Origin: Bacteroidota bacterium
GTDB lineage: Bacteria > Bacteroidota > Bacteroidia > 2-12-FULL-35-15
DNA length: 52,350 nt
Direction of reading: 5' to 3'
Assembly (NCBI GenBank): GCA_025963715.1
Contig: JAOQAG010000020.1
Span: forward strand, 1-52,350
Shown piece after piece: positions 1 to 52,350 of the stretch. The position numbers and the translations under genes are program-made. Under the pieces are notes generated by a model, which was given only the letters and a program-made list of their open reading frames with translations, was not told the DNA's origin and searched no databases. Every line of letters starts with the position of its first letter. Position 1 is the stretch's first letter.

Positions 1-72
1 AGGGCTTTTCGCCCGAAGCAATCTCACACCAGCATATAATCTAGAATGAGATTGCTTCGGGCGAAAAGCCCT
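1..72. repeat. Perfect 26-bp inverted repeat (REP-like)
   Basis: Arms at 1-26 and 47-72 are exact reverse complements around a 20-nt spacer. The core reads GGGCTTTTCGCCC, itself a small palindrome, continuing as GAAGCAATCTCA. The right arm runs on into CTCGCAATGACG, so the left arm probably continues beyond the window edge. It lies downstream of the minus-strand comM gene. It looks like a dispersed intergenic repeat rather than a terminator, because no T-run follows the stem. Confidence 0.85.
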
Positions 73-207
73 CGCAATGACGTTCTTAAAATAATTTCTT
101 TTCATGGTGCAAAGTTCCGGATACTCAGTTAAAATTAAGTAAAAGGCAATAATTTACTAAACTTTAAGAATCAGCATTTTTTAGATAGTTTTTTCTGTGA
201 GATATAA

Positions 208-1746
208 TTATCCCGCCCAGCCTTCTCTGTCCAAACTTCTGTATTGGATCGCTTCCGCGAGATGGTTGGTTTCGATGTTGTTGCTTTGATCAAGATCCGC
301 AATCGTGCGTGCCACTTTTAAAATACGGTCGTAAGCGCGTGCCGATAATCCCAAACGTTCCATTGCCGTTTTTAATAATTGATTTCCGGCTTCATCAATT
401 TTACACACTTCACGCAATTGTTTGGAGCTGATCTGCGCATTGCAATGCACACCCTCATTGGCTGCATATCTTTTTTCCTGGATCTCCCGTGCATTGATCA
501 CCCGCCCGCGTACCACATTGCTTTTTTCAGAGATCCGTTCCGCCGATAATTCGGAATACGAAACCGGTGTTACTTCCACATGAATGTCGATGCGATCCAG
601 CAAGGGACCGGAAATTTTATTCAGGTATTTTTGTACCATTCCCGGAGGACAAACACATTCTTTTTCAGGATGATTGTAAAATCCACATGGACAGGGATTC
701 ATGGAAGCTACCAGCATAAAACTCGCAGGATATTCGATGGAGAATTTTGCACGCGAGATCGTCACAACCCGGTCTTCCAGCGGTTGTCGCATTACTTCCA
801 GCACGCTGCGCTTGAATTCGGGTAACTCATCCAAAAATAAAACACCGTTGTGCGATAAGGAAATTTCGCCCGGTTGCGGAACGCCACCACCGCCTACCAG
901 CGCCACATCTGAAATAGTATGGTGCGGCGACCTAAACGGACGCGCGGCTACCAGGCCGGTGTTTTTCCCCATCTTGCCCGCAACACTATGAATCTTGGTG
1001 GTTTCCAGTGCTTCGTGCAAATTCATCGGAGGTAAAATCGTCGGTAATCGTTTGGCAAGCATTGTTTTTCCTGCGCCCGGCGGGCCTATCAGGATCACGT
1101 TGTGCCCGCCTGCTGCCGCAATCTCCAATGCACGCTTTATATTTTCCTGTCCTTTTACATCCGAAAAATCAAATTCAATATCGTGCAGCTGCGTTTGAAA
1201 TTCCGTACGTGTATCAATCACTGTTTTTTCTAAAACTACTGTTTCATTAAAAAAGCCGATCACTTCTTTAATGCTTTCCACTCCGTAAACGTCCAGCCCG
1301 CTTACAATGGCGGCTTCCTTTACATTTTGTTTCGGCAGGATAATGCCTTTGAATTTTTCTTCCCGCGCTTTGATCGCAATCGGCAAAACACCTTTCACCG
1401 GCTGCAATCCACCATCAAGCGAAAGTTCTCCCATGATAATGTAGTCACTTACACGTTCGGATTTTATTTGTCCGGATGCCGCCAAAATTCCCACTGCAAT
1501 CGTAAGATCGTAAGCCGATCCTTCTTTGCGGATATCGGCAGGAGCCATATTGATGACAATGCTTTTACCGGGAATTTTATACCCATTGTTCTTTAATGCG
1601 GCATCAATCCGCTGCTGGCTTTCCTTTACAGCACTATCGGGCAAACCGACCAGCAAAAAATTTACACCGGGATTTATATTTGTTTCAACCGTAACCGTAG
1701 TTGCATTAATTCCATATACCGCACTTCCAAAGGTTTTTACCAGCAT
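208..1746 (-). CDS. comM: YifB/ComM family Mg-chelatase-like AAA+ ATPase
   Basis: The 512-residue protein has the full family layout. An N-terminal ChlI/Lon-protease-like domain (about 1-170) precedes an AAA+ Mg-chelatase module with Walker A GPPGAGKT (221-228) and Walker B GVLFLDE (about 301-307). A Cys-rich insert NPCPCGF...CVCPP and the C-terminal ChlI helical domain follow. In naturally transformable bacteria ComM is a hexameric helicase that promotes branch migration of incoming DNA; its role in Bacteroidota is less certain. The length is typical and the start [12 protein letters not shown] matches the family. It stands alone, divergent from the Omp28-like gene. Confidence 0.93.
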
Positions 1747-1851
1747 AAATTTGTATTAAATAGTGTATCGATTGCTAAAGATTAATTGTAATTAACTATG
1801 ATTTTTGGCGAAAGTATTCTATTTTTGATTGTAAATACATAAACGAGTGTA

Positions 1852-1880
1852 TTGTAAAAATTGACCTGAGTATAAATTTA
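1852..1880 (+). promoter_or_regulatory. Possible Bacteroidota promoter for the Omp28-like gene
   Basis: TTG at 1852-1854 is followed after 18 nt by TAAATTTA at 1873-1880, one mismatch from the TAnnTTTG -7 consensus. The start codon is 12 nt further on, which would leave a very short leader. This is a pattern match only. Confidence 0.3.
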
Positions 1881-1892
1881 ATCCGTGCAAAA

Positions 1893-3920
1893 ATGAAAAA
1901 AGCTACGTTATTATTAAGTTGCATCTGCCTGTTCATCGGGGCAAAAGCACAAACCTTTTCTGATGGATTTGAAAGCTACACGCTTGCAAAACTAGGGCCT
2001 CAGTCGCCAGACTGGAGAACCTGGAGCGGAGCGGGTGGAGGAGCCGACGATGTAATGGTTGTAAATACCGACAATCATACAGCAGGCGGAGTACAATCCA
2101 TTTATTTTTCTTCTACAAGTGCAACCGGCGGTCCGTCCGACTGTGTATTGCCATTTGCTGCATCGCCGCTAACTACCGGGCATTTTACATTTACGGCCTG
2201 GTTTAAAATTCCAGCTGCTAAAACAGCGTATTTTAATTTCCAGGGAGCAACCACCATGGGTAACATGTACACCCTGGATTGTTTTATGGATGCAACAGGT
2301 GCTATCAGTATCCAGAACAGCGGAACGGAAGTATTGGCGGGAACACACCCTTTTGATACCTGGTTTGAATTATCGATCGATGTGAACCTGAACACCAACT
2401 CATGGAATTTACTGGTGGATGGAACATCACAGGGAACCTGGACAAATGCAACAGATCAGATCTATGCAATTGATATTTATCCTGCTGATGCAGCAGCAAA
2501 ATACTGGGTGGATGATGTTTCTTACACCGTAACTCCATACACGTTACCAAGCGTAAATGGCGCCGGAAACATGATCGGTGTTACAAACGGCTTGGTTACC
2601 CAGTCGAGAAGCGTTTCTTTTACCATGCGTAACTTAGGTACAACGCCTATTACATCTTTTGATGTATCGTTGAACCAGAATGGCGGAACACCGCAAACAC
2701 AAAACGTTACAGGTGTTAATATTGCATCGCTGGCAACGTACGTGGTAAATTTACCAACACCGTTTACACTGGTAGCCGGTGCAAATACATTTACAGCAAC
2801 CATCAGCAATGTGAATGGTGCTGGTGCAGACGGAGACGCAAGCGATGACGTGATTTCTACAACCATTACACCGGTAATGCCTGCAGCAGGTAAAATGGTG
2901 ATAGGTGAAGAAGGTACAGGTACATGGTGCCAATGGTGCCCGCGCGGTGCTATTTACATGGACATGATGGCTGAAAAATACAATGGTTTTTATGCAGGTA
3001 TCGCGGTTCACAATTCGGATCCGATGACGTTAACTGCGTATGATGCAGCAATCGGTGCATTGATCAGCGGATACCCAAGTGCATTGGTTGACAGAAGCCG
3101 CGTGATCGATCCAAGCGGATTGGAAGGCGATTTCCTTGACCGTGTGATCGTAGCGCCTGACGGATTTATTGTGAACGGTGCGATGTACAATTCAAGTACA
3201 CGTGTACTGAATGTGTCGATCACAACTACAATGCAGACCAACATTTCCGGAAACTACAAAGTGGCTTGTGTGATTACAGAAGACAGCGTAAGCGGTACAG
3301 CAAGCAGCTACAATCAATCGAATGCTTATTCCGGCGGAGCTTCCGGTGTAATGGGCGGTTTCGAAGCATTGCCAAACCCGGTTCCGGCAGCGCAAATGAA
3401 TTACAATCACGTTGCACGTGCATTAAGCCCAAGCTTTGCAGGTATGCCAAATGCTTACGGTACAAGCGCTACAGCGGGAGATGTGTTTACACATAACTTT
3501 ACGTACACGTTACCTGCTGCATGGGATGCAAACCAGATCCACATCATTGGTATGATGATCGATCCTAGCGGATTGATCGACAATGCTGCATCTGCAACTA
3601 TTCCACAGGCAGTAAGCAATGGTTATGTATCGGGAATGTCAGTTGGGATCAACCAGATCGCGGAAGCGCCGGATGCCATCCAATTGATGCCAAACCCTGC
3701 AAGTGACATTACCAATGTAGCACTGAACTTAAAAACAGAATCGGAATTAACGGTAGAAATTTTTGATGCAAACGGAGCATTGGTTGCTTCAAAAGCATAC
3801 GGAAAAATTTCCGGTGCATATCACTTGCCGATCGATACACAAAATTTTGCAAAAGGAATTTATTTTGTAAAAGTGAGTGTTGACAATCAACCGACACTTT
3901 TAAAACTGATCAAACAGTAA
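1893..3920 (+). CDS. Secreted Omp28-like protein with T9SS type A sorting domain
   Basis: The 675-residue protein starts with a Sec signal peptide (1-19, cleavage after AKA). About 20-210 looks like a concanavalin/LamG-type beta-sandwich (FSDGFESYT start, WVDDVSY end). A CARDB-like Ig stretch follows, and from about 338 an Omp28-type thioredoxin-like region with the pair WCQWC (Cys346 and Cys349). The last ~80 residues (LMPNPASD ... GIYFVKVS ... LLKLIKQ) are a type A T9SS sorting domain, so the protein is predicted to be exported by T9SS and surface-anchored or released. Function is unknown; the CxxC could be redox active. A strong terminator follows the stop. Confidence 0.85.
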   Translation: MKKATLLLSCICLFIGAKAQTFSDGFESYTLAKLGPQSPDWRTWSGAGGGADDVMVVNTDNHTAGGVQSIYFSSTSATGGPSDCVLPFAASPLTTGHFTFTAWFKIPAAKTAYFNFQGATTMGNMYTLDCFMDATGAISIQNSGTEVLAGTHPFDTWFELSIDVNLNTNSWNLLVDGTSQGTWTNATDQIYAIDIYPADAAAKYWVDDVSYTVTPYTLPSVNGAGNMIGVTNGLVTQSRSVSFTMRNLGTTPITSFDVSLNQNGGTPQTQNVTGVNIASLATYVVNLPTPFTLVAGANTFTATISNVNGAGADGDASDDVISTTITPVMPAAGKMVIGEEGTGTWCQWCPRGAIYMDMMAEKYNGFYAGIAVHNSDPMTLTAYDAAIGALISGYPSALVDRSRVIDPSGLEGDFLDRVIVAPDGFIVNGAMYNSSTRVLNVSITTTMQTNISGNYKVACVITEDSVSGTASSYNQSNAYSGGASGVMGGFEALPNPVPAAQMNYNHVARALSPSFAGMPNAYGTSATAGDVFTHNFTYTLPAAWDANQIHIIGMMIDPSGLIDNAASATIPQAVSNGYVSGMSVGINQIAEAPDAIQLMPNPASDITNVALNLKTESELTVEIFDANGALVASKAYGKISGAYHLPIDTQNFAKGIYFVKVSVDNQPTLLKLIKQ

Positions 3921-3935
3921 TAGATAATTTTCCCC

Positions 3936-3975
3936 AAAAACGCCCTGTCAATTAATTTTGACAGGGCGTTTTTTT
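3936..3975 (+). terminator. Rho-independent terminator of the Omp28-like gene
   Basis: A GC-rich stem (CGCCCTGTCAA pairing with TTGACAGGGCG) with a short AT loop is followed by seven T residues. It lies 15 nt after the stop codon. Confidence 0.93.
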
Positions 3976-4034
3976 ATGCAGAATTTATTGATTTCTGATG
4001 TGCAGATTATTTGCTGTATGCTTAAAAAAAACGA

Positions 4035-4069
4035 AACCCTTTCAGGGCTTTTTTGTCCCTGGAAGGGTT
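4035..4069. repeat. Imperfect inverted repeat AACCCTTTCAGGG / CCCTGGAAGGGTT
   Basis: Thirteen-nt arms (4035-4047, 4057-4069), with one mismatched position, flank a T-rich 9-nt loop. Lying 60 nt beyond a good terminator and without a T-run after the stem, it is more likely a dispersed REP-like hairpin than a second terminator. The rest of the 3921-4259 gap holds only short-period AT-rich repeats (TTTGAAAATTTGAAAATG near 4092-4132; ACCAATGAAC-type near 4234-4259). Confidence 0.6.
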
Positions 4070-4259
4070 AGATAACAAACATTGGTATGGAAAACAATTT
4101 GAAAATTTGAAAATGTGTCAATTTGAAAATATGCTGTGTGAAAGATTACTGATGTACTGATGAAATAGTTGCGTGTTTTTCAGGACGGATATAGAGGTAT
4201 AAAACCCGGTTAGAACGGGCCTCGCCACTAATGAACCAATGAACAACTGAACCAATGAA

Positions 4260-4835
4260 CTACACCAGCGCTTCCTCCACAATCCCGATCAGCGAATGGA
4301 TCACTTTGATGTGGATCTCCTGTGCCCTGTCGGCATAGTTGCTATGCGGTGCACGTACTTCCACATCGCATAACCCGGCCATAATGCCGCCGTCTTTTCC
4401 GGTTAAACCGACGATGATCATTCCTTTTTCCTTAGCTGCATGGATCGCGTTGATCACATTTGACGAATTGCCGCTGGTGCTGATGGCAAGCAGCACATCT
4501 CCTTTATTTCCAAGCGCTTCAATGTAGCGCGAAAAGATCTTGTCGAAACCGTAATCGTTGCCTACACAGCTGATGTGCGACGCATCCGAGATGGAAACTG
4601 CCGGTAATGCTTTCCTGTTTTCGCGGAAGCGGCCGCTTAATTCCTCTGCAAAATGCATGGCATCGCACATGGAACCCCCGTTACCACAGGAAATGATCTT
4701 GCCTCCGTTTTTAATGGCGGTGATCAGGACTTGTCCGGCCTGCTCCACGGAATCTATATTTTTAGGATCGGCAATAAAAGCCTGAAGTACTTGCTGTGCC
4801 TCGTGGAAATTGGTTTCAATCAATGATTTGCTCAT
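4260..4835 (-). CDS. gmhA: Sedoheptulose 7-phosphate isomerase (phosphoheptose isomerase)
   Basis: GmhA converts sedoheptulose 7-phosphate to glycero-manno-heptose 7-phosphate, the first step toward the heptose of lipopolysaccharide core. The SIS-domain protein closely follows E. coli Gmh[49 protein letters not shown] and [14 protein letters not shown]. The zinc ligands known in the family are present (His and Glu of HFAEE; Gln and His of QEIHIKVIH). I chose the ATG at 4835 ([10 protein letters not shown]), giving 191 residues against 192 in E. coli; an in-frame ATG at 4859 adds eight poorly conserved residues. No other heptose genes are in the window. Confidence 0.95.
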
Positions 4836-4958
4836 GGTTTCGGTCGTATATGTGCGCATAAAATTAAGTGTTTTGGCATAACATTTGAAATTCCGGCGGG
4901 ATTTTATACTTTTATCACCTATTTTTTATTATTTTGCAATCGAAAAATTGATCTAACC

Positions 4959-5408
4959 ATGAAAAAAATCGCTACTATTTTAAGTTTTTTAATAATCGGT
5001 ATCGCTACTACTACCAATGCACAAACAGCTCCAAAAAAAGAAGAAGAAACCAACTGTTATTTGAAGTGGGCGCAAAAATTTGAGGAAAGAGGCGCGGAGG
5101 ATATTGCAGATGGTACATATACGGATGTGATCATCTCTTTCAGGAATGGGGGCGATGCAGAATGTTTTAATGGAAAAGTGGATGTAAAAGGCGGAAAAGT
5201 GATGGCAATGTATCTGAAAAAAGAAGACGGCTCATTTGAGATCGTAACAAAAAAATCCAAATACGATAAAGTGCCTGTAACGATCACAAACGGTATGTCC
5301 AGCACCATTGTGACAAAAGACGATGAGCTGATCAATGTGTTGTTTGTAAAAAAGATCAAACCGAAAAAAGCCGGTTTTGAAAAAGCAGCAGATCCAACCG
5401 ACGATTAA
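4959..5408 (+). CDS. Small secreted protein of unknown function
   Basis: The 149-residue product begins with a clear signal peptide (MKKIATILSFLIIGIATTTNAQ, cleavage likely after NAQ or TNA), so the mature protein is periplasmic or surface exposed. The mature part is lysine-rich, holds two cysteines (NCYLKW and AECFNG) that could form a disulfide, and is dominated by alternating beta-strand-like sequence. It has no lipobox, transmembrane segment or T9SS sorting domain. I do not recognise the family. A strong bidirectional terminator separates it from purS on the opposite strand. Confidence 0.7.
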   Translation: MKKIATILSFLIIGIATTTNAQTAPKKEEETNCYLKWAQKFEERGAEDIADGTYTDVIISFRNGGDAECFNGKVDVKGGKVMAMYLKKEDGSFEIVTKKSKYDKVPVTITNGMSSTIVTKDDELINVLFVKKIKPKKAGFEKAADPTDD

Positions 5409-5411
5409 GAA

Positions 5412-5457
5412 GTATTTAGTATCGAGTATTAAGTATCAAGTACTGAGTATTAAGTAC
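5412..5457. repeat. Short-period repeat AGTATTAAGTATC
   Basis: Four to five imperfect tandem copies of a roughly 9-10-nt AGTATT(A)AGTA-type unit lie directly after the stop of the small secreted protein gene. A different short-period repeat (ATCTAACATCT type) lies near 5560-5600 before purS. Both belong to a pattern of AT-rich periodic spacers seen across the window. Confidence 0.6.
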
Positions 5458-5473
5458 AGAATTTCAATAAATA

Positions 5474-5509
5474 AAAACACCGCAATCAATTTGATTGCGG
5501 TGTTTTTTT
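5474..5509. terminator. Bidirectional terminator between the small secreted gene and purS
   Basis: A long stem (AAAACACCGCAATCAA pairing with TTGATTGCGGTGTTTT) has A- and T-runs on its two flanks, so it can stop transcription from both convergent genes. Confidence 0.92.
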
Positions 5510-5597
5510 ATGGTATTTACTTTGAAATTATAATTTAAGACTATGAACTTTAATTGTGTAGAATCAAATCTAACATCTCAAATCTAATATCTAACAT

Positions 5598-5849
5598 CTA
5601 ATTTTCAAACAGCTCAAATTCATAAAATTCCATGATCTGGTTGGCCAGTAATTTTTTGCAGGCTTCGTCTACTTTAGTTGTTGCAGCATCCTTGGTATCT
5701 GCTTCAATTTCCAGTGTAATGTGTTTGCCGATGCGTACATTCTGAATTTCGGGTAAACCAAGGTTTTTCATGCTTCCTGTAACGGCTTTTCCCTGTGGAT
5801 CTAATAATGCTTTTAAAGGCATCACATCAATTTCTGCTCTGAATTTCAT
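5598..5849 (-). CDS. purS: Phosphoribosylformylglycinamidine synthase subunit PurS
   Basis: PurS is the small structural subunit of the PurSQL complex, which makes FGAM in the fourth step of purine synthesis; it bridges the glutaminase PurQ and the synthase PurL. The 83-residue protein shows the family pattern: MKFRAEIDVMPLKALLDPQGKAV, then GLPEIQNVRIGKHITLEIEA and a C-terminal CKKLLANQIMEFYEFE. Having a separate PurS implies the organism uses the multi-subunit form of the enzyme. Neither purQ nor purL is nearby. It lies 14 nt downstream of pssA on the same strand and may be cotranscribed with it. Confidence 0.92.
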   Translation of the reverse strand: MKFRAEIDVMPLKALLDPQGKAVTGSMKNLGLPEIQNVRIGKHITLEIEADTKDAATTKVDEACKKLLANQIMEFYEFELFEN

Positions 5850-5863
5850 TTGTTATGTGTTGT

Positions 5864-6700
5864 TTAATTGTTGTTTTTACGTGCTGTTGATTTTAAAATC
5901 CGGTTGTTAACCACCGATAAAACGATGTACAAAAATATAATAAAAGGAATTGCCATCACCTGAAATACTATTAACAAAAGCACCGAAATTATTAAGAATG
6001 AATAGCGGATCTTGTTATCGGGCCAACCGAAATTTTTGAATTTAAGCGCGAAAAGCGGCAACTCGGCGATCAGCAGATAACACATCAGCAGGGTTAAAGA
6101 AATCAGTGGCGCTTTTGAAAAATAAGAAAGATTAAAATCGGAGCCGGTATGACGGATTAGAATAAAACCCAGTGAGCCTATTAAAATGGCATTTGCAGGC
6201 GTTGGCACACCAATGAAAGAATCGGATTGCCGGGTATCATTGTTGAATTTAGCCAGGCGGATCGCTGAAAATACAGGGATGAGGAAGGCAATAAATGGTA
6301 AAAACAGGTCGACCTTCGTAAGGTTTTGTACGCCAAACTCTATAAGCACGGCCGAATCGAATCCACCAGCTTTAACTATTCTGTCCAAAGAAGAATACGC
6401 TTCTTTTGCCAATTCTACATTAAATCCTAATACCGAAATGCTCAGCATCCGGAACATAATGAAGCCCGGAAGTACGCCAAACGTAACCATATCAGCCAAA
6501 CTATCCAGATCCTTACCGATAGGCGAGTTTACTTTTAATAAACGTGCAAAAAAGCCATCGAAAAAATCAAGGAAAGCCGCCAGGAGCATAAAAATAAAAG
6601 CAAGATCGAGCCGGTACCACGATGTGACCAGTAAGCCTAAACAGCCGCAAAGCAAATTGCCGCAGGTAATGGCATTGGGGATGTGTTTTTTGATGTTCAT
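5864..6700 (-). CDS. pssA: CDP-diacylglycerol--serine O-phosphatidyltransferase
   Basis: The integral-membrane CDP-alcohol phosphatidyltransferase is predicted to join CDP-diacylglycerol and serine into phosphatidylserine, the precursor of phosphatidylethanolamine. The full catalytic signature DGxxARx8GxxxDxxxD is visible as DGFFAR ... GKDLDSLAD, followed by the VTFGVLPG segment typical of PssA. About eight hydrophobic segments cover the 278 residues. I took the ATG at 6700 (MNIKKHIPNAITCGNLL), the usual N-terminus of this family; the upstream in-frame ATG at 6799 reads through an inverted repeat. PssA is favoured over PgsA on the N-terminal sequence and the Bacteroidota-like length. Confidence 0.9.
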   Translation of the reverse strand: MNIKKHIPNAITCGNLLCGCLGLLVTSWYRLDLAFIFMLLAAFLDFFDGFFARLLKVNSPIGKDLDSLADMVTFGVLPGFIMFRMLSISVLGFNVELAKEAYSSLDRIVKAGGFDSAVLIEFGVQNLTKVDLFLPFIAFLIPVFSAIRLAKFNNDTRQSDSFIGVPTPANAILIGSLGFILIRHTGSDFNLSYFSKAPLISLTLLMCYLLIAELPLFALKFKNFGWPDNKIRYSFLIISVLLLIVFQVMAIPFIIFLYIVLSVVNNRILKSTARKNNN

Positions 6701-6793
6701 ATCTTCGGTAAAATTACGATTTTTTATTACAGATAACGAACAGGAGCGAATATTACGAATCTGTGTGCTTAATGCGTGGAGGCGCTGCGTGGA

Positions 6794-6935
6794 ACACACC
6801 CCTGGCCCCTCTCAAGAGGGGAATCTGATCCTGCTGAATTTAGAAATTATAGTTTTTAATAAAAATCATAAAATAATTATATAATCAAAATGTGTGCAGG
6901 ATGCATTCCCCTCTTGAGAGGGGCCAGGGGTGTGT
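6794..6935. repeat. 31-bp perfect inverted repeat element (CCCCTCTCAAGAGGGG family)
   Basis: Exact arms at 6794-6824 and 6905-6935 flank an 80-nt AT-rich centre. Each arm contains its own small palindrome CCCCTCTTGAGAGGGG. A second element of the same family is at 31749-31898. The flank 7009-7050 holds a different repeat, several copies of AAACTAC. Confidence 0.9.
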
Positions 6936-7059
6936 AATTGCAGATAACTAAATAAAAACAAAATAATACAAATCCATATTCGTCTGTTTCCAATATACTC
7001 GTCACCGAACTACAAACTACAAACTACAAACTACTAACGACTAAATACTATCTTTACAC

Positions 7060-8553
7060 ATGCAATTACTGTTGCCAACACTTTATGCTCTGTTGTTCAT
7101 TTTCCTGATTTGTAAAATGAATTTTTTTGTGATCCCGCAGGTTTCGGCGATCAAGCTGGTGGTGTTTTTTGTGCTGAAACTCATCGCCGGTTCTTTTGTG
7201 TTTTGGGTGTATACACATCATTATTCCGGCTCCGATTTTTTTACTTATTTCTCCGACAGTACTGCTCTTATTAAAAATACGTTTGGCGGACATGCAGCGT
7301 ATTCAGCGGCCTGGAATGGCAATTTTGAAAATGTATTGTTCAGCAGCTCGCGTGTGATGATCGTGCTGAATGCAATATTGCAACTCTTTTCCGGCGGTAA
7401 TTTTTATGTGCACGCTGTTTTTTTCTGCTTCTTTTCATTCATTGGTTTAACCGCTTTGCTCAAGGCATTTTTAGTTCATTTTCCCAATCGCAGAACCAGT
7501 TTGATCCTTGCCTTGTTTTTTATTCCCAGTATTTTATTCTGGGGATCCGCAGCGCTCAAAGAATCAGTGATCATTGGTATTGTGGGGATGCTGGTATACC
7601 TTACAGATTTTGGATTACGTAAAAAATATACTTTTTGGCAACTGTTGCTGATCGCGATTTTACTGCTGCTCTTGCTCTTTGTAAAAATATATGTGCTGTG
7701 TGTGCTGCTTGTGTTATTGCTTATAAATGCAGTGGTTGCCCGGACATCCACCCATTTTTTATTGCTGAAATACAGTGCCGGAATGCTACTGCTAGGCCTG
7801 TTTGCATTTGCCGCCGCGGCCCTTAATCCCGATTACAATGTATTGCGGTTGATCAGCGACAAGCAGGCAAAAGCTATCAGCGAAGCCAATGGCGGCGTGT
7901 TTTTAGCCAATCAAAAACATTTTGTGCGCGTGGATTACGATCAGCAAAAGCAAATTGTAGTACCGGAAAACGACAGCATCTTTCATCTGAAACCCGGAAG
8001 CAGTTACACCCGCTGGAAGCTCGACAATATGCGCGATACCACATTTATTACCGCATCGGAAGATACATCAGCGTACCGTTTGGTATACAGCATCCAACCC
8101 GCGCGCTCGGTTATAAAGCTAAAGCGTTTAAAGCCAAAACTGGCTGATTTTATTGCCTATTCGCCACATGCATTTGTAAACACGCTCATTCATCCAACCG
8201 TTTTTGAGATCACGTCGAAGTATCATTTACTCATTGCACTTGAAAATATCGCGATCATTATTTTGATCTTGCTGGCGATTATTTTTTTCGATAAAACGGC
8301 ACTGAAAAAAAAGGAAGTCTTGTTGTTTTGTTTGTTCTTCGCGATCATATTATTTGTGCTCATTGGCATAACTACGCCCGCTATCGGCGCCATGGTGCGC
8401 TATAAAACCATTGCCTTGTTATTTTTAGCACCGGCATGTTTCATGATGATTTCGGTTGAAAAAGCGATGCCAAAGCTCATGTACATTCCTTACTTTTTTA
8501 TACGCTTGTTGGGAGCGCCCGGAAGCATCACAAATTACGAAGGTTATGATTAA
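7060..8553 (+). CDS. Polytopic membrane protein, possibly a surface-polysaccharide polymerase
   Basis: The 497-residue protein has about ten hydrophobic segments and one large polar loop (about 255-380), an architecture shared with Wzy-type O-antigen polymerases and EpsG-like proteins. GSDFFTYFSDS near residue 60 and ILFWGSAALKES near 165 resemble patterns in Bacteroidota polysaccharide membrane proteins, but I cannot assign a family. It converges with a glycosyltransferase cassette, which supports an envelope-glycan role by context only. Its TAA stop (8551-8553) directly abuts the reverse-complement stop of the next gene, leaving no room for a terminator. Confidence 0.7.
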   Translation: MQLLLPTLYALLFIFLICKMNFFVIPQVSAIKLVVFFVLKLIAGSFVFWVYTHHYSGSDFFTYFSDSTALIKNTFGGHAAYSAAWNGNFENVLFSSSRVMIVLNAILQLFSGGNFYVHAVFFCFFSFIGLTALLKAFLVHFPNRRTSLILALFFIPSILFWGSAALKESVIIGIVGMLVYLTDFGLRKKYTFWQLLLIAILLLLLLFVKIYVLCVLLVLLLINAVVARTSTHFLLLKYSAGMLLLGLFAFAAAALNPDYNVLRLISDKQAKAISEANGGVFLANQKHFVRVDYDQQKQIVVPENDSIFHLKPGSSYTRWKLDNMRDTTFITASEDTSAYRLVYSIQPARSVIKLKRLKPKLADFIAYSPHAFVNTLIHPTVFEITSKYHLLIALENIAIIILILLAIIFFDKTALKKKEVLLFCLFFAIILFVLIGITTPAIGAMVRYKTIALLFLAPACFMMISVEKAMPKLMYIPYFFIRLLGAPGSITNYEGYD

Positions 8554-9966
8554 TTATTCGAAAATTCCTCCGTTGGAATGGATGTAATTGACCACGTACA
8601 ACGAAATATAAACTTCGCCGGATCGGATTGTTTTTAGTAGTTTCCAGCTCTTTTTCACATCTTCTACCTGTTCCGGAATATCTGTATTGATCACATTGCT
8701 TTGCAAAAAATACATGTAATTAGTGATAGGTCCGCGCCACACATTCGTATAGCTGAAAGATGATCCGGTTAAATCCGAAAAGCGCTTGTCAGTGATCAAT
8801 GGAAATTGTGTCCCGATCATTTCCGGCGGAATTTGGTTTTCCGTAATGTAAGCATCCATTTGCTTTTTTAATTCGAAATACGGCAACACTTTCAACGACG
8901 AATCCCAGCCATTTCCATACCGTTCCGGGTACAGCCAAAAGTTTCCGCTGATCAATGCTCCTGCAAAAATAACAACCAAAAATAATCGCATTTTTTTATT
9001 GGCAACAGTTTGCAGCAAATAACATACGCCGATGTTCAGCGTTAAAAAAACAACAATAAAATATTTATGTCCAACGGGATTGGCGAACGGTGCCAAACAA
9101 ATAATTAAGACCAGGAAGGGAATAAAGATCAGTTTTAGCAATACATTCAGTCCCGCTGTTTTATTTTTTTTGTAAAAAATAATTCCGGTTACCCCGATGA
9201 AGATCCAAAGCACAATGCGCCCGAAATCAGCAGCTTTCCAGCCGATGAATAAAATTTGCCGCAGCATCATCCCAAACGGAACAATGGATTCGTGTGTGGT
9301 GGCACGTACCGGTGAAAAGAAAAACCAACCGGTTTTCTGCTGATGGAAAAATGCCCAGAACAAAGTGATTATTACAGCGGGAATGTATTTTTTTAAAGAG
9401 TTTGTATTTATTTTTTTATTGATAAAAACATCCAGCACCAAAATGGAAAATCCCAGGAAAATCCCACGCATGCTGCTCATGCAAAGCAATGTAAGCGCAA
9501 ACGCGAAAAGATTTTTTTTACCGGCTAACAATGCATTCAGCGCCAGCATAAAAAAATAAACCATTAAAATATCGTAACCCATCAACACACTTTGTGTGAT
9601 CAATACCGGCTCGCAGATCAGCAACAGCAATGCAATGGGAATAAATGCCGGATTTAAAAAACGCTTTGCCAGTTTTATATATTCATACGCAATGCCCGCT
9701 AAAAATGGAAGCATGACAAGGTGTGAAACCGGTAATGATTTTCCAAATATTTTCCAGGCAGCAGCTAAATAAGCCGAATACAAAGGAAATCCGCCGGTAT
9801 CAGGAATGTTTGGATCTGTGAAATTTCCAAATCCTTTTTCAAAAAAGTGCACAGCTATTTCAGAGAAAAAAGTGCCGTCCCAGAAAAACGGAATGTGTAA
9901 ACTGTAAACAGTGAGCAGGATGAAAAATGCAAACGCAAACAATAAATAATTAGAGCGGATCCTCAT
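8554..9966 (-). CDS. Membrane glycosyltransferase, ArnT/PMT-like (GT-C fold)
   Basis: The 470-residue protein has about ten transmembrane helices and a GT-C arrangement: a first periplasmic loop with an acidic residue (HIPFFWDGTFFSE, about 24-36), a PLYSAYLAAAWKIFG segment, and a soluble C-terminal part (about 365-470). Such enzymes transfer a sugar from a polyprenyl-phosphate carrier to lipid, glycan or protein on the outer face of the inner membrane. The adjacent GtrB/DPM1-like enzyme, overlapping it by 17 nt, would make that carrier. Acceptor and sugar cannot be deduced. It could instead be a related O-antigen-modifying protein. Confidence 0.72.
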   Translation of the reverse strand: MRIRSNYLLFAFAFFILLTVYSLHIPFFWDGTFFSEIAVHFFEKGFGNFTDPNIPDTGGFPLYSAYLAAAWKIFGKSLPVSHLVMLPFLAGIAYEYIKLAKRFLNPAFIPIALLLLICEPVLITQSVLMGYDILMVYFFMLALNALLAGKKNLFAFALTLLCMSSMRGIFLGFSILVLDVFINKKINTNSLKKYIPAVIITLFWAFFHQQKTGWFFFSPVRATTHESIVPFGMMLRQILFIGWKAADFGRIVLWIFIGVTGIIFYKKNKTAGLNVLLKLIFIPFLVLIICLAPFANPVGHKYFIVVFLTLNIGVCYLLQTVANKKMRLFLVVIFAGALISGNFWLYPERYGNGWDSSLKVLPYFELKKQMDAYITENQIPPEMIGTQFPLITDKRFSDLTGSSFSYTNVWRGPITNYMYFLQSNVINTDIPEQVEDVKKSWKLLKTIRSGEVYISLYVVNYIHSNGGIFE

Positions 9967-10891
9967 TGCTTTTTACAATTTCTGAAATGCTGTATTGCGG
10001 TTTGTTGTTGATGGCAAGGTACATGCGGCCAATGTATTCGCCAACAATGCCAAGGGTAATTAAGATCAGCCCGCTGAACAAAATAATCAACACCACAACG
10101 GTTGTCCAGCCTTCAATAAAATTTTTCGCGATAAAATAATCGTACAAATATTTGATCAGTAAGCAAAAGCCGACAAACGTAGCAATGCATCCGGTAACGG
10201 TGGCGATGCGTAATGGCAGCACCGAAAAACCGGTGAATAATTTCATGAAAACTGAAAACGATCTGGAAAAATTATAATTGCTTTTGCCGTTCAGCCGTTC
10301 CTGGTGCGCCACATCTATTTGCGTGATGTTGGACGAAATGCTTAAAATAATTCCATCAATATACGGATACGGCCCGGCAAATTTAATGATCTCGTTTACC
10401 GTGGAACGGTTGATGATCTTGTACGGCGACAAATAAATTTCCTTTGGCTTTTGCACCAGTAATTGCGCCACTTTTCCGTTAAGATCGCTGCCCGTATTTT
10501 TTAATGCCGATTGTTTTTTTGAATTAAAATTGGCGTAGCACACATCCCATCCATTGCTGCAAACCGTGTACAGATCCATGATGGCGGCAGGCGAATGCTG
10601 CAGATCGTCATCCATGATCACCGCGTAATTCCCTTTGGAAATGCGCAATCCGGCAAGCAGGGCATTGTCCTGCCCGCTGTTTTTGCGCAGGTTAGCGCCG
10701 GTAATATTTTTGTGTTTGCTTGCTAATTCCGTAATTTTTTTCCAGCTCTCATCTTTGCTGCAATCATTTACCAGGATCAGTTCGTACGTGATCTTTCCAT
10801 CCAGCGCAGCCGCAATCTGCCGCTGCAGCTCGGTAATAATACCGGCGCTGTTATAAACAGGTACCACAATGCTTAATTCTGGAATGTTCAT
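9950..10891 (-). CDS. Polyprenyl-phosphate glycosyltransferase, GtrB/DPM1-like (GT2)
   Basis: A 313-residue inverting GT2 enzyme. The N-terminal GT-A domain starts ELSIVVPVYNSAG, contains ELILVNDCSKDESWK and has the metal-binding acidic motif MDDDLQHSP. The C-terminus carries two transmembrane segments (about 230-252 and 264-288). This is the layout of GtrB, ArnC and dolichol-phosphate mannosyltransferase, which load a sugar from a nucleotide donor onto undecaprenyl phosphate. The gene overlaps the methyltransferase upstream by 4 nt and the membrane glycosyltransferase downstream by 17 nt, implying a translationally coupled operon that makes and then uses the lipid-linked sugar. Confidence 0.9.
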   Translation of the reverse strand: MNIPELSIVVPVYNSAGIITELQRQIAAALDGKITYELILVNDCSKDESWKKITELASKHKNITGANLRKNSGQDNALLAGLRISKGNYAVIMDDDLQHSPAAIMDLYTVCSNGWDVCYANFNSKKQSALKNTGSDLNGKVAQLLVQKPKEIYLSPYKIINRSTVNEIIKFAGPYPYIDGIILSISSNITQIDVAHQERLNGKSNYNFSRSFSVFMKLFTGFSVLPLRIATVTGCIATFVGFCLLIKYLYDYFIAKNFIEGWTTVVVLIILFSGLILITLGIVGEYIGRMYLAINNKPQYSISEIVKSNEDPL

Positions 10892-11481
10892 TTTTTGATC
10901 AGGATGATGATGTCTTTCTCCACGCGCCCGGCAATGGAAAATGTAAAATTAAATTGCAGGCTCAGCTCATTTAATGTTTGCAGCAGCGTTGTTTCCGTGT
11001 ACCGGAAATGCTGCTCCTTGCCGTTCACATTTGCCGAAGCCTTCGCTAATTTACCAATAATTCCGTTCCTGTCCGAAAGATTAATCACCGGTTCCGAAAG
11101 AATGATCAGCGGTGCTGCAGTCAGCATTTTTTCGAACAATGCAGTCACTTCCTCATGAAAATGATACAAGGATCCGGAAATAATGCACACATCTGCAGAA
11201 GCAAAACTCCGCATTGCTTTTATATTTCCCGGAATCACGTTATATCCTTTTCCCGCAGCATTTTTTATAAAATTTGGATTGATGTCGTATCCCGTCCATT
11301 CGATGTTGTGTTTTTTGCAATAGCGTGCAATAATGGTATCGCCAAAGCACAATTCCGTAACCTTTTTGCCTGTAATGAGTTTGCAAATCGCCTGGTAACG
11401 CTTGTAATAATTGCCGCAGTACAGCATGCTCATCAGGAAGCGGTAAATGGTAATATTTTTATAAATGAAAGAGTTTTTCAC
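10888..11481 (-). CDS. SAM-dependent methyltransferase, class I-like
   Basis: The 197-residue protein appears to have a Rossmann methyltransferase core: motif I as VTELCFGDTIIARYC (the usual Gly-rich loop is degenerate), an acidic residue ending strand 2 in WTGYDINP, and motif post-I around SADVCIISGSLYHF. A substrate cannot be predicted. As the first gene of a glycosyltransferase operon it may methylate a sugar or lipid intermediate, but this is inferred from context only. The degenerate motif I leaves some doubt about activity. Confidence 0.72.
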   Translation of the reverse strand: MKNSFIYKNITIYRFLMSMLYCGNYYKRYQAICKLITGKKVTELCFGDTIIARYCKKHNIEWTGYDINPNFIKNAAGKGYNVIPGNIKAMRSFASADVCIISGSLYHFHEEVTALFEKMLTAAPLIILSEPVINLSDRNGIIGKLAKASANVNGKEQHFRYTETTLLQTLNELSLQFNFTFSIAGRVEKDIIILIKK

Positions 11482-11793
11482 GATGTAAATATAAGCGTAT
11501 TTAACCGCGCAAAAAAACGCCCCCCGGCCTTATGTGGTAGAAAAAAGTATAGCATCTTTGCGATCTTTGCGTCTTTGCGAGAAAAATACCCGTACTTCCC
11601 GGGCCTGCGAGCATTCAGCCTCCGTGTCCTTTGCGCCCTCTGCGGTTAAAAACACACAGTACCCTGTGAACACCGTATTTCCCCCGTGCTCTCTGTGTTA
11701 AAAACGCACAGTGCTTACAATAAATCCCCTGAAAGCCCGTTATCATCCGGTTTGTTTATCAACGAAAAATATCGTATTTTTAACCTTTAAACT
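11482..11793. other. 312-nt spacer with decayed repeat sequence
   Basis: This divergent spacer between the glycan operon and porV2 has no convincing ORF. It holds three near-copies of CTTTGCG within 11549-11581 (also seen near 38538-38570), and a decayed direct repeat TTAAAAAC(A/G)CACAGT at about 11645 and 11699. The porV2 promoter-like sequence sits at the right end. Confidence 0.6.
11751..11782 (+). promoter_or_regulatory. Probable promoter of the porV2-porU2 operon
   Basis: TTTG at 11751-11754 and TATTTTTA at 11775-11782 are separated by 20 nt, matching the Bacteroidota -33/-7 pattern (TTTG, TAnnTTTG) with one mismatch. The start codon of porV2 lies 11 nt downstream. Confidence 0.45.
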
Positions 11794-12879
11794 ATGAACA
11801 GGAAACACATACTCTCTATACTGTCAGTACTTGCAATTGTTGCAACCGTGCATGCGCAAACCCGTAAATACAGTAACGAATTTTTAAACATCGGCGTAGG
11901 AGCAAGGGCATTGGGTATGTCCAATTCCTACATCACTTCCGTAGATGATGTTACAGCCGGTTACTGGAATCCCGCCGGATTGAACCGCATTGGCAATCAA
12001 TACCAGGTTGGATTGATGCACAGCGAATATTTTGCAGGCATTGCCAAATACGATTATGCAGGATTTGCAACCCGTTTGGACAGTTCCAGCGTATTAGGCG
12101 TGAGCGTGATCCGTTTTGGTGTGGATGATATCCCAAACACCACCGAGCTGATTGATGCCAACGGAAATGTAGACTACAACCGTATTACCACTTTCTCCGC
12201 AGTGGATTGGGCCTTTTTAATTTCGTATGCAAAAAAAGTAAAGATCCCGGGATTGAACCTCGGAGCCAATGTAAAGATCATTCGCCGTAAAGTGGGTGAT
12301 TTTGCAGGTGCATGGGGGTTCGGACTGGATGCTGCCGCGATGTACGATTACAAAAAATGGAAATTTGCCGTAATGGCGCGTGATGTAACATCAACGTTCA
12401 ACGCATGGAGCTATAATTTATCCGACGAAACAAAACAGATCTTTTTACAAACCGGCAATGAGATCCCGCAAAACGGCGTAGAGATTACCTTACCAAAATT
12501 GATTTTAGGAACTGCCCGTAAATTTGATTTTACAAAAAAAATCTCGCTGCTGGCAGAAGTCAACCTGGATGCAACATTTGACGGGAAACGAAACGTGCTG
12601 ATCAAAAGCAAAGTAGCAAGTCTGGATCCGCACATTGGGCTGGAAGCAGGTTACATGAACATGATCTTTTTGCGTGCCGGTGTTGGCAATTATCAATCCT
12701 ATACCGATGCTACCGGTAAAGCCGTGCACACCTTCCAGCCAAACATCGGCGTGGGTGTTCGCATCAAATCCGTTTACATCGATTATGCACTGACCGATAT
12801 CGGTGACCAGTCGGTGGCTTTGTATTCCAATGTTTTTTCGTTGAAGATCGATATAAACAAGCGGAAGCCGAAGTCATAA
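11794..12879 (+). CDS. porV2: PorV2-like T9SS outer-membrane beta-barrel protein
   Basis: The 361-residue protein has a signal peptide (1-21, ending VHAQ) followed by the PorV/PorQ hallmark FLNIGVGARALGMSNSYITSVDDVTAGYWNPAGL, which in the FadL-like family forms the N-terminal plug. The rest is alternating beta-strand sequence ending in a barrel strand (NVFSLKIDINKRKPKS). PorV is the T9SS shuttle that receives cargo from the SprA translocon and passes it to the PorU sortase. The next gene, 23 nt downstream, is a 1668-residue PorU2-type protein, which is why I prefer PorV2 over PorV proper or PorQ. Confidence 0.82.
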   Translation: MNRKHILSILSVLAIVATVHAQTRKYSNEFLNIGVGARALGMSNSYITSVDDVTAGYWNPAGLNRIGNQYQVGLMHSEYFAGIAKYDYAGFATRLDSSSVLGVSVIRFGVDDIPNTTELIDANGNVDYNRITTFSAVDWAFLISYAKKVKIPGLNLGANVKIIRRKVGDFAGAWGFGLDAAAMYDYKKWKFAVMARDVTSTFNAWSYNLSDETKQIFLQTGNEIPQNGVEITLPKLILGTARKFDFTKKISLLAEVNLDATFDGKRNVLIKSKVASLDPHIGLEAGYMNMIFLRAGVGNYQSYTDATGKAVHTFQPNIGVGVRIKSVYIDYALTDIGDQSVALYSNVFSLKIDINKRKPKS

Positions 12880-12902
12880 AAAATAACATTTCTACTTCAT
12901 AA

Positions 12903-15900
12903 ATGATAAAACGCTTACTTGTTATATGCTTCTTATTATTTGTGTTTATTAGCGCAAGGTGCCAGCCTTTCGGCAATGAATGGATCAGTTATTCCCAGCA
13001 GTATTACAAAATAAAAATTGCACAAAACGGTATTTTTCGCATCGATTCCGCAACACTCGAAACAGCCGGGATCCCAATCAACTCTATCAATCCACAGAAT
13101 TTCCAGATTTTTAACAAAGGCATTCAGCAGCGCATTTATGTGCAGGGCGAAAGTGATGGTGTGTTTAATTCCGCGGATTTTATTGAGTTTTACGGAGAAA
13201 AGAATGATGGAAAGCTGGATTCGCTGTTGTATAAAAATACGGCCTTTTTACCCAATCCGTATTACAGTTTAATTAATGATACCGCCGTTTATTTTTTAAC
13301 CTGGAACAGCTCGGTTTCAAACAGCCGCATGCAGATTGAAAGTGATACGGCATTCAGCACATTCACACCCGATAATTATTTTTTCAAAGAAGAGATCCTC
13401 AGTTTTTCCGGCAATTATTACGAAGGCGAAACCGATGTGGTGGGTGGCACCGACTCGCGGTACATGCGCTCCGAAGGCTGGTTTGATGGAAACGTGATGG
13501 ACCTTGGTCAGGTAAATACTTACAACGGAATGGTAAACACATCGCGGCAGTATAATTTGCCCGGTGCCCCGAATGCGATCATTAAAACAGTGGTGGTGGG
13601 CGCTTCCAAAGACGATCACCTGCTTTCATTATCGATTGACGATCACCGGCTGAAAATAGAATACGGTTCCAATCTCCTGACTGATACAACATTTAAAGGA
13701 TATGAATCCAATCGCTTTATAAAAAGCGTTCCGGTTGGGAATTTAGGAAGCCCAACCACCGATTTTAAATACACCAGTGTAGTGGATGCCGCCTTCTCCT
13801 CCAATCGTACTGCCGTTTCCTACATTTATGTAAAATATCCGCACATATTTGACCTCGAAGGAAAAAGTAATTTTATCCTGTATGTTCCGCAAAATACGGT
13901 AAACCTAAACGGAAAAGCCTACCTCAATATTACTGATTTTAATACCAGTGGAACGGTGCATCTGTACGATCTCAGCAATGGCAAACGCATTGATGTAGTT
14001 GCAGGCGCCAGCATAAAAGCATTCGTACCGAACAGCGGCGCAGAAAAAAAATGCTACATCACTTCCGATGGTTACATCACCAATATCACATCGCTGCAGC
14101 CGGTAACGCCCACAGCAACCTTCACGGATTATTCAGTAATGGCAGCCGATTCGGCTTACCTGATCATTACCAATAAAGCATTGATGGCATCGGCGCAGGA
14201 TTATAAAATTTACCGGAGCAGCAGCAGCGGTGGCATGCACAATGTGGTGCTCGCGGATATTGATGAGCTGTACGATCAGTTTGCCTACGGCATTGTAAAA
14301 AGTCCGCTTTCCATCCGTAATTTTTGCAATTTTACTTTGCATACCTATCCGAGCAAACCGCATAATTTATTGCTGCTTGGTAAATCCATTCACATGCTCG
14401 ATTGCAGGCAGGACCCTGCAAGCTACGCCAGCTGCCTTGTTCCGTCGTTCGGAAATCCGTCGAGCGATAACCTCCTCACAATGGGATTGGATGGAACCAT
14501 TATCAGCACCGCCATTCCAACCGGAAGGATCTCTGCAAAAACAGATGCCGATGTGGAAATGTACCTCGATAAAATTAAATTATACGAAGGCTTGACAGGA
14601 GCGGAAGAATGGATGAAATACATCCTGCACTTCGGCGGCGGCAGTTCTCCTTCCGAACAATATTCCTTTAAAAGTTACCTGAACATTTACAAGGATACGA
14701 TCCAGAATGTAGCGTTTGGCGGCACCGTGATCAAGGAATTTTTTAAGAACAGCTCGGCACCCATCGAAATAAATTCATCCGATACTTTGCGCGATCTCAT
14801 CAACAACGGCGTAGCCATGATGACATTTTTCGGGCATGCTTCCGGCACCGGTTTCGATCAAAGCATCGACGACTGGAGTACGTACAGTCCGGCACCTGGG
14901 CGCTACCCGTTTTTACTTGCCAACTCCTGTTATGCAGGCGATTTTCATTCCAATGATCTTAGCTCCAGCGAATCCTATACCTTTTTAAACCGCAACGGAG
15001 TGATCGGTTATTTAGGTTCTGTGGGTTTGGGAATTCCGTATTCACTCAATTATTTTTCCGGTGAATTTTACAACGAAATTGCGCGGAAGAATTACAATCA
15101 TTCCGTCGGCAGCAGCATTCAAAAAACGCTGGCCGTGCTTCAGCCAACAGCGCTGGGCGATACCTTAACCCGCGAAACCTGTTATGAAATGAACTTGCAG
15201 GGAGATCCTGCTTTGATCCTGCACATGCATGCACAGCCCGATTACGAGATCACCAACAGCAGTGTATATTTTGATCTTACCAGCGATCCCGATTCTTTTA
15301 AAGTGTATGCCATCCGCACCAATCTTGGAAAAGCCATCAACGATTCTTCCTTTACGGAATTGCTGCGCATCCTGCCCAACGGCGATTCCATCCGTTACCT
15401 GTACCGGAATAAAACGCCAAAATTCCGCGATACCGTTGAGTTTAGCATTCCTGTTGATTTTGTGAACGGCATCGGCCTGAACAAAATTAAAGTTACGCTC
15501 GACCGCAACCTGGAAATTCCGGAGCTGAGCGAAACCAATAATTCCACCACATTGGTGGATCTGCTGATCAATGGCGGAACAATTGTTCCGGTGTATCCGG
15601 CGCAATTTGCGATCGTTCCCAAAGACACCATCACACTCAAAGCCTCCACGGCCAATCCCCTGGCTGCGGCTAAAAATTACCGGTTCCAGGTCGATACAAC
15701 CGATACGTTTCTCAGTCCCTTAAAAGACACGATCATTAACTCTGCCGGTGGTGTGGTGCACTGGCATCCGCGCCTCACGCTTACGGATACCACCGTGTAT
15801 TACTGGCGTGTAAGCCCCGATTCGGTAAGCCCGCTTGCCGGTTACAGCTGGCGTGAAAGTTCATTTCAATACATTCCCAATAAACGCGGCTGGGAGCAGG

Positions 15901-17909
15901 CGCATTTTTTCCAGTTTAAAAATGATGGATATCAGTACGTAAAATTTAACCGGCCTGTACGGCGATTTGATTTTGCCAATGATATAAAAAATATTTATTG
16001 TCAAAACGGAATTGTGCCGCATTTGCAGTATTACGATGTGATCTACAAGATCAACGGCGATACAAAATATTTATCCAGCTGGATCTTCCCGGGTACAGGA
16101 TTTGTATTTGCCGTGATTGATCCGGTAAGCGGCGAGCCGGTGCAGAATTATGCCGCAGGCGGTGGTCATGGCTCGTATGGAAGTATAACAGGATACGCAC
16201 CGCCTGCGCACGAAAACGCTTTTGAATTCCGCGATGACAGTATCGGCCAGGCAAACGCCATCAACTTTATCAATACCGCTATTCCTAACGGCTATTATGT
16301 GCTGGCATATTCGCAGCAAAATGTAAAGTTTGGAAATTACATTCCGGCGCTTAAAAGTGCCTTTCAAACGCAGCTTGGTGCAAGCGGTTTCGGCTCCCTG
16401 CACGATTCGGTTCCGTATATTTTATGGGGACGCAAAAATATGGGAACCAGTACCGAGCTGGTTGGCGCTTCCGCAGATTCCATCCTGCAGTTAAATGCAG
16501 TGCTTACCACCAACTGGAACGATGGTTACATTTCATCGCCGGTAATCGGCCCTGCAGCCAGCTGGGATTCCTTATCCTGGCGGCAGCACAGCATTGATGG
16601 CATTCCCACTGCCGATAGTATTGTGGTGGAGCTGATCGGGATTGATACGGCCGGACATGAAACCCACCTTACCAATTTTAATACATCGCAATTAAATATT
16701 CCTAATTTAGGATCGTACGTACCGGTAAGCATGTACCCGAATATCCGCTTGGTGGCGCACATGAGCGATAACACCTTTCACACGCCGCCGCAGCTCGATC
16801 GCTGGCAGGTAATTTACACGCCGGTGCCCGAAGCCGCCATTAATCCCGTTGCCGGATATTCATTTCCTGCGGATACAGTGCAGCAGGGCGACAATATAAA
16901 AATACATTTGCCGGTGCAGAACATCGGTGATATTCCGTTTACACAGGATAGCCTGCTGATGACTTACTGGATCGAAGATGCCAACAGGGTAAACCATTAT
17001 CTGCCGCAAAAATTAAAGAAAAAACCATTCAATCCGTCCGAAATCCTGATCGATACCATCAGTGTAAATACAACGGATTACCAGGGAAATAATGCATTGT
17101 GGGTGGAAGTGAATCCTGTTGGCAAGCCGCATTCGCAAACAGAGCAATATCATTTTAATAACATTGTGCGCATTCCCTTCACCGTTTCTGCAGATAAGAT
17201 CAATCCCTTGCTGGATGTGACATTTGACGGTGTTCATATTTTAAACAACGACATTGTTTCGGCACGGCCGAATATTTTAGTAAAGCTCAAAGACGAGAAT
17301 CAATTCCTGGCGCTCAATGATACCAACGATTTTAAAGTGTTTGTAAAATCGCCTTCCGGAAGTTTGGCGCTGCGCGTATTTTTCGGAAACGAAATGAGCT
17401 TTATCCCTGCATCGCTTCCGGGCAACAGCTGTAAAATAAATTATACACCCACGCTGTACGAAGATGGTACGTACCAGCTGCTGGTGCAGGCGAAGGACCG
17501 TTCCAACAATCAATCCGGCTCGGTGGATTATAAAATAAATTTTGAAGTGATCAACCGTTCCACCATCACGGAAGTAATGAATTATCCCAACCCGTTTTCC
17601 ACTTCCACGCGATTTGTATTTACACTTACCGGCTCCGAACTGCCTACCAACTTTAAGATCCAGATCATGACCATTACCGGGAAAGTGGTGCGCGAGATTT
17701 TTCAGGACGAGCTGGGTAGCATTCACATCGGCCGCAACATCACCGAATTTGCATGGAATGGAAAAGATGAGTTTGGCGATCAGCTTGCCAATGGCGTTTA
17801 TTTATACCGCGTGGTTACACAAATTGCGGGCAGTGATATCGAACGCAGGGAAACCGAAGCCGACCAGTATTTCAAAAAAGGCTGGGGCAAAATGTACCTG
17901 ATGCGATGA
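12903..17909 (+). CDS. porU2: PorU2-type T9SS sortase (peptidase C25 family)
   Basis: At 1668 residues this is much longer than classical PorU (about 1100-1300) and matches the larger PorU2 variant. It has a signal peptide (1-20), an N-terminal beta-rich region and a C25 gingipain-like caspase fold. The catalytic dyad is visible as His645 in FFGHASGTGFD and Cys676 in LLANSCYAGDF. Several Ig-like domains follow (about 780-1540), then a C-terminal FlgD/sorting-like module (MNYPNPFSTSTRF ... WNGKDEFGDQLANGVYLYRV). PorU cleaves the C-terminal signal of T9SS cargo and attaches it to A-LPS; PorU2 has not been tested as directly. It sits between porV2 and a 4-nt overlapping small gene. Confidence 0.83.
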   Translation: MIKRLLVICFLLFVFISARCQPFGNEWISYSQQYYKIKIAQNGIFRIDSATLETAGIPINSINPQNFQIFNKGIQQRIYVQGESDGVFNSADFIEFYGEKNDGKLDSLLYKNTAFLPNPYYSLINDTAVYFLTWNSSVSNSRMQIESDTAFSTFTPDNYFFKEEILSFSGNYYEGETDVVGGTDSRYMRSEGWFDGNVMDLGQVNTYNGMVNTSRQYNLPGAPNAIIKTVVVGASKDDHLLSLSIDDHRLKIEYGSNLLTDTTFKGYESNRFIKSVPVGNLGSPTTDFKYTSVVDAAFSSNRTAVSYIYVKYPHIFDLEGKSNFILYVPQNTVNLNGKAYLNITDFNTSGTVHLYDLSNGKRIDVVAGASIKAFVPNSGAEKKCYITSDGYITNITSLQPVTPTATFTDYSVMAADSAYLIITNKALMASAQDYKIYRSSSSGGMHNVVLADIDELYDQFAYGIVKSPLSIRNFCNFTLHTYPSKPHNLLLLGKSIHMLDCRQDPASYASCLVPSFGNPSSDNLLTMGLDGTIISTAIPTGRISAKTDADVEMYLDKIKLYEGLTGAEEWMKYILHFGGGSSPSEQYSFKSYLNIYKDTIQNVAFGGTVIKEFFKNSSAPIEINSSDTLRDLINNGVAMMTFFGHASGTGFDQSIDDWSTYSPAPGRYPFLLANSCYAGDFHSNDLSSSESYTFLNRNGVIGYLGSVGLGIPYSLNYFSGEFYNEIARKNYNHSVGSSIQKTLAVLQPTALGDTLTRETCYEMNLQGDPALILHMHAQPDYEITNSSVYFDLTSDPDSFKVYAIRTNLGKAINDSSFTELLRILPNGDSIRYLYRNKTPKFRDTVEFSIPVDFVNGIGLNKIKVTLDRNLEIPELSETNNSTTLVDLLINGGTIVPVYPAQFAIVPKDTITLKASTANPLAAAKNYRFQVDTTDTFLSPLKDTIINSAGGVVHWHPRLTLTDTTVYYWRVSPDSVSPLAGYSWRESSFQYIPNKRGWEQAHFFQFKNDGYQYVKFNRPVRRFDFANDIKNIYCQNGIVPHLQYYDVIYKINGDTKYLSSWIFPGTGFVFAVIDPVSGEPVQNYAAGGGHGSYGSITGYAPPAHENAFEFRDDSIGQANAINFINTAIPNGYYVLAYSQQNVKFGNYIPALKSAFQTQLGASGFGSLHDSVPYILWGRKNMGTSTELVGASADSILQLNAVLTTNWNDGYISSPVIGPAASWDSLSWRQHSIDGIPTADSIVVELIGIDTAGHETHLTNFNTSQLNIPNLGSYVPVSMYPNIRLVAHMSDNTFHTPPQLDRWQVIYTPVPEAAINPVAGYSFPADTVQQGDNIKIHLPVQNIGDIPFTQDSLLMTYWIEDANRVNHYLPQKLKKKPFNPSEILIDTISVNTTDYQGNNALWVEVNPVGKPHSQTEQYHFNNIVRIPFTVSADKINPLLDVTFDGVHILNNDIVSARPNILVKLKDENQFLALNDTNDFKVFVKSPSGSLALRVFFGNEMSFIPASLPGNSCKINYTPTLYEDGTYQLLVQAKDRSNNQSGSVDYKINFEVINRSTITEVMNYPNPFSTSTRFVFTLTGSELPTNFKIQIMTITGKVVREIFQDELGSIHIGRNITEFAWNGKDEFGDQLANGVYLYRVVTQIAGSDIERRETEADQYFKKGWGKMYLMR

Positions 17910-18529
17910 AGCAGATTGTTTTTATTTTTTTGTTTCTTTTTTCATTTGCAGCAGCAGCGCAACATCCTGCACGCAAACAATTCAAATCCATTTCGCGTCC
18001 CGAAAAATGCTGGGCGTTCACACATCCTTTTGTAGCAAAAAAAGCATTTAAAATTACCGGCATCGTTCGCGCCGATGTTGATTCCATTAAAAATATAAAC
18101 ATTATCGGCACCGACCTGGATGGCGGAAAACTGGATGCGTTCAAACATGCATACTGGATGGCGAGCCTGAGCTTATCCATCGGAACAAAAAAAGCACTGA
18201 AGCTGGGTAAAGCGCATGAAAAAGGAAATTATTTAGAATATAAAAAGCACAAACTGGAAGACAGCATCTTGCCCGATTCCCTGAGTTCCGCAATGGACCT
18301 TGCCAACAATGCAGCCGGAGTTGCTGTATTTGGAAATTGCCGCACGGTACGCGATCGCCGCGAAACACAGGGAAAAGTGTTGCACGCGTTAATGGAAGGA
18401 AAATTATTTATGATCAAAAAAGATAAACACGGAAATTATTTAACCTGCGATGGACAGTTGATTGACATGAATGTTTGGAAAGGTAAATGGGGGATCCCAA
18501 AATGTTTGATCGCTTCAGATCAGCATTAA
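17906..18529 (+). CDS. Secreted DUF6973-like protein in the porU2 operon
   Basis: The 207-residue protein has a signal peptide (MKQIVFIFLFLFSFAAAAQ). Its core resembles DUF6973: DAFKHAYWMASLSL, a downstream AHEKGN and SAMDLANNAAGVAVFG. The spaced His, Asp and Glu residues could bind a metal, but catalysis is unproven. The ATG overlaps the porU2 stop (ATGA), so the two genes are probably translationally coupled. The family match is from memory of the motif pattern and is moderate. A role in T9SS would be inference from position only. Confidence 0.7.
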   Translation: MKQIVFIFLFLFSFAAAAQHPARKQFKSISRPEKCWAFTHPFVAKKAFKITGIVRADVDSIKNINIIGTDLDGGKLDAFKHAYWMASLSLSIGTKKALKLGKAHEKGNYLEYKKHKLEDSILPDSLSSAMDLANNAAGVAVFGNCRTVRDRRETQGKVLHALMEGKLFMIKKDKHGNYLTCDGQLIDMNVWKGKWGIPKCLIASDQH

Positions 18530-18604
18530 AATTTTATCTTTGTGATCGTAAATGGTTATGTTGTAGGAAAATGTTACTATGGAAACAGAAATACTCTCCT
18601 GAGC

Positions 18605-18633
18605 TGTCATCCCGGGCCTGACCCGGGATGACA
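18605..18633. repeat. REP-like hairpin TGTCATCCCGGG / CCCGGGATGACA
   Basis: Perfect 12-nt arms flank a 5-nt loop between the porU2 operon and lnt. It belongs to a family with members at 23482-23566, 44163-44380, 47749-47777 and 52237-52264. No T-run follows, so it is not an obvious terminator. Confidence 0.85.
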
Positions 18634-18696
18634 AATCGAAATGAAATATCAGGTAAAATAACCATTGTTCTACAACATAACCTATAAAAAACAACT

Positions 18697-20301
18697 ATGC
18701 AAAAATCACGTCTTGTTTTACTTTCAGTATTTAGTGGTGTGTTGCTTGCCCTCGGCTGGTTCCCGAATGGTATTTTTCCTTTTTTATTTTTTGGTTTTAT
18801 CCCGCTGCTTATCGTAGAAGAGCATTTTTATAATAACCGCGATTTAAAACCGCGACTGCTTTTTGCACTCAGTTATCTTGCTTTTTTTATCTGGAATATC
18901 TTAACCACCTGGTGGATCAAAAATGCATCGTTTGGCGGCGCAGCGCTTGCTATTATTTGCAACGCTTTGCTGATGTCGTTTACCTTTATGCTCTTTCACA
19001 GCGTAAAAAAACGCATCGGACAAAAATGGAGCAGCGTGTTGTTTATTTGTTTCTGGATCTCGTTCGAATTTTTTCACAACAACTGGGAACTAAGCTGGCC
19101 CTGGCTTACACTCGGTAATGCTTTTGCAGATACGCCTTCCATTATTCAGTGGTACGAGTACACCGGAATTTTCGGAGGCAGCTTGTGGATCTTAGTAATG
19201 AATGTTTTTTTACTGAATTTTATTCTCAATTTTAAAACCATCAGCAAAAAACAAAAATGGAAAGATGCACTTATTATTTTAACCGTATTGGTTGTGCCAA
19301 TGATCGTTTCGGTGCTGTTGCTACCCATCATCAATTTTAATAAAGGCGGTATTTCAGTTGTGGTTGTGCAGCCCAACATTGACCCTTACAACGAAAAATT
19401 TGAAGCGCCATACGACGAGCAATTAAAAAAAATGCTGGCACTCGCCGGGCAAAAAATAACATCGGAAACCGATTATGTGATCTTCCCGGAAACGGCACTG
19501 GTAGAAAATAATATCCAGGAAGAAAGCATCAATCAAAGCGGAAGCGTGGCGATCCTGAATGCGTTTTTGAAAAAATACCCGAAATTAAAGATCATTACCG
19601 GTGCATCCACCATGAAAGTGTACAAACACGGAGAGGAATTATCAGTAACCGCGCGCAAATTTACGCAGCAGGACGATTATTACGATTCATACAATACAGC
19701 GCTGCAGCTTGATACCAGCGAAAAAATTCAGATCTATCACAAATCAAAACTGGTTCCGGGCGTGGAGCAAATGCCTTTCCCTTTTATTTTCAAGCATTTG
19801 GAAGGCCTGGCCATCGACCTGGGCGGAACAACCGGCGGATTGGGAACGCAAACAGAACGCACCGTATTTGCATCGCCGGATAACAGCATGAAAGCAGCGC
19901 CTGTGGTGTGTTACGAAAGTATTTACGGCGAATATGTAAGCGAGTATGTGCGCAATGGCGCCAATTTTATTGCCATTATTACCAACGACGGCTGGTGGGG
20001 CAATACACCCGGCTACAAACAGCATTTACGATTCGGAGCATTGCGTGCCATCGAAACCCGCCGTTGGATCGTCCGTTCGGCCAACACCGGAATTTCCTGT
20101 TTTATTGATCCTTACGGAAAAATAATCAAGCCTACAAAATGGTGGACGCCCGATGTGATCGAACAACAGATCCAGCTCCATAACGACGAAACATTTTATA
20201 CAAAATACGGAGATTACATTGCCCGTGCGGCCCTGTGCATCACTTTCGCGATGCTGATTTATTCCCTGTTAATTCGTTTCCGCATTATTAAAAAATCGTA
20301 A
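18697..20301 (+). CDS. lnt: Apolipoprotein N-acyltransferase
   Basis: Lnt adds the third acyl chain to the N-terminal cysteine of lipoproteins at the inner membrane. The 534-residue protein has an N-terminal bundle of about seven transmembrane helices (SRLVLLSVFSGVLLALGWFP start) and a periplasmic nitrilase-like domain. The family triad is visible: Glu265 in FPETAL, a Lys at about 349 in YHKSKLVPG and Cys405 in VVCYESIYG. A last transmembrane helix lies at about 505-528. WPWLTLGNAFAD matches the conserved N-terminal segment. The lpd start is 54 nt downstream. Confidence 0.95.
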   Translation: MQKSRLVLLSVFSGVLLALGWFPNGIFPFLFFGFIPLLIVEEHFYNNRDLKPRLLFALSYLAFFIWNILTTWWIKNASFGGAALAIICNALLMSFTFMLFHSVKKRIGQKWSSVLFICFWISFEFFHNNWELSWPWLTLGNAFADTPSIIQWYEYTGIFGGSLWILVMNVFLLNFILNFKTISKKQKWKDALIILTVLVVPMIVSVLLLPIINFNKGGISVVVVQPNIDPYNEKFEAPYDEQLKKMLALAGQKITSETDYVIFPETALVENNIQEESINQSGSVAILNAFLKKYPKLKIITGASTMKVYKHGEELSVTARKFTQQDDYYDSYNTALQLDTSEKIQIYHKSKLVPGVEQMPFPFIFKHLEGLAIDLGGTTGGLGTQTERTVFASPDNSMKAAPVVCYESIYGEYVSEYVRNGANFIAIITNDGWWGNTPGYKQHLRFGALRAIETRRWIVRSANTGISCFIDPYGKIIKPTKWWTPDVIEQQIQLHNDETFYTKYGDYIARAALCITFAMLIYSLLIRFRIIKKS

Positions 20302-20355
20302 TTTTACGCGGCTTTGAATCAAAGCTCAAACCCACAATCTCTAAACAAAATAGTT

Positions 20356-21759
20356 ATGGAAAAATTTGATGTTACCGTTATCGGCTCCGGCCCCGGCGGA
20401 TATGTTGCTGCAATACGCTGCGCACAATTAGGAATGAAAACCGCAATCATCGAGCGTTACAATACACTGGGCGGAACCTGTTTAAATGTAGGTTGCATCC
20501 CATCCAAAGCATTGCTGGATTCGTCCGAGCATTACCACAACGCTACACACACGTTTGCTACGCACGGCATTGATGTAAAAGATGTGAAAGTAAATTTAAA
20601 ACAAATGATCAGCCGTAAAGCCGATGTGGTAAAGCAAAACTGCGACGGAATTACCTTCCTGATGAAAAAAAATAAGATCACCGTATTTACCGGCCACGGC
20701 TCATTCGTAAATAAAAATACCATTGAGATCGCTTCCGCAGATGGTACAAAAACACAGATCGAATCCACCAAAACCATTATTGCTACCGGTTCAAAACCAT
20801 CGTCCTTACCGGGGATCGAGATCGACAAAAAACGCGTGATCACTTCCACAGAAGCATTGGAATTAACAGAGATCCCAAAACACATGGTTATTATCGGCGG
20901 CGGTGTGATCGGACTGGAATTAGGTTCTGTTTATGCACGTTTAGGCGCAAAAATTTCCGTAGTGGAATTTACCGGCGGCATTATCAGTACAATGGATGGC
21001 GGCTTGGGAAAAGAATTACAAAAAAGCCTGAAAAAACTCGGCTTCGAATTTTATTTTAATCACAAAGTAACCGGCGCTACTGCAAAAGGCAAAGAAGTAA
21101 CTGTAACAGCCGAAAATGCAAAAGGCGAGAAAATAGAATTTAAAGGCGATTATTGCCTGGTTTCCGTTGGCCGTAAACCCTACACCGATAATTTAGGTTT
21201 GGATAAAGCGGGTGTAAAAATGGATAACCGTGGCCGGATCGAAACCGATGATCACCTGCAAACCAACGTAGCAGGCATTTATGCGATCGGCGATGTGGTA
21301 AAAGGTGCCATGCTGGCGCACAAAGCAGAAGAAGAAGGCGTATTTGTTGCCGAAGTAATGGCAGGACAAAAGCCGCATATCAATTATAATTTAATTCCCG
21401 GAGTGGTTTATACCTGGCCGGAAGTAGCAGGAGTAGGCTATACCGAGGAGCAATTAAAAGAGCAGGGAAAAAAATACAAAACCGGGAGCTTTCCCTTCAA
21501 GGCAAGCGGCCGCGCACGTGCTTCCATGGACATGGATGGTTTTGTGAAAGTATTGGCCGATGAAGCCACCGACGAAATTTTAGGTGTACACATGATCGGG
21601 CCGCGTGTAGCCGACATGATCGCGGAAGCAGTGGTAGCAATGGAATTCCGCGCAAGCGCAGAAGACGTTGCACGCATGAGCCACGCCCATCCAACCTACA
21701 CCGAAGCAATGAAAGAAGCGTGTATGGATGCTACCGGTAAACGCGCGATCCACTTCTAA
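20356..21759 (+). CDS. lpdA: Dihydrolipoyl dehydrogenase (E3)
   Basis: The FAD enzyme reoxidises lipoamide in 2-oxoacid dehydrogenase and glycine cleavage complexes. The FAD-binding GSGPGGYVAAIRCAQLG, the redox disulfide Cys42/Cys47 (GGTCLNVGCIPSKALL), the NAD-binding GGGVIGLELGSVYARLG, the second FAD motif IYAIGDV and the catalytic His/Glu pair of HAHPTYTE are all present. I chose ATG 20356 (MEKFDVTVIG; 467 residues), since the in-frame upstream ATG at 20314 adds 14 residues not expected in the family. No E1 or E2 genes are nearby. It may be cotranscribed with lnt. Confidence 0.96.
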   Translation: MEKFDVTVIGSGPGGYVAAIRCAQLGMKTAIIERYNTLGGTCLNVGCIPSKALLDSSEHYHNATHTFATHGIDVKDVKVNLKQMISRKADVVKQNCDGITFLMKKNKITVFTGHGSFVNKNTIEIASADGTKTQIESTKTIIATGSKPSSLPGIEIDKKRVITSTEALELTEIPKHMVIIGGGVIGLELGSVYARLGAKISVVEFTGGIISTMDGGLGKELQKSLKKLGFEFYFNHKVTGATAKGKEVTVTAENAKGEKIEFKGDYCLVSVGRKPYTDNLGLDKAGVKMDNRGRIETDDHLQTNVAGIYAIGDVVKGAMLAHKAEEEGVFVAEVMAGQKPHINYNLIPGVVYTWPEVAGVGYTEEQLKEQGKKYKTGSFPFKASGRARASMDMDGFVKVLADEATDEILGVHMIGPRVADMIAEAVVAMEFRASAEDVARMSHAHPTYTEAMKEACMDATGKRAIHF

Positions 21760-21814
21760 CACAGAGGCACAGAGAGAAAGGAGTTTATGTTGAGGTTACA
21801 TGATTAATTGTGGG

Positions 21815-21900
21815 TTGTCAGCCTGAGCTTATTGAAGACTGTGCGAGAGGGGAGAAGTGTTATGAAAGTGCTGAGCGTGCAAAATAATTAAATATAATCA
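21815..21900. repeat. Probable deletion derivative of the GIY-YIG element
   Basis: The left part (21815-21857: TTGTCAGCCTGAGCTT..GAAGACT.TGCGAGAGG) matches the left repeat of the GIY-YIG unit at 21916-21957, and both lead into ATGAAA. The right part (21874-21900: AGCGTGCAAAATAAT...TATAAT) resembles the sequence following the GIY-YIG stop codon (22277-22306). I read it as the same element with its coding region deleted. The right-end similarity is imperfect. Confidence 0.55.
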
Positions 21901-21915
21901 TAATTAGAACGAGCG

Positions 21916-22277
21916 TTGTCAGTCTGAGCTTGTCGAAGACTATGCGAGAGGAGAAGATTTATGAAAACGATGTACGTTTATATTTTAGAATGCAATGATA
22001 AATCTTATTATACCGGAGTTACAAATAATTTAGAATTACGTTTTCAGCAGCATTCAGTAGGGATAAATAGGAATTGTTATACATTCACAAAACGTCCGTT
22101 AAAAATTGTCTTTTATGAAATGTTTAATGATCCAAACGCTGCAATTGCTTTTGAAAAGAAAATAAAGGGCTGGAACAGAAAAAAGAAAGAAGCATTAATG
22201 AAAGCTGAATTTCATTTATTGCCTGAATTATCAAAATCGAAATCCCGCCCACGGTCTTCGACAAGCTCAGACTGACA
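21916..22277. mobile_element. Putative GIY-YIG-encoding element with terminal inverted repeats
   Basis: A left repeat reading TTGTCAGTCTGAGCTTGTC then GAAGAC starts at 21916, and its reverse complement GTCTTCGACAAGC then TCAGACTGACA ends the unit at 22254-22277. The GIY-YIG ORF starts 3 nt after the left repeat (21957) and takes its TGA stop from the right repeat. Repeat and gene thus form one compact unit of about 360 bp. No transposase is present, and mobility is an inference from this layout and the deleted-looking neighbour at 21815-21900. Confidence 0.55.
21961..22275 (+). CDS. GIY-YIG endonuclease domain protein (UPF0213-like)
   Basis: The 104-residue protein is essentially a single GIY-YIG domain: MYVYILECND, the second motif YYTGVTNN, the catalytic-type Arg in NLELRFQQHS and the metal-binding-type Glu in AIAFEKKIKGW, followed by the Lys-rich RKKKEALMKAEF. 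This small form is widespread in Bacteroidota and no substrate is established. The C-terminal tail KSKSRPRSSTSSD is the translation of a dispersed inverted repeat and is unlikely to be structural. The gene sits between lpd and hemH without functional connection, consistent with insertion. Confidence 0.88.
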   Translation: MKTMYVYILECNDKSYYTGVTNNLELRFQQHSVGINRNCYTFTKRPLKIVFYEMFNDPNAAIAFEKKIKGWNRKKKEALMKAEFHLLPELSKSKSRPRSSTSSD

Positions 22278-22361
22278 GCGCACAAAATAATATAAGAATA
22301 TAATAAAAAAATAACCCCGGTGAAACCCTGACCCCTCAGTGTTCTCCGTGTTAAATAAGCT

Positions 22362-23378
22362 ATGAAAACAGGAGTCCTACTCATAAACCTCGGTACCCCC
22401 GATAGCCCGAAAACCCCGGACGTTCGTAAATACCTCACGCAATTTTTAAATGATCCGCGTGTGATCGACATCAGCCCGGTTGGCCGGTTTATTCTTGTAA
22501 ATGGAATTATTGTGCCTTTTCGCGCTTCCAAATCCGCAAAGTTATATCAGCATATCTGGACCAAAGAAGGATCGCCGTTGTTGATCAACAGCACCAAACA
22601 AAAAGAAGCACTGCAAAAAACACTGGGGGATCAGTTTGTGGTGGAGCTTGGGATGCGTTATCAAAGCCCAAGCCTGAAATCGGCACTGGATAAATTACGA
22701 TTAGCGCAGGTTGAAAAAATAATCATGATCCCGATGTATCCGCAATACGCCTCTTCCAGCACCGGTTCCTCCATTGAAGAAGCCATTCGTGTGATCCGGA
22801 AATGGGAAGTAACACCATCGGTAAAGATCATTTCAAAATTTTACGATCATCCCGGTTTTATTGATGCCTGCGTGGAACGCGCACAAAAATACAATATCAG
22901 TGAATATGACCATGTGATGTTCAGCTATCACGGTTTGCCCGAAAGACACATTGCAAAAGGATCGGCGCATTACGGTGCAAATAGCTGCAAACTTGGCAGC
23001 TGCTGCGATTCCATTACCAAAGACAACCAATATTGTTACCGCGCCAATTGTTTTGAAACCACGCGCCAATTAGTAAAACGCTTGAACATTCCGGAAGGAA
23101 AATATGAAACCACATTTCAATCACGCCTGAACGATAAATGGATCAAGCCATACAGCGATAACGTGATCCGCGAAAAAGCAAAAGAAGGCAAAAAGAAAAT
23201 GCTGGTTTTTTCTCCCGCATTTGTAGCTGATTGCCTCGAAACCATTTATGAGATCGGAACCGAATACGATGAGATCTTTAAAGAACACGGTGGCGAAAAA
23301 GTACAGCTGGTAGAGAGTTTGAATGATTCACCCGTTTGGATCGGAGCGTTGAAGCAGATGGTGATTGCTAATTGTTGA
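22362..23378 (+). CDS. hemH: Ferrochelatase
   Basis: HemH inserts ferrous iron into protoporphyrin IX, the last step of protoporphyrin-dependent haem synthesis. The 338-residue protein begins KTGVLLINLGTPDSP and shows the conserved PMYPQYASSSTGSS region. The metal-site His190 lies in FSYHGLPERH and Glu293 in SPAFVADCLETIYEIG. A Cys cluster (SCKLGSCCDS ... NQYCYRANCFE) sits mid-protein, in the region where some bacterial ferrochelatases bind an iron-sulfur cluster; whether it does so here is open. No other haem genes are nearby. Confidence 0.95.
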   Translation: MKTGVLLINLGTPDSPKTPDVRKYLTQFLNDPRVIDISPVGRFILVNGIIVPFRASKSAKLYQHIWTKEGSPLLINSTKQKEALQKTLGDQFVVELGMRYQSPSLKSALDKLRLAQVEKIIMIPMYPQYASSSTGSSIEEAIRVIRKWEVTPSVKIISKFYDHPGFIDACVERAQKYNISEYDHVMFSYHGLPERHIAKGSAHYGANSCKLGSCCDSITKDNQYCYRANCFETTRQLVKRLNIPEGKYETTFQSRLNDKWIKPYSDNVIREKAKEGKKKMLVFSPAFVADCLETIYEIGTEYDEIFKEHGGEKVQLVESLNDSPVWIGALKQMVIANC

Positions 23379-23481
23379 TTGCTTGTTTTACAAAACAAAT
23401 TTCATTTTGAATAATGCGCTTTCCCTTTCGAAGTTATCATCCCGTTCTTTCAATGCCAGATTTCTGCAGAATCAGCAATCG

Positions 23482-23566
23482 ACTGTCATCCCGCACCTGT
23501 TGCGGGATCCCGTAAATGTTTGCAGTAATTAATTAACCGATCCCGCAACAGGTGCGGGATGACAGT
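23482..23566. repeat. 28-bp inverted repeat, CCCGCACCTGTTGCGGG REP family
   Basis: Exact arms at 23482-23509 and 23539-23566 flank a 29-nt spacer, and each arm is itself a hairpin. The spacer starts with TAAATGTTTGCAG, a tail also seen after the related repeats near 44340-44356 and 52266-52279. It lies between hemH and a terminator. Confidence 0.9.
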
Positions 23567-23610
23567 TAGAAAAAAGCGGCGAACTCAATTTTAATGACGA
23601 ACCATAAAAA

Positions 23611-23648
23611 CAAAAAAAGCGAAGAATGAATTTCTTCGCTTTTTTTTA
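23611..23648. terminator. Bidirectional terminator between hemH and the minus-strand secreted operon
   Basis: The stem AAAGCGAAGAA/TTCTTCGCTTT with a short loop is flanked by an A-run on the left and a T-run on the right. Confidence 0.9.
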
Positions 23649-23670
23649 TGTTTTGTATAAATTATAGTGA

Positions 23671-24927
23671 TCAATTACTATGACTGATCACAATTTTTTT
23701 CGTCAGTTTTTTTGTAGTCCCGTTGCTTATGTTCACAAAGTACATCGCATCATCCATGTTTTCGAGTGTCATTTTTGTTTTAAAAATGCCAGCATCCACA
23801 TACATACTTTTTGATGCAACAACTTGTCCCATCATGTTGTAAATGGTAACCGTATAATTTTCAGCAACAGCAGCATCGATCTGGATCGTAAAATCATTTG
23901 CGCCTTGGCTGAACACATTCATGCCTGCATTGGGATCATCGCAGGCAGCGACATAAATCACACCGGATTTTTTACTGTTACCGTTAAAATCCGTTTGCGC
24001 CAAACGATAATAAGTACCATTAAACGGATTGGTATCCGTGTATGAATAATTGATCACAGAACTGCTGTTGCCTGCACCATTAATTGTAGCTGCGGCTTCA
24101 AACTCAATTCCATCAATACTTTTTTCAATTGTAAAATAATTGTTATTTGTTTCTGTAGCCGTCGACCATTTAATGCCCAGATTACCATTTGCACAAACAC
24201 CGGTAAATGAGATCAGCTCAATCGGTAATGGCGATGTATTATCTGTCAGCGTCCAGGAGCGGAAAAAATTTGCAGACGTAGCAGGCACATTCGTTACCGT
24301 ATTCGCAGCAGTGGAAATGCTCCCCTGCGGCACGTATGCATCCCAGTTTCCGGCAGGCGTATTAAAACGCTGTGCGCCTAAATTGCCTTCTGTGATCGTG
24401 TTTCCGGCAGCGCTCCATTCCGCATCAATATACGTGAATGATAAAGTAGCGCTTGGTTTTGTAGTATAAGAGCTGGCATCTGTGATCCAGAAACGGTCGA
24501 TCACTTTCGGAGAATCATCCGTTCCACCGATCAAACTATTCATATTGGTAACATCGCTTGGGCGATAAACATTATTATCCCAGCTGGCATTATCGTAAGT
24601 CGAAAAATCAATTCTTCCGCCTGCAGATCCCGCTGTTCCAATCGTTACGGTAAACGGAATTTTAGTCGCATTGTCATCATCAAAAAACGGGATCACATAC
24701 GAGCCGGTATTGTTGGAAATATTCCAGCGGATGCGGTTATTTTCCGCTTCCGTGATGATCCTTCCGCCAGTTCCCGTTAATGTGATCGCATTTGCATTGC
24801 CGTTATCAATTACCAGGTAAGCGCTGTTGCTGATCACAATATAACCGTCGTTATTTAATACGAGTCGCGATTGTGCAAAAGCAAAGCAGGGCAAGAGCAG
24901 AGAGAGTTGTATTAAAATTCGTTTCAT
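23671..24927 (-). CDS. Secreted protein with T9SS type A sorting domain
   Basis: The 418-residue protein has a signal peptide (1-18, ending CFAQ). A beta-rich N-terminal region (RLVLNNDGYIVISNSAYLVIDNG onward) is of a kind common in Bacteroidota surface proteins. The segment from about 233 (LPIELISFTGVC ... IKWSTATETNNNYFTIEKS ... YYRLAQTDFNG) is a fibronectin-like module that usually precedes T9SS signals. The last ~75 residues (FTIQIDAAVAENYTVTIYNMMGQVV ... KLTKKIVIS) form a type A sorting domain. It is the third gene of a tight operon with two other secreted proteins. Binding target unknown. Confidence 0.82.
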   Translation of the reverse strand: MKRILIQLSLLLPCFAFAQSRLVLNNDGYIVISNSAYLVIDNGNANAITLTGTGGRIITEAENNRIRWNISNNTGSYVIPFFDDDNATKIPFTVTIGTAGSAGGRIDFSTYDNASWDNNVYRPSDVTNMNSLIGGTDDSPKVIDRFWITDASSYTTKPSATLSFTYIDAEWSAAGNTITEGNLGAQRFNTPAGNWDAYVPQGSISTAANTVTNVPATSANFFRSWTLTDNTSPLPIELISFTGVCANGNLGIKWSTATETNNNYFTIEKSIDGIEFEAAATINGAGNSSSVINYSYTDTNPFNGTYYRLAQTDFNGNSKKSGVIYVAACDDPNAGMNVFSQGANDFTIQIDAAVAENYTVTIYNMMGQVVASKSMYVDAGIFKTKMTLENMDDAMYFVNISNGTTKKLTKKIVISHSN

Positions 24928-24934
24928 GCTTGTT

Positions 24935-25261
24935 TTACTTTTTAGGAGTGGATGAAGCAGGCGGTGTACCGCTCACATTTTGTGGATCGCCTGTTTGCTG
25001 CAGCGAAAGTGTTTTTTTGCGCAGGCTGGGAGGCGTTTCCGTTACAATCTGCGAAGGATCCGGCTGCAGCAGCACCGGGTTACTTTTTTTTAACAGCTCT
25101 GGTGGTGTGATATATACTATTTGCGATGGGTCGGGTGCTTTAGCCTCCAGTGCAAATTTTTGCCGCAGCTCGTCGGTAACCTGTATTTTTTCAACGCCAT
25201 CCTGCGCCTTAGCAGCAAGACCGATGAATAAAAAGCCGATAAATAAAGCCTGTGATTTCAT
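24935..25261 (-). CDS. Small secreted protein with three proline-rich repeats
   Basis: The 108-residue protein has a signal peptide (MKSQALFIGFLFIGLAAKAQ). The mature part contains three imperfect repeats: PDPSQIVYITPPELLKK, PDPSQIVTETPPSLRKK and a decayed GDPQNVSGTPPASSTPKK. The shared pattern is DPsqIV..TPP.l.KK. It has no sorting domain or membrane anchor. The gene lies 1 nt after the preceding gene's stop and 7 nt before the T9SS cargo gene, so the three are surely cotranscribed. I do not recognise the family; the repeats suggest a linear peptide-binding or processed protein, which is speculation. Confidence 0.72.
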   Translation of the reverse strand: MKSQALFIGFLFIGLAAKAQDGVEKIQVTDELRQKFALEAKAPDPSQIVYITPPELLKKSNPVLLQPDPSQIVTETPPSLRKKTLSLQQTGDPQNVSGTPPASSTPKK

Positions 25262-25262
25262 G

Positions 25263-26024
25263 TTATTTTTTGATCATGGTTACACTCATTGTTGCTTCCA
25301 GTACACTGGCATTATTTCCGCCAACAGTAGCATTGGAGCCGCCGGAGCCTGTACCTGCCGAAAAAAAGGCAAGCGTATGCGTACCAACAGAAAGACTTGG
25401 GAACGAAACATTAAAATTGGCATAACGGATCTGGCTGCCGATACCACCGTTGTTTCCTACAACCATCCTGTCGTAGCCGCCATTCGCAAGCAGTGAGCCA
25501 TCCAATGCGATCACTACATCCACGCTCGAATAATTGGTAGCACCGGTTGCAGTACATTGTACGCCAACAGTACCTGTTACAAGGACAGAGGTGTTGGCCG
25601 CAACAGTGATCGTTACAGGAAAGCCTGGTATCAGAGTGAAGCCCGTTGCAGAAGCAACCGTGATCCCGCCGCTGCTGTAATAATCCGTTTGGCTTTGTCC
25701 CAGCGTGCTTGTGCTGGTAAGCATTGGTACCCACACCGGAGATCCGCTTGTACCTGAATTATAATAGTAGCCAACTCCGCCGGTAATTGCGGCATTTGTG
25801 TTATAGATCAAAAGCGAAGCTGCCGGAGTGGTTATTGTTGTTGCATCCGTAAGCGATGTTAAGCTCACCTGTGGAATCAACACTCCTTTGTTGGATGCAT
25901 TTACATCCAGCATGGCGCTGGCATTTGGTGTAGCACCTGTTCCATTGATCCCCACATTCTGGGCATAAATGTTTACCGAAAATAATAACGCGCTTAAACT
26001 TAAAACAATTTTAATGTTTTTCAT
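25263..26024 (-). CDS. Secreted beta-rich surface protein of unknown function
   Basis: The 253-residue protein has a signal peptide (1-21, ending IYAQ). The region NVGINGTGATPNASAMLDVNASNKGVLIPQVSL is the N-terminal module found in many Bacteroidota secreted and tail-fibre-like proteins. The C-terminal half (about 110-253) is a Gly/Ser/Thr-rich beta-sandwich-like region containing SVDVVIALDGSLL, with jelly-roll-like hydrophobic alternation. No T9SS sorting domain is evident. It is the first gene of a three-gene operon. A binding or appendage role is plausible but not shown. Confidence 0.7.
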   Translation of the reverse strand: MKNIKIVLSLSALLFSVNIYAQNVGINGTGATPNASAMLDVNASNKGVLIPQVSLTSLTDATTITTPAASLLIYNTNAAITGGVGYYYNSGTSGSPVWVPMLTSTSTLGQSQTDYYSSGGITVASATGFTLIPGFPVTITVAANTSVLVTGTVGVQCTATGATNYSSVDVVIALDGSLLANGGYDRMVVGNNGGIGSQIRYANFNVSFPSLSVGTHTLAFFSAGTGSGGSNATVGGNNASVLEATMSVTMIKK

Positions 26025-26181
26025 TTTTCAGAATTTTATTAATTGAAAATTTAAAGTAATTGAAATGCAACAAAGGATGTTTTTTGGAGCAGTTTGTATA
26101 CATTTGTATTTATCCAGACACAAAAATATAGAAAAAAGTTGCTTTTATCCTAATAAAACTCTCTTTTATTGTGTGATATTG

Positions 26182-26189
26182 TACTTTTG
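26182..26189 (+). promoter_or_regulatory. -7 box TACTTTTG upstream of the START-domain gene
   Basis: An exact TAnnTTTG match ends 25 nt before the chosen ATG. No clear TTG -33 element is spaced correctly, so this is a partial promoter call. Confidence 0.35.
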
Positions 26190-26214
26190 TCTACAAGCAG
26201 TAGAAACAGCAGGT

Positions 26215-26910
26215 ATGAATAAAAATAACAGAATATTGTTTTTTAGCGGTAAGATTTGGCGAAATTTAATTTTGTCCGGCCTGTTGCTGTTTTTTAGTTC
26301 TGCTGCAACTCTTAAACAATCAAAAATATCCGACTGGACCCTGAAAAAAAATGAAAGCGGCATTGCTGTGTATACAAGAGATGCAGACAATTCCGATTTT
26401 AAAGAATTAAAAGCCGTAACCTATCTGAAAACTTCCTTAAGCAGCATTGTGGCGCTGCTCAATGATTGGGACACTTACCCGCAGTGGGTTTACAAATGCG
26501 GGAAATCCAGCACGCTCAAAAAGATCAGCGATACCGAAGTAATGCATTACCAAACCGTGGTAGCACCATGGCCGGTGGATAACCGCGATTTTGTAGTAAA
26601 CGTAAAGCTTACGCAGGAACCGGCAAGTAAGATAGTGACCATTGTTTCCACCTGCAAACCCGATTACATCCCAAAAGTGCCGGGACATGTGCGTATTACC
26701 GAATTTAAAGCTTCCTGGACGCTCATCCCGCTAAAGGACGGCACCATCCAGGTAACGTACCAGTTACTGGTAAATCCCGGCGGGTATGTACCGGCCTGGC
26801 TGGTAAACCTTGCGGTGATCGACGGGCCTTTTGATACCACCCTGCATTTTAAGGATTGGGTGATGAAAAAAAAATACCAGGAGGCCGTTGTTCCATTCAT
26901 TAAAGACTAA
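26215..26910 (+). CDS. START-domain lipid-binding-like protein
   Basis: The 231-residue protein has an N-terminal signal or anchor segment (NLILSGLLLFFSSAATL, about 14-30) and then a START/SRPBCC fold. WTLKKNESGIAVYTRD, LNDWDTYPQWVYKCGKS, VVAPWPVDNRDFVVNVKL and a C-terminal amphipathic helix (PFDTTLHFKDWVMKKKYQEA) all fit. START domains bind hydrophobic ligands in a deep pocket. I took ATG 26215 because the upstream extension to 26065 carries the -7 box and is not START-like. It stands just upstream of acyltransferase genes, which would fit a lipid role, but this is inference. Confidence 0.82.
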   Translation: MNKNNRILFFSGKIWRNLILSGLLLFFSSAATLKQSKISDWTLKKNESGIAVYTRDADNSDFKELKAVTYLKTSLSSIVALLNDWDTYPQWVYKCGKSSTLKKISDTEVMHYQTVVAPWPVDNRDFVVNVKLTQEPASKIVTIVSTCKPDYIPKVPGHVRITEFKASWTLIPLKDGTIQVTYQLLVNPGGYVPAWLVNLAVIDGPFDTTLHFKDWVMKKKYQEAVVPFIKD

Positions 26911-26964
26911 CAGATTTGAGAATAAACTTTAACTTTACGCCGTTGTGAAACGCAATGACATTGT

Positions 26965-27876
26965 ATGGCTATCAAAAAAGATCAAAAAATAAATTCAGTT
27001 CCGGAATCTGAGAAATTTATCAATATCGAAAAAGCAATTGCTTCTAAAAATCCGCGATTACTAAAACTTTTACCGGGCTTTTTATTACGTTACATCAAAC
27101 GGATGATCCACGAAAGCGACCTGAATGAAGCGATCTACCGCAACAGGAACCGTCACGATATTGATTTTGTAAACGCAGCTATGGAAGAGTTTGGTGCAAA
27201 CACTACCGTGGAAGGTGCTGAGAACATTCCGCTGACCGGCGGCATCATCATGGCCGCCAATCATCCTTTGGGCGGTTTGGATGGGATTGCATTCATGAAA
27301 GTGGCCGGACAATACCGCAGCGATATTCGTTTTTTTGTAAACGATTTATTGATGGCGCTGAAAAATTTTGCTCCTATTTTTGTTCCCGTAAACAAGCACG
27401 GAAGAAACTCTTCGGAATACACACAAAAATTTGAGGAAGTATATGCTTCCGATGCCTGCCTGCTGATCTTCCCTGCAGGATTGGTTTCCCGCCGACAAGA
27501 GAAAAGAGTGGTGCAGGATCTTGTCTGGAAAAAAAGTTTTATTACCAAAGCCATTCAATACCAGAAAAATGTGGTTCCCGTTTTTATTGACGGACACAAT
27601 TCCAAACGTTTTTACAACCTGGCATACTGGAGAAAAAAGATCGGTATCAAAGCCAACATCGAAATGTTTTTCCTGGTGGATGAAATGTACAAACAAAAAG
27701 GAAAGACAATTAATTTTATATTTGGAGAACCGATCGCCTGGGAAACATTTACTAAAGATAAACCTGCCGAATACTGGTCGGAGCGTGTAAAACAACACGT
27801 ATACGCACTAAAATCGGGAGATAAAACCAAACTATTGCCAACAATAAAAAACCACCAAACTGTTTCACAAAAATAA
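26965..27876 (+). CDS. PlsC-like acyltransferase, GlsA-like
   Basis: The 303-residue lysophospholipid-acyltransferase-family protein has the active-site motif NHPLGGLDG (His100 and Asp106), a spaced form of the NHxxxxD box, and the acyltransferase block CLLIFPAGLVSRRQ further on. The next gene, 8 nt away, is a hemolysin-type GNAT acyltransferase. In Bacteroides thetaiotaomicron such a pair (GlsB then GlsA) makes N- and O-acylated glycine lipids; this protein would do the second, O-acylation step. The product here could be another aminolipid such as an ornithine or serine lipid. No transmembrane helix is obvious; membrane association is likely peripheral. Confidence 0.8.
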   Translation: MAIKKDQKINSVPESEKFINIEKAIASKNPRLLKLLPGFLLRYIKRMIHESDLNEAIYRNRNRHDIDFVNAAMEEFGANTTVEGAENIPLTGGIIMAANHPLGGLDGIAFMKVAGQYRSDIRFFVNDLLMALKNFAPIFVPVNKHGRNSSEYTQKFEEVYASDACLLIFPAGLVSRRQEKRVVQDLVWKKSFITKAIQYQKNVVPVFIDGHNSKRFYNLAYWRKKIGIKANIEMFFLVDEMYKQKGKTINFIFGEPIAWETFTKDKPAEYWSERVKQHVYALKSGDKTKLLPTIKNHQTVSQK

Positions 27877-27884
27877 TTGAACGT

Positions 27885-28808
27885 ATGGAAGCAATTATAG
27901 AACCTGTCGACAGAAAATTATTAGCATCGGAATTAACGCCGGAGCGCTTCGTGCGCGATACCAATAATGGCGATAACGAAATCTATATTATTACACATCA
28001 CGATTCGCCAAACGTAATGCGCGAGATCGGGCGCCTGCGCGAATATACTTTCCGCAATGCAGGCGGTGGCACCGGGCACGAAATTGACATTGACGAATTT
28101 GATATTGCAGATGCTCCTTACAAACAGCTGATCGTTTGGAACCCCGAAGAAAAAGAAATTGTAGGTGGTTACCGTTTTATAAAATTAAAAGATGCACCGG
28201 TGATCAACGGAATAGTGCATGTGGCTACCACCGGGCTGTTCCATTTTTCGAAAGCATTCATGGAAAAGTATGTTCCCGAAACCATTGAATTGGGGCGCTC
28301 ATTTGTACAACCGAAATTCCAACCGTCGGTAGATAACCGCAAAGGCTTGTTTTCCCTCGATAATTTATGGGATGGGCTGGGCGCTATCGTGGTGGACAAC
28401 CCGGATTCAAAACATTTTTTCGGAAAAGTAACCATGTACACCGATTTTAATGTGGCTGCCCGCGATATGATCCTGGCTTTTATGAATTACTTTTTTCCGG
28501 ATAACGAAAATTTAGTAACGCCGCTGGAACCATTGTCGTTAAAAACAGATGTAAGCCCTTTTCTTAAATCAATTGAAGGATTATCCTATAAAGATGCACA
28601 CCGCATCCTCGGCCAGAACGTGCGTGATCTGGGCGAACACATTCCCCCACTGGTAAATGCCTATATGAACCTTTCTGCCACCATGAAAACATTTGGTACC
28701 TCCATCAACTCGCATTTTGGCGAAGTGGAGGAAACCGGGATTCTGGTGACCATTGCGGATATTTATGATACTAAAAAGGAGCGTCATCTTGCTTCCTATA
28801 AAAAGTAA
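27885..28808 (+). CDS. GNAT-fold N-acyltransferase, GlsB/hemolysin-like
   Basis: The 307-residue protein carries the Acetyltransf_5 (hemolysin/OlsB-like) domain: REIGRLREYTFRNAGGG, the DIDEFD motif, IVGGYRFIKL, and TIELGRSFVQPKF. These enzymes join a 3-hydroxy-fatty acyl-ACP to the amino group of an amino acid, giving the monoacyl lipid that a PlsC-like partner then O-acylates. The partner gene is immediately upstream. In B. theta the corresponding GlsB makes commendamide (N-acylglycine). The amino acid used here cannot be told from sequence. Confidence 0.82.
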   Translation: MEAIIEPVDRKLLASELTPERFVRDTNNGDNEIYIITHHDSPNVMREIGRLREYTFRNAGGGTGHEIDIDEFDIADAPYKQLIVWNPEEKEIVGGYRFIKLKDAPVINGIVHVATTGLFHFSKAFMEKYVPETIELGRSFVQPKFQPSVDNRKGLFSLDNLWDGLGAIVVDNPDSKHFFGKVTMYTDFNVAARDMILAFMNYFFPDNENLVTPLEPLSLKTDVSPFLKSIEGLSYKDAHRILGQNVRDLGEHIPPLVNAYMNLSATMKTFGTSINSHFGEVEETGILVTIADIYDTKKERHLASYKK

Positions 28809-28846
28809 AATTCGTCCGAAGTAATCTCCTCCACGATTACCAATTA

Positions 28847-29075
28847 CTACCACATAAGGCACAAAGAAACACATAAGGCGTAGCGTGTAAAAAGGGTTTA
28901 CCACAAAAAGAATACAAAAGGCGATATGTAAAATACCAATGTGTATTTCTACATCCGGTTTACCACACAGGTTCTTTTGTTTCTTTTGTTTCTTTTGTGG
29001 TTCAAATTAAGCTAAGAAGTACACGTTGGTATGCCACGACTTGCCTTATGTGTTTCTTTGTGCCTTATGTGGTAG
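28847..29075. repeat. 33-bp perfect inverted repeat element with imperfect inner arms
   Basis: Arms at 28847-28879 and 29043-29075 (core CCACATAAGGCACAAAG) are exact reverse complements. Inside, near 28903-28922 (ACCACAAAAAGAATACAAAAG) and 28971-29005 (CTTTTGTTTC repeats ending TTTGTGG), lies a second imperfect inverted pair. The 28809-29312 gap of 504 nt holds no supported gene; the ORF over its right part is repeat translation. Confidence 0.85.
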
Positions 29076-29312
29076 AAGTAAAATGGTCAGCTTTAACCGC
29101 TTAAATCCTTTATACATAAGCGCATTCCGGGGTTTTTACAAAAAAGGCAAAAATCTTACATCCGTTTGCAAACCCGATGATTTTGTTCAAAATGCCGCTT
29201 TACAGGTAAAAATTGTCCCCGTCTTACATACCCGCTGATTTTCAACATATTGGTTATTTTTTGGTTATACGATGTCCTTTCTTTGTATCGTAAACCAAAA
29301 CAAACAACCAAA

Positions 29313-30926
29313 ATGAAAACAAATTTACTCACCCTCATTTTCTGCTGCAGCCTTTGCTTAGGAAAAGCACAGATCAAATTCGAAAAAAACTATGGCGGAA
29401 ACGCTGCGGATGCAGGAATTGCTTCCTTGCCGGTAACTGGTGGATTTATTATTGCAGGTAACACTGCAAGCTTTGGCGCAGGTGGTACCGACATTTACCT
29501 TTTGAAAATAAATACGCATGGCGACACGCTTTGGACAAAAACCTATGGTGGAGAAAATGATGATGTTGCAACTTCCATTGTACAAACTACCGATAATGGT
29601 TTCATCATTACAGGTTACAGCAACAGCTTTAGCGGAAGCAAAGATGTATATGTGATCAGTACCGATGCAAACGGGAACGTAAACTGGTCCAAAACCTATG
29701 GTACAACCAGTGATGATGCAGGAATGGCTGTGAAAGAAGATCTGATGGGAGGGTTTATTATTGCAGGATATACTATAAATGCAGGTGAAAAGGATATGTA
29801 CCTTGTAAGCCTTGATGCAGAAGGAGACCTGAGCTGGTCAAAATCATACGGTACCTCAAATGACGATGAAGCAAACGCTGTTTCCATCACTTCGGATGGC
29901 GGCTATTTTATAACAGGAACATCTGTTTCTGCAACAAATTCGGATGTGTACCTGCTTAAAACAGATGCAGCCGGAAATAAGATCTGGTCCGAAAATATTG
30001 GTGGCACTGCAACTGATCTTGGAAGATCTGGACAACAAACTGCCGATGGCGGTTATATCATTACTGGTGCAACAACCGGTGTTAACGGCAATCAGGATCT
30101 TTATTTAGTAAAAACAGATGCGAACGGAGCTGTTCTTTTCTCAAAAACATTTTCAGGAGCAGGCAATAATATTGGAAACGTAGTAAAACAAAATGCAGAC
30201 GGATCGTACCTTATTGCCGGAAGCATTAGCAATGTGCAGGGAAATACAGATGTATGCCTGATCCAGACGGATTCAACCGGAAACATGATGTGGGCGACAA
30301 GCTTTGGGGATATTGGAAATGAATCGGCTGCCGATGTGGTAAAAACAGCAAACGGTTACCTGGTTACCGGTACAACCGATGATGGTTCCGGTAATACCGA
30401 TGTGTACTTTATTAAAACAAATGCCGACGGAACTACCAGCTGCGCTAAAAAAATGTGTATGCTCATGGTAAATACTGTTACATCAACTGTTTCAGCAGTT
30501 GTGGACAGCGAGCTTTCCATGCCATCTGTAAGTATTTACAATGCGGTAGCAAGCATTCACAGCGGAGGTGTTTCCAATACACGCTGTTATGCAGATGAAA
30601 GCATTTTAAGTACAGATACACTTTCGTCCTATTTACCTGCAACTGTAAATGAAGACATTGCAACACCACGATCAGTAGCGACAGAAGCAATAGCACCTGC
30701 AATTGTTTTTTATCCAAACCCTACTACCGGACAATTTAACATCAGTGGTTTAGCAGCAGGAACTAAAATTGAGATTTTTAATGTAAGCGGACAATTGGTA
30801 TTTGAAAAAATATCTAATGGTGAGCTTGAATCTATTGATATTACAGGAGAGGCAAAGGGGCTTTATTTTTACCGCATTACCGGGGAGAATGTGCATGTAC
30901 AATCCGGAAAAATTGTGAAAGAGTAG
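29313..30926 (+). CDS. Secreted beta-propeller-like T9SS cargo protein
   Basis: The 537-residue protein has a signal peptide (1-19, ending GKAQ). About seven repeats of 46-50 residues follow, each with the pattern W.K.YGG...D.A..v..T.DGGFIITG......DvYLIKTDanGn, between about 22 and 385; this resembles SBBP/delta-60-type propeller repeats. A low-complexity linker precedes the type A T9SS sorting domain in the last ~75 residues (FYPNPTTGQFNISGL ... GLYFYRITGENVHVQSGKIVKE). I chose ATG 29313 because it opens the signal peptide. It is predicted to be surface-attached or released. Ligand unknown. Confidence 0.85.
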   Translation: MKTNLLTLIFCCSLCLGKAQIKFEKNYGGNAADAGIASLPVTGGFIIAGNTASFGAGGTDIYLLKINTHGDTLWTKTYGGENDDVATSIVQTTDNGFIITGYSNSFSGSKDVYVISTDANGNVNWSKTYGTTSDDAGMAVKEDLMGGFIIAGYTINAGEKDMYLVSLDAEGDLSWSKSYGTSNDDEANAVSITSDGGYFITGTSVSATNSDVYLLKTDAAGNKIWSENIGGTATDLGRSGQQTADGGYIITGATTGVNGNQDLYLVKTDANGAVLFSKTFSGAGNNIGNVVKQNADGSYLIAGSISNVQGNTDVCLIQTDSTGNMMWATSFGDIGNESAADVVKTANGYLVTGTTDDGSGNTDVYFIKTNADGTTSCAKKMCMLMVNTVTSTVSAVVDSELSMPSVSIYNAVASIHSGGVSNTRCYADESILSTDTLSSYLPATVNEDIATPRSVATEAIAPAIVFYPNPTTGQFNISGLAAGTKIEIFNVSGQLVFEKISNGELESIDITGEAKGLYFYRITGENVHVQSGKIVKE

Positions 30927-30964
30927 ATTGGAAAGATTGGATTGGTTTAAATAGAAGCTTGGCG

Positions 30965-31000
30965 CAACAGCAGGAAAATTATTTTCCTGCTGTTGTGTTT
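30965..31000 (+). terminator. Terminator after the beta-propeller cargo gene
   Basis: The stem CAACAGCAGGAAAA/TTTTCCTGCTGTTG with a minimal loop is followed by a modest T-rich stretch (TGTTTTA). Confidence 0.75.
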
Positions 31001-31043
31001 TACACGTGTATCAAAGTAGGTAAAGCATAACCCGAAAATTTAT

Positions 31044-31051
31044 TACCTTTG
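31044..31051 (+). promoter_or_regulatory. -7 box TACCTTTG upstream of engB
   Basis: An exact TAnnTTTG match lies 36 nt before the engB ATG; a -33 TTG at the right spacing is not evident. The same 8-mer precedes the MscS gene at 42918. Confidence 0.4.
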
Positions 31052-31087
31052 GCTTCGTAAAAATAAAGACCCCATACGCATTCCCTA

Positions 31088-31693
31088 ATGGAAATAAAAT
31101 CAGCACAATTTGTTATCAGCAATACCGACATTACAAAATGTCCGGCGCCTGCATTGCCCGAATATGCTTTCATCGGCAGGTCCAATGTGGGTAAATCATC
31201 GCTCATCAACATGCTGGTGGATCGTCGCGATATGGCCAAAACATCCGGCAGGCCGGGAAAAACACAGCTGATCAATCACTTTATTGTGAATGAGAACTGG
31301 TACCTGGTGGATTTACCGGGTTATGGATATGCGCAGGTGTCAAAAGACAAAAGGGATAAGTGGGAAAAATTTATTTCCAATTACATCCTGGAGCGTGAAA
31401 ATTTAATGTGCCTGTTTGTATTGGTCGATTCGCGCTTAAGCCCGCAAAAAGTGGACCTGGAGTTCATGGACTGGCTGGGCGAAAATAACATTCCGTTTGT
31501 AATGGTATTTACCAAAATGGATAAATTATCGAAAACCAAAACAGCTAACAATATCCACAATTACAAAGAAGAAATGGGAAACAGCTGGGATGAGCTGCCG
31601 CCGTGCTTTTATACTTCCGCAGAAAAAAAAGAAGGACGCAAAGAAATACTGGACTTTATCAGCGATACCAATAAGCTGTTTAAGAAGCCGTAG
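31088..31693 (+). CDS. engB: Ribosome biogenesis GTP-binding protein EngB (YsxC/YihA)
   Basis: EngB is a TRAFAC-class GTPase needed for late 50S subunit assembly. The 201-residue protein shows the family layout: [18 protein letters not shown] (G1), the conserved [20 protein letters not shown] (switch I and G2), [13 protein letters not shown] (G3), FTKMDKLSK (G4) and a [14 protein letters not shown] segment (G5-like). Length is typical. It stands alone between two T9SS cargo genes. Confidence 0.96.
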
Positions 31694-31748
31694 TTAAAAA
31701 AAATCCGGCTCTCTTTAGTACACAAATATGTAATGTTATTTTTGTTCG

Positions 31749-31898
31749 ACACCCCCCTAACCCCTCTCAAGAGGGGAATTGGCGCTTCAAGCATAATTTT
31801 TTTGTAATAATATTATGATCGGTAATTTTAATAAAATCTATACACTACACTTTTGCAGAATGATTCAATTCCCCTCTTGAGAGGGGTTAGGGGTGTGT
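31749..31898. repeat. Inverted repeat element of the CCCCTCTTGAGAGGGG family
   Basis: Arms of 32 nt at 31749-31780 and 31867-31898 are nearly perfect reverse complements around an 86-nt AT-rich centre. It matches the element at 6794-6935 in arm sequence, spacing and parts of the centre. It occupies much of the 31694-32073 gap, which otherwise holds only a terminator. Confidence 0.88.
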
Positions 31899-32020
31899 TT
31901 TACAGAACCTTTGGAAACTTATTTAATATCATAGTTGTTGGGAGTAGGGTCCCCCGCTACGCCCAACAAATAGTTCTTAATATTAATCCATTAGAAATTA
32001 GAATTTTAACTTTATAAATA

Positions 32021-32058
32021 AAAATGGCGCTTGAGATTATCTCAGCGCCATTTTTTTA
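32021..32058. terminator. Bidirectional-looking terminator downstream of the type B cargo gene
   Basis: The stem ATGGCGCTTGAG/CTCAGCGCCAT, with one bulge, is flanked by an A-run on the left and a T-run on the right; it lies 16 nt from the stop of the minus-strand cargo gene. Confidence 0.88.
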
Positions 32059-32073
32059 TATGTTATTCTAAAA

Positions 32074-33906
32074 TTATTTATTTCTGATCAGGTTGATGAA
32101 GCCTGTTGTGCTTACATCTTTTTTAGAAATAGAAGTTCCTTTCAGGATAAAGTAATACGTACCATCGCTTAGCTCAACGCCAGCAGATGAACGGCCATCC
32201 CATTTAATACCTGCATCATTGGATGTAAATACTTTTGTTCCCCAACGGTTAAAAATATCCAGGTTAAAATTAGTTAATCCGGAGCTGTTGATGTAGAACA
32301 GGTCGTTTGTTCCGTCACCGTCCGGTGTAAATACGTTCGGAATATTCAGGTATTCGGTTGCATCAATGATAATGTCTTCGCAGGCAGTAGCAGAACAACC
32401 ATCGCTGTTGGATGCTGTTAAACACACATTCTGGATTCCATTGCCGCTGTAATTGTGTGATGGGTTTTGTGCGCTGGAAGAGCTTCCGTCGCCGAAATTC
32501 CATGCCCAGTTAGTCGCGCCGCCCGTACTTTGATCTGTAAAGTTGTAATTGAATCCGCCTGCAGAAGCTGTATCAAATGCTACCACCGGTGGCGTAGATA
32601 CCGTTACCGTACAGGAGGAAGGATAAGAAACACATCCCAGTGCGCTGGAAGTAGTAACCGAGATTGGCCCGGAAGCATTGTTCCAATCAATTTCTACAGT
32701 ACCGGTTCCCTGTCCTGATGCAATGGTGGTTCCTGCAGGAGAAGTCCAGGTATAAGTACCCGTTCCGCCTGTTGCAGTAAATGTATTTCCTGTTGAATTG
32801 GCACAAACCGGTGCACATGCGAATACCGGCATATCCGGACGAATGCGTGCAAGAATGTAAGGCGAGTTGGAAAAATCAGCCCAGCTTACTTTTAACATAT
32901 CATTGTAAGGGCTTGCAGTAGTATTGGTTACTGTTCCCATGTTGTTCCAGCGTGCAGCAGTTGGTGTATTCCATTGTGCCATTCCATCCCAGTTACCATC
33001 GCCTGCCTGGTCATAAAAAATATCAATGCTTGCATTATCAGCACCCGCGCTGTGGTTTACCTGGTGGTAATACAATGCGTTTACAGTACACATCGTACTA
33101 TCTAAGGATGCGGTGTTAAAAGCATCAAGAGTTGCATTGTTGTTACCAAGGCGTGCATTGTACTGGTTAGCCGATGCCGAAGCAGGGGTAAGGTTTACCG
33201 GTCTGTAACGCGTTGTTCCTAAGCTGGACCCGGTTGGGAAATTGTACACAGCTGCCGTATTGGTAACGCGTGATAAGCTTCCGCCTACGCTGCTGCTCAC
33301 AAAACCTTCGTTGAAAGCGGTTGTATTATTGGTAACGCAGGTGGTAGAAGGATTTAAAACAAACATCGTATTGGTTTGTGTTTCCAGCTCACGGTCGTTA
33401 ATGGCCAGTGTTCCCGTTGTACCGATGTTGGCATTTACCAGCTGCAATGTTTTTTTGCGGTTGGCCGCCGTACCCGTTCCTGTTAAAGTAAGATTATTAA
33501 AAGTAGTTACTGTTGCGGTGGTGCTGGTAACAAATTGCTGAAGATTTCCATCCAGGTTAACCGTGCTGGTGCCCGCTGTAAAAGTAGCATCGTTGATCCA
33601 GTCCTGCTCCACATTATACGTTCCGTTGCCTTGCAGCGTGGATCCGTTTGTTAAACGAACAGTGCCCGGAGTACCGCTGTTGGCGATAGTCATAGTGCCG
33701 TTGTTCTCAAAAACAGGAGTCGTTCCGGCAGCGCCGTCGTTTTGAAAGCCGCCGTTTACCTGCACAATAGCAGTGGGGCCGGTATAGATCTGTGCACCGT
33801 TATTAAAAAGAATGTTTTGCGAAAAACCGCTGAAGCTTAATCCTGTTAATGCAAGGAATGCAACCGTTTTACCGAATGTTTTCCCAGAGAGAGTAATTTT
33901 GTTCAT
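32074..33906 (-). CDS. Secreted protein with PKD domain and T9SS type B sorting domain
   Basis: The 610-residue protein has a signal peptide (about 1-29, ending SGFSQ). A Thr/Asn-rich beta-helix-like region (30-360) follows; then an Ig-like stretch and a PKD domain (about 435-510) with NFTDQSTGGATNWAWNFGDG and NPSHNYSG. The C-terminal ~95 residues (LNIPNVFTPDGDGTNDLFYI ... LDIFNRWGTKVFTS ... WDGRSSAGVELSDGTYYF) are the CHU_C, gliding-motility-associated type B sorting domain. Type B cargos depend on T9SS and are often linked to SprF-like proteins; none is adjacent. Adhesin-like function is plausible. Confidence 0.87.
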   Translation of the reverse strand: MNKITLSGKTFGKTVAFLALTGLSFSGFSQNILFNNGAQIYTGPTAIVQVNGGFQNDGAAGTTPVFENNGTMTIANSGTPGTVRLTNGSTLQGNGTYNVEQDWINDATFTAGTSTVNLDGNLQQFVTSTTATVTTFNNLTLTGTGTAANRKKTLQLVNANIGTTGTLAINDRELETQTNTMFVLNPSTTCVTNNTTAFNEGFVSSSVGGSLSRVTNTAAVYNFPTGSSLGTTRYRPVNLTPASASANQYNARLGNNNATLDAFNTASLDSTMCTVNALYYHQVNHSAGADNASIDIFYDQAGDGNWDGMAQWNTPTAARWNNMGTVTNTTASPYNDMLKVSWADFSNSPYILARIRPDMPVFACAPVCANSTGNTFTATGGTGTYTWTSPAGTTIASGQGTGTVEIDWNNASGPISVTTSSALGCVSYPSSCTVTVSTPPVVAFDTASAGGFNYNFTDQSTGGATNWAWNFGDGSSSSAQNPSHNYSGNGIQNVCLTASNSDGCSATACEDIIIDATEYLNIPNVFTPDGDGTNDLFYINSSGLTNFNLDIFNRWGTKVFTSNDAGIKWDGRSSAGVELSDGTYYFILKGTSISKKDVSTTGFINLIRNK

Positions 33907-33948
33907 GGAGTATTGTTTAGTTCAACGATTAAAATCTTGTACTATTAA

Positions 33949-33981
33949 CAAATATAAACGAAAATCCGGCTAAAATCCAAA
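33949..33981 (-). promoter_or_regulatory. Probable promoter of the type B cargo gene
   Basis: On the minus strand TTTG (33981-33978) is followed after 21 nt by TATATTTG (33956-33949), an exact -7 consensus, about 42 nt before the ATG at 33906. This is one of the best -33/-7 matches in the window. Confidence 0.55.
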
Positions 33982-34016
33982 TTTTCAGCAATAAATGTTC
34001 TGAAGTGCATACGTCC

Positions 34017-34055
34017 CTACTTTTTCTTGATCAGCTCCAGCTTTTCAGCGAAATG
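34017..34055. repeat. 39-bp direct repeat, copy 1 (duplicate of the gldC 3' end)
   Basis: This 39-nt sequence is identical to 35027-35065, which encodes the last 12 codons and stop of gldC. It lies 1010 nt from the other copy, on the far side of the toxin-antitoxin remnant. It is not part of any ORF here. Confidence 0.93.
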
Positions 34056-34098
34056 GAGAGAGAGGGCTTTTTTTAATGTGATCCCCCAATGGAATGCT

Positions 34099-34493
34099 TT
34101 AAGGCTTGTATAACTTTAAATTCGGGATAAAATCAAAATCTTTGCGATTGAGTGTATATAATTCAAGATTGTTGCTCAGGGCGATTGAAGCAATTAAAGC
34201 ATCTGGTATCCATTTCTGTGTCTTTGATTATAATGCGACTGGATAAGCCCGTTAAAAATTTCTGAAGATTCTTCTGAAATATGGAAAGTTTTATGATCTT
34301 TAAAAAAAGCTTTTAAATGTACAAATTCATCTTTGTTAGAACCGCAGTAAGCTTCGGCATGAGTAATAACAGAAAAGGCGATACGGCCTTCACCAATTTT
34401 TTCAAGGTTTTGCTTTATTGTATTGTCACCATTAAGAAACTCAAATAAAATATTCGTATCGCATAGAACCGGATTTATTTTCTTCTTTCCCAT
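34099..34493 (-). pseudogene. Frameshifted PIN-domain toxin gene (vapC-like)
   Basis: PIN-domain toxins are Mg-dependent ribonucleases. The intact frame gives 99 residues starting MGKKKINPVLCDTNILFEFL with catalytic-type Asp12 (CDTN) and Glu47 (HAEAYCG), then ends in unrelated RNGYQML. Reading on in another frame from about 34212 restores the family C-terminus, WIPDALIASIAL ... LYTLNRKDFDFIP, including the third acidic residue, and reaches a stop at 34099. A net loss of one base near 34215-34225 explains both. Restored length would be about 130 residues, normal for VapC. The truncated product lacks a catalytic acid and is probably inactive. Confidence 0.85.
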
Positions 34494-34939
34494 TGCTCTT
34501 CCCTCACTTTATTAAGATTCTTATTTTTCCCTTTCCATAAGCCAAATACACCGTCCAGGCTATTTTTTACTTTGGATTGTTGACTTAAAGATCCATGGTG
34601 TGGAATAATTAACAGATTGATATCGTATCTTTTTTCAATCAGTTTTTCCATACTGTTTTCATCCCTGCTTTTTACTAATCTCTCACGGAAATCGTCTACG
34701 CTTTTATCTGAGTCAGAAGATTTTATTTTCCATTTCCCTTTCTCTTCCAGAATCATCAATGCCATTCCAATAATAACAAAAAAACCGAGAACGACTAAAG
34801 CTGGTAAATCGTCTTTCTCCATAGCAATAGTAGGGTGTTTTTTTTCATACACCTTTTCTTTTTCGAACCATTTTACCAGATCGTTTACATCTTTTGTTTT
34901 AGAAACGGGAATTTCTAATATAACATTCTCTGCACTCAT
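34475..34939 (-). CDS. Antitoxin-like protein with a transmembrane segment
   Basis: The 154-residue protein overlaps the vapC-like gene by 19 nt, the usual antitoxin-toxin arrangement. Its C-terminus (SLDGVFGLWKGKNKNLNKVREEQWERR) resembles the toxin-binding tail of VapB/Phd-type antitoxins (FGxWK ... lREexW). Unusually, residues 46-64 (PALVVLGFFVIIGMALMIL) form a clear hydrophobic helix. The N-terminal ~40 residues include KTKDVNDLVKWFEKE, and NLLIIPHHGSLSQQ lies just before the tail. I see no DNA-binding fold with confidence. It may be a membrane-tethered antitoxin or a fusion product. Confidence 0.65.
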   Translation of the reverse strand: MSAENVILEIPVSKTKDVNDLVKWFEKEKVYEKKHPTIAMEKDDLPALVVLGFFVIIGMALMILEEKGKWKIKSSDSDKSVDDFRERLVKSRDENSMEKLIEKRYDINLLIIPHHGSLSQQSKVKNSLDGVFGLWKGKNKNLNKVREEQWERRK

Positions 34940-35026
34940 TTTTTATGATCTTATTAGTAAAGTTACTTAAATTTTTGCTAATAATTAATCTAGCTGAGAT
35001 CGGAAGTTTATTAAAAAGTAAATATT

Positions 35027-35065
35027 CTACTTTTTCTTGATCAGCTCCAGCTTTTCAGCGAAATG
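35027..35065. repeat. 39-bp direct repeat, copy 2 (3' end of gldC)
   Basis: Identical to 34017-34055. This copy includes the gldC TAG stop (35027-35029) and codons for the C-terminal AEKLELIKKK. The two copies flank the toxin-antitoxin remnant. Confidence 0.93.
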
Positions 35066-35356
35066 CTGCGCATAAGAGCGCATTTCCTTTGCCGATTCCG
35101 TTTCACCGGTAGCGCGCTCAAATGTATCTGCCATCGAGAGCAGGCATTGGTGGTAAAACTGCTTCATTTCATCAACGACCATGTCTTTTGTCCACAGATC
35201 AATACGCAGCGTATTGTTCTCATTGGCATCCCATAAAGCAATCATTACGGACTTGCTGGAACTTTGTTCGCCTCCGTCGGTGGCACTCCAGTCTATTTTT
35301 TCAGGTAAATTATTCTCATCCAGCGTTACTGTAAATTTGATCTCCGATTGTTTCAT
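35027..35356 (-). CDS. gldC: Gliding motility protein GldC
   Basis: GldC is a small cytoplasmic protein that improves gliding in Flavobacterium johnsoniae without being essential. The 109-residue product matches its conserved pattern: EIKFTVTLDENNLPEKIDWSATD, then IALWDANENNTLRIDLWTKDMVVDEMKQFYHQCL and a helical C-terminus. It follows gldB on the same strand (gap 153 nt), as in other Bacteroidota. Its last 39 bp, including the stop codon, are duplicated about 1 kb downstream on the other side of a toxin-antitoxin remnant. GldC occurs in non-gliding species too, so motility is not proven. Confidence 0.93.
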   Translation of the reverse strand: MKQSEIKFTVTLDENNLPEKIDWSATDGGEQSSSKSVMIALWDANENNTLRIDLWTKDMVVDEMKQFYHQCLLSMADTFERATGETESAKEMRSYAQHFAEKLELIKKK

Positions 35357-35509
35357 AGCTCTTATTTGTTCTTTAAATTTTAAATGATCTGATGTTTAAT
35401 GTTTCCTTTTTTTCAGCATCCGGTACTAAATTACTAACGACTTAATACTTTTTACTTTCTTTCAGCATGTAGTACCTGATACTAACTACCTTATACTAAT
35501 TACTAATAA

Positions 35510-36529
35510 CTACTTCCCCGGTTTGTACTTCGCTTTTTCCAAGATCTTCTGGGCGCTGCTTTCTTTCATCAGCTGATCGATGGTTACATCCGGGTTGTTT
35601 TTTATGTATTGTCTTACGATCTGCCAGCCGATCCAGTAGCCGATCCGTGGTGCCGATTCTTTACTTAATGCGCTGGTGAACGGGGCATCGGATGTAAATT
35701 TCATGATCTCGGCCTGGTCGGTGCTGTATAAAAGCTTTTGTGCCGCAAAATAACTCCACACATTAAATTCATTTTGCACGCAATACTCCATTTGTTTGCC
35801 TGTGTACTGGATCTTGGTTGTATCATTGATCTTTGCAGGTAATAATGCATCGGTCAGGTACATGATCTTACCCACATACACGATCTCACTTAAAAAATCG
35901 CTTTTGTCCATGTTGTATGGAAACTCCTTCATCATCCATGCACGTGCTGCATCCGGTACAATGTTCTCTTTGTTCATAAAGGCGGTTTTGTATTTTGGTA
36001 AGGCCAGCATCTGATAAAACGGACAGTTGCTGCCGAGGTACATTTCCAGGCCGATCGCTAATGTGCTGTCGGGTGTTACCACCGCGTAGTTGTACCCGGA
36101 GATCATTGTGACAACGGCAGGAAGAGGGCGTTGCGGAAAATAATAGTTGAAATGCCTGAACAGATCTGTTAATTGTTCTTTTAACGTATCTGTAGTTGGA
36201 AAAACTTTTTGCGTTTCGTGATATGTTTCCAGCATGTCGCGGTCGGTTATAAACTGCTTGACACGATACGTGTAAGCCGAATCGCGCAAGCCGCCATTGT
36301 TGAGGATCCCGCTGATAAAAGTGGTATAGAACGGGCCGTATTTGGCCTGCATTGTTTTGGTGGCACCGGCAATATCCGAAGTATCCATTTTAAAGAGATC
36401 CTGCTCCAGGCGGTTGATCTTGAAATCGGTGATTTTGATTTCACTTACATCCACGTCCAGGCGGTTGTGTTTACACGATGCCATTGCCAGCAGCAGGAAC
36501 AGGAACGCGGCGTAATTAAAATTTTTCAT
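35510..36529 (-). CDS. gldB: Gliding motility lipoprotein GldB
   Basis: GldB is a lipoprotein required for gliding in F. johnsoniae, with homologues in many non-gliding Bacteroidota. The 339-residue protein has a type II signal peptide with the lipobox LAMASC (lipidated Cys19), then the family sequence KITDFKINRLEQDLFKMD, YGPFYTTFISGIL, YYFPQRPLPAVVTMISGYNYAVV, MEYCVQNEFNVWSYFAAQKLLY and PRIGYWIGWQIVRQY. The pairing with gldC downstream, and nadE near its 5' side, is the arrangement seen in relatives. The 153-nt gap to gldC is filled with TACTAACTAC-like repeats. Confidence 0.95.
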   Translation of the reverse strand: MKNFNYAAFLFLLLAMASCKHNRLDVDVSEIKITDFKINRLEQDLFKMDTSDIAGATKTMQAKYGPFYTTFISGILNNGGLRDSAYTYRVKQFITDRDMLETYHETQKVFPTTDTLKEQLTDLFRHFNYYFPQRPLPAVVTMISGYNYAVVTPDSTLAIGLEMYLGSNCPFYQMLALPKYKTAFMNKENIVPDAARAWMMKEFPYNMDKSDFLSEIVYVGKIMYLTDALLPAKINDTTKIQYTGKQMEYCVQNEFNVWSYFAAQKLLYSTDQAEIMKFTSDAPFTSALSKESAPRIGYWIGWQIVRQYIKNNPDVTIDQLMKESSAQKILEKAKYKPGK

Positions 36530-36601
36530 ATAAAAAAATATACTTATTATTGTAAAACGAATTTAATGGAATACCACATTAAAATTTAAAAACCCAAAAA
36601 T

Positions 36602-37510
36602 ATGAAAAATATGAAGAAGATCTTTACAATAACAGCATTAGTATTTGCAACTACTGTTGCTTCCGCCCAGGACGATGCTGCATCGAAGAATGTGCGTTTT
36701 GGCCTGATGTTAACTCCTTCAGTCGACTGGTATAAATCCGGCGAAAAATTAATTGAGAAGAACGGCGCTTCTGCAAAATTTGGCGGTGGGTTATCGATTG
36801 AATTCAGATTAACAAATGTAGCTTCACTTGTAACGGGCGCACAAGTAAATATGGCTGGCGGAAAAGTGAAATACAATAATAATGTGACCGGAAATCCTTC
36901 TACCAGCTATGTAACTTATTATTACAATAATTCAGATGATGTGATTGCGCCTTATAACAGCGCGGATGGGGAAATAAATGCGTACAGAGCTGCACATCCG
37001 CTGAGCACTGAAGCTGATAAATCAAGCGCAGGTGGTAAATACACTAATTATTTACTGAATGAGCGTAAATATCAGTTAACGTACATCACTATTCCTGTGG
37101 CTTTGAAATTAAAAACGAAAGAGATCGGTGCATTAAAATATTATGGAATGATCGGGGTAAACTCATCGATAAGAGTAGGAGCAAAAGCAACTGACCAGGT
37201 TCAGACGTATGGCACAGGCGGAATATACAACTTAGGAACGCCTGGGACTGTTTCAAAAATAGACATTAAAAAAGACGTGGGTTTGTTTAACGAAGCGTTA
37301 AATGTTGGATTAGGAGTGGAGTGGAATTTATCAGGGAGTACTTCCCTGGTGATCGGTGCAAACTATATGCTGGGCTTTACCAACGTTGCAAAAGACAAAT
37401 CAGATTATTTAAGAAAACAAACCGATCCATATACTAATGGTGATGGAACAGAGCTTCCACAGAATTTAAAATCAAACAGCATTTGTTTGACTATTGGTGT
37501 TTTATTCTAA
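36602..37510 (+). CDS. Outer-membrane beta-barrel protein (OMP_b-brl type, PorT-like)
   Basis: The 302-residue protein has a signal peptide (1-23, cleavage after ASA). The mature sequence begins with strand-forming NVRFGLMLTPSVDWYKSG, has GGGLSIEFRLTNVASLVTGAQV and TYITIPVALKLKTKEIGALKYYGMIGV, and ends in SICLTIGVLF with a terminal aromatic, the usual outer-membrane barrel signature. It belongs to the broad Bacteroidota PorT/OmpA-like barrel group; a particular role is not shown. Start at 36602 or the ATG at 36611 is uncertain. It is inserted between gldB and nadE, divergent from gldB, with a terminator before nadE. Confidence 0.8.
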   Translation: MKNMKKIFTITALVFATTVASAQDDAASKNVRFGLMLTPSVDWYKSGEKLIEKNGASAKFGGGLSIEFRLTNVASLVTGAQVNMAGGKVKYNNNVTGNPSTSYVTYYYNNSDDVIAPYNSADGEINAYRAAHPLSTEADKSSAGGKYTNYLLNERKYQLTYITIPVALKLKTKEIGALKYYGMIGVNSSIRVGAKATDQVQTYGTGGIYNLGTPGTVSKIDIKKDVGLFNEALNVGLGVEWNLSGSTSLVIGANYMLGFTNVAKDKSDYLRKQTDPYTNGDGTELPQNLKSNSICLTIGVLF

Positions 37511-37531
37511 CAAACAATAGTTAGTAAAATT

Positions 37532-37568
37532 AATCCCGGCTTCATTTTTATGAGGCCGGGATTTTTAT
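37532..37568 (+). terminator. Terminator after the beta-barrel gene
   Basis: The stem AATCCCGGCTTCA/TGAGGCCGGGATT is followed by TTTATTTTT, immediately before the nadE start. Confidence 0.88.
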
Positions 37569-37577
37569 TTTTGAATA

Positions 37578-38357
37578 ATGGAAAATCAAAAAGTAATAGC
37601 ACACATTGTTGATTGGCTCAAACAATACAGCGAACAAAGCCGTACTTCGGGTTTTGTGATCGGTATTTCCGGTGGGATCGATTCGGCAGTAACTTCTACG
37701 CTTTGCGCGAAAACAGGCAAGCCGGTAATTTGTCTCAACATGCCTATTCATCAGCACAAAGCGGAATATGATCGCGGACACGAGCACATCGACTGGCTAA
37801 AAAAGAATTTTGATAATGTAACCTCGCATGAAGTGGAGCTTACAAAAACATTTCAGTCGGTTTCCGATGCATTGCCTGCGGACATCCAGGATTGGCTGAC
37901 GATGGCAAACACCCGTTCGCGCCTGCGCATGACCACGTTGTACGCATTTGCCTGCCATTATAAAATGCTGGTAGCGGGTACGGGAAATAAAGTAGAAGAT
38001 TTCGGAATCGGCTTTTTTACAAAATACGGTGACGGCGGTGTGGATGTTAGTCCGATTGCCGATCTGATGAAATCAGAAGTGTTTGCGCTTGCAAAAGAAA
38101 TGGGTGTTGTAACTTCCATACAAGCGGCAAAACCTACGGATGGCTTGTTTGCAGATGCAAGAAGCGATGAAGATCAGATAGGAGCAACGTATGATGAGCT
38201 GGAATGGGCCATGAATTTTATTGCCAATCCGCATGATTTTACATTGCTCAGCGATCGCAAAAAAATAGTGCTGGATATTTATACCCGCATGAACAAAGCC
38301 AATCAGCACAAGATGAACCCGATTCCGGTGTGTGTGATTCCTGCTGAAATAAGGTAA
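37578..38357 (+). CDS. nadE: NAD+ synthase (ammonia-dependent type)
   Basis: NadE amidates nicotinate adenine dinucleotide to NAD+. The 259-residue protein consists of the synthase domain only: the PP-loop GISGGIDSAV near residue 29, LNMPIHQHKAEYDRG, RSRLRMTTLYAFA, GTGNKVEDFGIGFFTKYGDGGVD and ADLMKSEVFALAKEMGV. No glutaminase (nitrilase) domain is attached, so it should use free ammonia. The neighbourhood (gldB, gldC) matches the synteny in related bacteria. It starts 5 nt after the T-run of the upstream terminator, so its promoter must overlap that hairpin region. Confidence 0.95.
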   Translation: MENQKVIAHIVDWLKQYSEQSRTSGFVIGISGGIDSAVTSTLCAKTGKPVICLNMPIHQHKAEYDRGHEHIDWLKKNFDNVTSHEVELTKTFQSVSDALPADIQDWLTMANTRSRLRMTTLYAFACHYKMLVAGTGNKVEDFGIGFFTKYGDGGVDVSPIADLMKSEVFALAKEMGVVTSIQAAKPTDGLFADARSDEDQIGATYDELEWAMNFIANPHDFTLLSDRKKIVLDIYTRMNKANQHKMNPIPVCVIPAEIR

Positions 38358-38620
38358 TAAGTATCAGGACAAAAAAGAAGCAAAAATTAAGATACAAGAA
38401 TCAAGAGAAAAAAAGTAGACAACAGACAAGAAGAAAAAAGTAATAAACAAGAAAGAAATAAAAAGACAATTGGCAGTAGGCAAAGGAAAAAACAGTAAAT
38501 AGTAGACAATAGACAAGAAGGAAAATACAGCATATAGTCTTTGCGAACTTTGCGTCTTTGCGAGAAAAAAATACATAGTTCACACACAGCACACCAATGA
38601 ACCAATGAACAAGTAAACCA
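38358..38620. repeat. A-rich spacer with direct repeats
   Basis: The 263-nt gap between nadE and murF is almost all purine on the plus strand. AGTAGACAAcAGACAAGAAG at 38414-38433 recurs with one change at 38501-38520. The right end holds CTTTGCG repeats and ACCAATGAAC repeats leading to the murF start. The ORFs reported in it on the minus strand are low complexity, not genes. Confidence 0.65.
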
Positions 38621-39949
38621 ATGAACGAACTCTACTCCCATTTTCTAAAACACCCTGCGGTATGCACCGATACACGCGATATAAAACCCGGGTCCATTTT
38701 TTTTGCGCTCAAAGGCGGAAATTTTAACGGTAATCAATTTGCTGATCAGGCGCTGGATTCCGGTTGTGCGCTGGTAGTGATCGATGAAGAAAAATACCTG
38801 CCCGAAATGCAGGCGGGTAAAAAAGACGACCGTTATTTTTTAGTGGAAGATGTGCTGACTGCCTTGCAACAACTTGCAAATCATCATCGCAAAACAGTGA
38901 ATATCCCGGTGATCGGGATCACAGGTTCTAATGGAAAAACAACATCCAAGGAATTGGTAAACGCCGTATTGAGCCGTAAATACAACGTTTTAGCAACGAA
39001 AGGAAATTTAAACAATCACATTGGTGTGCCGCTTACGTTATTGTCGATCACCAGCCAGCACGAAATGGCAATTGTGGAAATGGGCGCCAATCACCAGGGT
39101 GAAATTGAAATGCTGTGCAATATTGCGGAACCCGATTTCGGGATCATTACCAATATCGGGAAAGCTCACCTGGAAGGTTTCGGCGGACTGGAAGGTGTGA
39201 AAAAAGGGAAGAGCGAATTGTACCGTTTTATCCAAAATAAAAAGGGGAAATTATTTATCCACGGAGATGATGGGGTGTTGGTAGAATTGGCCGGTGCAAC
39301 GGATAAGATCACTTACGGCACCAAAAAATTATACGACATCGTAGGTACACTTCAGCAAAATAATAACAGCGAATTTATTTCTTTTCAATGGGCAACGCGC
39401 TACACTGCTGCTTCTTTAAAAAATATGGAAACGGTGACCACCAATCTTGTGGGTATTTACAACTATTATAATTTATTGTGTGCGGTGGCTGTCGGGAATT
39501 TTTTCAGAGTGGAAGATGCAGAGATCAACATTGCTTTGCGCGAATACACACCTTCCAATAACCGTTCGCAATTGCAAAAAACAGAGCACAATACACTCAT
39601 TCTGGATTATTACAATGCAAATCCTTCAAGCATGACATTGGCGTTGGAAAATTTTGCAACGCTCAACCATCCACATAAAATGGTGATCCTTGGTGATATG
39701 CTGGAATTGGGCGAAGAAAGTGCAAAAGAGCACGATGCGATCCTGCAGTTGCTGCAACAAAAAAACATCCGCAATGTAATTTTAGTTGGACCGCTGTTTA
39801 TGCATGCCGGTAAAAATGCAAACGTAAAAACATTCGCTGCCAGCGATGAAGTTGTAAATTATTTAAAAGAACATCCGCAGAAGAACACAACCATTCTGAT
39901 CAAGGGATCAAGGGGGATTAAGTTGGAGAAGGTGGTGGAGGTGTTGTAG
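38621..39949 (+). CDS. murF: UDP-N-acetylmuramoyl-tripeptide--D-Ala-D-Ala ligase
   Basis: MurF adds D-Ala-D-Ala to UDP-MurNAc-tripeptide in cytoplasmic peptidoglycan synthesis. The 442-residue protein has the three Mur-ligase domains: an N-terminal substrate domain (CTDTRDIKPGSIFFALKG, DGC-type QALDSGCALVVIDE), the ATPase domain with P-loop GITGSNGKTTSKE near residue 107, MAIVEMGANHQGEIE and ITNIGKAHLEGFGG, then the C-terminal domain with LDYYNANPSSM and GDMLELGEES. NANPSSM is typical of MurF rather than MurE. A 32-nt inverted repeat begins at the last base of its stop codon. Confidence 0.95.
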   Translation: MNELYSHFLKHPAVCTDTRDIKPGSIFFALKGGNFNGNQFADQALDSGCALVVIDEEKYLPEMQAGKKDDRYFLVEDVLTALQQLANHHRKTVNIPVIGITGSNGKTTSKELVNAVLSRKYNVLATKGNLNNHIGVPLTLLSITSQHEMAIVEMGANHQGEIEMLCNIAEPDFGIITNIGKAHLEGFGGLEGVKKGKSELYRFIQNKKGKLFIHGDDGVLVELAGATDKITYGTKKLYDIVGTLQQNNNSEFISFQWATRYTAASLKNMETVTTNLVGIYNYYNLLCAVAVGNFFRVEDAEINIALREYTPSNNRSQLQKTEHNTLILDYYNANPSSMTLALENFATLNHPHKMVILGDMLELGEESAKEHDAILQLLQQKNIRNVILVGPLFMHAGKNANVKTFAASDEVVNYLKEHPQKNTTILIKGSRGIKLEKVVEVL

Positions 39950-40097
39950 TTCAAAGTTTAAAGTTCAAAAGTTTAAAGTTCTGGGTATGTACTGTGTGTA
40001 TATTTTGTAGAACTAGCAGGTAAGATCACAATAAGTGTTGGTAAACACAGCATCTGCGCACAGCAAACTTTAAACTTTTGAACTTTAAACTTTGAAC
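39949..40097. repeat. 32-bp perfect inverted repeat (GTTCAAAGTTTAAAG)
   Basis: Exact arms lie at 39949-39980 and 40066-40097. Each is internally periodic (TTCAAAGTTTAAAG twice). The left arm starts on the last base of the murF stop codon, and the right arm ends just before the murF/acyl-CoA dehydrogenase terminator. Confidence 0.9.
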
Positions 40098-40100
40098 TAA

Positions 40101-40144
40101 AAAAAAGCAGCCGTTTCTCGGGAGAGAAACGGCTGCTTTTTTTT
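40101..40144. terminator. Bidirectional terminator between murF and the acyl-CoA dehydrogenase gene
   Basis: The stem AAAAGCAGCCGTTTCTC/GAGAAACGGCTGCTTTT with a 4-nt loop has an A-run before and a T-run after it. Confidence 0.95.
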
Positions 40145-40151
40145 AATGATC

Positions 40152-41291
40152 TTAAGCTAATAACGCTCTTGAAATAACAATTTTCTGAACTTCAGTTGTT
40201 CCTTCATAGATCTGGGTGATCTTCGCATCGCGCATCAGACGCTCAACATGGTATTCTTTTACAAAACCGTAACCGCCGTGGATCTGCACCGCTTCAATAG
40301 TTGTATCCATTGCTACTTTTGACGCAAATACTTTTGCCATTGCGCTTGCTTTGTCAAAATTCATGTGCTGATCTTTCATCCATGCCGCTTTCAAACACAG
40401 CAAACGGGCCGCTTCAATTTGCGTTGCCATGTCTGCTAATTTAAACTGAATGGCCTGGTGTTGGTTAATCGGTTTCCCGAATGCTTTGCGTTCTTTTGAA
40501 TACGCCAGTGCTAATTCGTATGCGCCGGATGCAATTCCCAACGCCTGGGAAGCAATGCCAATACGTCCGCCGGAAAGCACCTGCATGGCAAATTTAAATC
40601 CGAAGCCATCTTCGCCAATACGGTTTTCTTTCGGCACTTTCACATCTGTAAACATCAGTGAATGTGTATCCGAACCGCGAATCCCTAATTTATTTTCTTT
40701 CGGGCCTACGACAAATCCCGGTGTGCCTTTTTCGATAATTAATGCATTAATTCCTTTATGTCCTTTTTCAACATGCGTTTGCGCGATCACTAAAAACACA
40801 GAAGCAGAGCTTCCGTTGGTAATCCAGTTTTTTGTTCCGTTTACCAAATAATGATCGCCTTTATCAATTGCCGTCGTTTTTTGAGAAGTGGCATCCGAGC
40901 CTGCTTCCGGTTCTGATAAACAAAATCCGCCAATGATCTCACCTTTGGCCAAAGGCACTAAATATTTTTGTTTTTGTTCTTCCGTCCCGAATTTTTCCAA
41001 TCCCCAGCATACCAGTGAATTGTTCACACTCATTACCACGGAGCAGGAAGCATCAATTTTAGAAATTTCTTCCATCGCTAAAACGTAGGAAACACAATCC
41101 ATTCCGCCGCCGCCGTATTTCGGATCCACCATCATTCCCATAAATCCAAGCTCACCCATTTGTTTGATCTGCTCGGCAGGAAATTTCTGTAATTCATCAC
41201 GCTCGATCACACCCGGTTTTAAAACATCATTGGCAAAATCACGTGCTGCCTTCTGGATCATTAAATGCTCTTCAGTTAAATCAAATAACAT
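40152..41291 (-). CDS. Acyl-CoA dehydrogenase (short/branched-chain type)
   Basis: The 379-residue flavoenzyme oxidises acyl-CoA thioesters at the alpha,beta bond. The family blocks are present: GGMDCVSYVLAMEEISK, GGFCLSEPEAGSDAT, the FAD-contact VNGTKNWITNGS, VLSGGRIGIASQALG, and the C-terminal AKITQIYEGTTEVQKIVISRAL with the catalytic-type Glu of YEGTTE, at the position used by short-chain (butyryl) dehydrogenases. The exact chain length is not decidable. It stands alone with a divergent neighbour (anmK). Confidence 0.93.
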   Translation of the reverse strand: MLFDLTEEHLMIQKAARDFANDVLKPGVIERDELQKFPAEQIKQMGELGFMGMMVDPKYGGGGMDCVSYVLAMEEISKIDASCSVVMSVNNSLVCWGLEKFGTEEQKQKYLVPLAKGEIIGGFCLSEPEAGSDATSQKTTAIDKGDHYLVNGTKNWITNGSSASVFLVIAQTHVEKGHKGINALIIEKGTPGFVVGPKENKLGIRGSDTHSLMFTDVKVPKENRIGEDGFGFKFAMQVLSGGRIGIASQALGIASGAYELALAYSKERKAFGKPINQHQAIQFKLADMATQIEAARLLCLKAAWMKDQHMNFDKASAMAKVFASKVAMDTTIEAVQIHGGYGFVKEYHVERLMRDAKITQIYEGTTEVQKIVISRALLA

Positions 41292-41322
41292 GTTGTAGTA
41301 GTTTTTGTGTTAAAAATAGCTT

Positions 41323-41345
41323 TATTTTTGAGAATGGCAAATGTA
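41323..41345. promoter_or_regulatory. Overlapping divergent -7 boxes between the acyl-CoA dehydrogenase gene and anmK
   Basis: TATTTTTG on the plus strand (41323-41330) points to anmK, and TACATTTG on the minus strand (41345-41338) points to the dehydrogenase gene, both exact TAnnTTTG matches in the 84-nt divergent spacer. Neither has a TTG at ideal spacing. Confidence 0.4.
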
Positions 41346-41375
41346 ATTTTTAAATTCAAATTTTGCTAATAGTTT

Positions 41376-42455
41376 ATGACAAATTTAAACCCTTCCACAT
41401 ACAACGTAATCGGCTTAATGTCTGGTACTTCCCTTGATGGGCTGGATATTGCTTTTTGTCGATTTACTGTTGATAAAAACAACTGGAATTACGAAATTGT
41501 TCAGGCCGAAACCAAAGCATATTCAGCCGAATGGAAGGAGCGCCTGCTTTCGCTGGAAACTGCAGATGCAGCTATCTTCGAACAGGCAAATGCCGAATAC
41601 GGTTATTTTTTAGGACGGCATGTATCTGATTTTATGATCAAATATGGCATCAAAGCCGACTTTGTAGCCTCGCACGGACATACCATTTTTCATCAGCCGG
41701 ATAAGCGTTTTACCGTACAGATCGGTGCGGGAAGTGCCATTGCTTCGGCTTGCCAGATGCCGGTAGTGTGTGATTTTCGCTCGCTGGATGTGGCACTGGG
41801 CGGGCAGGGTGCGCCATTGGTGCCGGTTGGCGATCAGCTGCTTTTTGCAGAATATGATTACTGCCTCAATTTAGGCGGCTTCGCTAATATTTCCTATGAG
41901 CATTCCGGTAAACGAATTGCATTTGATATTTGCCCGGTAAACATTGTGATGAATGCCATCTGCGAAAAGCTCGAGAAACCGTATGACGATAAAGGCGAAC
42001 TGGCCCGCTCGGGAATGCTAAGCAAATACATGCTGAACGAATTCAACCAGCTGCCATTTTACAAAATTCCTTTGAATACACCGAAATCACTGGGTAAAGA
42101 GTGGGTGATTGAGAATGTGAATCCAATTATTGAACAATACGAAATTGAAAACAATGATCTGTTGTGCACGTATTGCGAACATGTTGCGTTGCAGGTTTCA
42201 AGAGTGATAGAATCAAAAAAAATAAAAAAAATGCTGGTAACGGGCGGTGGCGTTTACAACGATTTTCTGATCGAACGTATTAAAGAGCTGAGCTCGCCTG
42301 AACTGGTAATCCCCGATAAAAAAACGATCGAATTTAAAGAAGCGCTGATCTTCGCTTTTTTAGGAGTATTGCGGATGCGCAATGAGGTGAATTGTCTGAA
42401 AAGCGTAACAGGTGCAAGAAAGGACAGTTGCGGAGGCGCTATTTATATGTTTTAA
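41376..42455 (+). CDS. anmK: Anhydro-N-acetylmuramic acid kinase
   Basis: AnmK converts 1,6-anhydro-MurNAc, released during wall turnover, to MurNAc 6-phosphate for recycling. The 359-residue protein carries the signature NVIGLMSGTSLDGLDIAFC, VASHGHTIFHQP, VCDFRSLDVALGGQGAPLVPVGD, LNLGGFANISY, DICPVNIVMNAI and VTGGGVYNDFLIERI. It fits beside murF in a wall-related stretch but is separately transcribed. A hairpin terminator follows closely. Confidence 0.95.
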   Translation: MTNLNPSTYNVIGLMSGTSLDGLDIAFCRFTVDKNNWNYEIVQAETKAYSAEWKERLLSLETADAAIFEQANAEYGYFLGRHVSDFMIKYGIKADFVASHGHTIFHQPDKRFTVQIGAGSAIASACQMPVVCDFRSLDVALGGQGAPLVPVGDQLLFAEYDYCLNLGGFANISYEHSGKRIAFDICPVNIVMNAICEKLEKPYDDKGELARSGMLSKYMLNEFNQLPFYKIPLNTPKSLGKEWVIENVNPIIEQYEIENNDLLCTYCEHVALQVSRVIESKKIKKMLVTGGGVYNDFLIERIKELSSPELVIPDKKTIEFKEALIFAFLGVLRMRNEVNCLKSVTGARKDSCGGAIYMF

Positions 42456-42460
42456 AAATG

Positions 42461-42498
42461 AAAGAACGCCTTTCCGTTTCCGGAAGGCGTTCTCTTTT
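42461..42498. terminator. Terminator between anmK and the acidic small-protein gene
   Basis: The stem GAACGCCTTTCCG/CGGAAGGCGTTC with a short loop has TCTTTT after it and an A-rich flank before it, suitable for both convergent genes. Confidence 0.88.
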
Positions 42499-42512
42499 AT
42501 TAGGAGTTTTGA

Positions 42513-42755
42513 TTAGTAATTATCATCAAAAAAACCGTCGTCTTCATCGTCGTCATCAAAATCGTTGTCTAATTTCAGATCGTCATCTTCCATGTTGAAA
42601 TCATCTTCATCCTCGTCATCTAAATTGTTCTTCCAATTTTTTTTCTCTTTTTCTTTCTGAGGCTTAAGAGTTACTGGCTTTCTTAACTCTCCTGAATCCT
42701 TTGCCTTGTCGGCTTTTTTAGCAGGACTCTTTTTTGATGTGCTTGGTTTTTTCAT
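42513..42755 (-). CDS. Small bipolar charged protein, unknown function
   Basis: The 80-residue product has a basic N-terminal half (KKPSTSKKSPAKKADKAK, 11 Lys in the first 30) and an extremely acidic C-terminal half (about 46-78, runs of Asp and Glu such as DDEDEDDF and DFDDDDEDDGFFDD). It is predicted to be disordered, with no signal peptide or fold. Similar Asp-rich small proteins occur in Bacteroidota genomes. Long GAT/GAC codon runs with a normal mix of synonymous codons favour real coding. Role is unknown; nucleic-acid or metal interaction would be guesswork. Confidence 0.7.
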   Translation of the reverse strand: MKKPSTSKKSPAKKADKAKDSGELRKPVTLKPQKEKEKKNWKNNLDDEDEDDFNMEDDDLKLDNDFDDDDEDDGFFDDNY

Positions 42756-42917
42756 TGTTAATGAAAATTCGTTTTAGAAAATGAATGAATAAATTTTATT
42801 GCTGAATTTTTTTTAAACATTGCTGTTAGAACAAATTTCGTAAATTTTTTTTCGAAACAAAAAAAATAATTCAAAAATAATTCAAAAAAATAATCGGGGA
42901 AATAGATCGGGTGTTAG

Positions 42918-42925
42918 TACCTTTG
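42918..42925 (+). promoter_or_regulatory. -7 box TACCTTTG upstream of the MscS gene
   Basis: An exact TAnnTTTG match lies 48 nt before the ATG; no TTG is correctly spaced. The rest of the 42756-42973 spacer is very AT-rich with AATTCAAAAAAATAAT-like runs. Confidence 0.4.
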
Positions 42926-42973
42926 CAGAAAATTTAAACATACCGGAAATAAACAATCAACAATAATAACAGG

Positions 42974-44083
42974 ATGGTCTACGAAATATTGCAGCGAACA
43001 TTTTTAGGAAATACACTGGAAAGCTATTGCTGGTTTGTAGGAATTATTATTATCGGGCTTGTTTTTTTACGGTTGCTTTCCAAAACGCTTACCTACGTTA
43101 TTTTTAAATTCTTACAAAAATATTCTACCGGCGTTAGCTACGATAAATTGTTAGGCCTGCTCCGTAAGCCGCTCAATGCGTTCATTCTGCTGGTCACGCT
43201 TTACCTGGCATTCGATCGTTTGTCGTTTCCGCCCGAGTGGCACATTGCTTCCATTGAGCGTTTCGGTTTAAAAATGATCCTGTACCGTACTTACCAGATT
43301 GCCGTGGTAAGCTCCATTACCTGGATCTTCCTGCGTTTAGTGGATTTTCTTGGACTGATCATGATGTACCGTGCTTCCCTGACCGAATCAAAAGCGGACG
43401 ACCAGCTGGTACCGTTTTTTAAAGAAGCGCTGAAAGTAGTGCTGGTGATCTTTTCCGTGTTTTTTATGATGGGCACCATCTTTAAATTAAATGTAGCATC
43501 ACTGATCGCCGGACTGGGGATCGGAGGTTTGGCAATTGCATTGGCGGCGAAAGAATCGTTGGAGAATTTACTGGGATCGTTTACCATCTTTTTGGACAAG
43601 CCTTTTGTGATCGGCGATCTGATTAAAAGCAACGGAGTGGAAGGAAATGTGGAAAAGATCGGTTTCAGAAGCACCCGCATCCGTACCGTGGAAAAAAGTT
43701 TTGTGACCATCCCCAATAAAAAACTGGTAGATACGGAATTGGATAACCTTTCGCTGCGTGTACAGCGCCGTGCAAAATTTAACGTTGGTTTAACCTACGA
43801 AACCAAACCGGAGCAGTTTAAAAAAATAGTTTCCGAAATTCAGGCATTTATCAAAGATCATCCGCATACCTTATCGGATGAAACCCGCGTGCGCATGTAC
43901 GAATTTGATACCAGCTCTATTAATATCATGATATTGTATTTTGTAGATACGCTGGAATATGATGTTTACCTGGACGTGCGCCAGGAGATCAATTACAAGA
44001 TCATGGATATTGTTGCGGAAAATGGCAGCGCCTTTGCATATCCGACCACCACGGTTTTTATGAAGGAGAAAAAGGAAAACTAA
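42974..44083 (+). CDS. MscS-family mechanosensitive ion channel
   Basis: The 369-residue protein has four or more N-terminal transmembrane helices and then the MscS core. The pore helix with glycine/alanine pattern SLIAGLGIGGLAIALAAKESLENLLGS lies at about 176-202, followed by FTIFLDKPFVIGDLI, the beta-domain with GVEGNVEKIGFRSTRIRT and IPNKKLVDTELDN, and the C-terminal alpha/beta domain ending in FAYPTTTVFM. Such channels release solutes on hypo-osmotic shock. The extended N-terminus places it in the larger YnaI/YbiO-like class rather than minimal MscS. Confidence 0.92.
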   Translation: MVYEILQRTFLGNTLESYCWFVGIIIIGLVFLRLLSKTLTYVIFKFLQKYSTGVSYDKLLGLLRKPLNAFILLVTLYLAFDRLSFPPEWHIASIERFGLKMILYRTYQIAVVSSITWIFLRLVDFLGLIMMYRASLTESKADDQLVPFFKEALKVVLVIFSVFFMMGTIFKLNVASLIAGLGIGGLAIALAAKESLENLLGSFTIFLDKPFVIGDLIKSNGVEGNVEKIGFRSTRIRTVEKSFVTIPNKKLVDTELDNLSLRVQRRAKFNVGLTYETKPEQFKKIVSEIQAFIKDHPHTLSDETRVRMYEFDTSSINIMILYFVDTLEYDVYLDVRQEINYKIMDIVAENGSAFAYPTTTVFMKEKKEN

Positions 44084-44162
44084 AATTTCTGAATTTTAAT
44101 TTCTAATTTTCTGCAGAAGCTATTTCTGTATGTTAATTTTGAAAACTTATTTTCCTATACAC

Positions 44163-44380
44163 TGTCATCCCGGGCCTGACCCGGGATCTGCCGTTTAAGG
44201 ACTTTGTTTTTTGCCACAGATTCACGGATTAAAATTAATAAAAAATTTACACAGATTATTACAAAATCGCTCTGCGGTTTTATTTGTGAAATGGATTTTT
44301 ATCTGAAAAAATCTGTGAATCTGTGGCTTTAACCGGATGCTACAAACATTTATGAGATCCCGGGTCAGGCCCGGGATGAC
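44163..44380. repeat. Composite nested inverted repeat element
   Basis: The outer arms are two copies of the REP hairpin in inverse orientation: TGTCATCCCGGGCC... at 44163-44187 and its complement GATCCCGGGTC...GATGAC at 44356-44380. The inner arms are GCCACAGATTCACGGATT (44213-44230) and AATCTGTGAATCTGTGGC (44310-44327). The centre near 44265-44282 forms a third small hairpin (AAATCGC/GCGGTTTT). A near-copy of the inner part is at 49314-49429. Confidence 0.85.
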
Positions 44381-44443
44381 CGTTTTATTTTGTGATAGAA
44401 GTAAAAGAATGATTTTAGCCAGAATATAATTTACACGCAGCAT

Positions 44444-44482
44444 CACACAGATTAGTATATTAGTAAAAATTGGTATTTAGTA
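44444..44482. repeat. Dispersed ~39-nt AT-rich repeat, copy 1
   Basis: CACACAGATTAGTATATTAG and the following GTATTTAGTA match, in inverted orientation with a few changes, the sequence at 52153-52192. Confidence 0.65.
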
Positions 44483-44714
44483 GATTCTTTTTCTTCCCAC
44501 ACAATAAACAAAATACTCCTCCGTTATACCATCAAAATCATCCCCCGTTTTTTACATCCCCCTGCTTGCAATGTCATCAAATTCGTGAAACACTCCGGTG
44601 TTTGACATCCCTGTTTTTCTGACATGATTATTAGTTCAATTTGATTATGGAAATAATGCAGCGTTTGCATCCATGTATCAAAACAAGATTTAAAAACTCT
44701 TAAACTATATAACC

Positions 44715-45500
44715 ATGACTACATCATTCAACTCCGAACAAAACTTTAACGAACTTGTTTTCGAAAAAAGAAACAAAGAGTACGGTGCGTATGTGATCCG
44801 CCGCGATTATAACGATACCGTATCACGCAGCCTGCTCATCACATTTGGTGGCATTTGCATTATTGGGATTGCCGCATTTTTATTGAATAAAGGTAATCTT
44901 GTTGCAAAAATAACAAAGGGTGATCTGGGTACATCTATTACCATTGTAGTAGATCCGAATATATTAAATCCTCCAAAAGATCCAAATCCGCCGGTACAGC
45001 AAAAAACAACAGCACCACTGCCGCCAAAAACAGATCCTGTGAGCGGAGAAGTAAAGGATAAACCAACAGATGATAATTTGAAACCAAATGACCAGGCGGT
45101 TGTAGGGATTGGCGATCCGAAAGGCAAACCTGCAGACAGCGTACAGGATGTAATCCCAACTATAGTTGTAAAAAAAGCAGACCCACCGGTTGAAGTTGAT
45201 CCATCCCGCATTGTGGATGAAATGCCGGAGCTGAAAGACCTGGGCCGCATTATTGCTTCGAATTTAAATTATCCGCAAATCGCGAAAGAGAATGGAACAG
45301 GAGGGACTGTCTATTTATCTTTTGTAGTGGAAAAAGACGGGAGCGTTACCAATGTGAAAGTACTACAGGGAGTTGCCGATGGTTGTACCGAAGAAGCAAT
45401 GAGGGTTGTAAAGGCGCTGCCAAAATGGAAACCGGGAAAAAATCATGGTGAGCCTGTACGCGTTTTGTTTAATTTACCAATAAAATTCAGGCTGCAATAA
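44715..45500 (+). CDS. tonB: Energy transducer TonB (first copy)
   Basis: The 261-residue protein has the Bacteroidota TonB start FNELVFEKRNKEYGAYVIRRDYN, a single membrane helix (about 38-57), a Pro/Lys-rich periplasmic linker (about 75-165; PKDPNPPVQQKTTAPLPPKTDP) and the C-terminal TonB domain from about 180: YPQIAKENGTGGTVYLSFVVEKDGSVTNVKVLQGVADGCTEEAMRVVKALPKWKPGKNHGEPVRV. TonB passes proton-motive energy from ExbB/ExbD to outer-membrane receptors. A terminator separates it from exbB, so it may be expressed independently. Confidence 0.93.
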   Translation: MTTSFNSEQNFNELVFEKRNKEYGAYVIRRDYNDTVSRSLLITFGGICIIGIAAFLLNKGNLVAKITKGDLGTSITIVVDPNILNPPKDPNPPVQQKTTAPLPPKTDPVSGEVKDKPTDDNLKPNDQAVVGIGDPKGKPADSVQDVIPTIVVKKADPPVEVDPSRIVDEMPELKDLGRIIASNLNYPQIAKENGTGGTVYLSFVVEKDGSVTNVKVLQGVADGCTEEAMRVVKALPKWKPGKNHGEPVRVLFNLPIKFRLQ

Positions 45501-45563
45501 ACAATCCGGTGTTTATAAGTTAGCCTCCAGTTAAAAAAAACACCCTCCTCATATAATTAATTT

Positions 45564-45607
45564 AGCAATCGCGAGTTTATATACTCTCGGTTGCTTTTTT
45601 ATTTTTT
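45564..45607 (+). terminator. Terminator between the first tonB and exbB
   Basis: The stem AGCAATCGCGAG/CTCTCGGTTGCT (with some G-U or mismatched pairs) and its 8-nt loop are followed by a long T-run. Confidence 0.85.
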
Positions 45608-45629
45608 AAACAACATAAACAATCTACAT

Positions 45630-46370
45630 ATGTTTCATTCTGTTTTATTGCAAATTGTAAATAACGGTGCGGCAGCTGCTGCACAAGTGGTGGATACTAC
45701 AAAACAAGTAGTAGCACAGGCACCGGCCACGCCGCCGCCGCCAACGCATGCTTCTTTAAAGCTGCTGGATCTGATCTTATTGGGTGGGCCGATCATGGTG
45801 CCGATGGGAATTCTTTCCTTAATCACGATCTATTTTTTCTTTGAACGTTTTATGACGATCCGGAAAGCATCTAAAATGGATAGTAATTTTATGAATAACA
45901 TCAAGGACTACATTCATAACGGAAATATGGATGCTGCAAAAGCATTGTGCAAAAATTCATCAGCGCCAGCTGCACGCATGATCGAAAAGGGAATTTCACG
46001 CATCGGGAAACCGATCAAGGAAATTGAAGAATCGATGGAAGTGGTTGGAAAACTGGAGATCAACAAAATGGAAAAAAACTTAAGCACATTGAGTTTGATC
46101 GGCCGGATTGCACCTATTTTTGGGTTTATTGGAACGATTGCGGGGGTAATTAAAATTTTCTACGATATTTCATTAACCGCAGATATCAGCATCGGTTCGA
46201 TCTCCGGCGGACTTTACCAGAAAATGATCACATCGGCAACCGGCCTTTCAATTGGTTTGCTTGCCTTTATCGGTTATTATATTTTAAACGGGATGCTGGA
46301 TAGAACGATCAATAAAATGGAAACTGCTTCGATGGAATTTATTGATTTGCTGTACGGACCGGGGAAGTAA
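45630..46370 (+). CDS. exbB: ExbB/TolQ/MotA-family proton channel protein
   Basis: The 246-residue protein has a short N-terminal Ala/Pro-rich region, a first membrane helix (about 47-68, GPIMVPMGILSLITIYFFFERF) and the two C-terminal helices that form the proton path (SLIGRIAPIFGFIGTIAGVIKIF and SATGLSIGLLAFIGYYILNG). The cytoplasmic loop MEVVGKLEINKMEKNLSTLSLIG is typical. I chose ATG 45630 (MFHSVLLQIV); an in-frame start at 45591 lies inside the terminator T-run. It forms an operon with exbD (gap 107 nt) and the second tonB. Confidence 0.92.
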   Translation: MFHSVLLQIVNNGAAAAAQVVDTTKQVVAQAPATPPPPTHASLKLLDLILLGGPIMVPMGILSLITIYFFFERFMTIRKASKMDSNFMNNIKDYIHNGNMDAAKALCKNSSAPAARMIEKGISRIGKPIKEIEESMEVVGKLEINKMEKNLSTLSLIGRIAPIFGFIGTIAGVIKIFYDISLTADISIGSISGGLYQKMITSATGLSIGLLAFIGYYILNGMLDRTINKMETASMEFIDLLYGPGK

Positions 46371-46477
46371 AAAGTAGCAAGTTGTTAGTATCAGGTATCA
46401 GGTACAGGTACTGTGTGACTCAAAAAAATTATAAAGAAAATAAGTGTTCAATTCATGAACCTTTGAACTAAAAGAAA

Positions 46478-46879
46478 ATGAAACTAAAACGCAGACATAA
46501 AGAGGGTGCAGAAGTAAGCACGGAATCGTTGAACGACATCATGTTCTTCCTGCTGTTGTTTTTTCTGATCATTTCCACGCTGGCAAATCCGAATGTGATA
46601 AAATTGAATTTACCAAATTCGAAACAATCCGATCAGCAACCTGCACAACAGGTCGTTTTGGAGGTAACAGCCGATAACCAATACCTGATCAATAAAACGC
46701 CGGTGCCGCTTGCACAGCTGGAAGATGCCATTAAAACGGAACTGGCACGCACTAATTCTAAAACGGTGTTGTTGCGTTTGGATAAATCACTCACCATCCA
46801 GGATCTTGCGGATGTAATGCAGATCGGTTACGGATTGCAGGTGAAAATGGTGCTTGCTACAAAACTAATTGGTAAATAA
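46478..46879 (+). CDS. exbD: ExbD/TolR-family protein
   Basis: The 133-residue protein starts with a basic cytoplasmic tail (MKLKRRHKEGAEVSTESLND), has one helix (about 20-38) with the essential-type Asp in SLNDIMFFLLLFFLIIST, and a periplasmic alpha/beta domain (LEVTADNQYLINKTPVPLAQLEDAIK). It works with ExbB as stator. Length is normal for the family. Confidence 0.92.
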   Translation: MKLKRRHKEGAEVSTESLNDIMFFLLLFFLIISTLANPNVIKLNLPNSKQSDQQPAQQVVLEVTADNQYLINKTPVPLAQLEDAIKTELARTNSKTVLLRLDKSLTIQDLADVMQIGYGLQVKMVLATKLIGK

Positions 46880-46880
46880 T

Positions 46881-47699
46881 ATGGACGCGTCAGCAGAAAA
46901 TAGAAGTAAATATGCAGCTTTGGGTTTTACCCTTGGTTTTCATGCCCTGTTGTTTTTATTGTTCATCCTGGTGGTGATCATTACGCCATTGCCGCCTTTT
47001 AAGGTAGAATTGCCGCCGATCCCGATAGATGTAATTAATGAAGGAGGAATAGAAGGAATGGGAAAAGATGCTGGTGGCAGCGGAAACAAACAGGATGATA
47101 TTAAAACCACTCCGGAAGCTATAAGCCCGGCACCAGCGGTTTCATCACCGAATATTGTGACGGACGAAAGTGCAACAGATGTTTCCGTGAAAAAAAATCC
47201 GAAAGCAAAACCGGAAGCAAAAAATGAAGATGTAAAAACGCCGGAAGAAGAAAAAGCCAGCAGCGAATTATTGGCAACGCTTGCAAAAATAAAAAGCAAG
47301 CGCAAGCACGATGGAGAAGGAGAAGGAACCGGGCAGACCGGCGGTTCCGGAACGGGAACAGGTACGGGGATTGGCTCCGGTAAGGACGATGACCAGGGAA
47401 ATGGTGGAGTGAAGGATGGAACAGGCGGCCATGGCTGGGATTTGATAGGCCGCTCGCTGATCCATAAACCGGAACGTTTAACAGATGCTACCGAAGAAGG
47501 AATTGTGGTAGTAGAGATCGTTGTGGATGAGAACGGGAAAGTGATCGATGCAATCCCGGGACAGCGTGGTTCTACCACGTTCAGCCAGAAATTATATGCA
47601 AAAGCGCGTTTGGCTGCAAAACAGGCAAAATTTAATCCTAGTCCAAATGGCGTTAAAGAACAACACGGAACCTATACGTTTGTGTTTACGCTGGAATAA
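46881..47699 (+). CDS. TonB-family energy transducer (second copy)
   Basis: The 272-residue protein has one membrane helix (about 12-36), a charged and Gly-rich linker (about 55-185, with GSGTGTGTGIGSG) and a short TonB-type C-terminal domain (EEGIVVVEIVVDENGKVIDAIPGQRGSTTFSQKLYAKARLAAKQAKFNPSPNG). I chose ATG 46881, 1 nt after the exbD stop; the in-frame TTG at 46869 overlaps exbD. It differs clearly from the first TonB and lacks the FEKRNKEYGAY start, so it may serve other receptors or act like TolA. Confidence 0.85.
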   Translation: MDASAENRSKYAALGFTLGFHALLFLLFILVVIITPLPPFKVELPPIPIDVINEGGIEGMGKDAGGSGNKQDDIKTTPEAISPAPAVSSPNIVTDESATDVSVKKNPKAKPEAKNEDVKTPEEEKASSELLATLAKIKSKRKHDGEGEGTGQTGGSGTGTGTGIGSGKDDDQGNGGVKDGTGGHGWDLIGRSLIHKPERLTDATEEGIVVVEIVVDENGKVIDAIPGQRGSTTFSQKLYAKARLAAKQAKFNPSPNGVKEQHGTYTFVFTLE

Positions 47700-47748
47700 C
47701 GAATTAATTGTTAGAATGTCTGTTTCGGAGCACGTTCTTACAATTGGT

Positions 47749-47777
47749 TGTCATCCCTCACCTGTTGCGGGATGACA
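47749..47777. repeat. REP-like hairpin TGTCATCCC.CACC / GGGATGACA
   Basis: A single degenerate hairpin of the same family as 23482-23566 (TGTCATCCCTCACCTGTTGC then GGGATGACA). About 65 nt downstream, near 47841-47860, AATCTGTGAATgggTGGCTT is a decayed copy of the arm found at 44310-44327 and 49412-49429. Confidence 0.75.
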
Positions 47778-47895
47778 GCTTCGAAAAAAAAATTCGAGAA
47801 ACGACTAACCGAAACTCTCAAGCACACATTCATACTATTATAATCTGTGAATGGGTGGCTTATTAATTAATACCGGAATTAATTTTTAATTTTGT

Positions 47896-47938
47896 AATGC
47901 TTCTTTTCTCTCCCTGAAAAGAAGCATTCTTTATTTTA
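47896..47938 (+). terminator. Terminator upstream of folC
   Basis: The stem AATGCTTCTTTT/AAAAGAAGCATT with a 9-nt loop is followed by CTTTATTTTATT. It ends 7 nt before the folC ATG, so it may stop tonB transcription or attenuate folC. Confidence 0.7.
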
Positions 47939-47944
47939 TTGCAC

Positions 47945-49240
47945 ATGAACTACCAACAAACACTTGATTACCTGTTTAGTCAGCTGCCTATGTTCCAGCG
48001 GATCGGGAGCGCGGCCTACAAAGCTGATCTCGACAATACCATTGCGCTTTGCAAGCTGTTGGGTAACCCCGAAAATAAATTCAGATCCGTTCACGTTGCC
48101 GGAACAAATGGTAAAGGTTCCACATCGCACATGCTGGCTTCGGTTTTACAAAGTGCAGGTTTGAAAGTAGGGTTGTATACCTCGCCGCATTTAAAGGATT
48201 TTCGTGAGCGGATAAAAATAAACGGGGAAATGATCCCGGAAAAAAATGTGATCGATTTTGTAGCGAAGCACAAGAATGATTTTGAAAAGATCGAGCTTTC
48301 TTTTTTTGAAATGACGGTTGGCCTGGCATTCGATTATTTTGCAACTGAGCAGGTGGATGTGGCTGTAATTGAAGTAGGATTGGGTGGACGGCTGGATTCC
48401 ACGAATGTGATCAGACCATTGGTTTCTGTGATCACCAACATCAGCTTTGATCACGTTGCTTTGCTGGGTGATACGCTGGAAAAGATCGCGGGAGAAAAAG
48501 CAGGAATTATTAAAGATAATGTTCCGGTGGTGATTGGCGAAACAACGCCGGAAACTAAAAATGTGTTTTCAGAAAAAGCGAAATTGCATACAGCTGAAAT
48601 TGTTTTTGCTGAGGAAATATACGAAGCAAAAAATCTTCATCAGGTACATGCCGATACGTTGTACTTAGCAATGAATGTGGAGAAACAAGGCGGTTTGCTT
48701 TTTGAAAATCTTGAAAGTGAATTACCGGGTTTGTATCAGCGTAAAAATATTGCGACTGTAATTGCAGCAATAGAAATTTTAAATCAAAAAGGGTTTTCAT
48801 TAACAGAAAAAATTATCCGTGAAGGAATAAAACACGTGATCAAAAATACCGGTTTGCTTGGCCGCTGGCAGGTGCTTTCCGAAAATCCTTTAACGATAGC
48901 TGATACAGGGCACAACGAAGCGGGAATAAAAGAAGTATTGAAACAAATAAATGTTACTCCGCACAAGCAATTGCATTTTGTAATCGGGATGGTCAATGAC
49001 AAAGACATTTCCACCGTTTTAAAATTATTACCGAAAAATGCAATCTATTATTTTTGCAAAGCGCAGATTCCACGTGCGCTAAATGCGAACGAGCTTGCTG
49101 CGCAGGGAAAAACCGTTGGCTTGATAGGAAATGTATACACTTCCGTGAAAGATGCACTGGAAAATGCGCAGCACAATGCAAAAGCTGGTGATTTGGTTTT
49201 TGTTGGCGGAAGTACGTTTACGGTTGCGGAGGTTGTTTGA
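47945..49240 (+). CDS. folC: Folylpolyglutamate synthase / dihydrofolate synthase
   Basis: FolC adds glutamates to folates, and in bacteria often also makes dihydrofolate from dihydropteroate. The 431-residue Mur-ligase-like protein has NYQQTLDYLFSQLPMFQRIG, the P-loop VHVAGTNGKGSTSHMLAS, GLYTSPHLKDFRERIKING, VAVIEVGLGGRLDSTNV, SFDHVALLGDTLEKIAGEKAGI and GRWQVLSENPLTIADTGHNEAGI. I chose ATG 47945 (MNYQQTL) over the in-frame TTG at 47939. It is transcribed alone, downstream of a hairpin. Confidence 0.94.
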   Translation: MNYQQTLDYLFSQLPMFQRIGSAAYKADLDNTIALCKLLGNPENKFRSVHVAGTNGKGSTSHMLASVLQSAGLKVGLYTSPHLKDFRERIKINGEMIPEKNVIDFVAKHKNDFEKIELSFFEMTVGLAFDYFATEQVDVAVIEVGLGGRLDSTNVIRPLVSVITNISFDHVALLGDTLEKIAGEKAGIIKDNVPVVIGETTPETKNVFSEKAKLHTAEIVFAEEIYEAKNLHQVHADTLYLAMNVEKQGGLLFENLESELPGLYQRKNIATVIAAIEILNQKGFSLTEKIIREGIKHVIKNTGLLGRWQVLSENPLTIADTGHNEAGIKEVLKQINVTPHKQLHFVIGMVNDKDISTVLKLLPKNAIYYFCKAQIPRALNANELAAQGKTVGLIGNVYTSVKDALENAQHNAKAGDLVFVGGSTFTVAEVV

Positions 49241-49262
49241 TGTGCGGAAAATTGATGTGCAG

Positions 49263-49476
49263 ATTTCTGATGTGCAAATGTGCAGATTTGCTGTGTACAT
49301 GCTGTGTATGATCGCCACAGATTCACAGATTAAAAAATAATAAGGAATTGCATGGATTATTTAAAAATCGCAAAGCGATTTTTATCTGTGTAATATAATT
49401 TGAATTAGAAAAATCTGTGAATCTGTGGCTTTCATTATTCGTTCCGTACAAATCTGCACATTTGCACATCAGAAAT
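49263..49476. repeat. Nested inverted repeat: 27-bp outer arms, 18-bp inner arms, central hairpin
   Basis: The outer arms (ATTTCTGATGTGCAAATG.., 49263-49289 and 49450-49476) are exact. The inner arms GCCACAGATTCACAGATT (49314-49331) and AATCTGTGAATCTGTGGC (49412-49429) are exact. The centre (49363-49383) is the palindrome AAAATCGC-AAA-GCGATTTT. The inner unit matches the one at 44213-44327. It fills the whole folC/dsbD gap. Confidence 0.9.
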
Positions 49477-49482
49477 CAGCAA

Positions 49483-51645
49483 TCATTTTTTCATCCGTTT
49501 CTTGTATTCTGCAATTCCTGCATCCAGCCAGTTGATGTATAATTGTTTGTCAGGATCGTAGTGTGTGGTTTCCGGTGTTAGCATTTTTTCATCATTGTCG
49601 ATCAGCACATACAATGGCTGTGAATTGGTATTATACCTGCTGGCTTGCATGTATACCCATTTTGTTCCGAGTGTATTTACTGTAAAATCAGAATCTCCCA
49701 GCTTTTGTTCACTTTGTTGCTCTTTTGGCAATGGTGTACTATCATCCACATGCAGCGAAACCACCACTACATCGTTTCTCAACCGTTTGTCCACTTCCGG
49801 ATCGGTCCAAACCTCGCCTTCCATCTTGCGGCAGTTTACGCAGGCCCAGCCGGTAAAATCGATCATCAATGGCTTGTTCACTTTTTTTGCATAAGCCAGT
49901 GCTTCATCGTAATCATTAAAACAAGGAAGATGGTTGGGACATTCCTCTTTTTTATTTTTTATTTTAGTAGCACCTGCTTGCGCGTTTGTGCCGCTACCAC
50001 TGCTGCTTTCAACCGCGCTGCTTTGTGATCCGCCAAAACCGTTTGGCGATTCGCTGTAAAAATCAGGAGGAGGAAAGCCGCTGATCAGTTTTAAGGGAGC
50101 GCCCCACAATCCGGGGATCAGGTAAACGGTAAATGCCAATGCGATCATGGCAAAGAAAAGCCGCGTTACCGAAAGGCTTTTTACATCGCTGTCATGTGCC
50201 ATTTTAAACCAGCCCATCAGGTAGATGCCTGTTAAACCGAAGATCACGATCCAGATAGTGATGAATACTTCGCGGGTAAGGATGTGATGCTGTCCTACTA
50301 AATCGGCATTGGATGCGAATTTAAAAGCAAGTGCTAATTCCAGTAATCCCAATGTTACTTTTACAGAGTTCAGCCATCCGCCTGATTTTGGTAAGGAGTT
50401 CATCCAGCCCGGGAAAGCGGCAAATAATCCAAAAGGTAAAGACAATGCAGTGGAGAAGCCTAACATTCCCCAGAACGGGCCGGAAAGATGTCCTGTGGCG
50501 CCTGCGCTGAACAACAGCGGGCCAATGAATGCACTGGTGCAGGAAAACGATACCAGTGCCAGTGTAAATGCCATGAAGAAGATCCCGATCAATCCGCCGC
50601 GATCACTTTTTTCATCCATTTTATTGACAAAGCGTGATGGCAGTACAATTTCAAATGCACCTAAAAATGAAACAGCAAATACAACCAGCATCACAAAAAA
50701 GAACAGGTTGAACCATACGTTGGTGGACATTGCGTGAAGCGCATCCACGCCAAATGCGAGTGTGAACAATACACCAATAGAGGTGTAGATGGCGATGATC
50801 GAAAGCGAATAAATGATTGCGTTTTTGATCCCTTCGCGTTTGTTTTTACTTCTTTTGGTAAAAAAGCTTACCGTCATCGGGATCATCGGAAATACGCAAG
50901 GGGTAAGCAATGCGGAGAAACCGGCAAGGCAACCCAGGAAAAAAAGGATCCACCAGGAATCATCCGCAAGGTCTTTTTTTGCTTCCGGTGCTGCTGTTGT
51001 GCTGAGATTTGATTTTGCTGTATCGGCAACTGCAGTCGTAGCATTCGGATCGGGCAACCCGTTTTTATAAAAATACGCACGTGCAACGGCGCAGGAGTCA
51101 ATCGCGCAAGGGGCAGCAACATCTGATACAGCCGGAACCGCAACACTTGTTGTTGTTGCTTGTGAAGTGGAACATAAAAGATCATTTTCAATTTTAAATG
51201 AAAATTGTACGGTCATTGGCGGCTGGCAGCTCACATCGTTACACACCATGTATTCCAGGTTTCCTTTTATTTCGAAAGGTTTATTGGAGTTGATCTTTAC
51301 TTTTTGTTTAAAGACCGCTTCGTGTTCAAAGAAATTAAGCTCTGCATTAAATACAGGCTCAAATTTTTTGATCATGTTTTTTTCAGATGGTGTTCCTATG
51401 GCCTTATAATCTCCGCTTTGAGTCAGGTGGAATGAAGTAGGGATGGGGCCGTCATCGCCGTAGGATTTTTGTCCGTACAAATGCCATTTGTCTTCAATAC
51501 TGGCTTTGAAGATCAATACCGCTTCGCAATCATTTGTTTTGCTAACGCTGAACGTCCATTTTACAGGATTAACAATTTGAGCCGTTGCCGGATTAAAAAG
51601 CAGGAACGAAAGAAGGAAGATAACACCCGAAAATATTTTTTTCAT
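49483..51645 (-). CDS. dsbD: Protein-disulfide reductase DsbD-like protein
   Basis: DsbD carries electrons from cytoplasmic thioredoxin across the inner membrane to periplasmic oxidised thiols. The 720-residue protein has a signal peptide, an N-terminal DsbD-alpha-like domain (about 25-150, with CNDVSCQPPMTVQFSF), eight or more membrane helices from about 225 with the redox motif SALLTPCVFPMIPMTVSFF and its partner ALVSFSCTSAFIGPLL, and a C-terminal thioredoxin domain with CVNC (Cys602, Cys605). The three-domain order is intact. The start is ATG 51645 (MKKIFSGVIF); the in-frame TTG at 51654 is less likely. Confidence 0.93.
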   Translation of the reverse strand: MKKIFSGVIFLLSFLLFNPATAQIVNPVKWTFSVSKTNDCEAVLIFKASIEDKWHLYGQKSYGDDGPIPTSFHLTQSGDYKAIGTPSEKNMIKKFEPVFNAELNFFEHEAVFKQKVKINSNKPFEIKGNLEYMVCNDVSCQPPMTVQFSFKIENDLLCSTSQATTTSVAVPAVSDVAAPCAIDSCAVARAYFYKNGLPDPNATTAVADTAKSNLSTTAAPEAKKDLADDSWWILFFLGCLAGFSALLTPCVFPMIPMTVSFFTKRSKNKREGIKNAIIYSLSIIAIYTSIGVLFTLAFGVDALHAMSTNVWFNLFFFVMLVVFAVSFLGAFEIVLPSRFVNKMDEKSDRGGLIGIFFMAFTLALVSFSCTSAFIGPLLFSAGATGHLSGPFWGMLGFSTALSLPFGLFAAFPGWMNSLPKSGGWLNSVKVTLGLLELALAFKFASNADLVGQHHILTREVFITIWIVIFGLTGIYLMGWFKMAHDSDVKSLSVTRLFFAMIALAFTVYLIPGLWGAPLKLISGFPPPDFYSESPNGFGGSQSSAVESSSGSGTNAQAGATKIKNKKEECPNHLPCFNDYDEALAYAKKVNKPLMIDFTGWACVNCRKMEGEVWTDPEVDKRLRNDVVVVSLHVDDSTPLPKEQQSEQKLGDSDFTVNTLGTKWVYMQASRYNTNSQPLYVLIDNDEKMLTPETTHYDPDKQLYINWLDAGIAEYKKRMKK

Positions 51646-51701
51646 ATAAATCAAATATAAGTAGTAATGGGATGATTTTAATTTGAACTACGTAAAGTTA
51701 A

Positions 51702-51731
51702 AAAAATAGCCCCGACAAATCAGGGCTAAAT
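51702..51731 (-). terminator. Terminator of the small conserved gene upstream of dsbD
   Basis: On the minus strand TAGCCCTGA..TCGGGGCTA forms a hairpin followed by a T-run (A-run at 51700-51706 on the plus strand). Confidence 0.75.
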
Positions 51732-51755
51732 TTAAAATATTATTAGTAATCGGTG

Positions 51756-52055
51756 CTATACTTTTACTTCGTGAATGCGGTGGATCGGCACAACCGCGCC
51801 TTGTTTAAGGATCACCCGTTTGTCGGTAACACCCCAAACGGTAGTATCTACCTGTTTGATGCCTTCCGAATCTTCAAAAATGATCTTTATTTTGCCGTGC
51901 TCCAGGTTTCCGAGCTTCATTGCCTTCTCCAGGTTTGCCGTTCTCATCTTTTTATCTTCCGGTGTGGTCAGTACATCGCCTTCCGGGAATTTTAAGCCGC
52001 TGATATTTTCTTTGTCAATAGCGACTGGCTTTGAGGTGTTAGTAGCATCTGTCAT
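51756..52055 (-). CDS. Conserved small protein of unknown function
   Basis: The 99-residue soluble protein has no signal or membrane segment. The N-terminal third is polar (TDATNTSKPVAIDKENISG); the rest is regular: HGKIKIIFEDSEGIKQVDTTVWGVTDKRVILKQGAVVPIHRIHEVKV. The VWGVTDKRVILKQG...IPIHRI pattern resembles a small beta-domain conserved in Bacteroidota, but I know no function. It is transcribed toward dsbD with its own terminator. Confidence 0.75.
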   Translation of the reverse strand: MTDATNTSKPVAIDKENISGLKFPEGDVLTTPEDKKMRTANLEKAMKLGNLEHGKIKIIFEDSEGIKQVDTTVWGVTDKRVILKQGAVVPIHRIHEVKV

Positions 52056-52152
52056 GTGTAAGGGGGATTAAGGTGATTAATTCTAAGACTAAACGTGCAC
52101 ACATTTATACGTACTAAGTTAGTACACCGTTACGAATTATCAAAATAATATT

Positions 52153-52192
52153 TACTAAAATACAAATGAATACTAATATACCAATCTGTGTG
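52153..52192. repeat. Dispersed ~40-nt AT-rich repeat, copy 2
   Basis: The reverse complement matches 44444-44482 (CACACAGATTgGTATATTAG...GTATTTtAGTA) with a few changes. Confidence 0.65.
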
Positions 52193-52236
52193 TGAGTTAT
52201 GCCGGTGTTTATTAGAATAGAATCACGTTCCGAAGC

Positions 52237-52264
52237 TGTCATTCCGGGCTTCGACCCGGGATCT
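52237..52264. repeat. REP-like hairpin TGTCATTCCGGG / CCCGGGAT with ATGTTTGCAG tail
   Basis: The hairpin is followed by CTCATGAATGTTTGCAGGAT, the tail that also accompanies the family members near 23509 and 44340. An inverted partner may lie beyond the window edge. At 52314-52334 another small hairpin (GCGCCAGGC-TCT-GCCTGGTG) follows. No gene is evident in 52056-52350. Confidence 0.75.
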
Positions 52265-52350
52265 CATGAATGTTTGCAGGATGTGTTGGATTCTTTTGAA
52301 CTAAGTACAAGTAGGCGCCAGGCTCTGCCTGGTGACATTGCAATCTGTCA

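Follow-up and report, generated by a model that had tools for sequence, protein, structure and literature searches.

The GIY-YIG gene of the window (the whole 52,350-nt stretch of DNA analysed here) most likely belongs to an autonomous, self-spreading element, in which a minimal GIY-YIG nuclease gene is framed by a tagged hairpin repeat of its own type, present as two inverted copies (REP–nuclease–REP); we give this reading a probability of about 0.7. Linkage of gene and repeat, correspondence of repeat type to nuclease clade, and presence or absence at orthologous sites were observed directly, and from these sequence data we infer cleavage by the nuclease and mobility of the unit.

As claimed in the first-pass annotation, the open reading frame encodes a GIY-YIG protein (PF01541, E = 2.2e-19), and an inverse repeat supplies its last codons and TGA stop (Table 1): a repeat search of the window gave two inverted arms lying 313 nt apart, with the end of the gene inside the right one. 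The arm is tagged with TGTC, and its stem, judged by eye, is about 5 bp long, starts with AG, and is short and imperfect. The motif GTCNNNCTGAGCNNNNCGAAGNC, allowing up to 2 mismatches, occurs three times in the window, all at this locus, versus 0.05 expected, and it is rare in the host genome, where two of the 3 matches in 4.9 Mb are the arms of the window gene. The repeat had been said to end 3 nt before the ATG, but the direct repeat stops 6 nt before it. A gene-less copy had also been described just upstream, and this claim held in part: the left end is directly copied over 40 nt, 101 nt upstream, at 88% identity, whereas the resemblance of 21874–21903 to the right outer flank (22277–22306) is modest, namely 73% over 30 AT-rich nt (equalled by 4 of 1000 dinucleotide shuffles and by 3 of 1000 random window stretches), and a right inverted arm, sought in 21814–21911, was not recognised. 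This copy, a left end followed by a stretch that weakly matches the right outer flank, is by its sequence only a partial derivative.

Table 1. Features of the GIY-YIG locus and of a gene-less doublet in the window (positions are those of the window)
Feature	Position	Strand	Basis
Left inverted arm, TGTC-tagged and REP-like, tag outward	21913–21940	+	28 nt, 96% complementary to 22254–22281
GIY-YIG nuclease gene, 104 aa; Y7, Y17, G19, R27, H31 and E65 present	21961–22275	+	PF01541 at 70 bits, residue conservation, AlphaFold model
Right inverted arm, tag outward; gives last codons and TGA stop	22254–22281	-	Repeat search
Left repeat of gene-less copy	21814–21853	+	88% identical to 21915–21954
Remainder of gene-less copy: ATGAAA, then weak likeness to right outer flank	21854–21911	+	Repeat search, shuffles
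Gene-less type-B doublet, tags outward	44164–44380		Inner ends like type-B leader and trailer (by eye)

The host assembly (G000, 4.9 Mb) contains seven GIY-YIG matches, one of which is inside a 606-aa UvrC-like frame. Five of the remaining six genes lie between inverted arms or palindromes 310–315 nt apart, whose sequences differ: besides the window gene, two genes on contig 3 have GTCATCCCG..CGGGATC arms (type B), L007 on contig 38 has a terminator-like palindrome and adjoins a tRNA-Met gene, and L008 on contig 16, also within arms or palindromes, adjoins a tRNA-Arg gene. For L010, which lies beside L007, no separate arms were found (score 9). In a sample of 36 genomes of the genus, at least 109 standalone matches (open frame <200 aa; the figure counts the matches listed, and weak genes may be missing) were taken with their flanks, together with seven UvrC-like controls, which were picked by frame length and sequence, not by search. 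Arms were scored by aligning the left flank with the reverse-complemented right flank (250 nt each), and a score of 14 or more was called strong; at 696 random sites the 99th percentile was 13 and the maximum 26, and all seven controls scored 11 or less. A midpoint-rooted tree of 99 proteins, from which ten of the 109 were omitted as broken or short, was divided without regard to support values into two superclades, S2 with 62 genes including that of the window and S1 with 37.

Strong arms were found at 45 of the 61 S2 genes with flanks, compared with 2 of the 696 random sites, and at 7 of 34 S1 genes; local coincidence was thereby ruled out as an explanation of the window locus. Of the 45 strong S2 left arms, 37 carry GTCA (counted without its preceding base) at their outer end and 8 do not. 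By a strict definition, with a tagged hairpin on both sides and both tags outward, 19/60 S2 genes, 0/33 S1 genes, 2/8 left-out genes, 0/7 UvrC-like controls and 2/1361 random sites were positive, and 7/60 S2 genes had both tags inward. Four of the ten omitted matches have arms scoring at least 19, and one (L111) resembles the start of a UvrC gene. The proposal of a compact element with a REP/RAYT-like layout built on a GIY-YIG nuclease is borne out by the arms at S2 genes, by the agreement of their type with the nuclease clade, and by the cognate repeat numbers, the doublets and the filled and gene-less sites described below, while repeats at both ends are not general among homologues: 16 of the 61 S2 genes had no strong arms, and S1 genes are tied to tRNA genes instead.

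The proteins belong to the GIY-YIG superfamily by both the Pfam match (70 bits) and the catalytic residues. GIY-YIG nucleases use Tyr, Tyr, Arg and Glu in catalysis, and in the aligned S2 proteins Y7, Y17, H31 and E65 are present in 59/59 and R27 in 58/59. Among 19 pairs, dN/dS (Nei-Gojobori) was 0.05–0.18 in 12; four pairs were saturated at silent sites, with dN of 0.05–0.16, and the three with dS of 0.13 or less gave 0.25, 0.43 and 0.88. Substitution patterns of this kind show the S2 nucleases to be under purifying selection, with their catalytic residues conserved. In the AlphaFold model of the window protein (mean pLDDT 80), no domain was seen besides GIY-YIG and a helical tail, and its best structural matches were the UPF0213 proteins BH0048 (1zg2, E 1.6e-5) and EF2693 (1ywl, E 9.9e-4), which are the closest solved relatives by both sequence and fold. 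Weaker matches to Slx1, a branched-DNA nuclease (from 0.011), and to UvrC (from 0.09) would fit a nuclease that may act on folded or branched DNA. PHROGs and PADLOC gave no match for the two proteins tried, so a phage or defence gene found no support there, and NCBIfam gave none for the window protein; a group I intron endonuclease model matched three of four proteins below threshold.

The first-pass annotation expected its repeat to recur around GIY-YIG genes in the host and in related genomes. Inverted repeats do frame such genes there, but their sequence differs by clade, and one repeat common to all of them was ruled out, since the window motif occurs three times in the host. The arms are GTCAGTCTGAGC..GAAGA and similar for MYVYILECSD-type proteins, GTCAGTTCGAGC..GAGAAC for LFKYLYVYILKCSD-type proteins, GTCATTTCGAG..GAGAAA for NYYVYILKCAD-type proteins, type B for MNLNxAYVYIL-type proteins, GTCATCCTGAA..TTCAGGATC (type C) for KIGYVYIMS-type proteins and GTCATTGCGAGG..GCAATC (type D) for KRGGAVYI-type proteins. 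A Mantel comparison of arm type with nuclease clade gave r = 0.686 (37 elements, 642 between-genome pairs, 0 of 2000 permutations as high) and r = 0.683 with one element per homologous locus (n = 24, 0 of 2000 permutations); the input was 37 of the 45 strong S2 arms, 8 having been dropped for lack of GTCA at the outer end.

The copy numbers of the repeats also follow the genes. Type-B repeats occur in 11 of the 36 genomes, with 328 copies in the host, and were found in 7/7 genomes with a B gene versus 4/29 without one. After subtraction of two copies per gene, the excess of cognate copies remained (p = 4.6e-6 for B, 0.0022 for C, 9.3e-4 for D and 8.3e-4 for A2, in tests that make no correction for the non-independence of the 36 genomes, and with gene clades assigned by eye and L077 of G001 excluded from clade D). 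Two of 12 non-cognate comparisons fell below 0.05 (0.011 for A2 repeats and 0.044 for C repeats, both with B genes), and the four repeat patterns read backwards had 0 matches in all 36 genomes. The presence of repeat and gene is not strictly coupled, because the host has 17 type-D repeats and no D-clade gene, and in four genomes (G003, G007, G009 and G026, 80–98% complete) type-B repeats were present and no B gene was found. In host contigs C1, C3, C6, C7, C8, C9, C10 and C12, a type-B repeat lies about 75 nt or less from a contig end; the assembly therefore probably broke at doublets, and their number may be underestimated.

Framed nuclease genes extend over several phyla. In a scan of species genomes with the S2 alignment, led by clade D, 39 of the best 80 of 567 relatives had arms of at least 14, versus 1 of 480 null sites. 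Among these best 80, arms of at least 20 came from records titled Bacteroidetes and its genera, Clostridiales, Oscillospiraceae, Verrucomicrobia, Spartobacteria, Alphaproteobacteria, Rickettsiales, Gammaproteobacteria, Chloroflexi and Firestonebacteria, and the Nostoc and Anabaena loci had none at this level. GTCA pointed outward in 22 of the 39 armed loci, inward in 5 and neither way in 12. A motif like GTCATTGCGAG (one mismatch) occurred with tags out on both sides in 41 of 73 loci with full flanks (null 0/372), with tags in on both sides in 11/73, and on any side in 55/73 (null 24/372). In a plasmid collection 36 records matched, and 8 of the 10 genes taken with flanks had arms of at least 16, from S. 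meliloti, N. aromaticivorans, A. lipoferum, N. gonorrhoeae, Sinorhizobium sp. K101, Sphingobium, Aeromonas and Rhizobium CIAT894; the other 2, from Rhizobium tumorigenes and Photobacterium, had none. The records of Neisseria gonorrhoeae, Aeromonas caviae and S. meliloti Ak57 are chromosome-sized, so 'plasmid' is probably a label error. Tags pointed outward in 7 of these 8 loci and toward the gene in Sinorhizobium sp. K101 (by eye).

Filled and gene-less sites could be compared between relatives, and both states were seen. In three aligned Sphingobium plasmids, REP–gene–REP separates fnrL from a response regulator gene; where the gene is missing from this site, TYG64 and TYG74 hold one REP tagged at both ends, and two other plasmids hold none. 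In A. lipoferum, the gene and its flanking doublets lie between sufB and sufC, where three aligned Azospirillum relatives have a short spacer with no gene and no REP recognised. Among 30 genus loci upstream of hemH, the gene was present in 5 and missing in 25; in 15 of the latter lpd is the next gene upstream of hemH, and in the 7–218 nt that separate them no such repeat was seen by eye. For Rhizobium CIAT894, each of the listed relatives shares one side alone, either the insertion-sequence part on the left or the gene on the right, so this locus gives no filled/empty comparison. The Azospirillum and Sphingobium alignments, inspected by eye, showed no recognisable target-site duplication. The differences at these sites may reflect gain or loss, so that the gene-less states could be losses.

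These comparisons bear on a rival explanation by homing, according to which a free-standing homing endonuclease cuts bare REPs and is gene-converted into them through the REP halves, the REPs themselves being spread by other means. The single double-tagged REP of Sphingobium TYG64 and TYG74, at the very place of REP–gene–REP in the filled plasmids, fits this model. Against it, unless they are losses, stand the two Sphingobium plasmids without a REP at that site, the three Azospirillum relatives with none recognised in the sufB–sufC gap, and the 15 genus genomes with the short lpd–hemH spacer. A further objection comes from the gene-less doublets described below, whose ends are similar to the element's own leader and trailer, as expected of derivatives and not of mere targets. 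Taken together, we regard homing as rather improbable.

Gene-less doublets have the orientation of the nuclease arms. Close pairs (up to 150 nt) were tag-out in 39 cases and tag-in in 3 for type D (among 150 sites listed), and tag-out in 14 and tag-in in 3 for type B in the host (among 83 host sites listed). In ten type-B doublets from the host with spacers of 29–44 nt, mostly one end of the spacer is like the trailer (tcataaa..) and the other like the leader (tgccaattaa..) of the nuclease element; at 7 or more of 8 positions, the leader was matched in 7/10 and the trailer in 8/10, against shuffle probabilities of 0.002 and 0.003 per doublet, the shuffles preserving base composition only. Gene-less doublets with ends like those of a coding element are known as MITEs, and these ten host doublets share the termini of the type-B element in the same manner; they differ from MITEs in that no target-site duplication was recognised and the parent enzyme is no known transposase. 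The idea of gene-less derivatives is supported by the type-B doublets of the host, which bear ends like those of the element; the window's own upstream copy is a partial derivative. The type-B doublet in the window (Table 1; 192 nt between starts) encloses no nuclease gene and was not among the type-B sites used for the doublet and neighbour counts. When same-type tag-out neighbours 300–460 nt apart were inspected (among the rows listed, which cover all 56 type-C sites and part of the other types), 7 of 8 enclosed a GIY-YIG gene, the exception being on contig 79 of G007; three tag-out pairs 164–269 nt apart enclosed none.

Two further loci were noted. The L258 doublet lies inside a longer inverted repeat: beyond the tags, the two sides share an identical stretch of 50 nt, parts of which recur around other doublets. 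At L217, upstream of hemH in G006, two extra repeat copies precede a framed nuclease gene that has an in-frame stop; the first is followed by ATGAAAATG, like a truncated gene start, which parallels the gene-less copy of the window.

A second alternative, that the REPs are moved by another enzyme (e.g. a RAYT/Y1 transposase) with the GIY-YIG genes as cargo, appears very unlikely to us. Y1_Tnp matches above the cut-off are indeed present in 28 of the 36 genomes (the two in the host being weak, 26–30 bits), and at one of 12 non-host Y1 loci, L272 in G011, the gene lies near a CGTC-type doublet, GTCATTTCGACC..GAAAT, with tags outward. However, no Y1_Tnp match was found in G035 (99% complete), which carries the cognate genes along with 39 type-B and 16 type-D repeats; G007 and G033 also lack one. 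Neither host Y1 locus has a CGTC-type doublet, and one of them (L281, G000:C7:200850-203062) has instead a 20-nt inverted repeat with GTAG at the gene-proximal ends, as RAYT REPs have, which points to a conventional RAYT/REP pair distinct from the repeats of CGTC type. With a CGTC-type doublet near 1 of the 14 Y1 loci examined and none of these matches in G035, a RAYT was judged unlikely as the mover of these repeats; passenger genes would also not account for arm type tracking the nuclease clade, or for 7 of 8 element-sized inserts being this one GIY-YIG family. Finally, we give hardly any credence to the notion that the repeats are immobile terminators or insulators kept by selection around a small repair nuclease: hairpin repeats do adjoin the gene ends, and some palindromic S1 arms look terminator-like, but the hundreds of dispersed copies (328 of type B in the host), the mostly outward tag, the clade-specific type and the presence/absence at orthologous sites would be left unexplained.

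The self-spreading element has its closest parallel in REP/RAYT (TnpA-REP) systems and REPINs, described as small genes between inverted hairpin repeats, with enzyme-lineage-specific repeats and dispersed gene-less doublets (PMC3116915, PMC6006769). All three traits recur here: the small framed gene, the repeat type specific to the nuclease lineage (Mantel r 0.69) and the dispersed gene-less inverted doublets. The framed gene, however, encodes a GIY-YIG protein (PF01541) and not an HUH Y1 transposase, and the tag is CGTC/TGTC (GTCA at the outer end in 37/45) rather than the GTAG of RAYT REPs. By enzyme and tag, the GIY-YIG/REP system is best placed beside REP/RAYT, working like it, and not within it.

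The repeats themselves resemble the CGTC-tagged REP superfamily, whose description (Di Nocera 2013, PMC3733652) gives a CGTC/TGTC/CCTC tag, a stem of 8–9 bp mostly starting with AT, a loop of 4–5, a predominance of inverted doublets, occurrence in several phyla and apparently no dedicated transposase. The end tag agrees (GTCA in 37/45 strong S2 left arms, TGTC in the window arm), as do the many dispersed, mostly inverted copies (328 of type B in the host), whereas the window's own type has only 3 matches. By eye, the type-B stem is 8 bp with a loop of 5–6; that of the window arm, also by eye about 5 bp and starting with AG, is shorter than in the published families. The difference is the associated GIY-YIG nuclease gene, where PMC3733652 reports no associated transposase. 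Of the species for which that account reports CGTC REPs, Sinorhizobium meliloti, Azospirillum lipoferum, Novosphingobium aromaticivorans and Neisseria each contain a framed nuclease gene. With GIY-YIG homing endonucleases of the I-TevI type, as presented in PMC1564403, the element has in common the catalytic domain and a selfish-gene logic; it differs in the inverted REP frame, and no intron or intein and no separate DNA-binding domain was seen. A literature search on GIY-YIG with REP, CGTC or palindromic repeats, mostly at abstract level and with subscription papers and preprints outside its scope, yielded, among the papers listed, none that we recognised as linking them, and within the same scope no later report of a partner enzyme for CGTC REPs; PMC9465073 mentions a RAYT gene and a GIY-YIG gene only as items in its list of clade-specific genes.

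We infer, as the first-pass annotation did, that spread would be driven by the nuclease. It would recognise its cognate repeat, either as a folded hairpin or cruciform or as duplex, and cut at or near it; host repair would then copy the REP–gene–REP unit to other sites, or else a doublet without the gene. By this mechanism, the scattered doublets would be derivatives that are not autonomous, a role also proposed for REPINs with respect to RAYTs, and these GIY-YIG proteins may be the dedicated partner reported as missing for CGTC REPs. If they do move CGTC REPs, they would constitute a second, independently evolved enzyme–repeat partnership beside REP/RAYT, based on a hydrolytic nuclease. Such a partnership would be a very small candidate DNA-mobility system, which offers testable protein–repeat pairs and might explain the origin of some bacterial intergenic repeats.

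A broader proposal, which we advance tentatively and at somewhat less than even odds, is that minimal GIY-YIG genes form an unrecognised mobile class built on a single nuclease of ~95 aa, of which one branch generates CGTC REPs across phyla and its sister inserts into tRNA genes, both aiming at hairpin-forming loci. With regard to the sister branch, 30 of the 37 S1 genes lie within 250 nt of a tRNA gene, all 30 co-directional with it, compared with 0 of 62 S2 genes. A partial direct copy of the tRNA gene was found across the nuclease gene in 25 of 31 tRNA-linked genes scored (29 S1 and two broken) at a threshold of 14, where 89 null comparisons scored 10 or less; the copy is the 3' part when the tRNA gene is upstream and mostly the 5' part when it is downstream. 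This arrangement looks like insertion into tRNA genes with their restoration, and S1 would then be a candidate tRNA-gene-targeting cassette. The tRNA-linked S1 loci include L007, L051, L059, L061, L087 and L112.
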